Origin: Halobellus rarus
GTDB taxonomy: Archaea; Halobacteriota; Halobacteria; Halobacteriales; Haloferacaceae
Length of the DNA stretch: 64,000 bases
Assembly (NCBI RefSeq): GCF_024494595.1
Contig: NZ_JANHDI010000012.1
Coordinates: 62,001 to 126,000, forward strand
Direction: 5' to 3'
Position 1 is the stretch's first letter, and each line of letters starts with the position of its first letter. Positions 1 to 64,000 of the stretch are shown piece by piece. The position numbers were made by a program, and so were the translations under genes. The notes under the pieces are model-generated. The model searched no databases. It was given only the letters and a program-made list of their open reading frames with translations, and had not been told where the DNA came from.

Positions 1-9
1 GCCGCCGAA

Positions 10-17
10 CTTTATCA
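10..17 (+). promoter_or_regulatory. TATA box of the RuBisCO gene
   Basis: A TTTATC-type element is centred about 29 nt before the ATG at 43. This is the usual archaeal TATA-to-start spacing and suggests a leaderless transcript. The window begins only 10 nt upstream, so any BRE or operator is cut off. Confidence 0.55.
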
Positions 18-42
18 GCCTCGGGCGTGAATCGCGACGGGT

Positions 43-1329
43 ATGGCTGGAATCACCTACGAGGACTTCCTCGACCTGTCGTTCGACCCGGCCGACTCCG
101 ATCTGGTCTGCACGTTCCGGATCGTCCCCGCCGACGGAATGGACGTCGAATCCGCGGCCTCCCGCGTCGCCTCCGAGTCGTCCAACGGGACCTGGGCGGC
201 GCTCCCGACGGGCGAGGGGTTCACCGATATGCGGGCGATGGCGTTCGACATCGAAGCACTCGGCGGCGGTGCGGACGCAGACGGCGGCACCGACGCCGCC
301 GAAATCAAAGTGGCCTACCCCGAGGGGCTGTTCGAGCCCGGGAGTATGCCCCAGATCCTCTCCTGTATCGCGGGAAACATTATGGGGATGAAGGCCGTCG
401 ACACGATCCGACTGGTCGACTGCGAGTGGCCCGAGGGGGTCGCGACGTCGTTCGCGGGTCCGCAGTTCGGTTCGTCGGTGCGACAGGAGGTATTCGGGGC
501 CGACGACCGGCCGATCCTCGCGACGGTCCCGAAGCCGAAAGTGGGTCTCTCGACCGAGCGGCACGCCGAGGTCGGCTACGAGGCCTGGACCGGCGGCGTC
601 GACCTCCTGAAGGACGACGAGAACCTCACCGACCAGGAGTTCAACCCGTTCCACGACCGCCTCGTCGAGAGCCTCGCCGAGCGCGATGCGGCCGAAGACG
701 AGACCGGCGAGCCGAAGTCGTACCTGATCAACGTCACCGCGGGGACCAACGAGATGCTCGAACGCGTCGACCAGGTCGCCGCCGAGGGCTGCGAGTACGT
801 GATGGTCGACGTCATCACGACCGGCTGGGCCGCGGTCCAGACGGTTCGGGAGCGCTGCGAGGAACTGGGGCTGGCGATCCACGCCCACCGCGCGATGCAC
901 GCCGCCTTCGACCGCCTGCCCCAACACGGCGTCTCGATGCGCGTGCTCGCGCAGATCTCCCGCCTCGTCGGCGTCGATCAGCTCCACACCGGGACGGCCG
1001 GGCTGGGAAAACTCGCGAACGAGGACACCGTCGGCATCAACGCGTGGCTCCGCGAGGATCTCTATGGACTCAACGACGTGCTCCCGGTCGCCTCCGGCGG
1101 TCTGCACCCCGGCCTCGTCCCGGATCTGCTGGACGCGACCGGCACGAACGTCTGCGTGCAGGCCGGCGGCGGCATCCACGGCCATCCCGACGGCACTCAC
1201 GAAGGCGCGAAGGCGCTGCGCGCGGCCGTCGACGCCTACGCCGAGGACCGATCGCTGGCGTCGAAGGCCGAGGAGAGCCCCGCGCTCCGAACGGCCATCG
1301 ACGAGTGGGGGACGGAGACGCCGCGGTAG
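43..1329 (+). CDS. rbcL: Form III ribulose-1,5-bisphosphate carboxylase/oxygenase
   Basis: This enzyme carboxylates ribulose-1,5-bisphosphate to two 3-phosphoglycerates. In archaea the form III enzyme works in AMP/nucleoside degradation rather than a Calvin cycle. The 428 residues match the usual length. The metal/carbamate motif GGVDLLKDDE (Lys190, Asp192, Glu193) is intact, as are the loop-6 Lys323 in GLGKL, the VHAHRAMH-type histidine segment (read here as IHAHRAMH) and the C-terminal phosphate-binding GGG (QAGGGIHGHP). The ATG at 43 follows a TATA box at leaderless spacing. Ribose-1,5-bisphosphate isomerase, which makes its substrate, lies 0.8 kb away on the other strand. No AMP phosphorylase gene is in the window. 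Confidence 0.96.
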   Translation: MAGITYEDFLDLSFDPADSDLVCTFRIVPADGMDVESAASRVASESSNGTWAALPTGEGFTDMRAMAFDIEALGGGADADGGTDAAEIKVAYPEGLFEPGSMPQILSCIAGNIMGMKAVDTIRLVDCEWPEGVATSFAGPQFGSSVRQEVFGADDRPILATVPKPKVGLSTERHAEVGYEAWTGGVDLLKDDENLTDQEFNPFHDRLVESLAERDAAEDETGEPKSYLINVTAGTNEMLERVDQVAAEGCEYVMVDVITTGWAAVQTVRERCEELGLAIHAHRAMHAAFDRLPQHGVSMRVLAQISRLVGVDQLHTGTAGLGKLANEDTVGINAWLREDLYGLNDVLPVASGGLHPGLVPDLLDATGTNVCVQAGGGIHGHPDGTHEGAKALRAAVDAYAEDRSLASKAEESPALRTAIDEWGTETPR

Positions 1330-1406
1330 GTCGGGGCGACTCGCGGCTCGCAGAGCGGTAACGCAGTGCGTCCCCGGACGCCCGCACACGGGATCTTGGG
1401 CCCGTA

Positions 1407-2015
1407 TCAGTCGGTGTCGGCTCCAACCGGCTCGTCCTCATGCCCGGTAGCCGCCGAGCCGGACCGGACGCGACTCCGATACGCCGCCGTCGCGGTCGCG
1501 AACGCGGCCGCGCCGGTCGTGTTGAGGACGAGGTCGACGATCGTGTCTTCCACGTAAAACTCCAGGGACCAGTTGTACCAGAACGTCTTGAAGAGGAACT
1601 CGTAGATCTCGAACCCCGCGCCGATGGCGAGGACGGCCGGGACGAGCCAGAGGGGCGATCGGAGCGTCGGCCCGCGGAACGTGAAGGCCAGCAACGCCGC
1701 CACCCCGAGACCGCCCATCGCGTGGGTCATCAGGTCCCACCAGGGCATCGTGGTGTAGACGTTGTAGTAGACGCCGCCGAAGTGCAGCCCGGAGACGACG
1801 GCCGACCAGACTGCGACCGCGACCCACGCGACAGTGAGGTGATCGCCGCGGGGGAGTTCGCTGCGGAGCCGCGACCCGAGGAACTTCGGCCACGACGGAA
1901 GCGACGCTTCGGGATAGCCCGACGTGCGCATCGTCGCCCACGTCGCGACGACCGTCAGGAGGAGGGAACCGACCCCGACGACGAGTTTCGGGGAGAGGTG
2001 CGGGGGAGTCGCCAT
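1407..2015 (-). CDS. Multi-pass membrane protein, YjdF/DUF2238-like
   Basis: The 202-residue hydrophobic protein has about five to six membrane segments. A conserved-looking core has WWDLMTHAMGG, then GFEIYEF, then EDTIVDLVLNTTGA. This spacing of polar residues (D..H, E.YE, D..D.V.N..G) resembles the DUF2238/YjdF and VanZ-like families, whose function is not established. I chose the ATG at 2015 because the longer reading frame (to 2126) adds a charged, non-hydrophobic stretch that looks untranslated. It is convergent with the RuBisCO gene and lies downstream of the R15P isomerase on the same strand, with a gap of about 95 nt. The family assignment is by motif pattern only. Confidence 0.75.
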   Translation of the reverse strand: MATPPHLSPKLVVGVGSLLLTVVATWATMRTSGYPEASLPSWPKFLGSRLRSELPRGDHLTVAWVAVAVWSAVVSGLHFGGVYYNVYTTMPWWDLMTHAMGGLGVAALLAFTFRGPTLRSPLWLVPAVLAIGAGFEIYEFLFKTFWYNWSLEFYVEDTIVDLVLNTTGAAAFATATAAYRSRVRSGSAATGHEDEPVGADTD

Positions 2016-2110
2016 CGCTCCCGGATCGCTCCCACGTCGGTAAAACTCTTCTGTGGTGGGTCTGCGCCGCTTCGGCGTAATCCCCCGGACGCGTCCGATC
2101 GACGCCCGTG

Positions 2111-3079
2111 TCAGGCCTCCGCCCACGGCTCGGTCGTCCCCTCGCCGAACAGGTCACGCATCAGGCTGACGATGCTCTCCGGCGGGAACTGCCCGCGCTC
2201 GGTGACGATGGCGTCCACGTAGCGCGGCGGCGTCACGTCGAACGCGGGGTTCAGGACCTCGGGGTCGCCCATCCCCTCGGCCGTCTCCCTATCGACCACC
2301 TCGCGCTCGTCGCGCATCTCGATGTCGACCGTGTGGCCGGTGAGCGTGTCCGGGTGGAGCTTGATCGTCTGGGCGGCGCAGACGATCGGCGTCCCCCGGT
2401 CGCGGGCGTTGACCGCGAGGCCGCTCGTGCCGATCTTGTTGATGACCGACCCGTCGGCGGCGATGCTGTCGGCCCCGACGAGGACGTGGTCGACGTCGTT
2501 GAGGTACCGCCGCGCCGCGGAGTCGACGATCAGCGTCACGTCGACGCCCAGTTCGTCCAGCGCCTCGGCGGTGATGTGACCCTGGTTCCGCGGTCGCGTC
2601 TCCTTGACGAACGCCGACAGCGACTTCCCCTGCTCGACGGCGGTCTCGACGCAGGCGAGGACGTCCGTCGAGTGACAGTGCGTCATGATCGTGTCGCCGT
2701 CGCGGAGGCGGTTCGCACCCACGCGCCCGAGGTCGGTCTGCGCGTTGTCGAGCCGTCGACAGAACTCCGAGACGCTGGCGCGGACGCTCGCGCGGAGGCG
2801 CTCGACGGTTTCGCCCTCGACGTCGCGGAGGACGTACCGGAGCGCGTTCGGGAGGCTGACCGCCGTCGGACGGGTGTCGTACAGGACGCGGGCGGCCGCG
2901 CGGAGCTCCGCACGAAAGGCCTCGGGCGAATCGGCGTCGCTGACGTCGGCCTGTTCGCCGAGCGCCTCGGCCGCCGCGGCGGCGATGGTCGCCGCACCGC
3001 GGATCTCCATCGAACCGATGTCCTCGGCGGTGCGGTGGACGGCCGGCGATACCTCGACGTCGGGTGGAGCGTCGCTCAT
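2111..3079 (-). CDS. Ribose-1,5-bisphosphate isomerase (eIF2B-like family)
   Basis: The protein converts ribose-1,5-bisphosphate to ribulose-1,5-bisphosphate, the RuBisCO substrate, in the archaeal AMP pathway. It is 322 residues, typical for the family. The eIF2B/methylthioribose-1-phosphate isomerase fold is recognisable from IMTHCHSTDV (catalytic Cys), VKETRPRNQG, DHVLVGADSIAADGSVINKIGT (catalytic Asp in VGADS) and the C-terminal NPAFDVTPPRYVDAIVTE. These fit the known R15P isomerase from Thermococcus rather than a translation factor. A CTTTTC element about 26 nt upstream of the ATG at 3079 supports a leaderless start. Its proximity to form III RuBisCO strengthens the assignment. Confidence 0.93.
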   Translation of the reverse strand: MSDAPPDVEVSPAVHRTAEDIGSMEIRGAATIAAAAAEALGEQADVSDADSPEAFRAELRAAARVLYDTRPTAVSLPNALRYVLRDVEGETVERLRASVRASVSEFCRRLDNAQTDLGRVGANRLRDGDTIMTHCHSTDVLACVETAVEQGKSLSAFVKETRPRNQGHITAEALDELGVDVTLIVDSAARRYLNDVDHVLVGADSIAADGSVINKIGTSGLAVNARDRGTPIVCAAQTIKLHPDTLTGHTVDIEMRDEREVVDRETAEGMGDPEVLNPAFDVTPPRYVDAIVTERGQFPPESIVSLMRDLFGEGTTEPWAEA

Positions 3080-3183
3080 ACCGGCACTTCGGGGCCCCCG
3101 CAGAAAAGCGCGCGCCCGATGTCGAGACGGCCCGGAACGCGGATCGTCGCGTCCGGTTGTCTCTTCGTCGCGCTCGATCGCCC

Positions 3184-3615
3184 CTACAGGTACTGCTCGA
3201 TCAGCGACCGGAGCGTCGACTCGTCGCGGACGCCGACGACCTGTTCGACGGCCTGTCCGTCACTGAAGAGTTGGAGGGTCGGCACCCCGCGGACCTGATA
3301 CTGCTGGGCGAGCTGTTGATTCTGGTCGATGTCGACCTTCGCGACCGCGGCGTCGGTCGAGGCCGCCAGCGACTCGACGGTCGGTTCGAGCATCTTGCAC
3401 GGACCGCACCAGTCCGCGTAGAAGTCCACCAGTACGACGTCGTACGTCGAGATCGCGTCTTGGAGCTCTTCCGAACCGTTGACGTGGATCGGCTCCGTGG
3501 GCACAGAGTCCTCTTCTCCGGACGATTCGGGGGATTCGTCGCCACTCATCTGGGAAGCGAGTTCCTCGCGTTTCTGCGCGCGGATCTCGTCGATCTCGTT
3601 GGGTGATTCGCTCAT
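3184..3615 (-). CDS. trxA: Thioredoxin
   Basis: This is a cytoplasmic disulfide reductase. The 143-residue protein has a thioredoxin fold in its C-terminal two thirds, with the active site DWCGPCKM, a preceding VLVDFYA strand and the cis-proline motif VRGVPTLQLF. The first 50 residues are an acidic, probably disordered extension (ESPESSGEEDSVPTEP) common in haloarchaeal thioredoxins. The frame is open to 3672. The ATG at 3615 is preferred because a TATA-like element (GTTTTATTCT on the minus strand, 3637-3646) sits 27 nt upstream of it, inside the longer frame. Confidence 0.95.
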   Translation of the reverse strand: MSESPNEIDEIRAQKREELASQMSGDESPESSGEEDSVPTEPIHVNGSEELQDAISTYDVVLVDFYADWCGPCKMLEPTVESLAASTDAAVAKVDIDQNQQLAQQYQVRGVPTLQLFSDGQAVEQVVGVRDESTLRSLIEQYL

Positions 3616-3636
3616 CAACACCTCGTTGGAGCGCGT

Positions 3637-3646
3637 AGAATAAAAC
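3637..3646 (-). promoter_or_regulatory. TATA box of the thioredoxin gene
   Basis: The minus strand reads GTTTTATTCT, centred 27 nt upstream of the ATG at 3615. This spacing predicts a leaderless mRNA and decides the start. Confidence 0.6.
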
Positions 3647-3965
3647 AGTTTTGCAAAATGTAGACAATACAATTGTGGGCCACGGTTCGGAACGGGACGT
3701 CTCAGACGACTATCGGAAACGCGGGAGAAAGTGCTATGGTAGCGTTTGCAAGTCTTCGCTCACGCGATCGGATGAACAATCAGTTTCAAACGGTAGGATC
3801 TGTTGAAACACTTATTAATTGATAGCTTTCCACACTCTTACTCCCTCAGTGTAGGAGGTAAGATCGGCGTGCAAGATTCAGGAGATGGATTTACTAAATG
3901 TCGGAAGTCCCTTCAACGGCCTGAGTAGCGACTAACCCAAAAGGACGGCCCGCTATTCATCTAGT

Positions 3966-4616
3966 ATGGCAATCGAAGCCTCATTCACTGTTGAGCAAGC
4001 TGATTTCCCGTTGAGTGCTGTGTTTGAGCAGTTGACGGATGTCACGATCGAGTTAGATCGTATCGTGCCGACGGGCGAGGCAATTATTCCCTACTTTTGG
4101 ATTTCTGCTGATGACACCGATAAACTCACGACCGATCTGAGTGATGATCTCGGGATCGATCAGGTCAAAGTAATCGACCAAGTAGAGAAACAGATGTTCG
4201 TCCGTATTGATTGGAACCTCAACCATGAGAGCATTCTCACGGCAATCGTGAATACTGAGATCACGCTCCTTGCCGGCATCGGGAAGGAAAAGCAGTGGAC
4301 CTTTGAAATCCGAGCAAGCGAGCAACAGGAACTCTCCGACTTTCAGACGTACTGCCAAGACCATAATATCTCGATTGAGCTGACTGAACTCCACGCGGTT
4401 TCATCACTCAGATCTGACCGAGAGTACGATCTCACGGACGGGCAACGGAAAGCGCTGGTACTGGCGTATTCCAGTGGGTACTTTGATTCGCCACGAGACG
4501 CCACGCAAGCCGATCTCGCAGACGAACTTGGGATCACCCGGCAGGCGGTCTCATCACGGTTACAGCGCGGTATGCGACGCCTCGTAGCGAGCTCCCTTAT
4601 CACTCCTGAAGAGTAA
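3966..4616 (+). CDS. Bat-type helix-turn-helix transcription regulator
   Basis: The 216-residue protein is predicted to bind DNA. Its C-terminus (about residues 150-212) is an HTH_10 (bacterio-opsin activator) domain: LTDGQRKALVLAYSSGYFD, then ATQADLADELGITRQAVSSR as the helix-turn-helix, then LQRGMRRLV. The N-terminal 140 residues resemble the sensor part associated with Bat-type regulators; no ligand can be inferred. The gene lies in an AT-richer patch (3.7-5.5 kb) with codon use unlike the surrounding GC-rich genes, for example ATT, TTA and AGT codons. A CTTATTAATTG element lies about 150 nt upstream, so the leader may be long or the promoter different. Targets are unknown. Confidence 0.85.
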   Translation: MAIEASFTVEQADFPLSAVFEQLTDVTIELDRIVPTGEAIIPYFWISADDTDKLTTDLSDDLGIDQVKVIDQVEKQMFVRIDWNLNHESILTAIVNTEITLLAGIGKEKQWTFEIRASEQQELSDFQTYCQDHNISIELTELHAVSSLRSDREYDLTDGQRKALVLAYSSGYFDSPRDATQADLADELGITRQAVSSRLQRGMRRLVASSLITPEE

Positions 4617-4693
4617 GCGCGGAACCTTAGTATAAAAAAGCATTGCGAGAGCAAAAGCCACTCTCAACCTCGTAGAAGGCCTCTATTTGGGTG

Positions 4694-5188
4694 ATGGGAC
4701 CGTCTCAAATGATGGCTGCGAACTCAAAAATAGCAGAATCTCTGAGCCCGATTGAATCCGATGCAGAAAGCAGATCGTTCCAAGCGACGTACGACAGCAC
4801 TCGTGACTCGACGAGTTTAGCGATCGTTGCAGTGGTTGCAACCGCCCTTGGGGAAGACCCGCAGGCCTTGACACCGCTTCAGACTGCTATTGATACAGAC
4901 GCGCTTGACAAACTGGTGACGGAGTCAGATACCGGCCTCGGGACCTGTGGCAGTATTTCCTTCAGGTATGATGGGTTCAAGATCACGGCCACTAGCGAGG
5001 GTGTCATCGAGGCGAACCCTATCGAGGATATCCAATCGGCACCGATGCACCCATACCGCATTGAGTGTGCTGGCTGTGGACAGCCTCGACTAGGGAAGAA
5101 ACGTGCGCCTGATACTGCGGTCGTTCCGTATCAGGACACGTGCCCGGAGTGTGAATGCGACAGTTTCGACATCGGAGTTACGACTTGA
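4694..5188 (+). CDS. HalOD1-domain protein with C-terminal zinc ribbon
   Basis: The central part (about residues 30-105) matches the halobacterial output domain HalOD1: TSLAIVAVVATALGEDP, LTPLQTAIDTDALDKLV, then GSISFRYDGFKITATSEG. HalOD1 domains occur in haloarchaeal signalling proteins, usually fused to or near regulators. The last 45 residues carry two cysteine pairs, CAGCG and CPECEC, forming a likely zinc ribbon. A GTG at 4691 directly precedes the ATG used here, and ATGs at 4709 and 4712 are also possible. It is 78 nt downstream of the Bat-type gene and one base upstream of the next ORF, so the three genes probably form one unit in the AT-richer patch. Confidence 0.8.
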   Translation: MGPSQMMAANSKIAESLSPIESDAESRSFQATYDSTRDSTSLAIVAVVATALGEDPQALTPLQTAIDTDALDKLVTESDTGLGTCGSISFRYDGFKITATSEGVIEANPIEDIQSAPMHPYRIECAGCGQPRLGKKRAPDTAVVPYQDTCPECECDSFDIGVTT

Positions 5189-5189
5189 A

Positions 5190-5489
5190 ATGAGTGAGCA
5201 GGCCGCTTCGAGACGTGGAGACTTCCGGACCGTGCTGCGAGAGCAACAACAGCGAGTGGTGGTTGCCCTCGCAGCAGAGGAGACGATAGATGCGACGCCG
5301 ATTGTTCAGGAGGATGAATCTCTCTCCTGCGAGGAGTACATCACACTCGTGTATGAACTCCACCACATCGATCTCCCCGAGTTACAGGCTGCCGGGGTAA
5401 TTGAGTTTGATCGGCGCGAAGAGACGTTGAGGCAAGGGACAGACTTCGACGAGGCTCGCTCGCTGCGCGAACACCGCGCTGACCAGTGA
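5190..5489 (+). CDS. Small DUF7344-like protein (putative winged helix)
   Basis: The 99-residue protein carries YELHHIDLPELQAAGVIEFD near residues 55-75, the hallmark of the haloarchaeal DUF7344 winged-helix-like domain (L.H.DLP.L...G.I.YD). The start ATG at 5190 lies one base past the stop of the HalOD1 gene, so translation is probably coupled. The upstream extension of the frame overlaps the neighbour and is not used. It is probably a small DNA-binding or regulatory partner of the two genes before it. The domain name is by pattern recall; the function is inferred. Confidence 0.75.
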   Translation: MSEQAASRRGDFRTVLREQQQRVVVALAAEETIDATPIVQEDESLSCEEYITLVYELHHIDLPELQAAGVIEFDRREETLRQGTDFDEARSLREHRADQ

Positions 5490-5608
5490 GACACTTAAGA
5501 TCGTAAGCCTCCTACACGATGGTCCTGGTTCTCTCGCATCACTGTGGGAACGGCAGAAACCAGAAATTATCGTTGACCCACAGGGGCCGACGGCCGAGGC
5601 GGGGCGCC

Positions 5609-5902
5609 TCAGTCGGCGTACAGCGAGTAGGTGATGACTGCGAACCCGACGAACGTGAGAATCGCGTCGATGAGCAGTCCGGTCGCGAGGTTGACGCCGA
5701 GGATGAAGTCGAAAGTGCCACCGAGGAGCGCACCGAGCGTGATGATCCCGAACCCCATCGCGAGCGCTCGCAGCGCCCTCGTCCCGGTCTTGCGGTACGC
5801 CTTCAGCGAGAAGTACGTGATGAGTCCGCCGAGGATGAGGATCCCCGTCTTCACCACGATGATTCCCGTCGCGATGCTCGTCGTCGTAGTCGTGTGTACC
5901 AT
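5609..5902 (-). CDS. Small membrane protein (DUF7521-like)
   Basis: The 97-residue protein has three hydrophobic segments: IIVVKTGILILGGLITYFSL, then ALRALAMGFGIITLGALLGG, then TGLLIDAILTFVGFAVITYSLY. The arrangement, with a basic loop KAYRKTGTRALR after the first helix, matches a haloarchaeal family (DUF7521) normally encoded next to a winged-helix regulator. That is the case here: its ATG overlaps the stop of the upstream regulator by one base (TAATG). The function is unknown; the pair may be a regulator with a membrane-bound partner. Confidence 0.8.
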   Translation of the reverse strand: MVHTTTTTSIATGIIVVKTGILILGGLITYFSLKAYRKTGTRALRALAMGFGIITLGALLGGTFDFILGVNLATGLLIDAILTFVGFAVITYSLYAD

Positions 5903-6276
5903 TATGTTTCCTCCCGTACGGCGGTCCAGATGTCCGCGAGCCGTTCTTCGGGCCCCTGTTCGAGCCGCGCGATCTCGACGTCCAGCTCCCGAGACTCGGT
6001 GAGCGCGATCCGGACTTCCTCGAACGCGACGGAGTACGTCGTCGTGTGGTGTCCGTCCGATCTGATCTCCGTGCCCTCTTCGAGCAGTTCCGCGTCGGTC
6101 AGCAGGTCGAGCTTTCGGTAGGTCGTCGACAGCGGAATGTCGCACTGTTCGGAGAGCTCACTCGCCGTTCGCGGTTCGTCCAGCGCCCGGACGATAGCTC
6201 TCGCGTCTTCGTCATCGAGCGCGTCGAGGACGGACTGTAGGTCCGCCGACTCGATCGCGGACGGCTCGCGCGCCAT
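5902..6276 (-). CDS. Winged-helix (ArsR-like) transcription regulator
   Basis: The 124-residue protein has an ArsR-type winged helix near residues 15-70: VLDALDDEDARAIVRALDE, then ASELSEQCDIPLSTTYRKLD as the helix-turn-helix, then LLTDAELLEEGTE with a wing reaching HTTTYSVAF. The C-terminal part is an amphipathic, acidic helix. It is co-transcribed and translationally coupled with the small membrane protein downstream (TAATG overlap). No cysteine cluster for metal sensing is present, so the signal is not obvious. It probably regulates its own two-gene unit. Confidence 0.87.
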   Translation of the reverse strand: MAREPSAIESADLQSVLDALDDEDARAIVRALDEPRTASELSEQCDIPLSTTYRKLDLLTDAELLEEGTEIRSDGHHTTTYSVAFEEVRIALTESRELDVEIARLEQGPEERLADIWTAVREET

Positions 6277-6375
6277 TATCAGATGCTGGAGTACCGGCCG
6301 TATTAATCTCTCGGGATATACTCGCCCGTCGGCGCTGGGAGTCTCCCGATTCGACCGACGCGGGAGCGCGGCCGG

Positions 6376-6385
6376 TTCTTTATGA
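6376..6385 (+). promoter_or_regulatory. TATA box of the deacylase gene
   Basis: TTCTTTATGA is centred 27 nt upstream of the ATG at 6408. It supports that start over the in-frame upstream codon at 6387. Confidence 0.6.
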
Positions 6386-6407
6386 CGTGCCGGCGAACGA
6401 CCCGCGT

Positions 6408-7439
6408 ATGAGCGATCCGAAACCGTTCAGATACGACACCGAGGTGCCGCCGGGGCAGACGCGGCACCTGCGATACGAGATCAGCGAGACGTACCTCGGC
6501 GATCCGGTCGAGATCCCCGTGACGGTCATCAACGGCGAGCGCGGCGGGCCGACCGCGTTTCTCTCCGCCGCGCTGCACGGCGACGAACTCAACGGCGTGA
6601 AGGTGCTCCAGGAGGTCGCCGATCGGTACGACTCGGCCGAAGTCCACGGAACGATCGTCTGCGTGCACGTCGCTAACGTCCCGGGGTACCTCGCACAACA
6701 GCGATACATCCCGATCTACGACCAGGACCTGAACAGGTCGTTTCCGGGAAGCGCCCGGTCGAACACCGCAGAGCGGATGGCCAACGTGATCTACGAGCGG
6801 TTCGTCAGGCCCTGTGACTTCGCGCTCGACTTCCACACCTCGACGCGCAACCGGACGACGATGTACCACGTGCGGGCGGACACGACCAGGCCCGAGGTCG
6901 ACAGGCTCGCCCGCGCGTTCGGCTCGAACCTCATCCTCTCGGGCGAGGCCGACGCGGGGTCACTGCGAACGGTTGCCTCGAACGACGGCATCCCGACGAT
7001 CACCGTGGAGATGGGTCGCGCCCACCGGTTTCAGCCGGAGCTGATCGACCGCGCGCTCGACGGCGTCGAGAGCGTCTTCGCGGAGTACGGGCTGTTGCCC
7101 GACGCCGCCGTCAGGTGGCCCGGGTGGACCCGCGTCGTCGGCAGCAACGGCGACAAGAAGTGGCTCCGCGCCGACACGGGCGGGCTCGTCGAGATGCAGT
7201 ACGGACCCGTGCCGCTGGTGTACGAGGGCGACACGATCTGTACGATCTCCGATCACTTCAAGGAGCGAGAGAAACGCGTGGCGGCTCCGTTCACCGGCCT
7301 CGTCATCGGTTCGCTTCAGAATCCGGTGGCGGCCCCGGGACACCCGCTGTGTCATCTCATCCGCGTCGACGACGCGACGCTCAGGGAGATCGAACGCGAG
7401 ATAGCGGCGGGAGAGTTCTCCGAACGACCCTGGGTGTGA
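6408..7439 (+). CDS. Succinylglutamate desuccinylase/aspartoacylase family zinc deacylase
   Basis: The 343-residue protein belongs to the M14-like AstE/AspA superfamily of zinc-dependent amide hydrolases. Zinc-ligand motifs are visible: AALHGDELNG (His, Glu) near residue 50 and FALDFHTST (second His) near 140. PGY, DLNRSFPG (substrate Asn-Arg) and ITVEMGRAHRF (catalytic Glu) follow in order. The last 100 residues form the beta-barrel extension (AAPFTGLVIGSLQNPVAAPG) typical of this family. The exact acylated substrate cannot be read from sequence, and haloarchaea carry several paralogues. It stands alone, flanked by genes on the opposite strand, with its own TATA box. Confidence 0.88.
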   Translation: MSDPKPFRYDTEVPPGQTRHLRYEISETYLGDPVEIPVTVINGERGGPTAFLSAALHGDELNGVKVLQEVADRYDSAEVHGTIVCVHVANVPGYLAQQRYIPIYDQDLNRSFPGSARSNTAERMANVIYERFVRPCDFALDFHTSTRNRTTMYHVRADTTRPEVDRLARAFGSNLILSGEADAGSLRTVASNDGIPTITVEMGRAHRFQPELIDRALDGVESVFAEYGLLPDAAVRWPGWTRVVGSNGDKKWLRADTGGLVEMQYGPVPLVYEGDTICTISDHFKEREKRVAAPFTGLVIGSLQNPVAAPGHPLCHLIRVDDATLREIEREIAAGEFSERPWV

Positions 7440-7466
7440 GGTCGGGGCTGCCCGTCCGACGGCGCT

Positions 7467-7513
7467 CAGCACGCGAGATACCCCGCGTTCAGAACGCGAG
7501 ATACCCCGCGTTC
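7467..7513. repeat. 23-bp tandem duplication spanning the stop of the glpK-linked membrane gene
   Basis: ACGCGAGATACCCCGCGTTC occurs at 7471-7490 and again at 7494-7513, period 23. The copies contain the codons for the C-terminal NAGYLA residues and the stop. Because 23 is not a multiple of three, the distal copy lies outside the reading frame. Confidence 0.9.
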
Positions 7514-8562
7514 GGCAGCAGCCCCGCGAGGTACAGCAGCGCGACGGCGAACATCAGTACGGCGATGGTCATCGCCGGCGGGTCGACGTGCGTCCCCGAG
7601 TGCGCGTAGAACACCCGCTGGGTCACCTCGCCGGTGAGCCCGGCGAGTCCGCCGAACGCGCCCGCAACGAGGAGGGCCAGGGGGTCGCTGCCGACGACGG
7701 GGAGCGCGATCACCGCGCCGACGCTGCCCAGGAGCGTGATGTGATGGGTGACCGGGATCCGCTCGACGCCCAGATTGAGAAACAGCAGGCTCATCGCCGA
7801 GACCGCGTAGCCCATAAATACGCTCCCGGTTTCGAGCCAGATGTAGCCGGCCAGGACGCCCCCGACCAGACCGATGGTGGTGACTCCGCACCAGGTGTAC
7901 TGATGCGGGAGCCACGGTTCGGTCGCCAGGCGGCCCTGCACGGTTCCGCCGTCGGGCGCGGAGCGCGGCTCCTCCCGCTCGAAGGGAGACATATCGAGGA
8001 CGTTGCGGCCGGCGATCCGGCCGACGATCGGGTACCCGAAGGCGACGCGGGCGAGCAGCGCCGTCGCGACGACGGACAGTGCGATCGAATCCGTCGGCGC
8101 CCCGAGGCCGCTGGCGAGGCGGGTGATCAGCATCCCGACGACGCCGAAGATCCCACCGACCGCCAGGATGTCCGGTTTCGTCCCGAACGCGAAGCCGATG
8201 TTCTTCCCGAAGTGGTAGCTCCAGCCGCCGGGTTCCATCTCGGGGTAGCGCTTGGCGGCGTAGGCGGCCGCCGCGACGCCGCCGGCGAAGGAGACGTGCG
8301 GCCCGGTCACCATCCCGAAGCCGATCACGCTCGTCACGCCCGTCGCCAGTTCACCCTGCGGAGCGAGGTCGAACGCCTCGATCTCTCGCGTGAGAACCCC
8401 GAGACCCTCGCCGAGGAAGACGACGAAGCCCGTGAAGACAAACGCCGGCAGCGCGCCGAGCGCAGCACCGAACGCCCCGCCGGCGAGGGCGGCGATCACT
8501 AACACCGCGAGCCGCTCGGCGTCGACGCCGATGAGCGGAAGCTGTAGCAGCAGGTCCAGCAC
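7489..8562 (-). CDS. Multi-pass membrane protein, putative glycerol facilitator of the glpK operon
   Basis: The 357-residue protein is strongly hydrophobic, with about nine to ten membrane segments and Gly/Ala-rich helices (AALAGGAFGAALGALPAF, GTKPDILAVGGIFGVVGML, AGAFGGLAGLTGEV). It starts 6 nt after the glycerol kinase stop on the same strand and must be co-transcribed with it. It is not a recognisable MIP/aquaporin channel because NPA boxes are absent. In other haloarchaea a gene of this kind sits next to glpK and has been proposed as a glycerol-uptake protein; that role is inference here. Its 3' end, including the stop, is tandemly duplicated (7467-7513). Confidence 0.72.
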   Translation of the reverse strand: MLDLLLQLPLIGVDAERLAVLVIAALAGGAFGAALGALPAFVFTGFVVFLGEGLGVLTREIEAFDLAPQGELATGVTSVIGFGMVTGPHVSFAGGVAAAAYAAKRYPEMEPGGWSYHFGKNIGFAFGTKPDILAVGGIFGVVGMLITRLASGLGAPTDSIALSVVATALLARVAFGYPIVGRIAGRNVLDMSPFEREEPRSAPDGGTVQGRLATEPWLPHQYTWCGVTTIGLVGGVLAGYIWLETGSVFMGYAVSAMSLLFLNLGVERIPVTHHITLLGSVGAVIALPVVGSDPLALLVAGAFGGLAGLTGEVTQRVFYAHSGTHVDPPAMTIAVLMFAVALLYLAGLLPNAGYLAF

Positions 8563-8568
8563 CGGTTG

Positions 8569-10101
8569 TCACTCCTCTCTGGCCCAGTCGAGGGAGCGTT
8601 CGACGGCGTCGCCCCACCGACCGTAGCGTCGGTCGGCGGTCGCACGCGCCATCTCGGGGGAGAACTCACGATCGATCTGCCAGTTGTCGCGCAGTTCGTC
8701 GACGCTCCCCCAGTAGCCGACCGCCAGCCCCGCCGCGTAGGCGGCCCCGAGCGCCGTCGTCTCGTCGACCTGCGGACGCGCGATCTCGATCTGGAGGACG
8801 TCGGACTGGAGTTGGCACAGGAACGAGTTCTTCACGGCCCCGCCGTCGACGCGGAGCGACGTCGTCTCGATGCCCGAGTCGGCCTCCATCGCCTCGGCGA
8901 CGTCGCGGGTCTGGAACGCGATCGACTCCAGGGTCGCGCGGACGATGTGTTCCTTCCTGGTCCCGCGGGTCATCCCGACGATGGTCCCGCGCGCACGACC
9001 GTCCCAGTGGGGCGCACCGAGCCCGGTGAACGCCGGGACCATATACACGCCGTCGGTCGAATCGACGGAGCGCGCGAGCTCTGCGGTCTGTGCGGCGTTG
9101 TTGATCAGGTCGACGTCCTCGAGCCACTCGATGGCCGCGCCGGTGATGAAGATCGATCCTTCGAGCGCGTACTGGACTGGCTCGCCCGAAAGCTGGAAGC
9201 CGACCGTGGTTAGCAGGCCGTGATCGGAGTCGACAGCCTCCGTTCCCGTGTTCATCAGGTAGAACGACCCCGTTCCGTAGGTGTTCTTCGCGTCTCCCTC
9301 GTCGAAGCAGGTCTGCCCGAACAGGGCCGCCTGCTGGTCCCCGAGCGCCCCGGCGACCGGGACTTCGGCCCCGAGGAAGCCGTCCGGATCCGTGTGGCCG
9401 TAGAGCGTCTCGTCGGAGGAGGGGCGCACTTCCGGGAGCATCGCCGCCGGGACGTCGAACTCCGCGAGGAGGTCGTCGTCCCACGACAGCTCGTGGATGT
9501 TGTACAACATCGTCCGCGAGGCGTTCGTCACGTCGGTGACGTGCTCGCCGGTGAGGTTGTAGATCAGCCACGCGTCGATCGTTCCCACCATCAGTTCGCC
9601 CGCCTCCGCCCGGGACCGGAGGTCGTCGTCTCGCGACCGCTGCATCTTCAGGGGCTCGGCGTTGTCGAGGAGCCACTCGGTCTTCGTCGCCGAGAAGTAC
9701 GCGTCGGCTTCGAGGCCGGTCTTCTCACGGATCCACTCGACCTTCTCTGCCGACTCCAGTTCCTCGACGCGGTCGGTGGTTCGGCGGTCCTGCCACACGA
9801 GGGCGTTGTGGACCGGCCGTCCGCTGTCGGCGTCCCACACGACCGTCGTCTCGCGCTGGTTCGTGATCCCGAGGGCCTCCAACTGCTCGGCGTCGATGTC
9901 CGCCTCCCGAAGGCCGCGTTCGACGACGGCCTGGGTGTTCTCCCAGATCTCGACGGGATCGTGTTCGACCCAGCCCGGTTCCGGGTAGATCTGCTCGTGT
10001 CTCTCGTAGGCGTTCGCGACGATCTGTCCGCTGTGGTCGAACGCGATGAACCGCGTCCCTGTGGTCCCCTGGTCTATCGAACCGACGTAGGTGTTCGTCA
10101 T
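8569..10101 (-). CDS. glpK: Glycerol kinase
   Basis: The enzyme phosphorylates glycerol to sn-glycerol-3-phosphate with ATP and feeds glycerol from the halophilic alga Dunaliella into haloarchaeal metabolism. The 510 residues are the full family length. FGGY-family signatures are intact: GSIDQGTTGTRFIAFD at the N-terminus, GITNQRETTVVWD, WLIYNLTG, GALGDQQAALFGQ, YGTGSF and LRVDGGAVKN. The membrane protein follows 6 nt downstream. No glycerol-3-phosphate dehydrogenase genes (gpdABC) are adjacent on the upstream side, unlike in Haloferax. An 8-bp inverted repeat brackets a TATA-like element upstream. Confidence 0.97.
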   Translation of the reverse strand: MTNTYVGSIDQGTTGTRFIAFDHSGQIVANAYERHEQIYPEPGWVEHDPVEIWENTQAVVERGLREADIDAEQLEALGITNQRETTVVWDADSGRPVHNALVWQDRRTTDRVEELESAEKVEWIREKTGLEADAYFSATKTEWLLDNAEPLKMQRSRDDDLRSRAEAGELMVGTIDAWLIYNLTGEHVTDVTNASRTMLYNIHELSWDDDLLAEFDVPAAMLPEVRPSSDETLYGHTDPDGFLGAEVPVAGALGDQQAALFGQTCFDEGDAKNTYGTGSFYLMNTGTEAVDSDHGLLTTVGFQLSGEPVQYALEGSIFITGAAIEWLEDVDLINNAAQTAELARSVDSTDGVYMVPAFTGLGAPHWDGRARGTIVGMTRGTRKEHIVRATLESIAFQTRDVAEAMEADSGIETTSLRVDGGAVKNSFLCQLQSDVLQIEIARPQVDETTALGAAYAAGLAVGYWGSVDELRDNWQIDREFSPEMARATADRRYGRWGDAVERSLDWAREE

Positions 10102-10165
10102 TATCGTATCTCGGCCGGACGAGAGCGTCGCAAATGTCGACTCTGTCCTACCCCATTGACGAGTC

Positions 10166-10210
10166 CCTCCTGTATAATGATTGTTTACTTCTAACCGATA
10201 AGACAGGAGG
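10166..10210 (-). promoter_or_regulatory. Candidate glpK promoter with inverted repeat
   Basis: CCTCCTGT (10166-10173) and ACAGGAGG (10203-10210) form a perfect 8-bp inverted repeat. The left arm overlaps a minus-strand TATA-like element, TCATTATACA (10171-10180). Transcription from it would give a leader of roughly 45 nt before the glpK ATG at 10101. The region is AT-rich, and the arrangement suggests an operator. Confidence 0.4.
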
Positions 10211-10307
10211 AATATCTCACATCAGAGAATAATAATTTGATTATTTCACCCAATTCGACCCGTGGGCACGGGTATGCTTCGTCACAAGTACCCCTCTTCG
10301 TCGACTC

Positions 10308-10514
10308 TCAGTGATCGGGCTCGGCCTGTTCGTGGGTGTGGTGATAAAAGCGGACTCGCGCCTCGCCGTCGACGAGGATGGGGTCGAAACAGACCCGCCG
10401 GTATCGATCGTTGTCGAGCAGGTTCACCATCAGTCCCGCGGCGTGTTCGGAGACCGAGTCGTAGTCGGCCTCGCAGACGGGACACGCCGCGGGCGAACCG
10501 TCGGGCACGTCCAT
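10308..10514 (-). CDS. Small zinc-binding-type protein
   Basis: The 68-residue acidic protein has CPVCEADYDSVSEHAAGL near residue 11 and a histidine-rich tail (FYHHTHEQ), so Cys2-His2-type zinc binding is plausible. It lies 19 nt downstream of the macro-domain gene on the same strand, suggesting an operon. I do not recognise the family with confidence, and no function is assigned. Confidence 0.65.
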   Translation of the reverse strand: MDVPDGSPAACPVCEADYDSVSEHAAGLMVNLLDNDRYRRVCFDPILVDGEARVRFYHHTHEQAEPDH

Positions 10515-10533
10515 CAGCGGTCGGTGTTCTGGG

Positions 10534-11049
10534 TCATTCGCTCGTCGAATCGGCGTCCTCGGCGACCCGAGAGACCGTCTCGTAGCCGTCGTCGCCGTAC
10601 GCGATGAACCGGACGTCGTCGAGCGAGTCGGGGTCGAACGCGCTGATCTCCTCGACTATGATGCGCGCGCCCTCCGCGAGGTCGAACCCGGCGACGCCGC
10701 ACCCGAGCGCCGGAATCACGAGCGATTCGCAGCCGAGTTCGTCGGCGCGTTCGAGCGCGTTGCGGGTCGCATCGCGGACGCTCTCGGCGGTCGCCTGCCC
10801 GTCGCCGTAGTGCGGCATCGCGGCCGCGTGAATCACGTACTCGGCGTCGAGGTCGTAGGCGTCGGTGACGGCGACCTCGCCGAGGTCGACCGGCCCTTTC
10901 GTCACGGCCGCCTGATTCAACGCCTCGCCGCCGGCGCGACGGAGCGCGCCCGCGACGCCCGAGCCCATCTGGAGGCTCGTCCCGGCGGCGTTGACGAGGG
11001 CGTCCGCGGACTGCTGTGCGATGTCGCCCTGGATGACGGTGAACTCCAT
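10534..11049 (-). CDS. Macro-domain protein (ADP-ribose binding or hydrolase)
   Basis: The 171-residue protein consists of a single macro domain. The visible motifs are FTVIQGDIAQQSADALVNAA at the N-terminus, the glycine-rich GSGVAGALRRAGG and IPALGCGVAGFDLAEGA. Such proteins bind ADP-ribose and often hydrolyse ADP-ribosyl groups or O-acetyl-ADP-ribose. The ATG at 11049 gives the canonical domain start; the longer open frame upstream is an artefact of high GC. It is followed by the small CPxC protein and is divergent from the inositol-phosphatase-family gene. Confidence 0.93.
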   Translation of the reverse strand: MEFTVIQGDIAQQSADALVNAAGTSLQMGSGVAGALRRAGGEALNQAAVTKGPVDLGEVAVTDAYDLDAEYVIHAAAMPHYGDGQATAESVRDATRNALERADELGCESLVIPALGCGVAGFDLAEGARIIVEEISAFDPDSLDDVRFIAYGDDGYETVSRVAEDADSTSE

Positions 11050-11181
11050 ACACCCAGTTAGACGGGCCGTCGACAAAAATCTCGGCGGCCGTCGGTTCGA
11101 CGGCGCGAGAACCGAACCGGGGTTCCGGAACCGAAGGCGGGAACGAACGGTTCTTTCCGCGTCCGACCCCTGGCCGCAGAT

Positions 11182-12024
11182 ATGAGCGACTACGCAGTCG
11201 AGCCGCCGCTCTTGGAAGCCGTCGCCGCGCGAGCGGTGCGCGCGGGCGGCGACTACCTCGCCGACGCGTTCCGCGACGTCGACGTCGAGGCCGAGTACGG
11301 CACCGACGACGTGAAATCGGCCGCAGACCGGATCGCGGAGGATCGCGCGCTGGCCGTCGTCGGGGACGCGTTCCCCGACCACGCCGTGCACGGCGAGGAA
11401 TCCGGCCGCGACGGTGACCACCGCTACGAGTGGGTCGTCGATCCGCTGGACGGGACGAACAACTTCGCCGCCGGGATCCCCTCGTTCGCGACGGCGGCGT
11501 GCGTGCTGGAAGACGGTGAGCCGCTGGTGTCGGCGATCTACGAACCGCTGCCCGACTCGCTGTATCTCGCGCGACGAGGGGATGGCGCGACGGCCGACGG
11601 CGAGCCGATGACCGCCGACAGCGACCTGTCGCTCCCGCGGGGGACCGTCTCCTTCGTCGTGGGGCTTCCCGCGGTCCGCGACGACGACCACCGGGCCGTC
11701 GCTCGGGAGGTCGAATCGGCCGTCGACGCTCGTTGCAAGCGCGTCATCAACACCTGGTCGCCCTGCGTCGACTGGGGGCTCCTCGCACGCGGTGGACTCG
11801 AAGGGCTCGTCGCCTATCGCCCGGACGTCTACGAGCAGTACGCCGGCGCGTTGCTCGCCGAGGAGAGCGGCGTCGTCCGCCGCGTGTTCGACATCGACGA
11901 GGAGCGCGGCGAACTCCGAGAGATGACGGATCCGGCGGCGACCGGCGTCGACGGCCTCTACGTCGCCGCGCCGGACGGCGAGACGTGCGACCTGCTCGTC
12001 GAGGCGGCAACGGAAGCGCTGTAA
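11182..12024 (+). CDS. Inositol monophosphatase family protein
   Basis: The 280-residue protein is a Mg-dependent, Li-sensitive-type sugar phosphatase. It has the three metal-binding elements: GEESG (Glu near residue 74), WVVDPLDGTNNF (Asp-x-x-Asp-Gly-Thr near 90) and SPCVDWGLLARG (distal Asp). In archaea this family includes inositol-1-phosphatase and fructose-1,6-bisphosphatase activities, and sequence alone does not separate them. It is monocistronic and divergent from the macro-domain gene, and the broken DUF2071 gene follows downstream. Confidence 0.92.
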   Translation: MSDYAVEPPLLEAVAARAVRAGGDYLADAFRDVDVEAEYGTDDVKSAADRIAEDRALAVVGDAFPDHAVHGEESGRDGDHRYEWVVDPLDGTNNFAAGIPSFATAACVLEDGEPLVSAIYEPLPDSLYLARRGDGATADGEPMTADSDLSLPRGTVSFVVGLPAVRDDDHRAVAREVESAVDARCKRVINTWSPCVDWGLLARGGLEGLVAYRPDVYEQYAGALLAEESGVVRRVFDIDEERGELREMTDPAATGVDGLYVAAPDGETCDLLVEAATEAL

Positions 12025-12158
12025 CCGTTCGGTCCACTCTCGACGGCGTCGACACGGGTCCGTCCCGGTCGACCCACGCACAACGTCCGGTCCACGCACG
12101 GGATCCTCGACCCCCGCCCCGGAGAAGTCCGGAGTACTTGTCGAACCTACGTGCGGGT

Positions 12159-12527
12159 ATGGCCGTCCTCCGAATGCGGCGGACCGACGCCCTGTTCGCA
12201 CACTGGCCGGTCGACCCGACCGTCGTGTCGTCTCGGCTCCCTGCGGGGTTGGCGGTGGCGACCGACGACGGACAGGCGTGGCTCGGGGTCGTCGGCTTCG
12301 CGATGTACTTCTTCAGCCTCGAGGCGCACGACTGCGTCGGCGTCGCCCGACGGCTCTTCCGGGTGCCGTACTTCCGCGCACTGAACACGATCCCGACCGC
12401 GCGCGACTTCTCCAACTCGTCGCTGAACATCCAGAGAGGATACTACGCTCTCGATTGGTACACGTCGACCTGTACGACCTCGGAATCTACGGTAAAGATC
12501 CGTGGCGTAACACCGTGGGATTCCTGA
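12159..12527 (+). pseudogene. Truncated DUF2071 (YqjF-like) gene
   Basis: The first 60 residues are a good DUF2071 N-terminus: RTDALFAHWPVDPTVVSSRLPAGL, AWLGVVGFAMYFFSLEAHD, then RLFRVPYFRA. After about residue 75 the frame loses family character and stops at 12527, about 120 residues long against the usual 230-250. The remaining two thirds are absent. A second frame just downstream (about 12464-12606) reads DWNSAEERHGAALDQIAVK before a stop and looks like the tail of a different, unidentified gene. I interpret this as a deletion or fusion remnant. Confidence 0.7.
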
Positions 12528-13013
12528 TCTCGACTGGAACAGCGCCGAAGAGCGCCACGGCGCCGCACTCGATCAGATCGCCGTGAAGGCATCAGACGAC
12601 GAATAGCTCGACGTGAGCGATTCAGAATGACAGTTTGCACATATTTGCAAAAGCCGTTGAAACCGCTGGATTCGTTCGTCTCAAAAGCTCGGATGATCGA
12701 CAGCCGTCCCACCGACACTGCGGCTTCTTGCCGTGCTTTCATCAGGCATTAGTGAAACAGACAGCCACGACGACGGTACACTTTCAGATCGTGATTTCGT
12801 CCGGCGCGTCCTGTCTTGCGTCGATTCGCCCCTTTCAGACGCGCTGAAGTCCGCTGCCGCTGCGGGACTTCTTCGTTACATTCGGCGGATCGACGGGTTC
12901 CGACTGGCCTTCGACGTCCACGTTCGCTCCCGATCGGGGACCGAAACGCGTCGAATGACCAAACAGTACACGAATCGCTTCGGTCGGACGAAGCCGATAG
13001 GCGACACACAGAG
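12528..13013. other. Gene-poor spacer with unidentified decayed coding
   Basis: No reading frame in these 486 bases has a recognisable domain. Several frames are open for 60-140 codons, but none has convincing composition. The first 80 bases hold a short out-of-frame coding-like tail, and 12640-12760 is AT-richer than its surroundings. It looks like debris linked to the truncated DUF2071 gene. The MscS gene ends at 13014. Confidence 0.5.
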
Positions 13014-13823
13014 TCAGCGGTGTTCGGGGGCGCGGACGGGCGCCTCGGGTATTTCGATCCCTTCGCTGGCGAAGGCGGCCATCGAGCGCTCTGTCACGTC
13101 CGAGGCGAACGCGAACTCGTCGCGCAGGTCGGCCACATACGCCTTGCCGCGAATCGTCCGATAGTAGGACTCGTCTTCGACCAGTACCGCGAACGGGTGA
13201 TCGTCGTCGACGTAGACGTACTTCGAGGTCACCATCGCCTCCTTGACGATCGTACTCGCTCGATCAACGTCCGCAGAGGCGGTGACCGCGAGTTCGACGA
13301 CGACCATCATCTCCGGCTGGCCGTCGTTGGCGTTCGAGACGTTCGCAGTGAACATCGTTGCGTTCGGGACACTTACGGCGCTGTCGTCGGGCGTCCTCAG
13401 CGTCGTCGCCCGGAGATCGATGTCGGTTACCTCGCCGTAGTCGCCGTCGATGGTGACCTTGTCGCCGACCTGGTAGGGACGCTCGGTGACGAGCACCAGG
13501 CCACCGATTATCGCCGCGAAGAGGTCCTTCAGGCCGAACCCAAGAGCCGCCCCGAACAGTCCCGACACTGCGAGCAACTGTGCGGCCGATAGTTGGAGCA
13601 ACGGTCCAAAGACCAGATACGCCGCGGTTCCGTAGATGAGAACTCTCGTAATCGGAACGAGGATCTTGATGCTGATCCGCCGGCGGGGAATGTGCTCGAC
13701 GACCGCCGTGAGCACGTACCCGACGACCCGGGCGGTCAGGTACGCGGCCACGAGCACGCCCACTATTCTCGTGAGCGTCTCCTGCGCTATCCCCAAGTCT
13801 ACCAGCGCCTGGAGTGCGGTCAC
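13014..13823 (-). CDS. mscS: Small-conductance mechanosensitive channel (MscS family)
   Basis: The channel releases solutes on hypo-osmotic shock from the cytoplasmic membrane. The 269 residues have three N-terminal membrane segments. The pore helix is glycine/alanine-rich (LLAVSGLFGAALGFGLKDLFAAIIGG), followed by the MscS beta domain (VGDKVTIDGDYGEVTDIDLRATTLRTPDD, then VPNATMF) and an alpha/beta cytoplasmic vestibule. The gene overlaps the end of the upstream ATPase-like gene by 4 bases on the same strand, so the two are translationally coupled. That coupling is unusual and suggests a dedicated partner. Confidence 0.94.
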   Translation of the reverse strand: MTALQALVDLGIAQETLTRIVGVLVAAYLTARVVGYVLTAVVEHIPRRRISIKILVPITRVLIYGTAAYLVFGPLLQLSAAQLLAVSGLFGAALGFGLKDLFAAIIGGLVLVTERPYQVGDKVTIDGDYGEVTDIDLRATTLRTPDDSAVSVPNATMFTANVSNANDGQPEMMVVVELAVTASADVDRASTIVKEAMVTSKYVYVDDDHPFAVLVEDESYYRTIRGKAYVADLRDEFAFASDVTERSMAAFASEGIEIPEAPVRAPEHR

Positions 13824-14815
13824 AGTATCCGCCCCCGGTCGGTCGCCGGCGCGGCGGCCGGCACCGCCGCCGGTACCAGCTCCACGATGTCGTCCTCGAC
13901 CGTGACGAGACCGTCGCGCGCGAGGCGCCCGAGGACCCGGTCGAGTCCGTCAACAATTCCCGTGAGCTGTGCCCGGTTGATTCGCTCTTTCGCGAGCACG
14001 ATCCGCAGACAGAACGCCTCCTCGCGGTCCAGGTCCCGGTCGGAGGCGGCGACGGCGATGTCGCTCGGGCGCACCTCCGATCCGTGACGGGTCTCCCAGA
14101 TCGCTGTGGCGACGCCGAGGTTCCCGTTCGAGACCGTGGCGAGCCGGCCGAACGTTACGTCCTTTGGATCCAGGTTTCCATCCGAAAACAGGTCCTTGAC
14201 TGCAACTGGACTCAGCGTAGGGATCGGCACCGATACCGACCAGTCCCGCCAGCCAATCTCGTGGCGCGTCGAGACGAACGAACCGCCCCGCTCGGGGTCG
14301 TCTGCGACGAACGCCGGCATCACGTCGTACCGATCGAGCACGAGTTCCGCGACTCGTTCTGCGGGGAGGGGCTGGATCTCGACGGTGACCGGAAACTCCC
14401 GGTCGAGGGACTGCACCGCCGCGAGGTACGCCCACGCGTACCGGTTCCAGCCGGTCACCACTGTCGCATCGATGCTCGCCAGGTCGTCGAGAAACGCAGA
14501 CAGTTCCTCAAAGCCGCCGATGCGACGCTCGTACAGGTGCTGGCAGTCCTCTATCACGACTGGCCCCCCGTCGATCCTCGCCCGGATTCGGTCGACCCCG
14601 TCGCCGGGATCAAGGCTAACTCGGGTTGCGTCCAGATCCCGCACAGCCCGGTCTAGGACGGGCCCGCGTCCGGAGAAGGGATCGCCCACGACGGCAACCG
14701 GCCCGACCTCTTCGCCCGAGAGGACGGCCTTGAACACCTCGTGGTCGTCACCGAGGAGCGTGGAGACGTCGGCCTCCGGCCCCCGACGTCGCCCTTTCAC
14801 GGCACTATCCTTCAT
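13820..14815 (-). CDS. ATPase-like protein with degenerate P-loop, coupled to MscS
   Basis: The 331-residue soluble protein has the layout of a STAND/AAA-type NTPase. VGPVAVVGDPFSGRGPVLDR stands where Walker A (GxxxxGK[ST]) should be, but Lys and Ser/Thr are missing. GGPVVIEDCQHLY follows as a Walker-B-like strand (VVIEDC). Then come a sensor-like TVVTGWNRYAW and a helical lid. The last 80 residues (LRIVLAKERINRAQLTGIVDGLD, LGRLARDGLVTVEDDIVELV) resemble a winged helix. It is the first gene of a two-gene unit with mscS. No function is assigned; nucleotide hydrolysis looks unlikely. Confidence 0.7.
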   Translation of the reverse strand: MKDSAVKGRRRGPEADVSTLLGDDHEVFKAVLSGEEVGPVAVVGDPFSGRGPVLDRAVRDLDATRVSLDPGDGVDRIRARIDGGPVVIEDCQHLYERRIGGFEELSAFLDDLASIDATVVTGWNRYAWAYLAAVQSLDREFPVTVEIQPLPAERVAELVLDRYDVMPAFVADDPERGGSFVSTRHEIGWRDWSVSVPIPTLSPVAVKDLFSDGNLDPKDVTFGRLATVSNGNLGVATAIWETRHGSEVRPSDIAVAASDRDLDREEAFCLRIVLAKERINRAQLTGIVDGLDRVLGRLARDGLVTVEDDIVELVPAAVPAAAPATDRGRIL

Positions 14816-15713
14816 TATACTCTCATCTTTGCGTCCAGCCGGTTGATAATACCGGATCGGGGGGTCGACCCGGTCAGACGATCTCGAGCGCCCCCTATCA
14901 ATTCGTCGAGCTCGCGGCTCGACACGGCCGTGAGACGATCATTCGAGCCACTATTTTTGTCCTATCCGGGGTAGTGTTTAGATGAGCGTGAGTAACCTTG
15001 GCCAGTTCTTCCCATTGGATCGAGAATATCCGAGATATACGTGCTAAACAAAGCGGACGCCAATCTGCCTCTACTAATTAGTACGAAGATACCGAGATAT
15101 CGGAAGACGATTCTCCGTGATGATCCACGTCGAGCGATCGCCGATATCGGAGGTCTCGATCGACGGCATTCACCGGACGCTCTAGGTCTGGAAAATCTCC
15201 GGACCACTGCCCTAAGCAGCGGTCCGGTGAGTGGTTGTCAGATCCTATGACAACCAATTACGAAAACGGTGGGAGAGCGGATAAAACCCTCGACAAGGCG
15301 GCGGAGTCGACAGCTAACTACCTGGTTTGGGTATCGCTATCGAGAGAACAGCGGCGCGCGTCCGGTCAGCGTCCACTCGATCCGTTCGGTTACGGGACCG
15401 GAGTCTCGCGAACGGATACTCCGTGCGGGGATTCACCGGCGGCGAGCGAGGAGTACAGTAACATACGAGGTAATCAAAGGAGGACGGAGCGTTCCGGCCC
15501 TTTTCTACTCCGCCCTCCCGTTCGAAGGCTGGGAACAGGTGGGACCACGTCTCGGGCTTGTCTCGGATGGGGTGCCCCCCAAATCAGATATTGTACGTCG
15601 TGTGTCATTCATTGTCACGCTGGCCCGGGTAAGGAAGATTGCCTCCGAATCGCCGAGGAGGCCGCCAACGTGCTCACTATCGGATAGCCAGGGATTCGCC
15701 AGTAGCCTTCAGG
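14816..15713. other. 0.9-kb region without a supported gene
   Basis: This lies between the divergent ATPase-like gene and the 3' end of the Bat-type regulator. AT-rich pieces (about 14945-15110) alternate with GC-rich ones. An open frame at 15247-15687 (ATG, 146 codons) has no recognisable domain and is rich in Arg, Ser and Gly, unlike the acidic haloarchaeal proteome. Other frames are no better. It may hold a decayed gene; I see no RNA gene or repeat. Confidence 0.45.
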
Positions 15714-16448
15714 TCAGTCGGCAGCGTGTTCGCCCTTCTGTGTCCGCTCTATCTGTAGCGGATTCGTGCTCGACGTTGCGGTGAGCAGTCGCAGGAACTG
15801 TCCCGCGTTCGTGAGGAGTTTGTTCTCCGCCTTTCGGAGGTGTTCCTCGTACGTCGAGCGAGCGACGGCGGTCTGATCGGCCAACTCCCTGAGCGAGGTC
15901 TGCCGCGGCTGTTCGTAGTACCCGCTTTCCAGTGCCAGCTCGAGTGCTGCCAGCTGTCGCTCGGTCACGGTCTCGAACAGTTGATCCACCGGTGCTAACA
16001 TACTGTGCGGGATCTGTTGTTCCGTAATCGCCGTCTTCGAGAGCACGTCGACGTTCCGGTCGGCCTCCAGATCGCGCAGGAGGGCGCGGACGTCGCTCTC
16101 GTCGAACGCGATCACCGTGTAGTGCTCCCATCCCTGCCGGTGGATCGTCGGCGGCTGGTACAGGCTGTTGTACTCCTCGAACCGGTCGATGATCGAGTCT
16201 TCCAACGAACAGAGACAGGACTGGGTGACGACGTGCAGGCCGGATTCGTCGATCGACTCGTGGAGAATCGTCCCCAGGCGGTCGATTTCCTCGAGGAGTT
16301 CCTCGGCCGGCGATTCCGGGGACGTGAGCTCGATCACCTGGCAGTCGCTCAGGTACCACTCCCGGATCGTGAGATCCGGGTGGCGCTCCGAGATCTCTCG
16401 GTACGGACACTCGTGTTTGACCCGGAAGGAGGCCTCATAGAGGCTCAT
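15714..16448 (-). CDS. Bat-type helix-turn-helix activator
   Basis: The 244-residue protein has an N-terminal sensor-like half beginning SLYEASFRVKHECPYREIS, which includes Cys residues (HECPY, SDCQVIE, QSCLCSLED) that could sense redox or sulfur species. The C-terminal HTH_10 domain is VTERQLAALELALESGYYE, then LRELADQTAVARSTYEEHLR. The ATG at 16448 is chosen over 16490 because a minus-strand TATA-like GGATTATTTT (16471-16480) sits 27 nt upstream of it. It is divergent from the rhodanese/metallo-beta-lactamase gene across about 90 bases and is the likely regulator of that unit. Confidence 0.88.
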   Translation of the reverse strand: MSLYEASFRVKHECPYREISERHPDLTIREWYLSDCQVIELTSPESPAEELLEEIDRLGTILHESIDESGLHVVTQSCLCSLEDSIIDRFEEYNSLYQPPTIHRQGWEHYTVIAFDESDVRALLRDLEADRNVDVLSKTAITEQQIPHSMLAPVDQLFETVTERQLAALELALESGYYEQPRQTSLRELADQTAVARSTYEEHLRKAENKLLTNAGQFLRLLTATSSTNPLQIERTQKGEHAAD

Positions 16449-16470
16449 ACGTGACTCGAAGATACGAACG

Positions 16471-16512
16471 AAAATAATCCTACCGGTCATGTCCGGCAGC
16501 GCCTATATACTA
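16471..16512. promoter_or_regulatory. Back-to-back promoters between the Bat-type regulator and the rhodanese/MBL gene
   Basis: Minus-strand GGATTATTTT (16471-16480) is 27 nt upstream of the regulator ATG at 16448. Plus-strand CTATATACTA (16503-16512) is about 30 nt upstream of the ATG at 16538. The two TATA boxes are only 22 bases apart, so one regulator bound between them could control both genes. Confidence 0.6.
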
Positions 16513-16537
16513 ATATCTCTCATACTGGTAGACACTG

Positions 16538-17650
16538 ATGCCGGAGATTAGCCCCGAGAAACTCAGTGAGGGATTACAGACCGACGCAGACGACTTGCTC
16601 GTACTCGATGTCCGCCACGAGGAGGAGTACGACGACTGGCATATCCCGGGCAGCGTCAACGTCGACGTCTACGACGAACTGACCGAGAACCCCGACGCGG
16701 CGAAGGACGACCTCGGGGACCTTCCCGACGGGAAGACGATCGTTACCGTCTGTGCCGCGGGCGTCGTCTCCCAGACCGCGACGGACGTGCTCGAAGAGTT
16801 AGGGTACGACGCAGCGACGCTCACGGACGGGATGAACGGCTGGAGTCGTGTCCACCGGAACGCGACTGTCCCCGTCGATCTCGACGGGACGCTCGTTCAG
16901 GTCGCGCGTCCGGGGAAGGGCTGTCTGTCGCACGTCTTGATCTCGAACGGGGACGCAGCCGTGTTCGATCCCTCACACTACCTCGACGAGTACGAGGCGA
17001 TTCTCGACGCGCACGACGCCGAACTCGTCGGCGTCTTCGACACGCACGCGCACGCCGATCACGTCTCCGGCGGCGCGGAACTCGCCGCGCGTCACGGCGT
17101 CCCGTACTACCTCCACCCGAAGGACGCGCTCGCGATAGACGCGACACCCGTCGAAGACGGACAGACGGTGACTGTCGGCACTCTCGACATCGAAGTCCTG
17201 CACACGCCGGGACACAGCGAGGGCAGCGTCTCGTTCGCCGTCGACGGTGCGGCGCTGATTACGGGCGATACGCTCTTCCACGAGAGCGTGGGACGCGTCG
17301 AACTCGGCGTCGAAGCCGGAATCGAGGACTCCGACGTCGAAGGGAACGCCGCGACGCTCTACGAGAGCCTCGAGCGGTTGGTAGATCGCCCGGACGACAT
17401 CGTGGTGCTACCGGCTCACGATCCCGGATCGCCCGAACCGCCCGTGACGGCGACTCTCGGTGAAGTCAGAGAACGGAACGACGACCTCGGACGCGACCGC
17501 GGGGCGTTCGTCCGGGAACTCGCGTCCGACATCCCGGACCATCCGCCGAACTTCCAGCGCGTCAAACGGACCAACGTGGGGCAGGAATCCGTTCCTACCG
17601 AGGAACTGGCCGAGTTGGAACTGGGTCCGAACAACTGCGCTGCCGAGTGA
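16538..17650 (+). CDS. Rhodanese/metallo-beta-lactamase fusion, persulfide dioxygenase-like
   Basis: The 370-residue protein has a rhodanese domain at residues 1-105 (VLDVRHEEEYDDWHIPGSVN, active-site Cys72 in TVCAAGVVSQT). A metallo-beta-lactamase domain follows at 115-300, with THAHADH (169-175), HTPGH (222-226), GDTLF (243) and a distal His in PAHDPG. This set resembles ETHE1-type glutathione/persulfide dioxygenases and related sulfur-handling enzymes. The rhodanese-first order and single rhodanese domain are seen in prokaryotic fusions. The MFS transporter starts 4 nt downstream. The likely role is detoxifying or oxidising persulfide or sulfane sulfur in the cytoplasm. Confidence 0.9.
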   Translation: MPEISPEKLSEGLQTDADDLLVLDVRHEEEYDDWHIPGSVNVDVYDELTENPDAAKDDLGDLPDGKTIVTVCAAGVVSQTATDVLEELGYDAATLTDGMNGWSRVHRNATVPVDLDGTLVQVARPGKGCLSHVLISNGDAAVFDPSHYLDEYEAILDAHDAELVGVFDTHAHADHVSGGAELAARHGVPYYLHPKDALAIDATPVEDGQTVTVGTLDIEVLHTPGHSEGSVSFAVDGAALITGDTLFHESVGRVELGVEAGIEDSDVEGNAATLYESLERLVDRPDDIVVLPAHDPGSPEPPVTATLGEVRERNDDLGRDRGAFVRELASDIPDHPPNFQRVKRTNVGQESVPTEELAELELGPNNCAAE

Positions 17651-17653
17651 TCT

Positions 17654-18946
17654 ATGAGCACGGCAACTGCGCTAAAACAGGGAATCTTCGAACACAAGCG
17701 GCAGTTCGCACTGCACGTCCTCCTGGTGTTCGCCACCGGGTTGACGATCGGCTCCGAGCGCGCCGTCGTGCCCGTTCTGGGCCGCGACGTGCTCGGCGTC
17801 GAGTCGCTCTTCGTCATCGGATCGTTCGTCATCTCGTTCGGGTTCGTCAAGGCGATTCTCAACCTCTACGCCGGCAAGTGGGGCGGCGAATACGGCCGCA
17901 AGCCGGTCCTCGTCCTCGGGTGGGCGACGGCCCTGCCGCTCCCGGTCATCCTCATCTTCGCGCCGAGTTGGGGCTGGATCACGGTCGGGAACATTCTGCT
18001 GGGAATCAACCAGGCACTGACCTGGAGTATGGCGATCAACGCCAAGATCGACCTCGCCGGCCCCGACCAGCGAGGGTTGGCCGTCGGGATCGACGAGGCG
18101 TTCGGCTACTCGGGCGTCGCGGTCGGCGCCTGGGTTACCGGCGTCATCGCCGGCCAGTGGAGTCTCCGCCCCGAGCCGTTCTACTTCCTCGCCGTCATCG
18201 TCGTGCTGGCGTTTCTCATCTCGATATTCCTGATCGAGGAGACGGTCCAGTACGCCAGAGCCGAGATCGACGATGAGGACCACCACGACGCGAACCTCCC
18301 GTTCGTCGAGGTGCTGAAGCGCGCGACGTACGGCGACCGGACGCTGTTCGCCGCGGCGCAGGCCGGGCACATCGAGAAGTTCGTCGACACGTTGTACTGG
18401 CTCGCGGTCCCGCTGTATCTCACGAGTCAGGGGCTCGGAATCGCAGCGGTCGGGTTCGTCGTCGGCGTTCACAGCGCGATGTACTTCCTCCAGATCGCGA
18501 CCGGTGGCCTCGCGGATCGCATCGGTCGCCGCCCGCCCGTCGTGGCGGGGATGTTCCTCACTGCCGGGAGCGTCCTCGGAATGGTCCTCGTCGAGGGGTA
18601 TCTCCCGTGGGCCATCCTCTCCGCTGTGTCCGGTCTCGGGATGGCGTTGCTCTATCCGAACCTGATGACGGTCCCGGGCGACGCGGCGCATCCGACGTGG
18701 CGCGCGACCGGGATGGGGGTCTATCGGATGTGGCGCGACTCCGGCTACGGAGTCGGCGCGATCCTGATCGGCCTCTCGATGGAATTCCTCAACGTCGAGG
18801 CCGCGTTCTATATGACTGCGATCCTGATGTTCCTCTCCGGTGCGGTCGTGTACGTCTGGATGGAAGAGACGCATCCGGACTTCGGGACCCACGAGCCGCC
18901 CGCACCTGCTACGGAGCAACCGACTCAGACAGTTTCGCAAGACTAG
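17654..18946 (+). CDS. Major facilitator superfamily transporter
   Basis: The 430-residue protein has about 12 membrane segments and MFS loop motifs: YAGKWGGEYGRKPVLVLGWA between helices 2 and 3 and GGLADRIGRRPPVVAGMFL between 8 and 9. A histidine/acid-rich cytoplasmic loop (DDEDHHDAN) separates the halves. It starts 4 nt after the rhodanese/MBL stop, so it is co-transcribed and probably carries a substrate or product of that pathway, such as an organic or inorganic sulfur compound. The substrate is inference. Confidence 0.93.
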   Translation: MSTATALKQGIFEHKRQFALHVLLVFATGLTIGSERAVVPVLGRDVLGVESLFVIGSFVISFGFVKAILNLYAGKWGGEYGRKPVLVLGWATALPLPVILIFAPSWGWITVGNILLGINQALTWSMAINAKIDLAGPDQRGLAVGIDEAFGYSGVAVGAWVTGVIAGQWSLRPEPFYFLAVIVVLAFLISIFLIEETVQYARAEIDDEDHHDANLPFVEVLKRATYGDRTLFAAAQAGHIEKFVDTLYWLAVPLYLTSQGLGIAAVGFVVGVHSAMYFLQIATGGLADRIGRRPPVVAGMFLTAGSVLGMVLVEGYLPWAILSAVSGLGMALLYPNLMTVPGDAAHPTWRATGMGVYRMWRDSGYGVGAILIGLSMEFLNVEAAFYMTAILMFLSGAVVYVWMEETHPDFGTHEPPAPATEQPTQTVSQD

Positions 18947-19628
18947 CCCAGCAGGACGATCTTTTCAAAAGCTCCGACTGTATGGTAAGTTCTCTTTCTC
19001 TCCGTCCGGCCAGGTCGGTGATGGCCATCTGCTGGAGAACCACGCCGTATCTCTTGCTGAGAATCAAAATCAGTTGTCAGTATCGCTGATTTTGAAACTG
19101 CCGAATTCGGCCACCTCACGCCTGAAAGGTTGATTCGTTCGACAGTCGAACAGGAGCCTGCAGCGCCCATTCGCTTATCGAACGACCAACATCCGACAGA
19201 CGGCGTCGGGTCATTTATAAGCCGACATTGGCTGCCGAATTTGATTTCGTTCGATAGTCGAACGATTCCGTTTGAGTGGGGTGCTCAATCGGTGGGGTTC
19301 GCGTACAGCCAAACTGGTCGGGATGGAGAAAATCAGTCGCTCATTGAAATTTGCCTGATGGTGTCGATGAATACTAACTTGTGAGCAAGCTCCTACTGAG
19401 GTATGGGGTCGCGCGGAAAGTACACCGGAAACAGGGTATGTCCCGTTGGTGGGTTTCCGAGTTCTACGGCAAGTCGGCACCGAAGTAGCGCGATAGCTGT
19501 CCTGAACGTAGGAGAAGGGAGCCATTTCGGCTGAACAGAGTTGGAACGTGAGCACCTCATAGTATCGTCGTATACTCGTCGGGAATCAATTGGGACCCAT
19601 CAGATGGTTTCCGTCCGGAGAAAGCGTT
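18947..19628. other. Gene-free AT-richer region with operator-like palindromes
   Basis: No supportable reading frame is present. A palindromic CTTTTCAAAAG is just downstream of the MFS stop. Two 15-bp palindromes lie at 19137-19151 and 19249-19263 and flank a TATA-like TTTATAA (19214-19220). The gene this promoter once served is not intact downstream, where only fragments begin at 19629. Confidence 0.55.
19137..19263. promoter_or_regulatory. Paired operator-like palindromes
   Basis: GTTCGACAGTCGAAC (19137-19151) and GTTCGATAGTCGAAC (19249-19263) are near-identical palindromes 112 bp apart. A TATA-like element lies between them at 19214-19220, and a half site, ATCGAACGA, is near 19173. The form fits a dimeric winged-helix repressor site. 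Confidence 0.5.
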
Positions 19629-19860
19629 TCAGAGCCGCACTACACCGACGATAAACGTAACGAGCGGGCCAGCGACGACGGCGTGGAGGACTGCGAGGAT
19701 CACCTGTCCGACGGACGTGACACCGAGCGTGGGCGCGAACAGCACGACTGGCAGCATCATTCCGACGAAGACCAATCCTCCGAGCATCAGAAAGTTTCGA
19801 ACCGGACGGGCGGTCAGGCGGTCGAGCGCGGCGTCGGCTCGGAACGCCGCCAGGTGAGGC
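19629..19860 (-). pseudogene. C-terminal fragment of a small membrane protein
   Basis: The minus-strand frame ending at the TGA (19631-19629) reads ALDRLTARPVRNFLMLGG, then LVFVGMMLPVVLFAPTLGV and VILAVLHAVVAGPLVTFIVG. It has three hydrophobic stretches of about 75 residues in total, with an internal ATG at 19787. The N-terminal part is replaced by an oppositely oriented reductase fragment at about 19850, so it cannot be a whole gene unless the 52-residue frame from 19787 is used. It is possibly a DUF6069-like protein. This is one of several fragments in a decayed stretch. Confidence 0.55.
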
Positions 19861-20197
19861 GGCAGACGACACCCTCTCGGCCGGTGTGCAGACGCTCGTC
19901 GAAGCGATGGCCGACATCGGAATCGAGCGATTCGTCGGCGTCGCTGCAGCGGGCGTTCTCGACGCGCCCGGCGGCGGACTCCGACTGGACGCCGTAGGGT
20001 TCCCCCCGTTCCTCCGCGGCGTGGCCAAGCAGCACCGCGCGGTCTACGAGACGCTCACTGAATCGTCCGTGCAGTGGACGCTGGTCTGCCCGCCGGACAT
20101 ACCTGACGGCGACGCGACCGGTCAGGCCCGCGTCGAGACCGACCGACTCCCCGACGGCGGGACACAGGTCACGACGTGTGACGTGGCGGCTTCGTAG
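19850..20197 (+). pseudogene. Fragment of an atypical short-chain (NmrA-like) NAD(P)-binding reductase
   Basis: The frame reads DDTLSAGVQTLVEAMADIG, then ERFVGVAAAGVLDAPGGGL, then QHRAVYETLTESSVQWTLVC, PPDIPDGDATG and LPDGGTQVTTCDVA before a stop at 20197. This matches the middle and C-terminal part of NAD(P)H-binding SDR family proteins. The N-terminal Rossmann motif (GATGxxG) and the end of the protein are missing. The 5' side abuts a membrane-protein fragment on the other strand, indicating a rearrangement junction near 19850. Confidence 0.75.
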
Positions 20198-20317
20198 TCC
20201 GTACCTTGGCCCAGGGCAGCCCGCTCGGCCGAGTCGGCATCGTCTGTCCGGCCTGAATCATCGCCGGATTCTCCGGGCCTCGTCCGTGTACGTGCCTCCC
20301 AACCGACGGGACCGCAT

Positions 20318-20740
20318 CGAACGGAACGTGCTGATGAAGACGTTGATTCACCTTTCGGCTTCTCGGCTACGGCGGGCTATATGGGCCCGATGACATGGTT
20401 AGGTCGGAAGCTGGAGGGTGACAAGAGAACGAGCCGTCGAGCCGAACGGTTCTCGGATATGGAGACGGCTACCGCCGTAAATTCACTTCGTGCCGTAATG
20501 TCTTTCCATCAAACCGATGCCGATCTGGCTTCGATCACCCTTCCAACACTGATTCTTTATGACGAACACGAATCATCGGTGATTCGTCGGCACGTCCCGA
20601 CGTTGGCTGCCGAGATACCCGATGCGACGGTGCAGGAAGTTCCAAATGCCGGCCGCGCCTCGCCGTGGGATAATCCCGGATTTTTCAACGAGGCGGTCGA
20701 AGAGTTTTTCCCCGAGACATCTCAGTCGGCACGACGATAG
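20318..20740 (+). pseudogene. C-terminal remnant of an alpha/beta hydrolase, frameshifted
   Basis: From the ATG at 20381 the frame reads MGPMTWLGRKLEGDKRTSRR, DLASITLPTLILYDEHES, VIRRHVPTLAAEIPDATVQE and NAGRASPWDNPGFFNEAVEE. This matches the C-terminal third of alpha/beta hydrolases, where PTL..YDEHE carries the acid and NAG[RH]ASP the catalytic His position; here His is Arg. The piece before it (ERNVLMKTLIHL) is in another frame. The nucleophile elbow (GxSxG) is missing. The gene is inactive. Confidence 0.7.
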
Positions 20741-20969
20741 AGTGAAAGTGCCGAATGAACCGGTTACGGTGTAATCTCGCGCCGTTGAATTAGTTGACGC
20801 CAATGGTATTTCTGTTATCGCTACTGGCTCTACGGAGATTGGTTTGCTGACCAACCTCTGTATGTTGCACGGCTGCGCCTGTCAACTCTGAAATAGATAC
20901 CGCTGTTTCACTATCTTCGGCAAGGGCCTCCGATATTCGTATATCCGTCCCTACCGATTCCTCTTACCA

Positions 20970-22289
20970 GTGGCTTCGAGTCAGGCAGCGACCAGCGAGC
21001 AGGCAGAGCCAGCTCCATCGTCGGGGACGGGCCGCCGCGTCGCAGTCGTTGTTGGAATCGTCTTTATCGATCTGCTTGGCTTCGGTATCATCATCCCTAT
21101 CCTTCCGTTCTACGTCCGCTCGTTCGGCGTGAGCGACGTGTTCATCGGGCTGCTTGCGGCGTCGTACTCGCTGGCACAGTTCGGCGCTGCGCCGGTGCTC
21201 GGCCGGATTTCCGACGAGCGCGGGCGGCGGCCGGTGCTCATGCTCTCGGTCGGTGTCGCGGGTGTCGCCTGGCTGATCTTCGGGTTCGCCGCGGAAATCG
21301 GTGCGGCCCTCGGCGTGACGTTTGGTCTCGTCGTCCTGTTCAGTGCTCGGTTGCTCGCCGGAGCGGCCGGCGGGAACATCGCCACCGCACAGGCGTATAT
21401 CGCCGACGTGACGACACCGGAGGAGCGGACCGGCGCGCTCGGTCTCGTCGGCGCGGCCTTCGGGCTCGGGTTCGTGTTCGGTCCGGCGATCGGTGGGCTC
21501 CTGGCCAGCGACACGGTGGTCTCGACCGCCCGTACCGTGTTACCCGGGTTCGTTCCGGTGACTCCCTTCTCGTTGCCGAGCTTTGCCGCCGCGGGCTTTT
21601 CGTTTCTCGCGCTCGGTGCGACGGCGGTCGTGCTGAAAGAACCGGATCGGATCCGCAGCCCGGCACGGCGTGTCACGTTCGTCGCTCAGTTTCGGGCGGC
21701 CCTCGCCGACCCGACACTCCGTCCACTCGTTATCGGGTTCTTTCTGACCTCGCTCGCCTTCGCCGGTATGACCGTGATGTTCGTGCCGTTTCTGGCTGAT
21801 TTCTTCGGGTACGATGCCACCGCAGCGGCGATGTTCCTGGCCTACATCGGCGCGCTCGGCATCGTCAATCAAGGGGTACTCATCGGCTGGCTCTCGCGGA
21901 AAGTCGGTGTTCGATACGTCGTGCGGGGGGGCGTCGTAGCGCTCTTTCTCGCGCTGGTCTTGCTCGCGGTGTCCCCGCTGGCGGGAACGACCCCTCTCCT
22001 TGGCACTGGTCCGGGATGGGTGACCGGCGGGCTCGTCGTGCTGGTCGCGTTTGGAGCACTGGCTTCGTTCGGAAACGGCGCGATAACGGTCGGGCTCGCG
22101 GCACTCGTTTCGGAGGGGGCCACTGGCGATGCACAGGGAGCAGCCTTTGGTGTCACGCAGGGTGCAGGAAGTCTCGGGCGGACGGTCGGGCCACCGCTCG
22201 CTGCCGCTGCCTATGTACTGGTCTACTGGTCACCGTTCGTCGCCGGGGCGCTCCTGTTGGTGCCGGTCGCGCTGTTGTTGCGACGGTGA
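20970..22289 (+). CDS. MFS multidrug/drug-resistance-type transporter
   Basis: The 439-residue protein is a 12-helix DHA1-type exporter. It begins with a Gln/Ala-rich tail, then RRVAVVVGIVFIDLLGFGII, VGASYSLAQFG-like helix 2 (LLAASYSLAQFGAAPVLGRI), the motif-A loop GRISDERGRRPVLMLS and the motif-C-like AAFGLGFVFGPAIGG. It starts with GTG at 20970, as no ATG is available close by. It is intact, although the 2 kb upstream and the fragment downstream are decayed, so it may be a survivor of a once larger cassette. The substrate is unknown. Confidence 0.9.
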   Translation: MASSQAATSEQAEPAPSSGTGRRVAVVVGIVFIDLLGFGIIIPILPFYVRSFGVSDVFIGLLAASYSLAQFGAAPVLGRISDERGRRPVLMLSVGVAGVAWLIFGFAAEIGAALGVTFGLVVLFSARLLAGAAGGNIATAQAYIADVTTPEERTGALGLVGAAFGLGFVFGPAIGGLLASDTVVSTARTVLPGFVPVTPFSLPSFAAAGFSFLALGATAVVLKEPDRIRSPARRVTFVAQFRAALADPTLRPLVIGFFLTSLAFAGMTVMFVPFLADFFGYDATAAAMFLAYIGALGIVNQGVLIGWLSRKVGVRYVVRGGVVALFLALVLLAVSPLAGTTPLLGTGPGWVTGGLVVLVAFGALASFGNGAITVGLAALVSEGATGDAQGAAFGVTQGAGSLGRTVGPPLAAAAYVLVYWSPFVAGALLLVPVALLLRR

Positions 22290-22349
22290 GCAGCGTGTAT
22301 TGCGTATCACTGACGAACGAGTCATTTCTGTCGGGACCGTACCGCTCGT

Positions 22350-22490
22350 ATGTCAGGTTCGAGTAGGGCAGAGACCGAATCGACAGTCGAGAAACTCATC
22401 GAGGATGTGGACTCGTGGCCGGGTGTCACGACTGGCGAACATCGATTCGGTGGAACTGAGTGGCGCGTTGGACCGCGTGAGATACAGCGC
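22350..22490 (+). pseudogene. N-terminal fragment of a luciferase-domain (DUF5519-like) protein
   Basis: From the ATG at 22350, residues 11-45 read STVEKLIEDVDSWPGVTTG, then EHRFGGTEWRVGPREI. This is the start of the DUF5519/luciferase-domain family (W.GV....H.FGG.E..VG.REIGH). Similarity stops at about 22490, and the frame continues with unrelated sequence to 22595. The rest of the roughly 110-residue protein is missing. The break coincides with the start of the orphan gene's upstream region. Confidence 0.6.
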
Positions 22491-22560
22491 TCGTCTGTAT
22501 TGGCCAGGGCAGAGCGTACCGCCCAGCCCCTTTATTCTTGTTCACACCGAAGTAGTAGTG

Positions 22561-23235
22561 ATGAACAGTCAACTTCAGCGTCAGACACTGGATGAACTGA
22601 TCCACAAAGGGCGATACCTCTATCCGACTGACGTCGTCAACATAATCGAGCGCTTTCACTCCGTCGAGGGACCAGGTGTTCCGCGAGCAGTCATTACGGC
22701 CTACGTCGACGAATTTATCCGCCGGTTAGGGCCCAGAGCCCCCTTCTCTCAGGATCGCTTCGCTCGCCTTCTCGACGGACGAGTCGCGGATCTTGATATG
22801 TGGCTTCCCCATACGATCTACGAGGTTGCACCGGGGAGAGTGAGTGTCTTCCCGCCAACGTGGCATCGGCTTCTCGCCGGCGTTCACGACCCAGCTCAAT
22901 ACGTGGGCGTCATCGGCGAGGATTTGGCAGCCGCCAAGGGAGTTGGCACAGGCGAGTCGCTGCCACCGGTTCCGAAACAGGTGTTAATTGACGCGATGAT
23001 GGTTCTCGGTGGTCTAGACAGACGGACAGCAGGCGGGTTCATTAAACAAGCCCGTCTCAATGGACGGCTCGTCGTCGAACCCTTCCAAAATCCCAACGCG
23101 AGCGTATGGCTTCCGACACCTAACAGTGGCCACAGCAAGCCCCAGCAGTTGAACCGGCCGGACCGGCCCCTTCCCGATGACCCAAACGATACCCGGCGCG
23201 ATTCAGCATCAATACGACCAAAATACCGTCGGTGA
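22561..23235 (+). CDS. Hypothetical protein, orphan
   Basis: The 224-residue protein was not recognised. It starts with NSQLQRQTLDELIHKGRYLY, has an all-alpha-looking N-terminal half (TDVVNIIERFHS, ITAYVDEFIRRLG), a central DMWLPHTIYEVAPGRVSVFP and a Pro/Asn/Asp-rich basic tail. It is less acidic than most neighbours. A TTTATT element at about 22531, 30 nt upstream of the ATG at 22561, supports this start. It sits beside broken genes, and its composition suggests recent acquisition, perhaps from a virus or plasmid. Whether it is expressed is unknown. Confidence 0.6.
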   Translation: MNSQLQRQTLDELIHKGRYLYPTDVVNIIERFHSVEGPGVPRAVITAYVDEFIRRLGPRAPFSQDRFARLLDGRVADLDMWLPHTIYEVAPGRVSVFPPTWHRLLAGVHDPAQYVGVIGEDLAAAKGVGTGESLPPVPKQVLIDAMMVLGGLDRRTAGGFIKQARLNGRLVVEPFQNPNASVWLPTPNSGHSKPQQLNRPDRPLPDDPNDTRRDSASIRPKYRR

Positions 23236-23480
23236 AGTGGACCGCTTAGATCACGTATGTACTGAGCGATTCTCGGGTCGACCGCGGATCCTTCGATAAC
23301 TCTCCCCCGTCTTTCAGGTGGTGCGAGCGCAGCCGTCCCCCGTTTGAGTGGTGTGCCGAGAGCCCTGCGAATTCGCACGTGTTCGTTCACGGCCCCTGCG
23401 CTTTTTTTGACGCGGGATTTCTCCGGGTGTGATGCACGGGACAGATACGAACACCATCGAGGTCGCGACCGGACGCAGCG

Positions 23481-25577
23481 TCAGTCAGTCACTTCACGCG
23501 GCCGTTCCGGTTGCTCGGCACAGAGCGTCTTCAGGAGGTCGAGTTCCCGCTGGAGCGCCTCGTCACCGATCGCGTTGATCTCCTCGCGGAGGTACCCGCG
23601 AAGCATTCGGAAGCGCTCAGCGTGTTCGGCCGGGACGACCAGCGGCACGGACTCGCGTTCGTGCTCCCCGCGAGACCCGGGCAGGAGCCAGTCGTCGACG
23701 CCGCTCGCCCTGTTCGCTCGCTCGTGGACCTCGTGCGTCCACGACCTGAGTTCGTCGGCGTAGCGCGCCAACGCGATGGCCTTCCGGATTCCGTCGTGGG
23801 CGTACGTCTCGGCGTTGTCAGGGAGGGCAACGGCGACGCGTTCGGCGTGGTCGCTGCCGTCGCGTTCGGTCCAGGAGGCGACGAGCGATGGGTTTCCGTC
23901 CGGAGCGGTCCGTTCGAGTTCGACGAGAACCACGCCGCCGCGAGCCTTCCCGTCCCGTTTGGCTGACGGGAACAGCGTCCCGACGTGCAGCAGTCGGTCC
24001 GCCGGGTCCTCTGCCGAGGGCGATCCGTGTACGGCGGCGATCTCGTACCCGTCTCCCTCGAGTTCGAGGCTGAGATCGTAGACCAGTGGGGCGACCATAT
24101 AATCGAACTCCTCGCCCAACCGCCGCTCGAACTCCGCCGCGGACTGCACGAAGTAGTGGTTGGCACCCCGAATCCCCGAGAGCGCGTCCGCCAGTTCGGC
24201 GTTCTCGTCGATCCCCATCCCCACGAACGTGGTGTGAACGCCGTCGTCGGCCGCCTCCGCGAACAGCCGAGTCAGCTCCGACGGGTTCGTCGCACCGTCG
24301 TTCGGCATCATATCGGTCAGAAAGATCACCCGGCGTTCGACATCCGCGTGCCGGGGATCACCGGCGAGCAGGTCGACTGCGGCCTCGAACCCGTCCGCCA
24401 GGTTCGTGCTGCCGCCGGCGGAGACGTCTCTGATGTGCCGACGGATCGCGTTCATGTCGGTCGCCCCCACGTCACGCAGCGGTTTCGCGACGTGAGCGCG
24501 GTGGTTGTACAGGACGACCCCGAGTCGGTCGTCGGGATGCAGATGCTCGGTGAGCGCACACAGCGACTGCGTCGCGGCCTCTAGCTTCGTCCTGGCGTCG
24601 GCGTCCGTCTCCCGCCGTCGGCCCCGCTCGTCGTAGTAGTACTCGTCGAACCGGCTGTCCATCGAGCCGGACACGTCGAGGACGGCGACGAGGTCGAGAT
24701 CCGGCCGTCTGAAGTCCTCGACGGCGAGCGCCGAGTCGAGTCCGACCGACAGATACCGCTCCGTCTCGCCCGTTAGGGGATGCGTGCTGGCGGCCGCGGC
24801 GTATCGCGGGGCGAACAGCGCGTCGGTATCGGCCCTCTCCCCCGTCTCGAAGGAGTAGTCGTAGAACAGTCCCTCGTCGGAGATAGCCTCCGGCCGGGGC
24901 GTGTATCCGTTCTCGACGTTCTCCCGGAAGTTGGTGACGTCCGTCGCGCCGCCCGCAGCGAGTCCGACCGTGTCGGTGGCTGCCGCAGCATCCACCATCG
25001 GCGACTCCGGGGCCACGTTCTCGAGGACCTCTCCGCGGTGGCCCCGTCCCCCGGACCCGTGATAGCGATGCAGCTCGTCCCAGTCGAACTGCCGGTCACA
25101 CGACGGACAGACGTAGTCGGGGGCGACGACAGCGTCGTCGTCGGTCATCGGCTGCCAGTCGTCTACCCGATCGACGTGCTCTCGCCCGCGCCGGGTGGTC
25201 GTGTGCTCGTCGACGATCCCGAACCGCTGATCGACGCCCAATTCCGCCGCTGCTTCGGTGATTTCCGGATCGATCGCATCCGCGACGGTTCCCCGACGGA
25301 GTTCCCCGCCACATCCGGGACACTCCTCTTCGGTCCCCCCGTTCGTCGCCGCCGGCGCGCTGGCCAACAGCCCCGAGAACCGGTACGTCCGCCCGGTCTT
25401 GAGGCCCGGGAGCAGGCCGCTGTTCGGGTCGACGAGGATCGCGAACCGGGTGTCGTCCTCGTCCTCGACTAGCAGCCGGTGGACGCGGTTCTCTCCGCGC
25501 GTCGTCCGCCGCGTGAGGAACTCGACGGTAATGTCCGCGCGCGCTCCCTCGGTCAGGTCGGTGTGTGTCGTATTCAT
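23481..25577 (-). CDS. Large vWA-domain protein with OB-like N-terminus and zinc ribbons
   Basis: The protein has 698 residues from the ATG at 25577. Residues about 10-75 look like a small beta-barrel/OB fold (ITVEFLTRRTTRGENRVHRL, FAILVDPNSG, YRFSGLLA). Two cysteine pairs, CPGC (86-89) and CPSC (157-160), suggest a zinc ribbon interrupted by a helical insert. The von Willebrand A domain spans about 295-470 with a complete MIDAS: DVSGSMDS (301-308), GGSTNLADG (388-396) and LTDMMPNDG (420-428). The C-terminal 200 residues are beta-sandwich then helical. No signal peptide or membrane helix is present, so it is cytoplasmic. It is divergent from an AAA ATPase, and vWA proteins commonly act with ATPases as substrate adaptors. 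Confidence 0.88.
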   Translation of the reverse strand: MNTTHTDLTEGARADITVEFLTRRTTRGENRVHRLLVEDEDDTRFAILVDPNSGLLPGLKTGRTYRFSGLLASAPAATNGGTEEECPGCGGELRRGTVADAIDPEITEAAAELGVDQRFGIVDEHTTTRRGREHVDRVDDWQPMTDDDAVVAPDYVCPSCDRQFDWDELHRYHGSGGRGHRGEVLENVAPESPMVDAAAATDTVGLAAGGATDVTNFRENVENGYTPRPEAISDEGLFYDYSFETGERADTDALFAPRYAAAASTHPLTGETERYLSVGLDSALAVEDFRRPDLDLVAVLDVSGSMDSRFDEYYYDERGRRRETDADARTKLEAATQSLCALTEHLHPDDRLGVVLYNHRAHVAKPLRDVGATDMNAIRRHIRDVSAGGSTNLADGFEAAVDLLAGDPRHADVERRVIFLTDMMPNDGATNPSELTRLFAEAADDGVHTTFVGMGIDENAELADALSGIRGANHYFVQSAAEFERRLGEEFDYMVAPLVYDLSLELEGDGYEIAAVHGSPSAEDPADRLLHVGTLFPSAKRDGKARGGVVLVELERTAPDGNPSLVASWTERDGSDHAERVAVALPDNAETYAHDGIRKAIALARYADELRSWTHEVHERANRASGVDDWLLPGSRGEHERESVPLVVPAEHAERFRMLRGYLREEINAIGDEALQRELDLLKTLCAEQPERPREVTD

Positions 25578-25885
25578 GGGGTATCGTTCGGCTGCCGTCT
25601 CCCGGGCAACCAGCGGGTAGCCGGATTCGGCGGATCTTCTTCGTCCATAAAGCACAATACAATGATCTTTTTCTACTTCCTTCAATCAGTACTGTGTTCC
25701 GAATACTCATAAATATTTCGTCGGGTAGAGGTATACTGCCCCATACTGATCGTATACGCGGATTATCGTCGGCGTGTCGCCGCTCGAACCCAGAGACGGT
25801 GCCCGTATCCGACGGAAAAACACGTTCTGAAGGCGGCAATTCGACCGAAACAATCATTGGGACGAGACTCTTCGATCAAGCAACG
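25578..25885. promoter_or_regulatory. Divergent promoter region between the vWA and ATPase genes
   Basis: These 308 bases are AT-rich in the middle. Minus-strand GCTTTATGG (about 25646-25655) could serve the vWA gene with a leader near 45 nt. Plus-strand CATAAATATTT (about 25707-25717) could serve the ATPase, giving a long leader unless an upstream start such as the GTG at 25799 is used. No gene is visible inside. Confidence 0.45.
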
Positions 25886-27448
25886 ATGGTCCTCGACGTC
25901 GGCGACCGTCTCGTGAAGGCCCTCCACGAGCACAATCCGTGGTGGGAGCGGGGTGCGGAGGCGTTCTCGCTCCCGGCGCGACAGAAGAGCGACTTCTATC
26001 ACCTCGCTCGCCCGGGGCAGTCGGGAAGCCAGTTCGAGGACCAGCCGCTCCTCGGGATAGTCGGTCGCCGCGGTGCGGGGAAGACGACGCTCCTCAAGCA
26101 GTACATCGCACACCGCATCGAGAGCGGTGTCGAGCCCGAGCGGTTCCTGTATCTCCCATTCGACGCCGATCCGCTGTATCAACTCCGGTCCGACGAGCAA
26201 CTCCGTCGCGCGGTCCGCTACTACGAGAGTCGCATCCTCGGTCGGACCGGCGGGGACGGCCCGCACTTCGTCTTCCTCGACGACGTCCACCGGATCGGAC
26301 ACCGAAACAAGCCCACGATCGACGGCTGGGGACGTCCCGTTACGGACCTCATCGACGACCCGCGGGAGCGCCACGTGACGGTCACAGCGAGCACGACCGT
26401 CCAGATCGAGCGCGAACTCGACGACGTCGGTCTCTCGTCTCGGCGGTACGACGTCCAACCGGTCTTACCCGAGAAGTTCCGCGATTACCTGTTTTCGCTG
26501 TATCCCGACCTCGAAGAGCCGGATCGGCGCGTCAGCCCCACCTCGATTCGGACGGGCGACAGCAGTATTCCGGCGGTGCTGGACGGCACCGATCCATCCG
26601 CGCTCGTCACGGAACTCCGTGAGAAGTACCGACGGGTCTCGGCTGCCAAATCGCGCGTCCAGTCGAAGGTCGTCGACTATCTCGTGATGGGCGGCACGAT
26701 CAGCTACGACCGCGAGGGCGTCGTCGAAACCGCGGACGACCTGTCTGAAGCCGACTACGCGCGCCTTCGAGACGACGTCCGAACGGTCCTCTACGAGGAA
26801 GTCCCCGGGTTCGAGTCGATCAAGACGATCGCCGACCTCGAACGCCTCTGCGCGCTCGCCGCCCACAACAGCGGCGCGGAACCGATTCGGTATCAGGAAC
26901 TCGTCGAGCTGTTCGACGTCGACCGGCGGACGATCGCGGACAGCTACCTCCCCGCGCTCTCGGAGCTGTACCTGCTCACGGCGGTCACGGAGTACGACAA
27001 CGCACGCCCGCGCTCGGTCCAGCTCTATCTGCGCGACACCGGCCTCCTGACCGCGCTGGCCGACGGATCCGCCCAGCGAGCGTTGGGTGACTTCGACCGC
27101 GAGGTCGATCTGGCACGCGTGGCCGGATTCGACCACACGATGCGGTTCGCCTACGGCATCAACGCCGCTCGGGGCGACACCGGCGAGCCGTCAGTACAGT
27201 TCTGGCGCGGCCGCAACGGGGAGGTCGACTACGTCTTCGAAGTCGACGAGACTCCAGTCCCGGTCGGCCTCGCCTACCGACCGCCAGCCGACGACACGCT
27301 CGCGGCGATCCGGGAGTTCCTCGACAGCTACGACGTTCCGGTCGGATTTCTGCTCACCGGCGATACCGTGTCTACGGACCGGCCGATAACGCTTCGAGAC
27401 GACCGGGTGATACAGCTCCCGTACTGGTTCTACCTGCTGCTGTGTTGA
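25886..27448 (+). CDS. AAA ATPase (AAA_14/DUF4143-like)
   Basis: The protein has 520 residues from the ATG at 25886. Walker A is GIVGRRGAGKTTLL (about 57-70) and Walker B is FVFLDDVHRI (128-137), followed by a sensor-like VTASTTVQIE. A winged-helix segment is likely at LVELFDVDRRTIADSYLPAL, where the family has its DNA-binding-like part. The C-terminus, FWRGRNGEVDYVFEV (about 439-453), matches the DUF4143 restriction-like fold, but the usual following E.K is replaced by VPVGLAYR. It is probably an active ATPase with a dead nuclease-like tail. It is divergent from the vWA gene, with which it may work. Confidence 0.87.
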   Translation: MVLDVGDRLVKALHEHNPWWERGAEAFSLPARQKSDFYHLARPGQSGSQFEDQPLLGIVGRRGAGKTTLLKQYIAHRIESGVEPERFLYLPFDADPLYQLRSDEQLRRAVRYYESRILGRTGGDGPHFVFLDDVHRIGHRNKPTIDGWGRPVTDLIDDPRERHVTVTASTTVQIERELDDVGLSSRRYDVQPVLPEKFRDYLFSLYPDLEEPDRRVSPTSIRTGDSSIPAVLDGTDPSALVTELREKYRRVSAAKSRVQSKVVDYLVMGGTISYDREGVVETADDLSEADYARLRDDVRTVLYEEVPGFESIKTIADLERLCALAAHNSGAEPIRYQELVELFDVDRRTIADSYLPALSELYLLTAVTEYDNARPRSVQLYLRDTGLLTALADGSAQRALGDFDREVDLARVAGFDHTMRFAYGINAARGDTGEPSVQFWRGRNGEVDYVFEVDETPVPVGLAYRPPADDTLAAIREFLDSYDVPVGFLLTGDTVSTDRPITLRDDRVIQLPYWFYLLLC

Positions 27449-27531
27449 TCGAGCGTCCGCCCGCTACCCGGGTCGGAGGCGTCTGAGCCGGTGTTCGAGA
27501 ACCGTCGTACGGAGCCGCCATTTTCCCGATC

Positions 27532-27543
27532 CTTAATTATAAT
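27532..27543 (+). promoter_or_regulatory. TATA box of the E1 alpha operon
   Basis: CTTAATTATAAT is centred about 30 nt before the ATG at 27568. It supports that start over the GTG at 27559, which would lie upstream of or at the expected transcription start. Confidence 0.6.
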
Positions 27544-27567
27544 ACCTGCTGAACTGTTGTGTCAACT

Positions 27568-28614
27568 ATGGCAGGAGTGAGCAGGACAGTCCTAACCGAG
27601 ATGTACGAGAATATGGTGACCGCTCGCCACTACGAGGAGCGGTTGCAGGAGGAGTACCTGGAGGGCAAACAGCCGGCCTTCGACATCTCCGCCGGGCCGA
27701 TACCCGGGGAGTTGCACCTCGCCGCCGGGCAGGAGGCGGCGGCCGCGGGCGTCTGTCAACACCTCCGAGACGACGACACGGTGACCGCGCCGCACCGACC
27801 TCACCACGTCGCCATCGCGAAGGGCGTCGACCTCGACCGGATGACGGCGGAGATCTTCGGTCGACAGACCGGATTGGGAAAGGGGAAGGGCGGACACATG
27901 CACCTGTTCGATCCCGAGGTCCACTTCGCCTGCAGCGGGATCATCGCTGAGGGCTGTCCGCCCGCCGCCGGCGCGGGTCTCGCCGCGAAGAAGCGGAACG
28001 AGGACAGCGTCGCCGTGGCGTACCTCGGAGAGGGCGCGATCGACCAGGGCGCGTTCCTGGAGTCGCTGAACTTCGCGGCGGTCTTCGACCTGCCGGTCGT
28101 GTTCGTCATCGAGGACAACGACTGGGCGATCAGTATGCCCAAAGAGCGCGTGACCGACGTCGAGAACGGGGCGAAGCGCGCCGACGGGTTCGAGATGCCC
28201 GGCGTCCGCGTCGACGCCGACGACGCCGTCGAGGTCTACGAGGTCGCCGGCGAGGCGATCGGCCGCGCCCGCGACCGCAACGGCCCGACGGTCATCGAGG
28301 TGCAGGTGCACCGCCGGATGGGGCACTTCATGGGCGACCCCCAGACGTACCGCCCGGAGGAAGACCAAGAGGCGGCCGCCGAGCGCGACTCCATCGAGCG
28401 ACTGGAGGCGGCCCTCCGCGATTACGGCGTCGACGACGACGCGATGGAGACGATCCGCGAGGAGGCCCACGAGCGCGTCGAGGCGGCGATCGAGTGGGCC
28501 AAAGCGCAACCGCACCCGGAGCCATCGGACGCCTACGAGGACATGTTCGTGAACCCACCGAGCGGCGTGACGGACAGTGAACCCGACTTCGACCTCGCGG
28601 GAGGTGACGACTGA
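27568..28614 (+). CDS. 2-oxoacid dehydrogenase (pyruvate/acetoin-type) E1 alpha subunit
   Basis: This is the thiamine-diphosphate-dependent decarboxylase alpha chain, 348 residues. Motifs include GELHLAAGQEAAAAGVC, TAPHRPHHVAIAKGVD, GKGKGGHMHLFDP and the ThDP-Mg site GEGAIDQGAFLESLNFAAVFDLPVV-type region (GEGA...N). The phosphorylation-loop region reads HRRMGHFMGDPQTYR. The sequence is closest in pattern to acetoin/branched-chain/pyruvate E1 alpha; the substrate cannot be fixed. It is the first gene of a tight three-gene operon, and the E1 beta ATG overlaps its stop by one base (TGATG). No E2 acyltransferase or E3 gene follows. Confidence 0.93.
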   Translation: MAGVSRTVLTEMYENMVTARHYEERLQEEYLEGKQPAFDISAGPIPGELHLAAGQEAAAAGVCQHLRDDDTVTAPHRPHHVAIAKGVDLDRMTAEIFGRQTGLGKGKGGHMHLFDPEVHFACSGIIAEGCPPAAGAGLAAKKRNEDSVAVAYLGEGAIDQGAFLESLNFAAVFDLPVVFVIEDNDWAISMPKERVTDVENGAKRADGFEMPGVRVDADDAVEVYEVAGEAIGRARDRNGPTVIEVQVHRRMGHFMGDPQTYRPEEDQEAAAERDSIERLEAALRDYGVDDDAMETIREEAHERVEAAIEWAKAQPHPEPSDAYEDMFVNPPSGVTDSEPDFDLAGGDD

Positions 28615-29630
28615 TGGCCGACGAGAGCGGCGAGACCCGCGATCTGACGATGAGCAGAGCGATGGTCTCGGCCATCGCCCACGAGATGCGGGAGAACGAC
28701 GAGGTGTTCTACATGGGCGAGGACGTCGCCGACTACGGCGGCATCTTCGACTCGACGGAGGGACTTCGCGAGGAGTTCGGCTACGACCGCGTGATGGACG
28801 TCCCGATCAGCGAGACCGCGTATCTGGGAGCGGCCGTGGGGGCCGCACAGGAGGGAATGCGCCCCATCGCGGAACTGATGTTCGTCGACTTCTTCGGCGT
28901 CGCGATGGACCAGATCTACAACCAGATGGCCAAGAACACCTACATGAGCGGCGGGAACGTCTCGGTCCCGATGGTGCTCACCGCCGCCGTCGGCGGCACC
29001 TACAACGACGCCGCCCAGCACTCCCAGACGCTGTACGGGACGTTCGCACACATCCCGGGGCTGAAGGTCGTCGTCCCCTCGACGGCCTACGAGGCCAAGG
29101 GGCTGATGCACAACGCCATCCGCGACGACGACCCGGTCCTCTACATGTTCCACAAGCGCCTGATGGGGATCGGCTGGCTCCCCGCCCCGGACGGACCGAA
29201 GACGCCCGTCCCGGAGACGGACTACACGATCCCGTTCGGGAGCGCCGACGTGAAGCGCGACGGCGACGACGTCACGGTCGTCACGCTCGGCCTGCACGTC
29301 CACCGGGCGCTCTCGGCCGCCGAGGACCTCGCGGACGACGGCATCGACGCCGAGGTCGTCGACCTCCGCTCGCTCGTGCCGCTCGACACCGACACCATCG
29401 TGGAGTCGGTGGAGAAGACCGGGAACCTCGTCGTCGTCGACGAGGACTACCGCTCCTACGGCGTGACGGGCGAGATCGTCGCGAGCGTCGCCGACGAGGC
29501 GCTGGCCGCGCTCGATTCGGTCGAGCGGGTCGCGGTCCCGGACGTGCCGATCCCGTACTCGCGGCCGATGGAGAACGAGGTGGTGCCGGACGTCGAGGAC
29601 ATCGCGGCAGCGGTTCGGAGGACGCAGTAA
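28614..29630 (+). CDS. 2-oxoacid dehydrogenase E1 beta subunit
   Basis: The 338-residue beta chain pairs with E1 alpha. It shows MSRAMVSAIAHEMRENDEVF, YMGEDVADYGGIF (the Glu that activates ThDP), DVPISETAYLGAAVGAAQEG, and the C-terminal transketolase-like domain VTVVTLGLHVHRALSAA with VVDLRSLVPLDTDTI. Start and stop overlap E1 alpha, so translation is coupled. The lipoyl protein starts 4 nt after the stop. Together they would decarboxylate a 2-oxoacid or acetoin and reductively acylate a lipoyl group. Confidence 0.94.
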   Translation: MADESGETRDLTMSRAMVSAIAHEMRENDEVFYMGEDVADYGGIFDSTEGLREEFGYDRVMDVPISETAYLGAAVGAAQEGMRPIAELMFVDFFGVAMDQIYNQMAKNTYMSGGNVSVPMVLTAAVGGTYNDAAQHSQTLYGTFAHIPGLKVVVPSTAYEAKGLMHNAIRDDDPVLYMFHKRLMGIGWLPAPDGPKTPVPETDYTIPFGSADVKRDGDDVTVVTLGLHVHRALSAAEDLADDGIDAEVVDLRSLVPLDTDTIVESVEKTGNLVVVDEDYRSYGVTGEIVASVADEALAALDSVERVAVPDVPIPYSRPMENEVVPDVEDIAAAVRRTQ

Positions 29631-29634
29631 TCCG

Positions 29635-29898
29635 ATGAGCGGAACCGACGATCGCGTCCCGGTGACGGCCGACGAGTGGGCCGACGAGGCCGACAGCGAC
29701 GAGGGAATCGTGGTCAACTGGTTCGTCCGCGAGGGCGCGACAGTCAAGGAGGGAGAGAGCGTCTGCGAGATCCAGATCGAGAAGGTCAGCATCGACGTGC
29801 TCGCGCCGGTCGGCGGTACGCTCGCGGAGATCGTCAAAGGGGAGGACGACGAGTTCGAGCGCGGCGACACGCTCGCGTGGATCACCCCGGACGCATAG
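29635..29898 (+). CDS. Free-standing lipoyl-domain protein
   Basis: The 87-residue protein is a single lipoyl/biotinyl domain: EGIVVNWFVREGATVKEGES, then VCEIQIEKVSIDV with the modified Lys in EIEK-type context (IQIEKVS), then GGTLAEIVKGEDDEFERGD. The N-terminal 15 residues are variable. In standard complexes this domain is fused to the E2 acyltransferase; here it is separate and ends the operon 4 nt after E1 beta. It may carry the acyl group to an E2 core encoded elsewhere, or work with E1 alone. Confidence 0.9.
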   Translation: MSGTDDRVPVTADEWADEADSDEGIVVNWFVREGATVKEGESVCEIQIEKVSIDVLAPVGGTLAEIVKGEDDEFERGDTLAWITPDA

Positions 29899-30036
29899 CG
29901 GGCGGCGGATCGACTTTCGCGCGGCGACCCCTCTTTGGTGCGGCGACCCCTTTGAAGCGGTGAGTCCGTCGTGGGACGGCAGTCGGTCCCCGCCGAATGG
30001 ACAACGGTTTGTGCCTCGACCGCGCTCTGACGTCGT

Positions 30037-30624
30037 ATGCACGCGATCACGAACAGCGGCTGGATCGAGGTCGTCACGGGGTCGATGTTCTCGGGAAAGA
30101 CCGAGGAGGTCCTCCGTCGCCTCCGGCGGGCAGAGATCGCGGGCCAAGAGGTCGCCGCGTTCAAACCGGAAGTCGACGACCGCTACGGGGAGACGACCGT
30201 CGGATCGCACGTCGGCCGGCAGTGGAACGCCGCCGTCGTCCCCAGCGAGGGCGAGGGGATCTGGGAGATTCTCGACCGTCTCAACGGCGAGGACGTCGTC
30301 GCGGTCGACGAGGCCAACTTCTTCGGTCCGGAACTGGTCGACGTCTGCCAGCGCCTCGCCGACGACGGCCGTCGGGTCATCGTCTCCGGAATCGACCAGA
30401 CCTATCGGGGAGAACCGTTCGAACCCCTCCCGCAACTGATGGCCGTCGCCGAGTACGTCGACAAACTGCAGGCGATCTGCTCGCAGTGCGGCGAGCCGGC
30501 GACGCGCAACCAGCGGCTCGTCGAGGGCGAACCCGCCCACGTGGACGAACCGACCATCGTCGTGGGCGCGGCGGAGTCCTACGAGGCGCGGTGCCGGAAC
30601 TGTCATACGCTTCGCCGCGAGTAG
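30037..30624 (+). CDS. tdk: Thymidine kinase (type II, TK1-like)
   Basis: The enzyme phosphorylates deoxythymidine for salvage. The 195 residues carry the P-loop GSMFSGKT (15-22), the Walker-B-like VVAVDEANFF (87-96), IVSGIDQTYRGEPFEP and a zinc site from CSQC (about 160-163) and CRNC (about 187-190), with the lasso-loop region between. The length and motif set are those of tetrameric TK1-type enzymes. It probably shares a transcript with the Yip1 gene 16 nt downstream. Confidence 0.96.
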   Translation: MHAITNSGWIEVVTGSMFSGKTEEVLRRLRRAEIAGQEVAAFKPEVDDRYGETTVGSHVGRQWNAAVVPSEGEGIWEILDRLNGEDVVAVDEANFFGPELVDVCQRLADDGRRVIVSGIDQTYRGEPFEPLPQLMAVAEYVDKLQAICSQCGEPATRNQRLVEGEPAHVDEPTIVVGAAESYEARCRNCHTLRRE

Positions 30625-30640
30625 TTACGACAGATCCACC

Positions 30641-31243
30641 GTGACGACCTGGGTTGAGAACCCCGAAGGCGGCCGCGAGCGCGGACCGCGCGGGCTCCTG
30701 CGGGCGTGGCTCGAAGTTCTCCTCCGGCCGCGACAGTTCTTTCAGAACGGCGTCGCACCGGGCGATCAAGCGCCGGGACTGGTCTTCGCCATCGTCGTCG
30801 CCGTCGCGTACGCCGTCGGATTGTTCGCGTTTTCGCCCGATCGGGTCCCCGCGCTGGCCGGCGGCCCGACGGTGTCCACCGTCATCGCGCTCGCAGCCGT
30901 CGCGCTCGTCGTCGCGCCCGCGGCGCTGCATCTGACGGCCGCACTCCAGACAGTAATCCTGATTCTCGCCGTTCGAGACCGGGCGGGCGTGAGCGAGACG
31001 GTCCAAGTGATCGCGTACGCCACCGCCCCCTGCGTCTTCGCAGGCCTCCCGTGGCCGTCACTTCGGCTGATCTGCGCGCTGTACGGGGCCGCGCTGCTCG
31101 TCGTCGGCCTGCGTGAGGTACACGACACTACGACTGCCCGCGCCCTGGCCGCCGGTGCGATTCCCGCGACGCTGCTCTTCGGCTCTGCATTCGGCGGCCT
31201 CGACGCCGGGGAGGCCGTTCTCCGGGCATTCGGACTGATCTGA
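30641..31243 (+). CDS. Yip1-family membrane protein
   Basis: The 200-residue protein has five hydrophobic segments after a charged N-terminus ending LLRPRQFFQNGVAPGDQAPG, the entry motif of Yip1-domain proteins. SETVQVIAYATAPCVFAGLP is the conserved central part. It starts with GTG at 30641, 16 nt after tdk, with no better ATG nearby. Family members are common in haloarchaea; their role is not established. Confidence 0.85.
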   Translation: MTTWVENPEGGRERGPRGLLRAWLEVLLRPRQFFQNGVAPGDQAPGLVFAIVVAVAYAVGLFAFSPDRVPALAGGPTVSTVIALAAVALVVAPAALHLTAALQTVILILAVRDRAGVSETVQVIAYATAPCVFAGLPWPSLRLICALYGAALLVVGLREVHDTTTARALAAGAIPATLLFGSAFGGLDAGEAVLRAFGLI

Positions 31244-31330
31244 CGGTCGTAACGCGATCGTGAGACGAACGCCCACTCGGAGAGCAGGAATTCGACAATC
31301 GTTTTAGGCGCGACGCACTGTACTCTCTCA

Positions 31331-33532
31331 ATGGATTGGATTACGCACGACGAGGACGTTTGGTTCGATTTCCGGGGAGATTCCCCGAAGCAGCTCACGC
31401 CGGGGCGGTACTACAAGGGTACCGTCGATGGATTCGCGGATTTCGGCGTCTTCGTCGACCTCGCGCCCGGAGTCACCGGGCTCCTGCACCGCAGCGAACT
31501 CGACCGTCGCTTAGAGAGCCTCGATTGGGAGTCCGGCGACACCGTCTTCGTCCAGGTGAAGAACGTCCGAAGCAACGGTAACATCGACCTCGGCTGGTCG
31601 ATCCGTCAGTCCGAGTCGGAGTTCCGTGGTGCGCGCGTTCACGACCCCGACGGCGACGACGACGGCGAGCCTATCGACAACGGCTCGTCGGACGACGGAC
31701 CAACGCCGGTCAAGAAGACGCCGAAAGGCGTCTCGACGAAATCGCGCGTCGGCAACGGTACCGACGCTACCGAGGAGTCCGGTCAGACGGCGTCCGCGTC
31801 GGAAGCAGCCGAAGCCGAACGGCCGGAAGAGGACGCGTCCGCTGCCGCCGACGAGGCGTCCGACGACGGAGACGCTGACGTCACTGAAGCCACCGAGGAG
31901 GCAGACACTGAGAGCGAGAGCGAATTCGAGTTCGACGAGACGTCCGCAGCCGAATCGAAAGACGGCGACGTCTCTGAAGAACCGGCGAAAGTCGAGGAAT
32001 CGACGGAGATCGAAGAACCGGAGCGCGTCACCGTCGACTCGCTCGGAGACCGCGTCGGCGACCTCGTCCGAATCGAGGGCGAAGTCGTCGGCGCGCGTCA
32101 GACCGGCGGCCCGACCATCTTCGAGGTCCGCGACGAGACCGCCGTCGTCGACTGCGCGGCGTTCGTCGAGGCCGGCGTCCGCGCGTACCCCGAGGTCGAC
32201 GAGGGCGACGTCGTCCGACTCGACGGAGAGGTCGAACTCCGGCGCGGCGAACTGCAGGTCGAGACCGAGGAACTGACGGTCCTCTCCGATGAGGAGGCCG
32301 AGACCGTCGAGACGCGTCTCGAGGACGCGCTCTCGGAGAAGGCCCGCCCCGAGACCGTCGAACCGCTCGCCTCTGACGAGGCGGTCGAGGCCGTCACCGA
32401 CCAGCTCGCGGACGCCGCAGAGGCGATCCGGACCGCCGTCCTCCAGTCGCGGCCGATCGTCGTCCGGCACGCCGCCACCGCCGACGGCTACGTCGCCGGC
32501 GCGGCCATCGAACGCGCGGTCCTGCCGCTCATCCGCGAGGAGCACGCCCGCGCGGACGCGGAGTATCACTTCTTCACCCGGCGACCGCTCGACGATCCCG
32601 TCTACGGGATGGACGCCGCCACCAACGACGTGACGCAGATGCTGCAGGACAACGAGCGCCACGACGAGAAGCTGCCGCTCGTCGTCCTCGTCGGCGTCGG
32701 CGGCACCACCGACTCCCTCGACGGCCTCGGACTGCTGGGCGTCTACGGGGCCTCCCGAGTCGTCGTCGACGCGGAGGAAGTCGACACCGAGATCGTCGAC
32801 GAGGCGAGCGTCCTGGTCTCTCCGAGCCTCACCGACGTCGACGCCGGGGGGCTCTCGACGGGCGCGCTCGGCGCCAACCTGGGGGCCGCGGTCAACGCCG
32901 ACACGAGCGACGACCTCGCACACCTCCCCGCCGTGAGCTACTGGCAGGAGACGCCGGCGGCGTACGCCGACCTCGCGAACGAGGCCGGCTACGACCCCGA
33001 CCGGACGCGTGAACTCCGCGAGGCCGTCGCGCTGGAGGCGTACTACCAGTCCTATCAGGACAAGCGCGAACTCATCACTGACCTGCTGTTCGAGGACGAC
33101 GGCGGCCTCGCCGGCCACGTCTCCGAGCAGTTCCGGATCAAACTCGGCGACGAGGTCGAGACCGCGGAGGCGAACCTCGAGACGCGCGAGATCGACGGCG
33201 TCTCCGTCGCCGTTCTCGACGCCGACTCCTACAGTCACCGCTTCGACTTCCCGCCGACGTCGCTGCTCGCGGACGCGCTGCATCGTCGGGCCGACGACGG
33301 GCGGTCCGCGACGATCGTCTACTCCACTGACGAACTGTTCGTCCGCGCCGACGACGTCGACGTCCGCGCCGACGACGTCGACGTCCGCGCCGCCGCGGCC
33401 GACGCCCGCGAGGAAGTCCCCGAGGGCGGTATCACGGCCGTCGGCATCCGACAGAACCGCGTGGAGTTCCTCTCCGGCGCGCGAGAGGACGTCGTCGACG
33501 CCGTCGCTTCGGCCGTCGTCGACCAGCTCTGA
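31331..33532 (+). CDS. RecJ-like DHH-family protein with S1 and OB domains
   Basis: The 733-residue protein has an S1 RNA-binding domain at about 20-85 (GRYYKGTVDGFADFGVFVDL, PGVTGLLHRSEL). A long acidic linker of about 140 residues rich in Glu, Ala and Ser follows. Then comes an OB-fold nucleic-acid domain (about 235-320: VRIEGEVVGARQTGGPTIFE) and a DHH-type domain (about 370 on: IVVRHAATADGYVAGAAIE, VVLVGVGGTTD). The usual catalytic DADG and DHH acidic residues are replaced (ATADG), so nuclease activity is doubtful. It resembles the archaeal RecJ3/4 and GINS-associated paralogues. A TATA-like GTTTTAGG at 31301 supports a leaderless start. Confidence 0.88.
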   Translation: MDWITHDEDVWFDFRGDSPKQLTPGRYYKGTVDGFADFGVFVDLAPGVTGLLHRSELDRRLESLDWESGDTVFVQVKNVRSNGNIDLGWSIRQSESEFRGARVHDPDGDDDGEPIDNGSSDDGPTPVKKTPKGVSTKSRVGNGTDATEESGQTASASEAAEAERPEEDASAAADEASDDGDADVTEATEEADTESESEFEFDETSAAESKDGDVSEEPAKVEESTEIEEPERVTVDSLGDRVGDLVRIEGEVVGARQTGGPTIFEVRDETAVVDCAAFVEAGVRAYPEVDEGDVVRLDGEVELRRGELQVETEELTVLSDEEAETVETRLEDALSEKARPETVEPLASDEAVEAVTDQLADAAEAIRTAVLQSRPIVVRHAATADGYVAGAAIERAVLPLIREEHARADAEYHFFTRRPLDDPVYGMDAATNDVTQMLQDNERHDEKLPLVVLVGVGGTTDSLDGLGLLGVYGASRVVVDAEEVDTEIVDEASVLVSPSLTDVDAGGLSTGALGANLGAAVNADTSDDLAHLPAVSYWQETPAAYADLANEAGYDPDRTRELREAVALEAYYQSYQDKRELITDLLFEDDGGLAGHVSEQFRIKLGDEVETAEANLETREIDGVSVAVLDADSYSHRFDFPPTSLLADALHRRADDGRSATIVYSTDELFVRADDVDVRADDVDVRAAAADAREEVPEGGITAVGIRQNRVEFLSGAREDVVDAVASAVVDQL
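33341..33392 (+). repeat. 21-bp in-frame tandem repeat in the RecJ-like gene
   Basis: The unit runs 33341-33361, is repeated exactly at 33362-33382 and begins again at 33383-33392. It encodes VRADDVD twice, then VRA. It is in frame and is probably a recent slippage expansion in the C-terminal domain. Confidence 0.9.
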
Positions 33533-33666
33533 GACCGGGCTGTCACGTCGGGTTCCGTCCCCTTCTGTCGCGTTCGACCGCCCGGAGCGACACGCTTAAC
33601 CCCGAAACGGGACGAGAGGCTGGCAATGATGCGCTCGTCGCCCCGACTGCGGGAGGTGGTCCGCCG

Positions 33667-35364
33667 GTGAGCACCGACGCCGAGCCGGACGCCGCGTCCG
33701 ACGCGGAATCGGACCGGGATCCCGCGGAGACGGAGGCGTTCCGACGCACGTGCGAGGACCTCGTCCAGCGGATCCTCGATGGTGACGTCGGCCGCGACGA
33801 CCTGGAGTCGGCGAAGCTGGACGCCTGCTCGACGCACTCCTCGCCGAAGGTTCCGAAGAACGCGGAGATCCTCCAGCACGCGCCGCAGGGTCGCCGCGAA
33901 GAGGTCAAGGAGGTCGTCCAGCGGAAGCCCGTTCGGACCGCCTCTGGCGTCTCCCCGGTAGCGATTATGACCTCGCCACACATGTGCCCGCACGGGAAGT
34001 GCCTCTACTGTCCCGGCGGGCCGGCCTCGGAGTTCGATTCCGCGCAGTCGTACACCGGCCACGAACCCGCGGCCGCACGCGGCGAACAGAACGACTACGA
34101 TCCCTACGGGCAGGTGACGCTCCGTCTCGAACAGTTGCGACACATCGGTCACCCGGTCGACAAGGTCGAACTCATCCTGATGGGCGGGACGATGACCGCG
34201 CGTAGCCACGACTACCAGGAGTGGTTCGTCAAGCGTGCGCTGGAGGCCCTGAACGACTACGACCTCGGTTCCGAGCCCTCGCCCGCGGAGGGGCAGTCGT
34301 TCAAGCCCGACCCCGAGGAGACCGAGTTCCGGTACGTCGAGGACGTGATCGCCGAGAACGAGACGGCCGAGATTCGAAACATCGGAACGACGTTCGAGAC
34401 GAAGCCCGACTGGTGCGACCCCGAACAGATCGACCGGATGCTCGACCTCGGAGCGACGAAGGTCGAGGTCGGCGTCCAGACGACCTACGAGCGGATCAAC
34501 CGGGAGATGCACCGCGGCCACGGCGTCCAGGCGTCGATCGACGCGAACCGCCGGCTCCGCGATTCGGGGTTCAAGGTCGGCTTCCACATGATGCCGGGAC
34601 AGCCGGGGATGACGAAGGAGATGATCCTCGAGGACTTCCGGCAGCTGTTCGAGCGCGAGGAGTACCGCCCGGACTACCTCAAGATCTACCCGACGCTCGT
34701 CGTCCGCGGGACGCGCGTCTACGACCAGTGGCGGCGCGACGAGTTCGAACCGCTCGGGAACGAGGAGGCCGCTGAGGTCGTCGCCGAGGTGATGGGGATG
34801 ATCCCCGAGTACACGCGACTCCAGCGCGTCCAGCGCGACATCCCCGCGGACTTCATCGACGCTGGCGTCTGGAAGTCGAACCTCCGACAACTCGCCGCGC
34901 AGCGCGCCGAGGAGAGGGGAATCGAGATCCGAGACATCCGCGCCCGCGAGGCCGGGATGAACGAAGCGGACCCGGACCCCGGACGCGTCGAGTTGAACGT
35001 GACGACCTACGACGTCGCCGGCGGGACCGAGCACTTCCTCGCGTTCGAGGATCCCGTCGAGGACCTGCTGGTCGGGTTCTGTCGCCTCCGCTTCCCGAAC
35101 GACCCGGTCCGTCGGGAGCTCGCGGACGCCGCCATCGTCCGCGAACTCCACGTCTACGGCAGCGAGGCCGGCATCGGCAGCGGCGAGGGCGAGTGGCAGC
35201 ACAAGGGGTACGGTCGACGGCTGATCCGTCGGGCCGAGGAGCTCTCCGCCGACGCCGGCTACGGGAAACTCGCGATCATCTCGGGCATCGGCGCGCGCGA
35301 GTACTACCGGGGGAAGCTCGGGTACCACCAGGACGGCCCGTACGTCTCGAAGCGACTGTCGTAG
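33667..35364 (+). CDS. elp3: Elp3-type tRNA uridine-34 acetyltransferase/radical SAM enzyme
   Basis: The enzyme installs carboxymethyl-type modification at U34 of tRNA. The 565 residues include the radical SAM centre MCPHGKCLYCPGG (about 105-117; three Cys for the 4Fe-4S cluster) and ELILMGGTMTAR. Further motifs are VEVGVQTTYERINREMHRGH, HMMPGQPGMTKEM and the C-terminal GNAT domain (HKGYGRRLIRRAEELSADAG, GIGAREYYRGKLGY). The start is GTG at 33667, and the N-terminal 20 residues are acidic. It is transcribed alone, about 130 nt after the RecJ-like gene. The assignment is firm. Confidence 0.97.
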   Translation: MSTDAEPDAASDAESDRDPAETEAFRRTCEDLVQRILDGDVGRDDLESAKLDACSTHSSPKVPKNAEILQHAPQGRREEVKEVVQRKPVRTASGVSPVAIMTSPHMCPHGKCLYCPGGPASEFDSAQSYTGHEPAAARGEQNDYDPYGQVTLRLEQLRHIGHPVDKVELILMGGTMTARSHDYQEWFVKRALEALNDYDLGSEPSPAEGQSFKPDPEETEFRYVEDVIAENETAEIRNIGTTFETKPDWCDPEQIDRMLDLGATKVEVGVQTTYERINREMHRGHGVQASIDANRRLRDSGFKVGFHMMPGQPGMTKEMILEDFRQLFEREEYRPDYLKIYPTLVVRGTRVYDQWRRDEFEPLGNEEAAEVVAEVMGMIPEYTRLQRVQRDIPADFIDAGVWKSNLRQLAAQRAEERGIEIRDIRAREAGMNEADPDPGRVELNVTTYDVAGGTEHFLAFEDPVEDLLVGFCRLRFPNDPVRRELADAAIVRELHVYGSEAGIGSGEGEWQHKGYGRRLIRRAEELSADAGYGKLAIISGIGAREYYRGKLGYHQDGPYVSKRLS

Positions 35365-35741
35365 TCGTACTGACGACTAGCGCAGTTATGGCGAACAGTC
35401 GGCACCCGCCGACAGCAACGCTGACGCCGTGACCGACGAGGCGGCGACAGTAGTCGCGCCCCCGGCGTCTTCACCGTCCAGTCCCGCGCCGGCGTGCCGA
35501 ACAAGCGCAGAGCGGCGCGGGGCGACTATCAGCTCACAGCCCGCTTGGCCGCTCGATAGGATATAAACCCCAGCGTCGAGCGACGTCTCGGCGGGCAGTG
35601 ACTCTCGTGCTGCAGTCTCCAGCATCGTCGTGATCGAACCGACGGTGGACGCTCGAAGACGTGAAAGCCGATCCGAACCGGAGTATGCTCTCAACCGTAA
35701 CACTATGTGGATGCTACCGTAAGTTCCCCTCATTCACCTTG
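35365..35741. other. Spacer between elp3 and the SLC13 permease
   Basis: A minus-strand frame (35386-35625, 79 codons from an ATG) encodes an Ala/Ser/Gly-rich protein with one YILSSGQAGCELIV core. It has no recognised domain, and its codon pattern is only weakly coding, so it is not called as a gene. The rest holds an AT-rich patch near 35560 (GATATAAACC on the plus strand) that could be a promoter. Confidence 0.4.
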
Positions 35742-37769
35742 GTGACGAACGTCGGGGACGTGTCCTCACTGTTGACGTCCGCGCTCCTCCAGCAGATCCC
35801 GGTGCAGTTACCCGTCTCCGTCGACGTGCTCGTCGTTCTCGCGGTGGTCGCCGCTGCGCTCGTGTTGTTCGTTCTGCAGCCGGTCTCGATCGACACCACG
35901 GCGATCGCCCTGATGGTCACGCTCATCCTCCTCGAGCCGTGGACCGGCGTCTCCCCGCAGGAGGGGGTTTCGGGGTTCTCGAACCCGGCGACGCTCACGG
36001 TGCTGGCGATGTTCGTCCTCAGCGAGGGCGTCCGACAGACCGGCGTCATCCAGATACTCACACGGAAGATAGAGGCGTTCGCGGGAGACAGCGAATCCCG
36101 ACAGCTCCTCGCGATCGTCGGCCTCTCCGGGCCCACCGCCGGCTTCGTCAACAACACGCCCATCGTCGCGATGTTGATCCCCGCCGTGACGAACCTCGCT
36201 CGAAAGACCGGAACCTCGCCGTCGAAGCTGCTCATCCCCCTCTCGTTCGCCTCGATGCTGGGCGGCACGCTCACCGTCATCGGCACGTCGACGAACCTGC
36301 TCGCGAGCGAAGTCTGGGCGCAAGTCGGCGGCCCGACGGCGGAGCCGTTCTCCCTGTTCGAGTTCACCCAACTCGGAGTCGTCGTACTGGCTGTCGGGAT
36401 CGTCTACCTCCTGACCGTCGGTCGCTACCTGACACCCGCGCGGATCGCCGCCGAGGGGACTGCCACCGACCAGTTCGGGATGGCAGACTATCTGACCGAC
36501 GTCGTCGTCCGGGAGGACGCCGAAATAGTCGGCTCCCAAATCCGGGAGCTGCGGTACGGAGAACTCGATCTGGACGTGTTTCAGATCGTGCGCAACGGTC
36601 GCACCATCGTCCGCGGTCTCTCGAGCGAGCGGATCCGCGCCGGCGATATCCTCTCTGTCAGGGCGAGCCAAGAGGCACTCGAACAGGTCATCGAGGACGA
36701 GCACCTCGAACTGCTGCCGGAACTCGTCGACGCCGTCGAAGGCGGAGAGGAATCGATTCCGGGGGGGTACGCGCCGGAGCGCCACGCCTGGAACCGGCCG
36801 GCCGCGACACGCACGCCGGACACGGACGGCGAGAGCGGGGAGGAACCGAGGGACGGCGAGGGCGGGGAGGAACCGAGGGACGGCGAGGGCGGGGAGGAAC
36901 CGAAGGATACGGGAGAAGAAACGTCGCTCTCGGAAGTCGTCTTGCTCCCGGGCCCGTGGTCGGATAGGCGAGGGGGAACCGCCCGATTCGAACGGGAGTA
37001 CGACGTGACCGTGCTCGCGATCCGGCGGGGGAACGAGGTGATCCGACAGCGCCTCCGAGACGTGAGCCTACAGGCCGGCGACGTGTTGCTCGTGCAGACC
37101 AGCGACGACGTCCTCGATCGGCTGCGTGCCGACACTCACATCGTCGTCTCCAGCGACGGGCTCTGGGAGGAGTTCGACCGGACGCAGATCCCGGTCGCGC
37201 TGGGCATCGTCGCCGGTGTAGTCGGGCTGGCCGCACTCGAGTACCTCCCGATTATGGTCAGCGCCCTCACCGGCGTCGTGGCGATGTTCTTTTCGGGTAT
37301 TCTCCGCCCCGCGGAGGCCTACGAGGCGATCGACTGGAACGTCATCTTTCTACTCGCCGGGATTATCCCCCTCGGCGTCGCCTTCGAGGCCTCCGGAACG
37401 GCGGACCTGATCGCGACGAGTATCGTCGCCGGGAGTGCCGTCCTCCCACCGGTCGCGTTGCTCGCGACGTTTTATCTCGGTACCGCCATCATCACGGAGA
37501 TGGTGAGCAACAACGCCAGCGTCGTGTTGATGCTGCCGATCGCGGTCGAAGTCGCGGGTCAGCTCGGCGTCAACGCCTTCGCGTTCGCGCTCGCAGTGAC
37601 GTTCGCCGCGAGTACACCGCTTCTCAGTCCGGTCGGGTACCAGACGAATCTGATGGTGTACGGGCCGGGCGGGTACAAGTTCACGGACTTCGCGCGCGTC
37701 GGGGCTCCCCTGCAAGTCATCCTGACCGTCGTCACCACGGTCGGCATCGTTTTCTTCTGGGGCCTGTGA
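35742..37769 (+). CDS. SLC13/DASS-type permease with two TrkA-C domains
   Basis: The protein has about 675 residues in the cytoplasmic membrane. It carries an N-terminal transport half (PATLTVLAMFVLSEGVRQTG, GFVNNTPIVAMLIPAV with the SNT/NNTPI-type signature, GGTLTVIGTSTNLLAS) and two cytoplasmic TrkA-C (RCK_C) domains at about 245-320 (VGSQIRELRYGELDL) and 400-465 (QAGDVLLVQTSDD). The second transport half ends NNASVVLMLPIAVEV and LLSPVGYQTNLMV. This is the arrangement of SAC1-like or sulfate/dicarboxylate permeases. The start is uncertain: the GTG at 35742 is used, and an ATG at 35694 is far upstream of the first helix. Confidence 0.9.
   Translation: MTNVGDVSSLLTSALLQQIPVQLPVSVDVLVVLAVVAAALVLFVLQPVSIDTTAIALMVTLILLEPWTGVSPQEGVSGFSNPATLTVLAMFVLSEGVRQTGVIQILTRKIEAFAGDSESRQLLAIVGLSGPTAGFVNNTPIVAMLIPAVTNLARKTGTSPSKLLIPLSFASMLGGTLTVIGTSTNLLASEVWAQVGGPTAEPFSLFEFTQLGVVVLAVGIVYLLTVGRYLTPARIAAEGTATDQFGMADYLTDVVVREDAEIVGSQIRELRYGELDLDVFQIVRNGRTIVRGLSSERIRAGDILSVRASQEALEQVIEDEHLELLPELVDAVEGGEESIPGGYAPERHAWNRPAATRTPDTDGESGEEPRDGEGGEEPRDGEGGEEPKDTGEETSLSEVVLLPGPWSDRRGGTARFEREYDVTVLAIRRGNEVIRQRLRDVSLQAGDVLLVQTSDDVLDRLRADTHIVVSSDGLWEEFDRTQIPVALGIVAGVVGLAALEYLPIMVSALTGVVAMFFSGILRPAEAYEAIDWNVIFLLAGIIPLGVAFEASGTADLIATSIVAGSAVLPPVALLATFYLGTAIITEMVSNNASVVLMLPIAVEVAGQLGVNAFAFALAVTFAASTPLLSPVGYQTNLMVYGPGGYKFTDFARVGAPLQVILTVVTTVGIVFFWGL
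36835..36904 (+). repeat. 27-bp in-frame repeat in the permease linker
   Basis: Two full units (36835-36861 and 36862-36888) and a partial third encode GEEPRDGEG repeated. The repeat sits in the acidic linker between the two TrkA-C domains. It is in frame and probably variable between strains. Confidence 0.9.
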
Positions 37770-37855
37770 CGCGCAGCGAGGACCGCCTCAAGACACCGGA
37801 GGCTGCCTACCGACGTGGGACGGCCAGAATTCGAACCGGCGACGAAACGGATTCT

Positions 37856-38392
37856 TTACAGGTGTTTCTCCATCTTGACGTGCGGGATTCCCGCCTCCTC
37901 GAACTCCCCGCCAGAGGCGTCGTAACCGAGTCGCTCGTAGAACTCGCGAACGGGAGTCTGCGCGTGGAGCGCGAGACGATCGAATCCCACCTCGCGGGCG
38001 TGAGACTCCACGGCGTCCATCACGCGGCGACCCCACCCCTCGCCGCGCCTGTCGGCGGCGACGACGACGCGTTCGACTTTGCCGGTCGCGTGGTTCGCCA
38101 CGGGCGGTCCGTGGTCGCCCTCGCTCCCGACCGCCCGGAACCGCGCCGCGCCGACGATATCGCCGTCGTCGTAGGCGACGAAGTGCGTTGCATCCGCTCC
38201 GGGTTCGTCGTGTTCGTCCCACTCGATCGCCTCGTCGACGCCCTGTTCGTCGACGAAGACGTCCCGCCGGATCGCGAAGGCGTCCCGGCGTTCGGCGTCC
38301 GTCGAGACGACGAACACGCCGGTTCGAGTTTCGCGCTCCCGTCGATCCGGGCGGTCGTCGCCACTGTCGTCAGTGTTGCGCTCGGCCGTCAC
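37856..38392 (-). CDS. GNAT-family N-acetyltransferase
   Basis: The protein has 178 residues from the GTG at 38392. After an acidic 28-residue tail it reads FVVSTDAERRDAFAIRRDVF, VDEQGVDEAIEWDEHDEPGA and VERVVVAADRRGEGWGRRVM (acetyl-CoA pyrophosphate loop RRGEGWG). Its C-terminus is LHAQTPVREFYERLGYDASG and EFEEAGIPHVKMEK. This is the pattern of the ElaA/YjcF-type GNAT group. The frame runs upstream to 38500, but that part reads like non-coding GC-rich sequence. The acyl acceptor is unknown. Confidence 0.9.
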   Translation of the reverse strand: MTAERNTDDSGDDRPDRRERETRTGVFVVSTDAERRDAFAIRRDVFVDEQGVDEAIEWDEHDEPGADATHFVAYDDGDIVGAARFRAVGSEGDHGPPVANHATGKVERVVVAADRRGEGWGRRVMDAVESHAREVGFDRLALHAQTPVREFYERLGYDASGGEFEEAGIPHVKMEKHL

Positions 38393-38562
38393 GGGATATG
38401 GAACGCCAGCCTGGAAACTGAGCCTTTCGGACGACCGTTGACATTCACATTCGAGGGAGAGGCCAGCCGGAGACCCACGGGTCCTCGGTGTAGAAATCAC
38501 CCGAGTAAACTCGGGAAAATTATGTTCCGTCTACCGCCGCCGTGAGGCGGCCGAAGTCGGTG

Positions 38563-38757
38563 TTAGTTGCGGACGAGGTTCGTCGCGCGCGGTCCCTTGG
38601 GGGACGATTCGATCTCGAAGTCGACGTCCTGCCCCTCCTCGAGGTCCGGACCGCCAACGTCTTCCATGTGGAAGAACACGTCGTCGTCAGAGTCGTCAGT
38701 CGAAATGAAACCGTAGCCGCCAGTGTCGTTGAAGAAATCAACCTTACCGTTTGCCAT
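38563..38757 (-). CDS. cspA: Cold-shock domain protein
   Basis: The 64-residue protein is a single cold-shock OB fold that binds single-stranded nucleic acid. It starts with ANGKVDFFNDTGGYGFISTD (RNP1 GYGFI), then DVFFHMEDV (RNP2) and ends SSPKGPRATNLVRN. An ATG also exists 9 nt upstream (38766); the ATG at 38757 gives the canonical start. The leader contains a small hairpin, ATCCC/GGGAT at 38771-38785, between the TATA-like CTTATC (about 38785-38790) and the start. Confidence 0.96.
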   Translation of the reverse strand: MANGKVDFFNDTGGYGFISTDDSDDDVFFHMEDVGGPDLEEGQDVDFEIESSPKGPRATNLVRN

Positions 38758-38873
38758 TGCAAACAAACGTAAATCCCGTTCGGGGATAAGGCTTGTGAGG
38801 GTCGCGGTACCACGACCGTTGGGTCGTCCGACGTGTGGAGGGGCGGCGGTCGAAAATAGCGATGCGAAGACCG

Positions 38874-39659
38874 CTACAGTCCCTCGGTACCGACACCGCT
38901 TCCCGCGGTACCGGCTGTTTCGGAGCCGGAGAACCCGTCGTCGGCGTCGTTTCGGACCTGTAGATACGCCGCGGCCATAATCCCGTAGAGGACGACGAAG
39001 AGCAGGCTACTGAGCGTGTTGGTGACCAGTTCCGCGACAACCGGAGAGCTCGCCAAGTCGAACAGGGCCCCCACGGCGCCGACGACCCCGCCGATGACGC
39101 CGGCGAGGATCACGACGACGGCGAGTTTCAGTCGGTTCCCGCGGGAGAGATTCCAACTGTGCTTGAGCGCGCCGACGACGCCGCGGTCCTCGACGCCGAC
39201 CTCGAAGATGAAAAAGAGGAAGCAGGTGGCGAGGAAGATGCCGGGGAGGAAAAGCATAGCCAACCCGATCGAGACGGAGATCCCGACGACGATGCCACCG
39301 ACGATCATCGAGAGGGTCGCGCGTCCGATACGTCGGGTGAACAGTTCCGCCGGAACGGTCGAAAGTTCGTCCATCGGTCGGGTGAGCGCTCGGGACAGCC
39401 CGACGAAGTACACGGAGCTGAGGACGAACGCGACCAAGAAGAGGACCGCGCCGACCGTCCCCGAAACGGGGAGCGTCAGTCCGAGCATTCCCTGCAGTTG
39501 CTCAGACGCTTCGGGCGGGACGAACCCAAGCACCACCGTGTTGATCGACGTCTGAACGAGAAATTGGATGGCGAGCAGCGCCACGAACAGCGCGCCGCCG
39601 GTTCGGGTGAGGACCCGTCTGATGCCGTCGCTAAACGTCCGGCCGAGTTGGAGGGCCAT
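38874..39659 (-). CDS. Multi-pass membrane protein (DUF7847-like)
   Basis: The 261-residue protein has six hydrophobic segments and an N-terminal ALQLGRTFSDGIRRVLTRTG helix. The central loop FFIFEVGVEDRGVVGALKHS followed by WNLSRGNRLKLAVVVIL is typical of a haloarchaeal membrane family related to DUF4013/DUF7847 proteins. The ATG at 39659 is preferred over 39698. It lies 116 nt upstream of cspA on the same strand. The function is unknown. Confidence 0.8.
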   Translation of the reverse strand: MALQLGRTFSDGIRRVLTRTGGALFVALLAIQFLVQTSINTVVLGFVPPEASEQLQGMLGLTLPVSGTVGAVLFLVAFVLSSVYFVGLSRALTRPMDELSTVPAELFTRRIGRATLSMIVGGIVVGISVSIGLAMLFLPGIFLATCFLFFIFEVGVEDRGVVGALKHSWNLSRGNRLKLAVVVILAGVIGGVVGAVGALFDLASSPVVAELVTNTLSSLLFVVLYGIMAAAYLQVRNDADDGFSGSETAGTAGSGVGTEGL

Positions 39660-39742
39660 ACCCCACACCTGTCCGCCAGGGCGCATAAGCATACCCAAGA
39701 CTCAGATCAGGATTTCAGCTACGGCTCCGGGGCACAGCCGCC

Positions 39743-39749
39743 AAAAAAA
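39743..39749 (-). terminator. T-tract terminator after superoxide dismutase
   Basis: The minus strand carries a run of seven T about 38 nt after the sod stop (39788), the form of a haloarchaeal intrinsic terminator. It lies before the start of the next minus-strand gene. Confidence 0.5.
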
Positions 39750-39787
39750 TATCGGGGTGAACGACGCGCGTCGTCGCGTCTCGTCGC

Positions 39788-40387
39788 TTACTCGAAGAGT
39801 TCGACAGCCTGCTCGTAGCGGGCGCTGGGTTCCTCCCAGTCGACGACCTCGAAGAAGTTCTCGACGAAGTCGCCGCGGGCCGGACCGTAGTCGTGGTAGT
39901 ACGAGTGCTCCCAGACGTCCAGCGCGAGCACCGGATGGCTGCCCCAGAGCGCGCCCTGGTCGTGCTTGTCGACGACCACGTTGCGCAGCTGGTTCGAGAA
40001 CGAGTCGTAGACGAGAAGCGCCCAGCCGCCGGCAGCGGACGCTGCGGCCTCGAACTCGCCCTTCCAGGCCTCGTAGGAGCCGAAGTCCGCCTCGATGCGG
40101 TCGGCGAGCGCGCCGGTCGGCTCGTCGCCGCCCTCGGGGGACATCGAGTTCCAGAAGAGATCGTGAAGAATGTGACCGCTGCCGTTGTGGGTCACGTTCC
40201 GGATCGCGCCGGCAGACGAGGAGAAGTCGCCCGCCTCGCGGTTCGCTTCGAGCGTCTCCTCGGCCGCGTTCCAACCGTTGACGTAGCCCTGGTGGTGGGT
40301 GTCGTGATGCCACGTCAGGACCTGTTCGGAGATGTGCGGTTCGAGGGCGTCGTAATCGTACGGAAGGGGATCGAGTTCGTAGCTCAT
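39788..40387 (-). CDS. sod: Superoxide dismutase (Mn/Fe)
   Basis: The enzyme dismutes superoxide in the cytoplasm. It has 199 residues from the ATG at 40387. Metal ligands are visible: His28 (LTWHHDTHHQGYVNG), His75 (GHILHDLFWN) and the DVWEHSYYHDYGPAR segment with Asp and His. Gly/Gln-type second-sphere residues are present (DKHDQGALWGSHPVLALDVW). It is close in form to the haloarchaeal Mn-SOD. The upstream in-frame ATG (40402) lies in the leader. Confidence 0.97.
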   Translation of the reverse strand: MSYELDPLPYDYDALEPHISEQVLTWHHDTHHQGYVNGWNAAEETLEANREAGDFSSSAGAIRNVTHNGSGHILHDLFWNSMSPEGGDEPTGALADRIEADFGSYEAWKGEFEAAASAAGGWALLVYDSFSNQLRNVVVDKHDQGALWGSHPVLALDVWEHSYYHDYGPARGDFVENFFEVVDWEEPSARYEQAVELFE

Positions 40388-40527
40388 ATTTTGAACCTCC
40401 AATCCATTACACGTACGGATTCCTGTTAAACGTTAAGGGGGGTATGGTAACACGGTACGTCCGGGCAGGGACGTAACCGCGATCGGTTACTTTCCGGTCG
40501 AGGTGATCTCGACTGTCCTGACCGCTA

Positions 40528-41994
40528 TCACTCCTCGCCGCGGGCGGCCTCGAACATCGCGAGCGCCGCCTCCCTCCGTTCGCCGTGATCGACGATCGGT
40601 TCGGGGTAGTCACCGGCAGTGCGTGCTCGCTGCGTCGGCGACAGTTCGTGCCACTCGTGGATCAGTTCGGGATCCACGTCGCGGAGTTCCGGCACGTACG
40701 TCTTGATGTACTCCGCGTCGGGGTCGTACCGTTCGCCCTGCGTCATCGGATTGAAGATGCGGAAGTACGGCTGCGCGTCCGTCCCCGTCGAGGCCGCCCA
40801 CTGCCAGCCGCCGTTGTCGTTGGCGGTGTCGTGATCGGTCAGATACTCCCTGAAGTGGTCGTATCCCTCCCGCCAGTCGATCTGGAGGTCTTTCGTGAGA
40901 AAGGAAGCGACGATCATCCGGACGCGGTTGTGCATATACGCTTCCGCTTTCAACTGCCGCATCCCCGCGTCGACGATCGGGTAGCCGGTCTCGCCGTCCT
41001 TCCACGCCCGCAACTCGTCGGGGTCGTTCCGCCATTCGATGTCGTTCTCGTACTCCCGGAAGTTCTCGGTGACGACCTCGGGGTTGAAAAAGAGCACGTG
41101 CGCGTAGAACTCGCGCCAGGCGAGTTGCGACTGGAACTCCTCGACCGACTCGGTCTCCGCCTCGTCAGCGCGTTCCCGCGCTTCGGCGGTCGCCGCGTAG
41201 ACCTCACGGATCCCGATCGTGCCGAACTTCAGGTCCGTCGAGAGGCGGGAGACGCCGTCGCGAGTCGGATAGTCCCGATCCTCGTCGTAGCGATAAATGC
41301 CGTCCGCACAGAAGTCAGCGAGTCGCTCGCGGGCCGCCGCCGTTCCCGCCGGCTGGACATCGGCGTCGGGCTCTTCGAACCCCAGTTCCGCGATGGTCGG
41401 CAGGTCGTCGTCGTCGACGGCCGCGAGCGCGTCGCGGTCGGGTGCCGGGATCGGATCGGGCTTCTCGCGGTCGCGCCACTTCTTCCAAAAGTAGGTGTAA
41501 ACGGAGTAATGCTCCCCCTCGTTCGTCGTGATCGACCCCGGCTCGTGAAAGATCGCGTCGTGGAACGAGGCCCGGTCGACGTCGGCCCCGTTGAGTGCGC
41601 GACGCACCTCGGCGTCGCGCTCGCGGGCGAGTCCGGAGTAGTCCTTGTTCCAGACGACCCGCTCCGCGTCGTACTCCTCGGCCAGACCCGGGAGCACTTC
41701 GACGGGGTCGCCGCGCGCGACGACGAGGTCTGACCCGCGCTCGCGGTACCACGCGCGCAGTTCCGCGAGCGCGTCGAGGAGGTAGCGCACGCGGGCGTCG
41801 CCGGCGTGTTCGAGGACGGCGTCGTCGAAGACGAAGAGGGGGACGACGGGGCCGAAATCCTCGACGGGAGTCGCCTCGGCGCTCCGCTCTGCATCGCGCG
41901 TCCCGGATCCGTCCGGATCCGCCGCACCCGCCGCCACCGCGAGCGCCCGGTTGTCCGCTGCCCGGAGGTCCCTCCGGTGCCAGTGGATCTGCAT
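40528..41994 (-). CDS. phr: Deoxyribodipyrimidine photolyase/cryptochrome family
   Basis: This is a FAD-dependent light-driven DNA repair enzyme. It has 488 residues from the ATG at 41994. It begins IHWHRRDLRAADNRALAVAA (antenna domain), with VVPLFVFDDAVLEHAGDARV. The FAD/DNA-binding domain carries LSTDLKFGTIGIREVYA, FQSQLAWREFYAHVLFFNPE, GYPIVDAGMRQL, MHNRVRMIVASFLTKDLQID, DHDTANDNGGWQWAASTGTD and PYFRIFNPMTQGERYDPD. All class I photolyase signatures are intact. The frame continues upstream to 42090 through repeated GC-rich sequence that is not coding. Confidence 0.96.
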   Translation of the reverse strand: MQIHWHRRDLRAADNRALAVAAGAADPDGSGTRDAERSAEATPVEDFGPVVPLFVFDDAVLEHAGDARVRYLLDALAELRAWYRERGSDLVVARGDPVEVLPGLAEEYDAERVVWNKDYSGLARERDAEVRRALNGADVDRASFHDAIFHEPGSITTNEGEHYSVYTYFWKKWRDREKPDPIPAPDRDALAAVDDDDLPTIAELGFEEPDADVQPAGTAAARERLADFCADGIYRYDEDRDYPTRDGVSRLSTDLKFGTIGIREVYAATAEARERADEAETESVEEFQSQLAWREFYAHVLFFNPEVVTENFREYENDIEWRNDPDELRAWKDGETGYPIVDAGMRQLKAEAYMHNRVRMIVASFLTKDLQIDWREGYDHFREYLTDHDTANDNGGWQWAASTGTDAQPYFRIFNPMTQGERYDPDAEYIKTYVPELRDVDPELIHEWHELSPTQRARTAGDYPEPIVDHGERREAALAMFEAARGEE

Positions 41995-42096
41995 ACCAGG
42001 GGGAAGAACGCCCACGCTGTCAACGTGTCGGCCGCAGTCACCGCGTCGTCCGCAGTCACAGTGTCGGCCGCGAGCTCCTCGGCGGATCACCCGCGG

Positions 42097-42780
42097 TCAG
42101 CTCAGCGGAATCGGCTCGATCGAATCGCGGCGGCCGTCCAGAACCGAAAACCGCTCCTCGCGCCGCCGTTCGAGGTAGTGGAGCAGTCGCTCGGCCCACC
42201 GGAGCTTCTTCGCCTTCGCCCCGTCGACGGTCGGATCGTCGAAGTCCCAACCGACGAAGCGGAGCTCCTCGGCACCGAGCGCGTCGGCGAGGAACGCCGC
42301 CCGGTCGCCGTCGGTGAAGCCGCCGAAGTTGTAGACCGCGTCGACGGGTTCGGCCTGCGTCGTCGCGAGCACGTGCGCCGGTTCGAGCCGCGGGACCCAC
42401 GCTTCGATCAGCGGGACGTTGTCGCCGTGGGCGTGCGCCGCGACCGGCGTCCCCTCGCGAGTCAGGTCCAGTGCCGTCCCGGGGTTCTTGTCGAGGTCCG
42501 TCACCATCAGGTCGACGTCGTGGCCGGCGTCGCGGACGACGTCCGCGGCCGTCGAAGCCGCGAATATCTTCTCCGCGTCGCCGACGCGATCGACCTCCGC
42601 GGAGAGCGACGGCGCGGCCCCGACGACGGCGACGGCGTCGCCCGCGCAGTCGAGGCGCTCGAAATCGAACGGCTCCGCGTATTCGCTGATGACGTCGCGA
42701 GCGCGCTCGTCGCCGTCTCTGGGGTAGCCGAAGTCTCCGAGGATCGACTCGTAGATCGGGTTCCAGCGTTCGAAGTTCAT
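42097..42780 (-). CDS. mptE: 6-hydroxymethyl-7,8-dihydropterin pyrophosphokinase (DUF115)
   Basis: The enzyme transfers pyrophosphate from ATP to 6-hydroxymethyl-dihydropterin in archaeal folate/methanopterin synthesis. The 227 residues show NFERWNPIYESILGDFGYPR, VGAAPSLSAEVD (nucleotide loop), FAASTAADVV, VTDLDKNPGTALDLTREG, VAAHAHGDNVPLIEAWVP and FGGFTDGDRAAFLADALGAE, all characteristic of MptE. The dihydropteroate synthase gene, the next step, lies about 390 nt upstream on the same strand. The leader and start are duplicated, producing a short upstream ORF that overlaps this start. Confidence 0.95.
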   Translation of the reverse strand: MNFERWNPIYESILGDFGYPRDGDERARDVISEYAEPFDFERLDCAGDAVAVVGAAPSLSAEVDRVGDAEKIFAASTAADVVRDAGHDVDLMVTDLDKNPGTALDLTREGTPVAAHAHGDNVPLIEAWVPRLEPAHVLATTQAEPVDAVYNFGGFTDGDRAAFLADALGAEELRFVGWDFDDPTVDGAKAKKLRWAERLLHYLERRREERFSVLDGRRDSIEPIPLS

Positions 42781-42809
42781 AGAGCGTGTTCGGAGATTCC
42801 GAGGTTCAT
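42777..42809 (-). other. 10-codon upstream ORF overlapping the mptE start
   Basis: A near-exact duplication of the mptE start context gives a second ATG at 42809. It encodes MNLGISEHAL and a TGA (42777-42779) that overlaps the mptE ATG as ATGA. The repeat halves share the TCCGAAC...CTCTATGAAC pattern. It could couple translation or be an accident of the duplication. Confidence 0.6.
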
Positions 42810-43170
42810 AGAGTGCGTTCGGAGAGCCTCACTCGCGCGGTCGTACGCGGTGGTTCGATCGAGTGAGTACTGGGTTGCATCCGCTTCTATAGCTGTCGCT
42901 CTCGGTCGTTACGGCGTGAGCCGGAATGGCACCAAGTACCCCTACCCGCGTGCCCTCCCGGCTTCCAGTTGTCCGGTTTCAATCGATCTGTCATAAGCTT
43001 TCCCGTGTTCGATCGCGTCTGACAGGGGGGTACACGGTGTCTGACGCTCGAAACCGAGGCATCCGTCCGTTACCGGAAGCAAAGAAAGTCACTTTGCGTC
43101 GGAATCGGGAGGTGAATGCGGCCGCATCTCACGGGTCGTCGAGGCGGGGGTCCACGACGTCAGTCCTGGG
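42810..43170. other. Leader region between folP and mptE
   Basis: No gene is supported in these bases. A plus-strand frame from a GTG near 43037 runs into folP antisense and is discounted. The 5' part is GC-moderate with AT patches (CATAAGCTTTC near 42993) and could contain an mptE promoter; no clear TATA sits at leaderless distance from either ATG. Confidence 0.4.
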
Positions 43171-44439
43171 TCATCCGACGGCCGCGGCGATCGTCCCCAG
43201 CGCGTCCGACAGCGCGTCGCCCCCGTCGTCGTCGACAGCGTCTTCGAGTGCCGAGATCCGCCGAGGCGTCCCGAAGAGGAGAACGCGTCGGCCCGTGGCA
43301 GGTTCGCCCCCGTCGGCCGAGGCGACCGGTTCCGCAGTCGCCCCGTCGGCGACGGCAGTCACGCCGGTCTCTACCGCCGCGGTCGAGAGCGCGCCGACGG
43401 CCGGATCGGAGAGCCCGGACAGTTCGATCACGCGGACGACGGCGTCCCCGGCGACCGCGGCCGACCCCTCGGCACCGATGCGGTCGAGGTGCCGTTCTGC
43501 CTCCCGCGTCGTCGTCACGTCGAGTTCCTCGACCGCGACGTCGCCGGCGTCGCGTCCGCCGCCCGGACCGCGGAGTCGCGAGCGGGCGAACTCGTGGCCG
43601 ATGTACGCGGCGTCCTTGGTCTCTTCGACGTCGTGGGTCCGGATCACGTGCGCGCCCCGTTCGACCGCCATCGACGTCGCCGCCAGCGAGACCGGCAGCG
43701 CCTCCTCGGTCGAGCGGCCGGTGACCTCCCGGAGGAAGTTCTTTCTGTTTATCGAGACCAGGATCGGATACCCCAACCCCCGGAACTCCCGAAGCCGCCG
43801 GAACGTCTCTCTGTCGTCTCCGAGCGTCTTCTCCTCGGACCACCCGCCGAAGGCCGGATCGACGATCGTCTTGTCCGTGAAGCCGTTGAGCGCGAGGGCG
43901 TCGTAGACGTCGTCCGCGTAACCACGGCTCCGCTCCCGTCCGGCGTCGCTACGGGCCGCCCAATCCACGGACTCGACCGCGCCGGGCCGGGTGAGATCCG
44001 GCGGCGAGGCCATCTTCGCGACCGCGACGTCGTGGTCCTCACAGACGCGCGGCATCTCCGGGTCGGCGAATCCACAGATGTCGTTGACCATATCGAACCC
44101 CCGCGAGAGCGCCTCCTCTGCGACCTCGTGGTACCGCGTCTCGATCGAGAAGACGGCGTCACCGGAGACGCTCTCGAGCGTCTCGACCGCCGTGTCGAGT
44201 CGTTCGAGTTCCTCTTCGGCGGAGAGCACATCCAACCGCTTGTTCGCCGATTCCAACCCGACGTCGACGATGTCGGCACCCTGATCGATGAGTTCGCGAT
44301 CGACGTAGCCGGCGGCCTCGCCGGGGTCGTCGAAGACGCTCGGGTCGTAGGGCGACTCCTTCGAGACGTTCAGGACCCCCATAATCCGCGGGGGGTGTTC
44401 GTCGCCGATGTCCAGTCCGGCGGCGTCCACAGTTCGCAT
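43171..44439 (-). CDS. folP: Dihydropteroate synthase with C-terminal extension
   Basis: The enzyme joins dihydropterin pyrophosphate to the aryl amine in archaeal pterin cofactor synthesis. It has 422 residues from the ATG at 44439. The TIM-barrel DHPS core (about 10-280) shows PRIMGVLNVSKESPYDPSV, QGADIVDVGLESANKR, FSIETRYHEVAEEAL, FDMVNDICGFADPEM, VSINRKNFLREVTGRS and VIRTHDVEETKDAA. About 140 residues after the core (from EELDVTTTREAERHLDRIGA) form an extra alpha/beta region of unknown role. Bacterial DHPS is about 280 residues, so this is a fusion or extension. It is upstream of mptE on the same strand. Confidence 0.93.
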   Translation of the reverse strand: MRTVDAAGLDIGDEHPPRIMGVLNVSKESPYDPSVFDDPGEAAGYVDRELIDQGADIVDVGLESANKRLDVLSAEEELERLDTAVETLESVSGDAVFSIETRYHEVAEEALSRGFDMVNDICGFADPEMPRVCEDHDVAVAKMASPPDLTRPGAVESVDWAARSDAGRERSRGYADDVYDALALNGFTDKTIVDPAFGGWSEEKTLGDDRETFRRLREFRGLGYPILVSINRKNFLREVTGRSTEEALPVSLAATSMAVERGAHVIRTHDVEETKDAAYIGHEFARSRLRGPGGGRDAGDVAVEELDVTTTREAERHLDRIGAEGSAAVAGDAVVRVIELSGLSDPAVGALSTAAVETGVTAVADGATAEPVASADGGEPATGRRVLLFGTPRRISALEDAVDDDGGDALSDALGTIAAAVG

Positions 44440-44769
44440 ACTCGATCCAGGGAGGGCGGACACATATACTGACTGGCAGCGAGCGGATGTCGGTGGTTGG
44501 CCTGTCGGGTCGAGGAGCACTCGTATGCGGGCGGCCACGGACGGACCCGACGGGAGTCACGTGAGCGTCAGCGAACGTGACTACGTCGGGAGAGTGAGCA
44601 GAGCGAACGGACCCGACGGGAGTCACGTGAGCCGGGCGGGACCGAAGGTCCCGCTGGAAGCCGGCGCACAGCGCCGGCGACGGAAGCGAGTGGGAAGGCG
44701 TCGGGGAAGTGAGGCCAAAGGCCGAACGGACCCGACGGAACTTTTCCGTCCCGTCGACGAGGGGAGAGT
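44440..44769. repeat. Intergenic region with a 26-bp direct repeat
   Basis: The repeat ACGGACCCGACGGGAGTCAC plus six bases occurs at 44540-44565 and 44607-44632, 67 bp apart. The first 14 bases recur at 44726-44739. GTGAGC and AGCGAAC words, common in haloarchaeal intergenic repeats, lie between. A TATA-like AACTTTTCCG is at 44739-44748, in range for the gene at 44770. No ORF is supported. Confidence 0.8.
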
Positions 44770-45075
44770 ATGCCTGAGCCGAAGGACGCGTTCGAGACGC
44801 TCTACCCGTACCGGCTGTATGAACCCCGAGAGGTTCTCGACCCCGAGATGATGTACACGGTCCCGGAGATCGCGCGCCTGCTCCAGGGATTGGATTCCGA
44901 CGTCGAGCTCGACGCCGACACCGAAGAGCGGGTCGTCGCGTGGACGATCCCCTGGCTGATGGTTCACGCCGACGAACTGGTGATCAACGATCCGGTCGGC
45001 GACGAACCCGGCTACTTCGGGGTCGAAAGCGCGGACGACGAGGCCGAAACGATCCCCGACGACGCGGACGTGTAG
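44770..45075 (+). CDS. Small acidic haloarchaeal protein (DUF5827-like)
   Basis: The 101-residue protein reads FETLYPYRLYEPREVLDPEM, MYTVPEIARLLQGLDSDVEL and VAWTIPWLMVHADELVIN. It is well conserved in appearance and very acidic at its C-terminus (DDEAETIPDDADV). The pattern recalls the haloarchaeal DUF5827 family; the recall is not certain. There is no signal peptide or metal motif. A TATA-like element is at about 44743, 26 nt upstream. The function is unknown. Confidence 0.75.
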   Translation: MPEPKDAFETLYPYRLYEPREVLDPEMMYTVPEIARLLQGLDSDVELDADTEERVVAWTIPWLMVHADELVINDPVGDEPGYFGVESADDEAETIPDDADV

Positions 45076-45116
45076 CGGGCGGAAGCGGAGACGTCGTCGG
45101 GTCCACTACGCCGAGG

Positions 45117-46400
45117 CTACCACTCTGCGAGCTGATTCAACACCGACACGGTCCGGAGGATCGACCCGGCGTCGCCGGGTTCGTACACCAGTTCGTCGGT
45201 CGAGCGCACGTGCGAGAGGACCGACTCCGAGGCGTGTCTCGGTGCCGCCGCGAGTCCGGCGTCGGCGTCGCGGGCCCACTCCATCACCCGGAGGTCGGAC
45301 TTGCTGTCGCCCATCACCAATGCGAAGGGGTCGTCGATGCCCAAGACGTCCAGCGCCGCGTCGACGCCCGTCGGCTTGTCGAGGTCCAACGACCCGATCT
45401 CCGCGGCGTCGGCGTGGTAGTACCCCACGTCGATACGGTCGAACCGCTCTCGGATCGGATCCGGGACGGCGTCAATCCCGCAGTTCGGCGTTTCGCCCTC
45501 GTCGGCGAGGACGTCTGCGATCTCCGGGTCGGCCTCGGCGTAGTACGCCCGCGCCCAGTCCTCGGGTCGGTCGTCCTCCTCGCCGTCGACGCTCCGAACC
45601 TCGATTCCCACGTCGCCGACTCCCTCGACGGTCTCGGCGACGGCGCGGCCGAGCAGATCGATGAGATACACCAGCCCCTCGTCGATGACCTCCGCGGCGG
45701 CGTCGCTGCCGACGTCGAAGTTCGGCTTGAGCGTGACGTTGAACTCGTTGCCCTGGAGGTGCAGCGAGCGTCGGAGCTCCGCCGGCGCGGCGGTGAGCAC
45801 GCGGGAGCGAACCACGGAGAAGACCTCCTGTATCTCCTCGTCGAGCGTCTCGTACAGGAGCCGCTTCGTGTCCGACCCGTGGCCGGGCGTGAACACGCCC
45901 GTTCCCGCTTCGTAGACGATGCTGAACGATCCCGAGTGAACCAGCTCCGTGCCGAGTCCCTGGATCATGAATCCCTTCACGTTCTCGAGGGTCTGTCCCG
46001 TGCAGATTACGATCGGGATGCCCGTCTCGTGCAGTTGCGTCAGCAGGTGGAGCGTCTCCCGCGGGATCTCGTTGTCCGTCTGGCCGGCAGACCGCAGCGT
46101 CTCGTCGACGTCGAGCACGAGCGCGTTCACCGAGCGGTCGTACTTCGAGTGGAGATCGAGGGCGGTGAACGTCTGCTCGCGGGTCGCGCGGGCGGCGACG
46201 TTGGCGAGCGTTTCACCCGCGGCGAACGACTGGGCGATCGTCTGCTTTCGGCCCTCCAGTTCGTCGCTCGCGTCCTCCCAATACTCGAGTGCGACCCGGG
46301 AGTCGACGGGGGGAAAGAGGTCGACGAAGTTCTGGAGATCCCGCAGCGTGTCCGTCTCGTACTCCTCGTAGAGGGAATAGAGGAGGTCGTACCGATCCAT
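45117..46400 (-). CDS. HAD-superfamily phosphatase
   Basis: The 427-residue protein has a helical N-terminal 110 residues (MDRYDLLYSLYEEYETDTLR). A HAD core follows with motif I NALVLDVDETLRSAG (nucleophile Asp-x-Asp), motif II GIPIVICTGQT (Thr), a Lys in KPTGVDAALDVL and motif IV FALVMGDSKSDLRVMEWA. A large cap domain lies between. It resembles Cof/SPP-type phosphatases. The substrate is unknown. It is convergent with the preceding gene and divergent from the DUF5799-like gene. Confidence 0.87.
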   Translation of the reverse strand: MDRYDLLYSLYEEYETDTLRDLQNFVDLFPPVDSRVALEYWEDASDELEGRKQTIAQSFAAGETLANVAARATREQTFTALDLHSKYDRSVNALVLDVDETLRSAGQTDNEIPRETLHLLTQLHETGIPIVICTGQTLENVKGFMIQGLGTELVHSGSFSIVYEAGTGVFTPGHGSDTKRLLYETLDEEIQEVFSVVRSRVLTAAPAELRRSLHLQGNEFNVTLKPNFDVGSDAAAEVIDEGLVYLIDLLGRAVAETVEGVGDVGIEVRSVDGEEDDRPEDWARAYYAEADPEIADVLADEGETPNCGIDAVPDPIRERFDRIDVGYYHADAAEIGSLDLDKPTGVDAALDVLGIDDPFALVMGDSKSDLRVMEWARDADAGLAAAPRHASESVLSHVRSTDELVYEPGDAGSILRTVSVLNQLAEW

Positions 46401-46498
46401 ACGTACTCCCTGATCTCCGTCGATAAAAACGCGTTCCTCGACGAGTGATGCGGGCTCTGAGGGAAACGCTCAAACCGGCGACTGACCTACGTAGGCGT

Positions 46499-46951
46499 AT
46501 GGCAGACTGGACCGACAGCATCGTCGGAGATCGGATGGCTGTCGATCGGGAGTTCACAGACCGGGTCGAGAACTCCGAGTTCTCGAGCCAGGAGTGGGGA
46601 CTCATCATGACCGCGACCGAGTTGGACATCGAGCACGCCGACGACCCCGAGCAGGCGCGGATCGTCGCCGACACCGAGAAGCTCCCGCAGATCATGCCGG
46701 AACTGGACAACATCCAGTCGCAGATGGCACAGATGGGCGGCGCGGGAGGCGATCAGTCCGGCGGATCGTCGGGCGGCGTCGTCGACCAGATCAAGGGCGC
46801 GCTGGGGCTCGGAAACGGAACGAGCGGCGGGTCGGATCGAGAGCGAATCGCCGCGGCCGAACGGTTGACCCAGGAGTACGCCGACGCGCTTCAGTCCCAC
46901 TTGGAGTCGAAGAACAAGTGGGAGCAGGTTCGGATCGCCTACCAGGAGTAG
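46499..46951 (+). CDS. Small haloarchaeal protein (DUF5799-like)
   Basis: The 150-residue protein reads ADWTDSIVGDRMAVDREFTD, SEFSSQEWGLIMTATELDIE, TEKLPQIMPELDNIQSQMAQ and a Gly-rich linker, then a helical tail (TQEYADALQSHLESKNKWEQ). This is characteristic of the haloarchaeal DUF5799 family. The ATG at 46499 is chosen over 46445, since the upstream part lacks conservation and a promoter. The function is not established. Confidence 0.85.
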   Translation: MADWTDSIVGDRMAVDREFTDRVENSEFSSQEWGLIMTATELDIEHADDPEQARIVADTEKLPQIMPELDNIQSQMAQMGGAGGDQSGGSSGGVVDQIKGALGLGNGTSGGSDRERIAAAERLTQEYADALQSHLESKNKWEQVRIAYQE

Positions 46952-47029
46952 CAGCGCGGTTCACCTCGCCTCTCTTCGGAGACACTCACGAAGGGAACGC
47001 TTTCCTCGCGGGCCGTCGTCTATCGAGAT

Positions 47030-48553
47030 ATGAGCGATCACGACGACCACGAGGTCCGCGAATACAACGGAATTCGCCTCGAACGGATCCGCGAGCACGT
47101 CTGGGAGATCCCGCGCGAGGGCGGAATGAACGTCCCCGCACGAGTGCTCGCGAGCGAGGCGCTTCTCGAACAGATCGGCGACGACAAGACCCTCCAGCAA
47201 CTTCGGAACGCGACGCACCTTCCAGGGATCGCAGACCGGGCGATCTGTATGCCCGACGGTCACCAGGGCTACGGGTTCCCCGTCGGCGGCGTGGGCGCGA
47301 CGGACGTCGAGACCGGCTGTATCTCGCCCGGCGCGATCGGCTACGACATCAACTGCGGCGTCAGGATGATGCGGACGAATCTGACGTACGACGACGTCGT
47401 CGGGCACGAGGAGGAACTCGTCGACGCGCTCTTCGCCAACGTTCCGTCCGGCCTCGGCGGCGGCGGAATCGTCGAAGCCGACCGCGGCACGCTCGAAGCG
47501 ATTCTGAACCGCGGGGTCGACTGGGCGCTGGAACACGGCTACGCCGTCGAGGACGACCTCGCTCACTGCGAAGACGAGGGGATGCGTCCCGACGCCGACC
47601 CCGACGCGGTGTCTCAGAAGGCGAAGGACCGCGGAAAGAACCAGATCGGGAGCCTCGGCTCCGGGAACCACTTCCTGGAGGTTCAGCGCGTCACCGACAT
47701 CTTCCGGCCGGAGGTCGCGACGGAGTTCGGGCTCGAAGCCGATCAGATCGTCGTGCTGATCCACTGCGGCTCCCGCGGGCTCGGTCACCAGATCTGCACC
47801 GACTACCTCCGACGGATCGAACAGGAGCACGGCGACCTCCTCGCGGAGCTTCCGGACAAGGAACTGGCAGCCGCTCCAGCAGGCTCCGAGTTGGCCGAGG
47901 AGTACTACGGCGCGATGTGCGCGGCGATCAACTTCGCGTGGGTGAACCGACAGCTGATCATGCACCGGACCCGACGCGTCTTCGAGCGCGTCTTCGACCG
48001 AGAGTGGGAGTCGATGGAGATGGAGTTGCTCTACGACGTCGCACACAACATCGGGAAGAAGGAGGTCCACGAGGTCGGCGTCGACGCCGAGGGGCGACCG
48101 GCCGCACCCGACGACGCGGTGGATCGGACGGAGCGGGAGCTCTACGTCCACCGGAAGGGCGCGACGCGGGCGTTCCCCGCCGGCCGCCCGGAGCTGCCGG
48201 CCGCCTACCGCGACGTGGGACAGCCGATCATCATCCCCGGCAGTATGGGGGCGGGCTCGTACGTCCTCCGCGGCGGCGAGGAGTCGATGGCGGTGTCCTT
48301 CGGCTCGACAGCGCACGGTGCCGGCCGAACGATGAGTCGGACGCAGGCGAAGAACGAGTACTGGGGCGAGACCGTCCAGGAGGAGCTCCGCGATCAGGAG
48401 AAAATATACGTGAAGGCTCAATCCGGCGCGACGGTCGCCGAGGAGGCCCCGGGCGTCTACAAGAGCGTCGACGAGGTGGTCCGCGTCTCCGACGAACTGG
48501 GGATCGGCGACAAGGTCGCCCGGACGTTTCCCGTCTGCAACATCAAGGGGTGA
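47030..48553 (+). CDS. rtcB: RNA-splicing ligase RtcB
   Basis: The enzyme joins RNA 2',3'-cyclic phosphate and 5'-OH ends with GTP and Mn2+, mainly in archaeal tRNA splicing. The 507 residues include MPDGHQGYGFPVGGV, GYDINCGVRMMRTN (metal Cys), GSLGSGNHFLEVQ (metal/GMP His), IHCGSRGLGHQI, VAHNIGKKEVHEV and HRKGATRAFPA with the nucleotidylated-His region PGSMGAGSYVLRG. The final TAHGAGRTMSR is present. It is intact and of standard length, as expected where tRNA introns occur. Confidence 0.97.
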   Translation: MSDHDDHEVREYNGIRLERIREHVWEIPREGGMNVPARVLASEALLEQIGDDKTLQQLRNATHLPGIADRAICMPDGHQGYGFPVGGVGATDVETGCISPGAIGYDINCGVRMMRTNLTYDDVVGHEEELVDALFANVPSGLGGGGIVEADRGTLEAILNRGVDWALEHGYAVEDDLAHCEDEGMRPDADPDAVSQKAKDRGKNQIGSLGSGNHFLEVQRVTDIFRPEVATEFGLEADQIVVLIHCGSRGLGHQICTDYLRRIEQEHGDLLAELPDKELAAAPAGSELAEEYYGAMCAAINFAWVNRQLIMHRTRRVFERVFDREWESMEMELLYDVAHNIGKKEVHEVGVDAEGRPAAPDDAVDRTERELYVHRKGATRAFPAGRPELPAAYRDVGQPIIIPGSMGAGSYVLRGGEESMAVSFGSTAHGAGRTMSRTQAKNEYWGETVQEELRDQEKIYVKAQSGATVAEEAPGVYKSVDEVVRVSDELGIGDKVARTFPVCNIKG

Positions 48554-48769
48554 GCGCGGCTTCGACGGTCCCGGCGAGGCGACGGTGCCGCCGACGACAG
48601 GGGGCGAACAGGCGGCGCATCTGCGAGTCGCCGCGACGGCGCGCCGCACACCCGCCGTGACCGTCGCGGCCCGGTTTCAGATCACGCGGGGTGTGGTCCC
48701 GCCATCGCATACAAAGGCTCGGGTCGCCCGCGGGGTTTTCTACCCGTCCGGCGAGCAAAAATCGGTGCA

Positions 48770-49006
48770 TCAATCCTCGTGTGTACACACCACGAGACGG
48801 TCGTCTTCGCGAGAGACACAGAGCCGGACGACGTCGGCGAGATCGAAGGAGTGGCCTCTGCGCTCGGTGAGCAGAATCCGCGAGAACGGGTCCCCGCAGG
48901 CGGGACATTCGACCTCGTCGCGGTTCTCGTACAGCGTCACGTCCCCGTCGGACCGGAGGAGTTTCATCCGGTGTCGAACGGCGTGTTGATCGAACTGATC
49001 GCCCAT
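48770..49006 (-). CDS. Small zinc-ribbon protein (DUF7385-like)
   Basis: The 78-residue protein reads VRHRMKLLRSDGDVTLYENR, then EVECPACGDPFSRILLTERR, then FDLADVVRLCVSREDDRLVV. One CxxC is visible (CPAC), and a second half may be Cys in RLCVS, so zinc binding is likely. A T-rich stretch on the minus strand at 48759-48763, just after the stop, may terminate it. It lies 78 nt downstream of the zinc-ribbon protein gene at 49085-49798. The family name is from recall only. Confidence 0.78.
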   Translation of the reverse strand: MGDQFDQHAVRHRMKLLRSDGDVTLYENRDEVECPACGDPFSRILLTERRGHSFDLADVVRLCVSREDDRLVVCTHED

Positions 49007-49084
49007 CGACGAACACGTCGGGCGTCGGTCGGCAAAGTGGTTGTCGTCGAGTCGCGGGTCCAGCCGGGCCGGGGTTCCAGATCG

Positions 49085-49798
49085 TTACCCGAGCCGCGAG
49101 AGTCGATCGCGCGCCTGCGAGAGGGCGGCCTCGTCTCCCTCGGTCAGGTACGTGACGAGGTCTCGCGCCGCCCTGACGAGCGCTTCGGATTCCCCGGTCG
49201 GCACGTCCCCGTGCACCGCATCGATGCGTCTGACGTGCGTGTCGATCGTTTCGCGCGCCCGCCCGGCGGCCGGATCGGGGTTGTCGTCGAGCCACGTCCC
49301 GAGGTCCGAACAGAACTCCGAGAGCACCGACGCGTACGCCAGACCTCGTGCGGCGGTCATCGAGTCGGGGACCGACGACGGGGGCGGGCGCTCGCCGTTG
49401 TCGGCGCCGCGGAGCAACTCCAAGACGTACAGACGCGTGGCCTCGTCGGGATCGCGCGTTCGATCGAAGACGTCCACGGCGTGAAGTAGTTCCGCGGCCG
49501 CGAGGACCGTGTCGTCGACCGTCAGGAGGTCCCCGCTGTGCACGAAGCCACGCTGTCGAACGTAGTCCCGAAGCGTCGTTTTCAACTCGTCGGCGACGTC
49601 CCCGATGTCGGCGTCTTCGCCGAGCGCGGCGCGGTGTGCGGAGAGGTCCAGTCCCACGGCGCTGTCGGTGTGTCGCTCCCGGTCACCGACGCCGACGCTC
49701 CGCAGACTCTCGCAATCCGGACAGGAGACGGCTCCCGTCTCGAAGTACGACCACTCCCGCCCGCAGTCCTTGCAACGGCGACGACCACGGATGCGCAT
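49085..49798 (-). CDS. Zinc-ribbon protein with helical C-terminal domain (DUF7117-like)
   Basis: The 237-residue protein starts RIRGRRRCKDCGREWSYFET and GAVSCPDCESLRSVGVGDRE, a CxxC...CxxC zinc ribbon in the first 30 residues. The rest is an all-alpha region of about 190 residues (LKTTLRDYVRQRGFVHSGDL, ETIDTHVRRIDAVHG, LVTYLTEGDEAALSQARDRL). It resembles a haloarchaeal TFIIB-type zinc-ribbon family; the function is unknown. The ATG at 49798 begins with the ribbon and fits the family, and the upstream frame is not used. Confidence 0.78.
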   Translation of the reverse strand: MRIRGRRRCKDCGREWSYFETGAVSCPDCESLRSVGVGDRERHTDSAVGLDLSAHRAALGEDADIGDVADELKTTLRDYVRQRGFVHSGDLLTVDDTVLAAAELLHAVDVFDRTRDPDEATRLYVLELLRGADNGERPPPSSVPDSMTAARGLAYASVLSEFCSDLGTWLDDNPDPAAGRARETIDTHVRRIDAVHGDVPTGESEALVRAARDLVTYLTEGDEAALSQARDRLSRLG

Positions 49799-49881
49799 AC
49801 TCTCATCTATCCACCGAGAGAGAAAAGCGCGTCGCGACGGACGTCCGTCGGAACAGGGCGTCGGAATCTTCGTCGCAGCCG

Positions 49882-49890
49882 ATATATTTA
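49882..49890 (+). promoter_or_regulatory. TATA box of a candidate small RNA
   Basis: ATATATTTA is a strong archaeal TATA match with a purine-rich CCG/GCAGCC stretch just upstream. A start about 26 nt downstream falls near 49912, at the beginning of the first hairpin. No ORF follows closely. Confidence 0.45.
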
Positions 49891-49911
49891 TGTACAGCAG
49901 TCGGTAAGAGG

Positions 49912-50052
49912 CAAGTGACGCTTCGCTTTGGAGGGCCGAAGCGTCAGCGGGGACCAATTCAGGGCGGCAAGCATCCGCGTTTTTCACGCGGCTTGCTTCC
50001 TTTTCGCGTACTGACGAACCCGAGAGTGACACGACGACCCCGAGAGCGTGTC
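49912..50052 (+). ncRNA. Candidate structured small RNA (three hairpins)
   Basis: Three stems lie in order in a 513-nt gene-free region. Hairpin 1 is a perfect 10-bp stem (49916-49925 with 49937-49946) and an 11-nt loop. Hairpin 2 pairs GCAAGC (49967-49972) with GCTTGC (49991-49996), plus an inner CGCG/CGCG stem with a 3-nt asymmetric bulge. Hairpin 3 pairs GACACG (50028-50033) with CGTGTC (50047-50052). A strong TATA box at 49882-49890 precedes them at correct spacing. I do not recognise a known family. The 3' end is unclear and may extend beyond 50100. Confidence 0.4.
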
Positions 50053-50312
50053 CGTCCGTACTGCCGATCGGGCTGAGGCGTCGGCGACGCCAGTTGGCCG
50101 TTTTGCGGGTCTATCAGACGGCCCGACAATCGAGATTCTGTATTTGAATAGACATATTCGCATACTGACTGCGGAGACGTAAGATGATAGATATGTATGT
50201 CGATCCTTCATCGACGGCCTATCGCCGCTCACCGCAGCAACGGGTACTCAAGCCACAACAGAGGTCGACATGTTTATTTTGGAGAACACTAATGTACGAG
50301 TAGAATAAGCAG

Positions 50313-50609
50313 ATGTACGACCTGACAGGATTCCAGCGCGACTTGCTGTACGTGATTGCCGGTCTCGACGAACCGCACGGACTCGCCATCAAAGAGGAAC
50401 TCGAAGAGTACTACGAGAAGGAGATCCACCACGGCCGGCTCTACCCGAACCTGGACACGCTGGTGGAGAAGGGACTCGTCGACAAGGGACAGCGCGACCG
50501 CCGAACGAACTACTACACGCTCACCCGCCGCGGCCGCCGCGAGATCGCCGCGCGGAAGGACTGGGAGAGCACGTACATCAACGTCTCCTTCGACGGCATC
50601 GACGACTGA
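50313..50609 (+). CDS. PadR-family transcription regulator
   Basis: The 98-residue protein is a single PadR winged helix: YDLTGFQRDLLYVIAGLDEP, HGLAIKEELEEYYEKEIHHG, RLYPNLDTLVEKGLVDKGQR and TNYYTLTRRGRREI. There is no long dimerisation helix, as in the short haloarchaeal PadR class. A TATA-like GTTTATTTT (50272-50280) lies upstream. The imperfect palindrome CTAATGTACGAGTAG (50289-50303) covers the expected transcription start and is a plausible autoregulatory operator. It is convergent with the AI-2E-type permease. Confidence 0.92.
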   Translation: MYDLTGFQRDLLYVIAGLDEPHGLAIKEELEEYYEKEIHHGRLYPNLDTLVEKGLVDKGQRDRRTNYYTLTRRGRREIAARKDWESTYINVSFDGIDD

Positions 50610-50622
50610 TCGAGACGGAAAC

Positions 50623-51945
50623 CTAGGAGCGTTCGGAGAGGTCGGCACCGAACTCGAACCCACTAGCGGCCGTCCGGCTCTGCGTTCCGCCGTCCGTTTC
50701 GGTGCCGCTACTCGGTGATCCACCCTCTGTCGCCGATTTTCCGTCTCGCTTCGATACCCGTTCAGCGTCGTCTACTCCCGAGTCCGCTCCGTCGGCGACG
50801 ACGCCCGACCCGGGCGGATCGGCTCCGATGTGGTTCGCGGAGGTGTCCACGCCGGGATCGACCGCGAACGGGACGAGCGACCTCCGCTCGATCAACACCG
50901 GGAGCACGTGCCGCGCGAAGTTCACCACGAGCACGAGTATAATCGGGCCTAAGAAGATCCCGTACCAGCCGAAGAGCAGCGGTCCGAGCGTGTACGCGAT
51001 CATCACCGCCCCGACGTGGAGGTTGCGCCCGGAGATGTACGGCCTGAGCACGAGGTCCGGGATGGTGTCGACGACGACGAACGATACGGCGGCGAAGACC
51101 GCCGTGAACCACAGCGTCGTCGGGTCCACGAAGTAGGAGGTGACGCCGAGGTAGAGGGCAACGGGGACGTAGACGAGCTTCATCCCGACGACCGGAATCA
51201 GACTCGCGATGCCCGCGAAGAGTCCGACGAGCGCCGCGGCGGGGATCGCGACGCCGGGCGGCGCGATGACGTTCAACAGCGAATACGCGATGACGCCGAT
51301 CGTTCCGGTGAGGACCGCGTTGAGAATGTTCCCGAAGAAGATCTTCGTGAAGTCGCGATCGACGGCTCCGAGGAACAGTTCCAGCACGCCCTTATCGTCC
51401 GCGATGGTAGCGCGGGCCCATCGCGAGAGCTTTCGATCGTCTCGGAGCAGGTAGAACGCCAGGGCGATCATCGCGAACAGGTGGACGAGTCCGATTCCGA
51501 CGAAGGCGAGGACTTCGCTCGCGGATCCCAGCGACGAGAGCACCTGTTGTATCTGTTCGACCGTCATCGCCGACGGATCGAGGGCGAGGAGCCCCTCGAA
51601 GTCGGTCAGGCTGGCGAGTTGCTCCTCGGAGATCGGGTACTGTGAGAGGTCGAACAGCCCCTCGTTGGTCAGCCGGACCAGTTCGCTGATCGCGACCGCA
51701 CCCGTGTAGGCGACGAGCGCGAGCGCGGGGAGCGCCAACAGGAACAGCGAGACCGCCGCGGCGAGACTGGGCGGATAGATCCGCGTCTTGATCCGGCGGT
51801 AGATCGGCCGCGTCGAGTAGTAGAGGAAGAGCCCGAAGACGAAGGTCCCGACGAACGAGTAGACGACGTACGAGAGCGCCGCTCCGAGCGCGAGGCCGAC
51901 CGCCCACCACGCGAGCCGAGAGCGACCCATCCCGAGAACGGACAT
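50623..51945 (-). CDS. AI-2E-family (DUF20) membrane permease
   Basis: The protein has 440 residues from the ATG at 51945. About eight membrane segments are seen in two groups: N-terminal SRLAWWAVGLALGAALSYVV and FGLFLYYSTRPIYRRIKTRI, and C-terminal IASLIPVVGMKLVYVPVALY, then PLLFGWYGIFLGPIILVLVV. PDLVLRPYISGRNLHVGAVM is a conserved loop of the family. The last 90 residues are a disordered acidic/Ser/Gly tail. Family members have been reported as exporters or Na+/H+ antiporters; the substrate here is unknown. Confidence 0.9.
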   Translation of the reverse strand: MSVLGMGRSRLAWWAVGLALGAALSYVVYSFVGTFVFGLFLYYSTRPIYRRIKTRIYPPSLAAAVSLFLLALPALALVAYTGAVAISELVRLTNEGLFDLSQYPISEEQLASLTDFEGLLALDPSAMTVEQIQQVLSSLGSASEVLAFVGIGLVHLFAMIALAFYLLRDDRKLSRWARATIADDKGVLELFLGAVDRDFTKIFFGNILNAVLTGTIGVIAYSLLNVIAPPGVAIPAAALVGLFAGIASLIPVVGMKLVYVPVALYLGVTSYFVDPTTLWFTAVFAAVSFVVVDTIPDLVLRPYISGRNLHVGAVMIAYTLGPLLFGWYGIFLGPIILVLVVNFARHVLPVLIERRSLVPFAVDPGVDTSANHIGADPPGSGVVADGADSGVDDAERVSKRDGKSATEGGSPSSGTETDGGTQSRTAASGFEFGADLSERS

Positions 51946-52050
51946 ACCGAACGAGGGACCGCGACGGGACAAAAAGCTACCGCGCAGACCGACTCGGTGT
52001 CTGGACGGGACGGCGCTGTTCGCTCGGCACTCGATCAGACGCCGAATCGA

Positions 52051-52650
52051 TCATTCGAGAGTCGCGTTCGGCGCTCGATCCGCCGACGAAGAAGGCGTTC
52101 CCTCCGGGAGCGTCGGGGTGTCTTCGTCCGGCGTCTGCGATACGACGTCGCACGCGAGGGCCGTCGAGATGACGCGGGCTCTGACGCTGCCGTCCGGTCG
52201 GACGGCGATGTGGGTCGCGGAGTCGTTGCAGTCGACGAAGTCCCGCCGGACGCCCAGTTTGCGCTCCGTCCCCTCGGGTGGGTCGACGCAGAGCACGTAA
52301 TCGGAACGACGGTACACGTCCACGCGGAGCGATCCGTACGCCGGGAACGTCGGCGCTAGGTCAAGCGGTGTCTCGTCGGTCCCCAACTGCCGGAAGCGCA
52401 CGCCGATTTCCCGAGTATCGGCGTCGTCGTTCCAGACCACCGCGCGGTGGTGGGCCGCGTCGGCGGGCTCGCCGACGCGGCGACTGTCGAAGGGCTCGCC
52501 GGCATCGAACTCGGTGAGTCCGCCGTCGCCGGTGGTGGGAAGCGGCTCGGGCGTCTGCGTCGTCGACGCGTCGGTCGACGGCAACGAGACGCAGCCGCTC
52601 AAACAGCCGATCGCGAGGGCGGCCGAGGAGAGGAAACGGCGGCGACGCAT
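52051..52650 (-). CDS. Tat-exported lipoprotein, hypothetical
   Basis: The 199-residue protein begins with RRRRFLSSAALAIGCLSGC: twin arginines, a short hydrophobic stretch and a lipobox (LSGC), so it is probably secreted by the Tat route and lipid-anchored. The mature part has an acidic Thr/Pro-rich linker, then a beta-rich domain (HHRAVVWNDDADTREIGVRF, AYGSLRVDVYRRSDYVLCVD) with several Cys. No known domain is recognised. It resembles the lipoprotein at 55783-56406 in layout and in CVDPPEG/VCPPEF-type motifs, so the two may be distant paralogues. Confidence 0.8.
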   Translation of the reverse strand: MRRRRFLSSAALAIGCLSGCVSLPSTDASTTQTPEPLPTTGDGGLTEFDAGEPFDSRRVGEPADAAHHRAVVWNDDADTREIGVRFRQLGTDETPLDLAPTFPAYGSLRVDVYRRSDYVLCVDPPEGTERKLGVRRDFVDCNDSATHIAVRPDGSVRARVISTALACDVVSQTPDEDTPTLPEGTPSSSADRAPNATLE

Positions 52651-52781
52651 TTGTTCCGAATACGGAGGAACACACTAAACTGGTTGGGAAAGGTCGAATG
52701 CGCGTTTGAGTTATCGCACTGTCGCTTCGGTCGTCAGTCGGGCGGACACCCGATTGGACTGCGAGCCCTCGACGGGGCGGA

Positions 52782-53762
52782 TCAGGTCCACTCGTCGAGG
52801 CCGGTCTGCACCAGCGAGGACTCGATGCGCTCGAACCCGCGGGCGACCTCGTCGGCGTCGACCTCCCACTCGTCGACGACGTACGCCCTCGCGGCGTCGA
52901 TGTCCGGCGAGATGTCCGCGTCGAACGCGTAGTCGTCGGTCACGGGCGGATCCAAGAAGAGCTCTCTCACCCGGTCGGCGTGCTCGATGTACGCCCCGCG
53001 TGCGTCGAGGACGGCCCAGAGGTCCCCGTGTTCGCGGACCGCCGACAGCGCGGTCTTCGGACCGACGCCGGAGAGCCCCTCGTTGAAATCGGTGCCGCAG
53101 AGGATCGCCACGTCGACGAGCTGCTCGCGGGTGATGTCGTGCTCGGCCAGCGTCGCCTCGAGGTCCATCAGTTCGGGATCGCCCTTCGAGGTCAGCTGTC
53201 TGAGCGTGTAGGGCGCGCCGAAAAGCAGCGTGTCGTAGTCCTCGCTGCCGACGTACTCGACGTCGCCGCGGAGCGCCATATGCGACGCCTGCGCTTCCCC
53301 CTCCGCGGGGGCCTCGACGACCGGGACGTCGAGCAGTTCGAGCAGTTCTCGGGTCGTCTCGTGAATGACGTCGGTCAGCCGCTGAGTCCGGGCCTCCAGG
53401 CGAGCGGCGGCGACGGCGTCGCCGCGCTCTTCGGCCTCCTTTCTCCGTTCTTCGGCCTCCTCTCTCGCTTCGCGTCGCTCGGCCACCTCGTCGTCTTTCA
53501 GCTCCGTGACGCCGCCGTCGAAGACGAACACCGGAACGAGGTCGTGCTCGAAGAACTTCGGCAGCCCCTGAACGAGGCCGATCAGGTTCGCCACTTCCTC
53601 CCCCGCCGCGGTCGTGTACGCCTCCTCGCGGGTGAACTTGACCGTCGTCGTCAGATAGCGGTACAGCCAGTTGTGCGCGTCGACGGCGACGACGCTGCCG
53701 GCCACCTCCTCGAAGGAGACGTCCGAGAGCACCGCCAGGCTCCGTAGATCTGCGTTTCCCAT
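52782..53762 (-). CDS. fen: Flap endonuclease FEN1
   Basis: This is a structure-specific 5' nuclease that removes Okazaki flaps. The 326 residues show the N-terminal metal site ([16 protein letters not shown]), the I domain [20 protein letters not shown] and [14 protein letters not shown] helix-hairpin-helix follows ([20 protein letters not shown]), with [13 protein letters not shown]. The C-terminus, QTGLDEWT, is a PCNA-binding PIP-box-like sequence. The ATG at 53762 gives [12 protein letters not shown], the correct start. It is 109 nt downstream of the GNAT gene, with a 3x21-bp tandem repeat in between. Confidence 0.97.
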
Positions 53763-53807
53763 CGGTGTGCGTTCGGTCGGCCGTCGATTTAACCCTCGGG
53801 ATTGGAG

Positions 53808-53870
53808 GTACGTCGGAGCCGGGTCGGGGTACGTCGGAACCGGGTCGGGGTACGTCGGAACCGGGCCGGC
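53808..53870. repeat. Three 21-bp tandem repeats upstream of fen
   Basis: Three units (53808-53828, 53829-53849, 53850-53870) begin GTACGTCGGA. Copies 1 and 2 differ at one position, and copy 3 differs at the end. The array lies between the end of the GNAT gene and the start of fen, in the fen leader, and ends immediately before the GNAT stop. It may be variable in copy number. Confidence 0.95.
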
Positions 53871-53871
53871 G

Positions 53872-54510
53872 CTACGTTTCGGCCGGATCGCACACGTCGG
53901 GGGGACCGACACCGACCCGGTTACGGAGGAACGACGCCTCCGGTTCGCCGAGGTCACGCTCCCGAAATCGCTCCAGGCCGGACCGATAGACCGCGGCGTC
54001 CGCATCTCGGGGTCCCGTCGCCGGAGTCCCGTCCGCGCGCCGTTCCAACACGAGTTCTGCGACCCCGGTCTCCTCGCCGGTCCACTCGAAACCGGCTTTG
54101 TACATCGCCTCGTAGGCGAAGGGGTTGTTGACGGCGATCCTGAGTCGTTCGTAACCGCGCTCGGCGGCGCGGGGCGCGACGAACGCGGCGAGTCGCGGAC
54201 CGAGTTCCTCGCCCTTCGCATCCGAGTGAACGGTGACGTAGCGGTACCACAGCGTCGCGTCGTCGGTCCGGTCCGCGTTGAACGCGAGTGCGGCGAGGAT
54301 GCCGGCGTCGTAGTCGTCGGCGTCGTTGTCTCCGGCGTCGCTGTCGTCCTCAGGCTGGGCAAGCGTCGGATCGGCCTCGCGGTCGCCCGCCTCGCGGACC
54401 ACCGCTTTCCCCGTGTTCGACATCACGAACTTCCCGGCGTAGGCGAAGTTCCGGTAGTCCAACCGAAGGGTCGGCCCGTCCGGCGGCCACCCGAGCACGA
54501 CGAACTCCAT
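53872..54510 (-). CDS. GNAT-like acetyltransferase
   Basis: The 212-residue protein starts [20 protein letters not shown], with an acidic inserted loop ([15 protein letters not shown]). The C-terminal half reads [40 protein letters not shown] and [19 protein letters not shown], a GNAT-type acetyl-CoA-binding core (GEELGPR in place of R/Q-x-x-G-x-G/A). The last 50 residues are a C-terminal tail. The acceptor substrate is unknown. Confidence 0.85.
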
Positions 54511-54608
54511 TGGGAGTGTCTACGAGGGACGGTCGCAAGAGTCCAGCGGTGCCACAGCCGACCCGGTCCGGCGACAGTTCCATGGTCGCCCGCGACGAAC
54601 TTTGGGGT

Positions 54609-55205
54609 ATGTCTTCCCGTTTCGGCCCCGGCGACGTCCGGTTCTTCGACCGATTGGCCCGGTTGTACGACGTCGCGATGCCGCCTGCGAGGGTCGGCCC
54701 GCTTCGCGACGGGTTCGCGTTCGCCGACCGATCGATCGAACGGGTGCTGGATCTGGCCGGCGGAACCGGTCGCGCCTCGCGTGGGCTCCAGCGCGCCGGG
54801 ATCGATCCGGTCGTCGTCGACATCTCGGCCGGGATGCTCGCTCGCGCCCGCGCGGCGGGACACGAGGTCGTCCGGGGCGACGCCGGGCGACTCCCGATCG
54901 GGGACGACGCCGTCGACGCCGCGGTCGTCGTCGACGCGCTGCATCACCTCTCCGATCCGGCCGCGGGGCTCTCTGAGGCCGCTCGGGTCATCCGACCCGG
55001 CGGTGTACTCGTCGTCCAGGAGTTCCACCCGCGAGGGCTTCGCGGTCGAGCGCTCGTCGCGGCCGAGCGACTGGTCGGCTTCGATTCGACGTTCTGGGAG
55101 CCAGCGGAGCTCTGCGAGTCGCTGACGGCAGCCGGCTTCGACGCGCGGATCGTCCGCGAGGGGTTCGAGTACGTCGTGGTGGGTCGCGTCCCGGCGGGAG
55201 AGTGA
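54609..55205 (+). CDS. SAM-dependent methyltransferase
   Basis: The 198-residue class I methyltransferase has a SAM-binding motif near residue 48 (VLDLAGGTGRASRGLQRAG). Motif II is PVVVDISAGMLARARA, the Asp/His post-motif is RGDAGRLPIGDDAVDAAVVV, then DALHHLSDPAAGLSEAARVI and RPGGVLVVQEF. It resembles UbiE/COQ5-like small methyltransferases, which act on quinones or small molecules. The ATG at 54609 is preferred. It is divergent from the GNAT gene, and the substrate is unknown. Confidence 0.9.
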   Translation: MSSRFGPGDVRFFDRLARLYDVAMPPARVGPLRDGFAFADRSIERVLDLAGGTGRASRGLQRAGIDPVVVDISAGMLARARAAGHEVVRGDAGRLPIGDDAVDAAVVVDALHHLSDPAAGLSEAARVIRPGGVLVVQEFHPRGLRGRALVAAERLVGFDSTFWEPAELCESLTAAGFDARIVREGFEYVVVGRVPAGE

Positions 55206-55324
55206 TCCTCGCGAGACCCGTTCGATCGGCGGATTGATCGAGCGGTCGCCAAGTCGGTGAGAGGGCCACGCCGAGCGCCGATCGATTCCGAGAGAGCCAT
55301 TAGGGAGCGTCCGAATCGTCGCGT

Positions 55325-55747
55325 ATGTCAACTTCGGAGGGATCGTTCCTCGCTCGACGTATCGACGCCGGGGCGGCGCCCCTCGCCGTCGTCGACGTGC
55401 TGGCGCTCGCCGCCGTGCTCACGATCGGCGTCATCAACCACAACGGCGTCGACTACCTCACGACCGCCCCGGTGGGATGGTTGCTGACGCTCGTCCCCTT
55501 CCTCGTCGGCTGGGCGGTCGCCGCGCCGCTCGTGGGCGCGTACTCCGCCGGCGCGGCCGAGTCGGCCAAGGCGGCGATCCCGCTCGCGGTTCGCGCGTGG
55601 GTACCGGCCTCCATCGTCGGGTTCGCGCTCCGCGCATCGTCGCTGTTCCCCGGCGGGTTTCAGCTCTCGTTCGGCGTCGTGATGTTCCTCACCGGCGCGA
55701 TCGCGCTGATCGTGGCTCGGTGGCTCTTCTTCAAAGTCGTCGGGTAA
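55325..55747 (+). CDS. DUF3054-family membrane protein
   Basis: The 140-residue protein has four hydrophobic segments: AAPLAVVDVLALAAVLTIGV, APVGWLLTLVPFLVGWAVAA, AIPLAVRAWVPASIVGFALR and FGVVMFLTGAIALIVARWLF. VDVLALAA, AAPLVGAYS and RAW are the DUF3054 signatures. The function is unknown, but the family is widespread in haloarchaea and actinobacteria. Confidence 0.9.
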   Translation: MSTSEGSFLARRIDAGAAPLAVVDVLALAAVLTIGVINHNGVDYLTTAPVGWLLTLVPFLVGWAVAAPLVGAYSAGAAESAKAAIPLAVRAWVPASIVGFALRASSLFPGGFQLSFGVVMFLTGAIALIVARWLFFKVVG

Positions 55748-55782
55748 CGCCGCTCACGCCGTGCAGAACGCGGCTGTTCACC

Positions 55783-56406
55783 CTACGTCTCACATCCCGA
55801 TTCTTCCGGATCCCACTCGTACGTCTCCCGCCTGTCGACGACGACGAAGTCACACTCGTTGGTCACGAACCTGACGTCGTCGGCGACTCGGAGTAGTCCC
55901 GCGTGGTTCAGCCCGTCACCGCGGAATTCGGGCGGACAGACGCGGACCTCCCAGTCGTCGTTCACCCGTTCTCCGCTGTCGAGCGCGACCTCGACGGCGT
56001 AAGTCTCGCCGACGACGCCGACCGCCTCGAAGGCGATTCCCTTCGCACCGGGGACGGCGTACGCGCCGTCGAGGACCATCGCCCCGGTCTCGTCGTTTCG
56101 CACCGACAGCGACACGCAACAGTCCTCGGGGCGGTGGTTCTCCACGTAGAACGGGTCGGGGCCCGCTCGCGGCGGGTCCGAGGGCGTCGCAGCGGTGGGT
56201 GATCCGGCTTCGGAACCCGCCGGGGCGTCGGTGGTCGGGGGATGTCTAGTCGCCGTTTCGTCCGCGTCACCGGTCGTTTCGGATCCGTCGTCGGCTGTTC
56301 CGCGCGTTGGCGTCGCCTCCAGGCAACCCACAAGCGTCGTCGACGTCGTAGCGCCGAGAGCGGCTAGGAACTCGCGTCGGCCTCGACGGGGTGGAGGGGC
56401 TCCCAT
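55783..56406 (-). CDS. Tat-exported lipoprotein, hypothetical
   Basis: The 207-residue protein reads GAPPPRRGRREFLAALGATT, then TLVGC: an RR motif, hydrophobic core and lipobox for Tat export and lipid anchoring. A Thr/Glu/Asp/Pro-rich linker precedes a beta-rich domain (NHRPEDCCVSLSVRNDETGA, TYAVEVALDSGERVNDDWEV, VRVCPPEFRG) with conserved-looking Cys. No domain is recognised. It is similar in architecture to the lipoprotein at 52051-52650. Confidence 0.8.
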   Translation of the reverse strand: MGAPPPRRGRREFLAALGATTSTTLVGCLEATPTRGTADDGSETTGDADETATRHPPTTDAPAGSEAGSPTAATPSDPPRAGPDPFYVENHRPEDCCVSLSVRNDETGAMVLDGAYAVPGAKGIAFEAVGVVGETYAVEVALDSGERVNDDWEVRVCPPEFRGDGLNHAGLLRVADDVRFVTNECDFVVVDRRETYEWDPEESGCET

Positions 56407-56477
56407 ACGAGGACATCCAGCGATCCGAATAAGTGTCTTCTGTCGGCCGCTGCGCCCTATTTCCGGGCCGTCACTCG

Positions 56478-57917
56478 TCAGGCAGGCCGACGCCGTCGCA
56501 GGAGATAGAGGCCGACGCCCGACCCGGTCGCGCCGAACATCGCGAGCGTGAGAAAGAGCGCCGCGGGCGTCGCGTAGGTGAGGATCGTCCCGGCGATGGC
56601 CCCCCCGAGCGCGCCGACGCCGAACACGCCGAGGTAAGTGAAACCGTACGAGAGACCCCTCGTCCCCGCGGGGGAGTACTCCGCGACGGTGGCCTGATAG
56701 AACGGCTGGACGAGGAAGAGCGCACAACCCAGGGCGGCACCCACGACGAGGAGCGGCCCGAGACCGGCGTTCGCCGCCGGGAGGAACACCAGCGCCAGGA
56801 GAGCCAGCAGGCCGAACCCGCCCGCGAGGCCGGCTTCGACGGGGATCCTGTCCGTGAGCTTCCCGCCGAGGTACTGGCCGAGGACGCCGACGATGAGCAG
56901 TCCGGAATAGAAGTACCGCTCGGGGTTGATCGCGCGCTCGGAGTCGGGTTGGACGCCGAGGGCGTCGGTGACGGACGTCGGCAGCGCCGACGTCAGCGGG
57001 ATGGGCTCGAATCCCGGCAGCGATTCGAGGAGGTTCGGGAGGAACGTGAGGACACCGCGGTAGTAGAGTCCAGACGCCATCACGACGACGAACACGAGCG
57101 CGAACGCGCCGGCGAAGAGCCGTCGGCTCTCGACGCCGAACTCGGTGAGCGATGCGACTCCCGTACCGCCCCTGTCGTCGCCGACGGATTCGCCGTCGGA
57201 GTCGGCTGCCGAATCGCCGCCGGCGTCGACGGCCGCCGTCTCGTCGAACCGCGCACGCATCGCGTACGCGCCGGCGACGAGCGCGGGAAGCGCGAGGAGG
57301 ACGGAGACGACCGTCCAGTCGACGAACAGGAGCAGTATCGCGGTCAGGAGCGGTCCCAGCCCGGTGCCGACGTTGCCGGCGATCCCGTGGTAGGCGAAGC
57401 CCGTGCCGCGCTCCGTGACGCCCTTTGACAGAAGCGTGAGGCCCGCCGGATGGTAGACGCTCGCGGCGGCGCCCCACAGGAGCAGCGCGAGGGCTACGAC
57501 GAGCAGGTTCGGCGCGAGACCGAGCAGAACGAACGACCCGGCCATCCCGAACAGACAGAGCGTGATGAGCCGCGCGGAGCCGATCCGGTCGACGAGCACG
57601 CCGCCCGGGAGCGCCCCGACGCCGAAGAGGCCGTACCCCGCAGTCACGACCAGTCCGAGCGTCGCTTCGGTCACGCCGACCTCGACGATTCCAAGCGAGA
57701 GGACGTCGAACTCGGTCAGCCAGATCGAGACGAAGATCGGGATCGAAAGCTCGTAGGTGTGCACCATCCCGTGAGCCAGCATCACCAACGCGACGATCGA
57801 CCGATCGTTCGAGTTCACGTCTGCCCGTCGGAGGAGCGGGCAGTTCAACGCACCGATGTCGACGCCGTTCTCCGGCATTTCCCCGCCCGAGTCCCGTCTC
57901 GGCCGCTTCGTTTTCAT
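56478..57917 (-). CDS. Major facilitator superfamily transporter
   Basis: The protein has up to 479 residues with about 12 membrane segments: SIVALVMLAHGMVHTYELSI, GLVVTAGYGLFGVGALPGGV, VLVDRIGSARLITLCLFGMA (motif A), LWGAAASVYHPAGLTLLSKG and the second-half GQYLGGKLTDRIPVEAGLAG. A long acidic cytoplasmic loop separates the halves. The motif YHPAGLTLLSKGV is typical of the fosmidomycin-resistance/NreB-like MFS group. The start is uncertain (57917, 57878 or a GTG near 57819), because a promoter-like TTCTTTGTAAG lies only about 10 nt upstream of 57917. The substrate is unknown. Confidence 0.9.
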   Translation of the reverse strand: MKTKRPRRDSGGEMPENGVDIGALNCPLLRRADVNSNDRSIVALVMLAHGMVHTYELSIPIFVSIWLTEFDVLSLGIVEVGVTEATLGLVVTAGYGLFGVGALPGGVLVDRIGSARLITLCLFGMAGSFVLLGLAPNLLVVALALLLWGAAASVYHPAGLTLLSKGVTERGTGFAYHGIAGNVGTGLGPLLTAILLLFVDWTVVSVLLALPALVAGAYAMRARFDETAAVDAGGDSAADSDGESVGDDRGGTGVASLTEFGVESRRLFAGAFALVFVVVMASGLYYRGVLTFLPNLLESLPGFEPIPLTSALPTSVTDALGVQPDSERAINPERYFYSGLLIVGVLGQYLGGKLTDRIPVEAGLAGGFGLLALLALVFLPAANAGLGPLLVVGAALGCALFLVQPFYQATVAEYSPAGTRGLSYGFTYLGVFGVGALGGAIAGTILTYATPAALFLTLAMFGATGSGVGLYLLRRRRPA

Positions 57918-57974
57918 AACTTACAAAGAACCAATTCAGTGGTGCAGTTGAACGTTGTAATCAGCTACGGGAAA

Positions 57975-57984
57975 CAATTATAAC
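57975..57984 (+). promoter_or_regulatory. TATA box of the small membrane protein gene at 58012
   Basis: CAATTATAAC is centred 32 nt upstream of the ATG at 58012, which fits a near-leaderless transcript. Confidence 0.5.
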
Positions 57985-58011
57985 ACATACGCACGTAGCG
58001 TGTGGTGTGGT

Positions 58012-58242
58012 ATGCCAGAGTACTACGACTACGTGCTCGGCCTCATCCCGCTGACGCTGTTCGGACTCACCGGCGGGCTGCTGCAGACGAGTCTCGCGCT
58101 CACGCAGGCTCTGCCGATCGCCGCCGCCGTCACCATCGGAATCATCGGTCACGCGCTCTTCATCCGGCCGCCGAACGGGTCTCGGGCGGGACGCCGTAGT
58201 AGCGAAAACCGCAGTACAGGGCAGTTTCAGAACGCGGATTAG
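58012..58242 (+). CDS. Small membrane protein, hypothetical
   Basis: The 76-residue protein reads PEYYDYVLGLIPLTLFGLTG, then LQTSLALTQALPIAAAVTIG and IGHALFIRPP: two membrane segments with an acidic/aromatic start and a Ser/Gly/Arg-rich tail. An upstream GTG (58000) is possible. It resembles a small family common in haloarchaea that often starts with a YYDY/DY motif. The function is unknown. Confidence 0.7.
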   Translation: MPEYYDYVLGLIPLTLFGLTGGLLQTSLALTQALPIAAAVTIGIIGHALFIRPPNGSRAGRRSSENRSTGQFQNAD

Positions 58243-58474
58243 ACGACCGTATCTCGACGCCGATCGATCGTTCGTCTCTCGGTTTCTCCGCCTCTCCGCC
58301 CTTCGCTCTTTGCTCCACCGTTTTCGCCGCGGTTCCGGAGCCGTCGCATTCACGTCCTCCGCGGCGTCCGCGAGGTCCGGCCGTGGCGGGTGAGCCCCCC
58401 CACGAGATGTGTCGTTCCCCACGGACACGACGGTTTCCCGCACGTTCTTACCCGCGGCCGTCGAACGCAGATCT

Positions 58475-59473
58475 ATGACCGAGACGCTGTTCCTGACGAG
58501 CGCGGACGTGGACGGCCTCGCGACACCCGCCGAGTTCGTCGACGCGGTGCGCGAGGGGTACCGGCAACGCGGCGAGGGCGCACCGGCGGAACCACGGACG
58601 AAACTCACGAACGCCGATCCGCCGGGCTTTCTCACGACGTACGCGGCCGTGCTCCCGGAGACGGGAGCGATGGGCGGCTATATGTACAGCGCGGGGTTCG
58701 GCGCGGCGGACGCGTGGTTCGCCACCCCGCTCTTCGACGCCGAATCGGGCGCACCGATCGCGATGGTCGACGGCGCGAGTATGAACCCGTTCAAGACGGG
58801 CGCGACCGGTGCCGTCGCGGCCGACGCACTCGCTCGCGAGGACGCCTCGTCGGCGGCGATTATCGGCAGCGGCCCGCAGGCCCGCGGGCAACTGCGCGCG
58901 CTGGCGACGGTCCGCGACCTGGAGACCGTCTGGGTGTTCTCGCCCACGAAGGAGCACCGCGAGTCGTTCGCGGGGGAGATGGACCGCCGCCTCGAGGGAA
59001 GCGTCGCCGCCGTCGCCTCCGCCGCTGCGGCCGTCGAGGGCGCGGACGTCGTCGTGACTGCGACGAACGCGAGCGAACCCGTCTTCGACGGCGACGACCT
59101 CGAACCGGGAACCCACGTGACCGCGATGGGGCAGTACGACCGGGAGAAACGGGAACTGGACGCGAAGACGATCAAGAAGGCCACGTACGTCCCGGATCTC
59201 GAAAAACGGGTCACGGAGGACGCCGGGTCGTTCATCGCCGCACTGGAGGCCGGAATCGTCGACGAGGACCACGTCCACGCCGAACTGGGCGACGTCGTCG
59301 CCGGCAACGCCCCCGGCCGGGAGTCCGAGGACGAGATCACCGTCTTCGACAGCGGCGGGACGGGCATCGAGACGGTCGCCGCCGCGTACCTACTCTACGA
59401 GAGAGCCCGCGAGGCCGGACTCGGTCAGACGATCGACTTCGCGCCTGGCAGCGAGGCGCTCACCGGCGAGTGA
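58475..59473 (+). CDS. Ornithine cyclodeaminase/alanine dehydrogenase-family protein
   Basis: The 332-residue NAD(P)-dependent enzyme belongs to the OCD/mu-crystallin family. Motifs are FVDAVREGYRQRGEGAPAEP, GGYMYSAGFGAADAWFATPL, GAPIAMVDGASMNPFKTGAT (substrate Lys in the PFKTGA context) and the Rossmann SAAIIGSGPQARGQLRALAT. GADVVVTATNASEPVFDGDD and VFDSGGTGIETVAAAYLLYE follow. The haloarchaeal Archaeoglobus-like alanine dehydrogenase and OCD groups both fit. The substrate is uncertain, and it is monocistronic. Confidence 0.93.
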   Translation: MTETLFLTSADVDGLATPAEFVDAVREGYRQRGEGAPAEPRTKLTNADPPGFLTTYAAVLPETGAMGGYMYSAGFGAADAWFATPLFDAESGAPIAMVDGASMNPFKTGATGAVAADALAREDASSAAIIGSGPQARGQLRALATVRDLETVWVFSPTKEHRESFAGEMDRRLEGSVAAVASAAAAVEGADVVVTATNASEPVFDGDDLEPGTHVTAMGQYDREKRELDAKTIKKATYVPDLEKRVTEDAGSFIAALEAGIVDEDHVHAELGDVVAGNAPGRESEDEITVFDSGGTGIETVAAAYLLYERAREAGLGQTIDFAPGSEALTGE

Positions 59474-59562
59474 GCGCGGACCGCGGGCGGACGCCGTCGG
59501 AGTCAGACCGACGGTCATCCGAAGACAGATGAGGAGACGAGACGTCTCACGAGGTGTTCGTT

Positions 59563-61290
59563 ATGACCCCCGATAGCTCGCCCTCTTCGGATGTCCCGGA
59601 CCGCCAGTGGTGGAAGGAAGCGATTGTCTACCAGGTGTACCCGCGGAGCTTCAACGACAGCGACGGCGACGGCGTCGGCGACATCCCGGGGATCACGGCG
59701 AAGGCCGAGTACTTCGACTCCCTCGGCGTCGACGTCGTCTGGCTCTGTCCCGTCTACGAGTCCCCCCAGGCGGACAACGGCTACGACGTCAGCGACTACC
59801 GATCGATCGCCGCGGAGTTCGGCACGATCGAGGACTGGGAGCACCTCTTAGCGGAGTTACACGACCGCGACATCCGACTCCTGATGGATCTCGTGGTCAA
59901 CCACACTTCCGACGAACACGAGTGGTTCGAGAAGTCCCGCCGGCGCGAGGCCGGCTACGAGGACTACTACTACTGGCGCGACGGCGGAATCGGCGAGAAC
60001 GGCGATCCCGTCCCGCCGAACAACTGGGGGTCGTTTATGGGTGGGTCGGCCTGGACGTACGACGACGAACGCGAGCAGTGGTACCTCCACCTCTTCGACG
60101 AGAAGCAGCCCGATCTCAACTGGCGCAATCCCGACGTCCGAGAGGAGGTCGCCTCGCTCGTGGAGTGGTGGTTAGAGCGGGGCATCGACGGATTCCGAGT
60201 CGACGCGATCAACTACATCTCGAAGCCCGAGGGACTTCCCGACGGGGAGTCCGATCGCGAACCCACCGGCATCGAGGTGTTCAGCCACGGACCGAGGATC
60301 CACGAGTACCTCCGAGAACTGTACGAGCGGACCTTCGCGAACTACGACGTGATGACCGTCGCGGAGATGGCCGACACGACCGTCGACCGCGCCGGCGAGT
60401 ACCTCGGAGAGGACGGCGACGGCCTGAATATGATCCTCCACTTCGAGCACATGGACGTCGACGTCAGCCCGCGCGGGCGGTTCGATCCGTCGGAGTGGGG
60501 CGAGTGGAGCCTCGTCGAGTTCAAAGAGATACTGAGCCGCTGGCAGACGGGACTCGGCGACGACTGGAACGCCCAGTACCTCGGCAACCACGACCAGCCC
60601 CGAATCGTCTCGCGGTTCGGCGACGACGAGGCCTATCGCGTCGAGAGCGCGAAACTGCTCGCGACCTTCCTCCTGACGACCCGCGGGACGCCGTTCGTCT
60701 ACCAGGGCGAGGAGATCGGGATGACGAACGAGGAGTTCGAGCGCCTCGCGGACCTCGACGATCCGATGACGATCGGTGCCGTCGAGGACGCCGCCGCCGC
60801 CGGCCGCGCCGGCTCCTTCGATGAACTTCGGGAGTTCGTCAACTACGTGAGCCGGGATCACGCCCGGACGCCGATGCAGTGGTCCGACGACGAGCACGCG
60901 GGATTCACGACCGGGACGCCGTGGTTCGACGTCAACGCGAACTACCCGGAGATCAACGTCGAGGCGGCGCGCGCCGACGGGGACTCGATCTGGCACCACT
61001 ACCGGCGGCTCATCGACCTCCGGCACCGAGAGGACGTACTCGTCTACGGGGAGTACGAACTCCTACTCCCCGAGGACGAACAGCTCTACGCGTACACCCG
61101 GACGCTCGGCGACGAGCGACTCCTGATCGTGCTCAACTGGTCGCCCGAGCCCGCCTCGCTCGATCCGGACGAGACGGACGCCGATCTCGGACTCGCGAAC
61201 GCGACGACGCTTCTCTCGAACTACGATCCGGACGCGACTCCCGTCGGCAGAGCGTTCCGACCCTACGAGGCAGTCGTCTTCCGACTCTGA
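59563..61290 (+). CDS. Alpha-glucosidase (glycoside hydrolase family 13)
   Basis: The enzyme cleaves alpha-1,4 or alpha-1,6 glucosidic bonds. The 575 residues contain the full GH13 set: KEAIVYQVYPRSFNDSDGDG, LMDLVVNHTSDEHEWF, GFRVDAINYI (nucleophile Asp214), MTVAEMADT (acid/base Glu268) and YLGNHDQPRIVSRF (Asp344). RTPMQWSDDEHAGFTTG and the C-terminal beta domain follow. The oligo-1,6-glucosidase/trehalulose-type GH13 branch fits best. There is no signal peptide, so it is cytoplasmic, and the tight acid content is typical of halophiles. The ATG at 59563 is used (GTG at 59554 also in frame). Confidence 0.95.
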   Translation: MTPDSSPSSDVPDRQWWKEAIVYQVYPRSFNDSDGDGVGDIPGITAKAEYFDSLGVDVVWLCPVYESPQADNGYDVSDYRSIAAEFGTIEDWEHLLAELHDRDIRLLMDLVVNHTSDEHEWFEKSRRREAGYEDYYYWRDGGIGENGDPVPPNNWGSFMGGSAWTYDDEREQWYLHLFDEKQPDLNWRNPDVREEVASLVEWWLERGIDGFRVDAINYISKPEGLPDGESDREPTGIEVFSHGPRIHEYLRELYERTFANYDVMTVAEMADTTVDRAGEYLGEDGDGLNMILHFEHMDVDVSPRGRFDPSEWGEWSLVEFKEILSRWQTGLGDDWNAQYLGNHDQPRIVSRFGDDEAYRVESAKLLATFLLTTRGTPFVYQGEEIGMTNEEFERLADLDDPMTIGAVEDAAAAGRAGSFDELREFVNYVSRDHARTPMQWSDDEHAGFTTGTPWFDVNANYPEINVEAARADGDSIWHHYRRLIDLRHREDVLVYGEYELLLPEDEQLYAYTRTLGDERLLIVLNWSPEPASLDPDETDADLGLANATTLLSNYDPDATPVGRAFRPYEAVVFRL

Positions 61291-61325
61291 CGTTCGAGGA
61301 GACCGACACGCGGCCCGACCCGACG

Positions 61326-62393
61326 CTACTGCAGTCGGTACCGCAGCAGCGCCGCGATGCCGCCGAGATTCCGCAGCTGCTGGCCGGGGTCGAACTCCCC
61401 GGAGAAGACAGTCACCTCGCCGCCCTGACGCTCGACCGTCTGGATGACCTCGTTGACGTCGACGTCCCAGTCGCCGTCGCCCTGCCGCTCCTGTCGCAGT
61501 CGGTCGTCGACGACGAGCAGGGTCTCGACGGCTCCGAACTCCGCGGCCTCGGCGACCTCGTCGATTCCGTAGGCGACCTTCTCCCCCGTCGCGATTCCCT
61601 CCATCAGGTCGTCGAGGAGCGACGCCTCCTTCGAGATGCGCGTCTGCGTCTGCACCTCGTCGACCGCGCCGCGTTTCAACACCTCGTGGACCCCGCGGTC
61701 GCCGACGGCCGCCGTGTCGACGACGGTGAGCAGGTCCGCGACCTCGGCGTGGTTCTCCGCGATGTAGTCGCGGGCGTCCTGCTTCGTGAACCCCGGCCCC
61801 GCGAGGATGATCGCGTCCACGTCCATCCGGGAGAGCGCCTTTCCGAGCTCGGCGAAGAGCTCCGATCGGGGACGCGCGTACTCGCCTTTCCCCGTCGGCG
61901 CGGTGAAGGAAAACCGCTCTTCGGTCCCGTACTGTGCAACCGTGTGGATATGGGCCTCGCCCTCCTCGACGGTGGCGATAGCGACGTCTGCGTTCTCGGC
62001 GGCCTCCTCGGCCGCTTCGATCCGCTCGACCTGATCGGGTTTGAAGTGCTTCTCGATGGTCACCTCGTCGTGCTCCTCGACGTTTATCGTGTGGTGGTGG
62101 CCGAGTTGGTCCTCCCGCGAGCAGTCGACGATCTCGCCGCCGACGCGCAGGCGGTTCGCGAAGCGCGCGAACTCGACGTCGTCGACCTCGATGGTCACGA
62201 AGAGGTGCTCGCGCTGGCCGCCGGTGTCGCGGAGCTGTTCGTCGTCGCGCTGGATCCGCCGCGTCGTGTCGCCGGAGACGAGGTCCCCCGATTCGAGGAC
62301 GTGCGAGAGATGCCACAGGTCGTCGACGTTCTCGGGGACGAGTGTCATCCGCTCGCGACCCTCCTCGCCGTGGCCGCGACTCGAAATTCGCAT
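61326..62393 (-). CDS. pelA: Pelota-type mRNA surveillance factor
   Basis: The 355-residue protein is the archaeal Dom34/Pelota that rescues stalled ribosomes with aEF1-alpha-like partners. The visible elements are [60 protein letters not shown] and [20 protein letters not shown]. It also has [20 protein letters not shown] and [20 protein letters not shown] in the eRF1-like domains. The length matches the family, and it lacks the GGQ motif as expected. It is convergent with the alpha-glucosidase gene. Confidence 0.97.
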
Positions 62394-62546
62394 ACCCGAC
62401 TCTCCGAGGTCCGGGGCCTAAACATCCACCTTTTTCCACGGAGGGGTCCTGAGGACCTCTCCGAGCAAAAACCTGGAGGGAAAAACCGCTCGCCCCGCTC
62501 GCGGACGCTCACTGAATCGGTTCTTCGCACACCCTCCAAACGGGTG

Positions 62547-62555
62547 TTTTTTATG
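62547..62555 (+). promoter_or_regulatory. TATA box of the DUF3592 gene
   Basis: TTTTTTATG is centred 28 nt upstream of the GTG at 62579 and supports a leaderless start there. Confidence 0.55.
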
Positions 62556-62578
62556 ACATCGGCCGATCACCGTCTCTC

Positions 62579-63064
62579 GTGGCCCTGAATCTCTCCATCG
62601 GTAGCGACGGACCCGACTCCCCACGTATCGCCCTCCTGATGATCGTCGTCGGCGTCGTCGTCGCCGGCTACGGCGGCTACGACTACACCCAGCAGTCTGA
62701 CGCCGTCGAGAACGCCGTCGAGGTCGGCGCGACGGTCGTCGAGACAGGTATCGAAGAGTCCTCCTCGCGCCGCGGCGGAACCGAGTACCGCCCCGCGGTC
62801 GAGTTCGAGTACCGGTACGACGGTGCGAACTACACCGGAACCGACGTGTACCCGGCGTCGACGCAGTCCAACTTCGACACGGAGGACGCGGCGCGGTCCG
62901 TCCTCGACGGGTACGGCGAGGGCGAGCGAGTGACGGCGTACGTGGACCCGAGCGCGCCCTCGGAGGGCTTTCTCAAAGCCCAGGAGTCGAACGCGCCGAT
63001 GAAGGTGGCCGGACTGGGCGTGCTGTTCGCGCTCTTCGGCGTCGTGTCGGTGCTCAGGTCGTGA
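62579..63064 (+). CDS. DUF3592-family membrane protein
   Basis: The 161-residue protein has two membrane segments, PRIALLMIVVGVVVAGYGGY at the N-terminus and MKVAGLGVLFALFGVVSVLR at the C-terminus. Between them is a beta-rich extracytoplasmic domain (YRPAVEFEYRYDGANYTGTD, GYGEGERVTAYVDPSAPSEG) characteristic of DUF3592. It starts with GTG at 62579 behind a good TATA box. The function is unknown. Confidence 0.9.
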   Translation: MALNLSIGSDGPDSPRIALLMIVVGVVVAGYGGYDYTQQSDAVENAVEVGATVVETGIEESSSRRGGTEYRPAVEFEYRYDGANYTGTDVYPASTQSNFDTEDAARSVLDGYGEGERVTAYVDPSAPSEGFLKAQESNAPMKVAGLGVLFALFGVVSVLRS

Positions 63065-63077
63065 CGACCGCGCCCGA

Positions 63078-63776
63078 TCAGTACGTCGTCGCCGCGGCAC
63101 CGCCGCGTTTGCCGGCGAGGCCGTCGGCGAACCCGCGTCCGAACAGGTAGTACGTCACCACCTGAACGTAGAACAGGCCGAAGATGCCGACGACGACGAC
63201 GCTGAGGAGGCTCGCGATCGACCCGAGAACGAGGCCGACGGCGACCGCGAGCACCCACGCGGTGAGGTACTCCGTCGTCGCCACGCCGTCGATTATCGTC
63301 GAGACGTCGAACGCCGCGGCGATGGAGTCCTCGCGGGCGAAGTTCGCGAACATTCCCGGCGCGACGTAGCCGACCGCCAGCACGACGGCGATAAACAGGA
63401 GGAACCCGAGAACGCCGACGGCGGCGAAGATTCCGCCGGCACCCGCGCCGGGGTCCGCCGCGGGCCCGCCGCCCGAGAGGAGCGACCCGGCACCGAAGAT
63501 GGCGGCGACGACGAACATCGCCACGAGGACGACGAGCGAGACGAGCAGGTTCACCGCGAACAGTTTCAGACCGTCGACGAGCAGGTCTCCCCAGTCGGAG
63601 AACGTCGGAGCCTCCGGGTCGCCGCTGGACGAACCGCGGAGGATACGTACGTAGTATCCCTGGAGGAAGAATATCGGGATCACGAACACCGTGAGCAGAC
63701 TCAGGAGGCCGCCGACGAGGATCGTTCGGAGCCAACTATCACCGTTCAGCGGGTAGGACAGGGCATCTGATAGCAT
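63078..63776 (-). CDS. DUF4013-family membrane protein
   Basis: The 232-residue protein begins LSDALSYPLNGDSWLRTILV, GGLLSLLTVFVIPIFFLQGY and YVRILRGSSSGDPEAPTFSD, then WGDLLVDGLKLFAVNLLVSL, the diagnostic N-terminal half of DUF4013. Further helices are Gly/Ala/Val-rich, ending VVTYYLFGRGFADGLAG. There are about six membrane segments. The ATG at 63776 fits the family. It is convergent with DUF3592 across 13 bases. The function is unknown. Confidence 0.9.
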   Translation of the reverse strand: MLSDALSYPLNGDSWLRTILVGGLLSLLTVFVIPIFFLQGYYVRILRGSSSGDPEAPTFSDWGDLLVDGLKLFAVNLLVSLVVLVAMFVVAAIFGAGSLLSGGGPAADPGAGAGGIFAAVGVLGFLLFIAVVLAVGYVAPGMFANFAREDSIAAAFDVSTIIDGVATTEYLTAWVLAVAVGLVLGSIASLLSVVVVGIFGLFYVQVVTYYLFGRGFADGLAGKRGGAAATTY

Positions 63777-64000
63777 CGGCTCGGACCTCACGACGCAAAC
63801 AAGTAATTCTTGCGCCTACCCGACGTCAAATCGGCCGACTCCGACGACGTTGTCAGGGATGATAGCCCCGTCTGCACGCCGACTCGCTCTGTCTGCACAT
63901 CTGCGACTAGTGCCGCGACTCCGGTCGAAAGTAGCGTGGAATACGTATAGCCGACAGTATCACACCGCGGGCGACTCGCCCATCGCGTCGTCGTGCTCGC
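63777..64000. other. Gene-free end of window
   Basis: Upstream region of the DUF4013 gene. The region is mixed GC with several AT-rich words (GAATACGTATAGCC near 63940). No ORF with coding character is visible before the window ends. Confidence 0.4.

Follow-up and report, generated by a model that had tools for sequence, protein, structure and literature searches.

Described Small RNAs of Haloarchaea

Among the small RNAs of haloarchaea, hts10 of Haloferax volcanii, reportedly first presented by Heyer et al. in 2012, is probably the form in which the RNA family analyzed here has already been glimpsed. It corresponds to HVO_2213s, a 161-nt RNA at 2078656-816 (F) of the H. volcanii chromosome, which was found by sequencing and bioinformatics and is conserved in 18 other haloarchaeal genomes, according to the available part of the report (PMC3956466). 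After its deletion, the lag on acetate was longer and the yield 87%, the doubling time on glucose at 1.2 M NaCl was 81% (a footnote calls wild-type growth there uneven) with 113% yield, and the yield at 4 M was 89% (PMC3956466). In the same partial text, haloarchaeal sRNAs are described as fast-evolving: of 27 deleted genes, 22 occur in H. volcanii alone (PMC3956466).

Several other short intergenic RNAs have been reported from this species. These include sRNA132 and sRNA194, which are haloarchaeal intergenic sRNAs similar in size to the RNA considered below; IG1.7 and Hts4 (PMC6104027); H225.2R, a 96-nt RNA at HVO_1727 that is conserved in 19 other genomes (PMC3956466); and HVO_2908s and H3.2, with similar RNAs in vesicles of Hbt. 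salinarum (PMC10927574). As given in the accessible portions of the sources, Hts4 is HVO_2019s and occurs in 0 other genomes, IG1.7 overlaps htsf242 (HVO_1933s), the 111-nt intergenic sRNA STRG.2577.4 reaches 905,191 TPM (PMC5892119), and sRNA_61, also of 111 nt, shows high ribosome occupancy without a protein (PMC12482152).

Gene Organization at the Halobellus rarus Locus

The window, that is, the whole 64-kb stretch of Halobellus rarus DNA that was analyzed, contains a 514-nt gap between a DUF7117 gene (49085-49798, minus strand; PF23430, E 1.3e-97), its divergent upstream neighbor, and a PadR-family regulator gene downstream (50313-50609, plus strand; PF03551, E 1.5e-17). A preliminary description based on the letters of the window had called this gap gene-free and proposed that it holds a structured non-coding RNA with its own promoter, a proposal that the present analysis supports. 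A small RNA gene of about 92 nt is predicted at 49913-50004 on the plus strand from a covariance model match and a conserved island; model R1 matches positions 49912-50003 at 94.7 bits, the window sequence being part of its training set. The 5' end was placed from the distance to the TATA box and a conserved CA at 49912-49913, and the 3' end from a run of T. The open reading frames listed across the gap do not explain the RNA, since the frame differs between species with the length of the loop, in agreement with the earlier statement that no ORF accounts for it.

All elements of the putative gene lie on the plus strand. A BRE-like element, CGATA, is located at 49880-49884, with CG at the same offset in 183 of 206 loci (duplicates counted), and is followed at 49887-49893 by the TATA box TTTATGT (consensus TTTAAGT), with NTTAW at the same offset in 195 of 206 loci (duplicates counted). 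In a promoter profile of 182 distinct loci, CG occupies positions -39/-38 and TTTAAGT positions -32 to -26 relative to CGCTTCG. The TATA box announced in the preliminary description thus exists, its assigned interval of 49882-49890 overlapping the conserved box rather than coinciding with it.

The 5' hairpin (49916-49946) consists of a perfect 10-bp stem (49916-49925/49937-49946), exactly as previously described, and a loop (49926-49936) that carries the invariant GGAGGGC at 49930-49936. It is joined by the single-stranded linker GCGGGGACCAATTC (49947-49960), within which GCGGGGACC is nearly invariant, to a bulged 3' hairpin (49961-50004) with stems at 49961-49964/49999-50002, 49967-49972/49991-49996 and 49976-49980/49986-49990. 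The bulged stem that had been recognized before lies within 49961-50002, and TTTT at 50001-50004 provides a terminator-like, U-rich end. The 3' hairpin was unflagged by a bacterial-type terminator scan.

A third stem had been proposed at 50028-50033/50047-50052. The letters are there, outside the conserved RNA; by eye, the stem is broken in the closest relative (L002), and the other loci are unalignable at this place. The two-hairpin RNA folds with z = -2.33 (6 of 200 shuffles equally good), compared with z = -0.60 (56 of 200 shuffles) once the third stem is included, and 6-bp stems are common by chance (5.1 per 521 nt of the window). The third hairpin was therefore rejected as part of the RNA, which has two conserved hairpins instead of three. 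Perfect 10-bp stems begin at 8 start positions (4 places) of the 64-kb window versus 0-5 in 8 shuffles. Stem counts and folding energy alone are weak evidence for an RNA gene; conservation is strong evidence.

When 12 loci from the genus are aligned, the RNA stands out as nearly identical between flanking stretches that align poorly. A second, unusually conserved island in this alignment is the promoter and start region of PadR (CGAYATGTTTATTTTGGAGAACAC, 50264-50298, plus strand), by which the PadR gene appears to be a transcription unit separate from the sRNA. Upstream of this promoter, at 50151-50201 of the window, GACATATT and GATATGT(ATGTC) motifs are common to most of the 12 loci; their surroundings are unshared, and they are possibly operator sites.

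The RNA belongs to no family covered by the tools used, as had been stated before. ARAGORN detected 0 tRNA or tmRNA genes in the window, and Rfam 15 gave 0 matches in its 64 kb; with E up to 10, two matches appeared in the gap, both far below threshold and outside the RNA. No Rfam match overlapped the RNA in four further loci (L001, L031, L186, L169). At L186, the locus of the Halocatena halophila sRNA, the leuA-Halobacteria RNA (RF03001, 51.6 bits) is present at 4212-4264.

Distribution and Conserved Core

Of 292 genomes sampled across the class, 289 contain the RNA according to a covariance model built from 48 copies, the misses being G043, G045 and G058. A sample of 148 genomes from the phylum yielded 23 with the RNA, each being the window's own genome or one of the same genus, family or order; among those listed of the 125 genomes without it, one belongs to the same order (G045) and 19 to the same phylum. 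Both searches used strict filters, by which weak matches are lost. A BLAST search with window positions 49860-50110 produced matches in 55 of 60 genomes, own genome counted, and a permissive search of the five negative genomes returned weak matches in four and nothing in one. The carriers among the matches listed include Halorubrum, Haloferax, Natrinema, Haloarcula, Halococcus, Halarchaeum, Natronomonas and Halocatena. Two candidates were rejected: the best weak match (L222, E 1.3e-4) is devoid of the GGAGGGC loop, and a match in Lindowbacteria (L160) is devoid of the linker, about one chance match being expected by rough estimate.

Hardly any variation affects loop and linker (GGAGGGC...AGCGGGGACC): the 26-mer GGAGGGC...GGGGACC is identical in 205 of 207 loci, duplicates counted, part of which had been selected on the first 14 positions of this 26-mer. 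Since loci L083-L090 repeat earlier ones and the locus sets overlap between genome samples, the locus counts are not independent. The nucleotides ahead of GGAGGG in the loop vary in number across the 182 loci (three in 128 + 1, four in 52 and five in one), with CTT (77), TCT (51) and CTTT (46) as the commonest letters. This variation of 3-5 nt shifts the frame, so that no reading frame is kept and the RNA is not coding; a small protein-coding ORF was rejected on this ground and because the core is near-invariant at all positions. On sequence evidence, the RNA constitutes a real and near-universal family of haloarchaeal sRNAs.

Copies and Genomic Neighborhood

A PadR gene lies 245-900 nt downstream of the RNA on the same strand (within 1.1 kb) in 45 of 55 genomes. 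In the other 10 no PadR was found nearby, also by HMM, which recovered 8 of 8 loci with a known PadR as a positive control; one of these loci (L075) has just 395 nt of downstream sequence. Of the 93 loci from named genomes with enough downstream sequence, 53 have PadR and 31 have neither PadR nor DUF5813. DUF5813 is a neighbor at 13 of 117 named-genome loci and at 18 of 90 loci of another set. PadR-linked copies such as that of the window are referred to as type A, and DUF5813-linked copies as type B. BLAST gave two RNA matches in 27 of the 36 genomes from the window's family, and the second copy in the window's own genome sits between DUF5813 and ribosomal protein S8e. In Halarchaeum (L155, L156), PadR is located upstream on the opposite strand (about -440) and not downstream.

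In G430, G230, G301 (genus g102) and G227, 3-6 RNA model matches each were observed, the extra ones being divergent. Plasmid pHLAC01 of Halorubrum lacusprofundi and genus g102 both carry divergent copies, and two divergent extra copies match pHLAC01 at 97% and 89% identity, which suggests that such copies may have been transferred with mobile elements. A plasmid copy of the RNA is also carried by Haloarcula sp. GH36. A pattern at about 1500-1590 of L241 (G291:C2:240561-240652), TTGGAGGGCCACGAACGTCAGCGGGGACC with an altered stem, is a remnant or due to chance. Searches of viral contigs with three patterns and of phage records with two queries each returned 0 copies.

At 7 of 10 divergent copies, the RNA stands back to back with a gene for a 325-aa protein, truncated in one case (L237 421-1398; also L238, L239, L242, L244, L245 and pHLAC01); 69 plasmid records of haloarchaea encode this protein. 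Two of its sequences (one for PDB) gave nothing above cut-off in Pfam, NCBIfam, PADLOC or PDB. As a candidate partner of the RNA it was discarded, eight other plasmids with the protein having no RNA match above 10.2 bits.

Covariation of the Two Helices

As MAFFT fails to align the 3' hairpin across the class, where no pairs were found, covariation was counted in alignable subsets that we picked. In the type-A set (A2, 24 copies), two-sided changes affect 8 of the 16 pairs of the 3' hairpin, with 22 compensatory cells versus a shuffle mean of 7.1; this count was reached by 0 of 500 shuffles and the pair count by 3 of 500. The type-B set (A3, 16 copies) has two-sided changes in 5 of 16 pairs and 14 compensatory cells versus a shuffle mean of 2.9 (reached by 0 of 500 shuffles; pair count by 2 of 500).

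Across the 48 copies of the main family, the 5' stem is free of compensatory change. In a set of 30 copies (A4), to which divergent copies found via five genomes with 3-6 model matches were deliberately added, two-sided changes are present in 4 of its 10 pairs, with 8 compensatory cells versus a shuffle mean of 1.7 (0 of 500 shuffles; pair count 5 of 500; pair types 40 of 500). For example, CUUCG/CGAAG is replaced by CUCCG/CGGAG or CUCUG/CAGAG in divergent copies. The outermost two base pairs of this stem are open in 10 and 8 of 28 rows. All divergent copies retain GGAGGGC, the motif by which they had been cut out, and most retain the linker CAGCGGGGACC, from which L244 and L246 deviate.

These compensatory changes indicate that both stems are RNA helices; in this comparison the constraint falls on the single-stranded parts, the 5' stem being a helix. 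The preliminary description had suggested a covariation check on homologues, and compensatory changes were indeed obtained in both real stems; the pattern it had named as refuting, with flanking genes conserved and stems not, did not occur. A pseudoknot between loop and linker (UUGG/CCAA) is unsupported, the linker position varying without a change in the loop.

Proposed Role and Rival Explanations

The locus is best read, at a probability of roughly 70%, as an independent gene encoding a small non-coding RNA that would act in trans, docking through its 5' half. Transcription would be started by TBP and TFB at about 49913 from the BRE/TATA elements and ended by the 3' hairpin with its U-rich tail. 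The working part would be the 5' half, in which a rigid stem presents the loop UUGGAGGGC, followed by the single-stranded AGCGGGGACC. Given that the stem can be re-paired and loop and linker hardly change, the latter are most likely the docking surface, which would be in two parts and serve a partner common to all haloarchaea. Copies at unrelated loci argue for trans action and against a role in cis. Against the trans-acting reading stand the lack of main-family covariation in the 5' stem, the open outermost pairs of that stem in A4, the differing linkers of L244 and L246, and the negative terminator scan.

In eight duplex comparisons with the genome's own 16S and 23S rRNA, the loop gave -22.4 with 16S versus -22.1 for the best of 25 shuffles, at a place other than the 3' end, and the remaining seven did not beat shuffles; this narrow margin in one of eight comparisons was not taken as evidence of rRNA complementarity. 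For a guide RNA of the box C/D or H/ACA type, with the boxes judged by eye, there was no Rfam match and no convincing rRNA duplex. The PadR mRNA was dismissed as a target, its 5' region giving no pairing signal in 26 loci (mean z 0.16 and 0.40). The complement of a 14-mer from arm and linker, with up to one mismatch, occurs at 167 places in 17 genomes versus 44 for the reversed control, RNA loci counted; among the matches listed, no recurring antisense site of the linker is obvious beyond the RNA loci, the others being scattered. Two extra antisense places were set aside, one consisting of direct repeats at a contig start and the other a stretch devoid of the hairpin, with a 16-bit model match, that looks coding-like by eye. 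A near-invariant core on a re-pairable stem, together with the lack of a single complementary partner, is more in keeping with docking to one invariant partner than with a single mRNA as target. We accordingly favor as partner a protein or RNP, which would be titrated or scaffolded by the RNA, at a little under even odds, a step that builds on these negative searches and has the 14-mer excess and the narrow 16S margin against it.

One specific version of such docking is a class-defining housekeeping RNP, in which the loop UUGGAGGGC and linker AGCGGGGACC would engage a haloarchaeal RNA-binding protein or the translation machinery and the RNA would act as a global titrator. In archaea it might then play the part of 6S or CsrB-type control, with plasmid variants keeping the docking site on a re-paired stem; we regard this version as rather unlikely. 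RNAs of the CsrB type are protein-titrating RNAs with GGA loops. CsrA is reported absent from H. volcanii in the available part of the source (PMC6104027).

The strongest competitor, tentative and somewhat less likely than the protein or RNP partner, is an sRNA that pairs with multiple targets, its G-rich loop and linker acting as seeds on C-rich mRNA stretches and altering translation or decay, possibly with Lsm/SmAP. The layout of two hairpins with a terminator-like end resembles trans-acting sRNAs, a haloarchaeal Lsm binds sRNAs according to the accessible text (PMC3235422), and the excess of 14-mer complements points the same way; however, that excess may reflect codon bias, a seed would need less than a near-invariant 26-mer, and antisense sites do not obviously recur outside the RNA loci among the matches listed. 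The invariant GGAGGG of the loop has also raised the improbable idea of a ribosome-directed RNA that would occupy the 16S 3' end with its GGAGG as a Shine-Dalgarno mimic, in keeping with the ribosome association of other H. volcanii sRNAs (PMC12482152 and PMC6104027, both available in part) and with the loop narrowly beating 25 shuffles against 16S, though elsewhere than at the 3' end. As read off the sequence, just 5 bp (CCUCC) could form with that end, and the other seven rRNA comparisons offered no gain over shuffles.

The frequent PadR gene downstream on the same strand could make the RNA a cis leader or attenuator of that gene, in line with the orphan leader that the preliminary description had considered. 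This is very unlikely: the RNA ends in a terminator-like 3' hairpin with U-rich sequence, a separate conserved promoter island lies before PadR, the 5' region of PadR shows no pairing signal, and copies without a nearby PadR exist, including those of the 10 genomes in which the HMM, with a working control, found none (395 nt of downstream sequence at L075). Least credible is a DNA operator, in which the inverted repeat TGACGCTTCG-N11-CGAAGCGTCA would be a binding site, for example of PadR, and not RNA. The palindrome does lie just 3' of the predicted start and has a PadR neighbor, but the loop varies in length around an asymmetric and invariant GGAGGG, the linker is conserved, and the 3' hairpin covaries.

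Comparison with Known Systems

The link to hts10 comes from gene order. In Haloferax sulfurifontis (L167), an orphan E1-alpha gene is followed by TrkA, an AsnC-type ORF of 80 aa (78 aa counted from its ATG), DUF5813 and the type-B RNA. In H. volcanii, HVO_2209 is oadhA4 (PMC8305020) and HVO_2212 has 78 aa (PMC12850539), as stated in the available parts of these sources; the order at L167 together with these identities implies that HVO_2213 should be DUF5813 and hts10 the type-B RNA. This assignment, carried over from another Haloferax species, is very probable. In Haloferax denitrificans (L169), about 5 kb separate the type-A RNA from an XPG/FEN-type gene, and fen1 of H. volcanii is HVO_2873 (PMC2841640, available in part). 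The places at which the RNA is expected in H. volcanii are HVO_2213 and about 5 kb from fen1; for the type-A copy near fen1, no published name was found in the accessible parts of the literature. Hts4, IG1.7 and H225.2R, as located in the available texts, are at neither place. Identity with this RNA was rejected for sRNA132, found in Haloferax species only (PMC6560208), and for sRNA194, present in 0 other genomes (PMC3956466), both according to partial texts.

The window copy belongs to the PadR-linked type A and hts10, as placed by gene order, to the DUF5813-linked branch; hts10 is listed with 161 nt versus about 100 nt predicted here. Conservation beyond Haloferax was noted for hts10 in 2014, with 18 other genomes (PMC3956466, available in part), and extends to 289 of 292 class genomes in the present sample. 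The mild effect of deleting hts10 may be explained by a remaining second copy. Six pieces of the core sequence matched 0 papers in a search of main texts, and no description of the family extent, the conserved core, the covariation of two helices or the PadR-linked copy was found in the available parts of the literature. The family merits inclusion in Rfam and annotation as a gene throughout the haloarchaea, and its loop and linker offer a defined site for finding the partner.

Bacterial trans-acting sRNAs likewise combine a constant 5' functional module with a variable GC-rich 3' hairpin and a U-rich end, and RNAs of the CsrB type likewise expose GGA in a hairpin loop, of which there is a single one here; the RNA differs from both in its archaeal promoter, and the likeness is not a claim of homology. 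On present evidence, this is no new kind of system but an unusually conserved and tractable RNA. Compared with the fast-evolving sRNAs described in haloarchaea, the family represents the opposite case, being nearly universal among the class genomes sampled and scarcely changing in its core.
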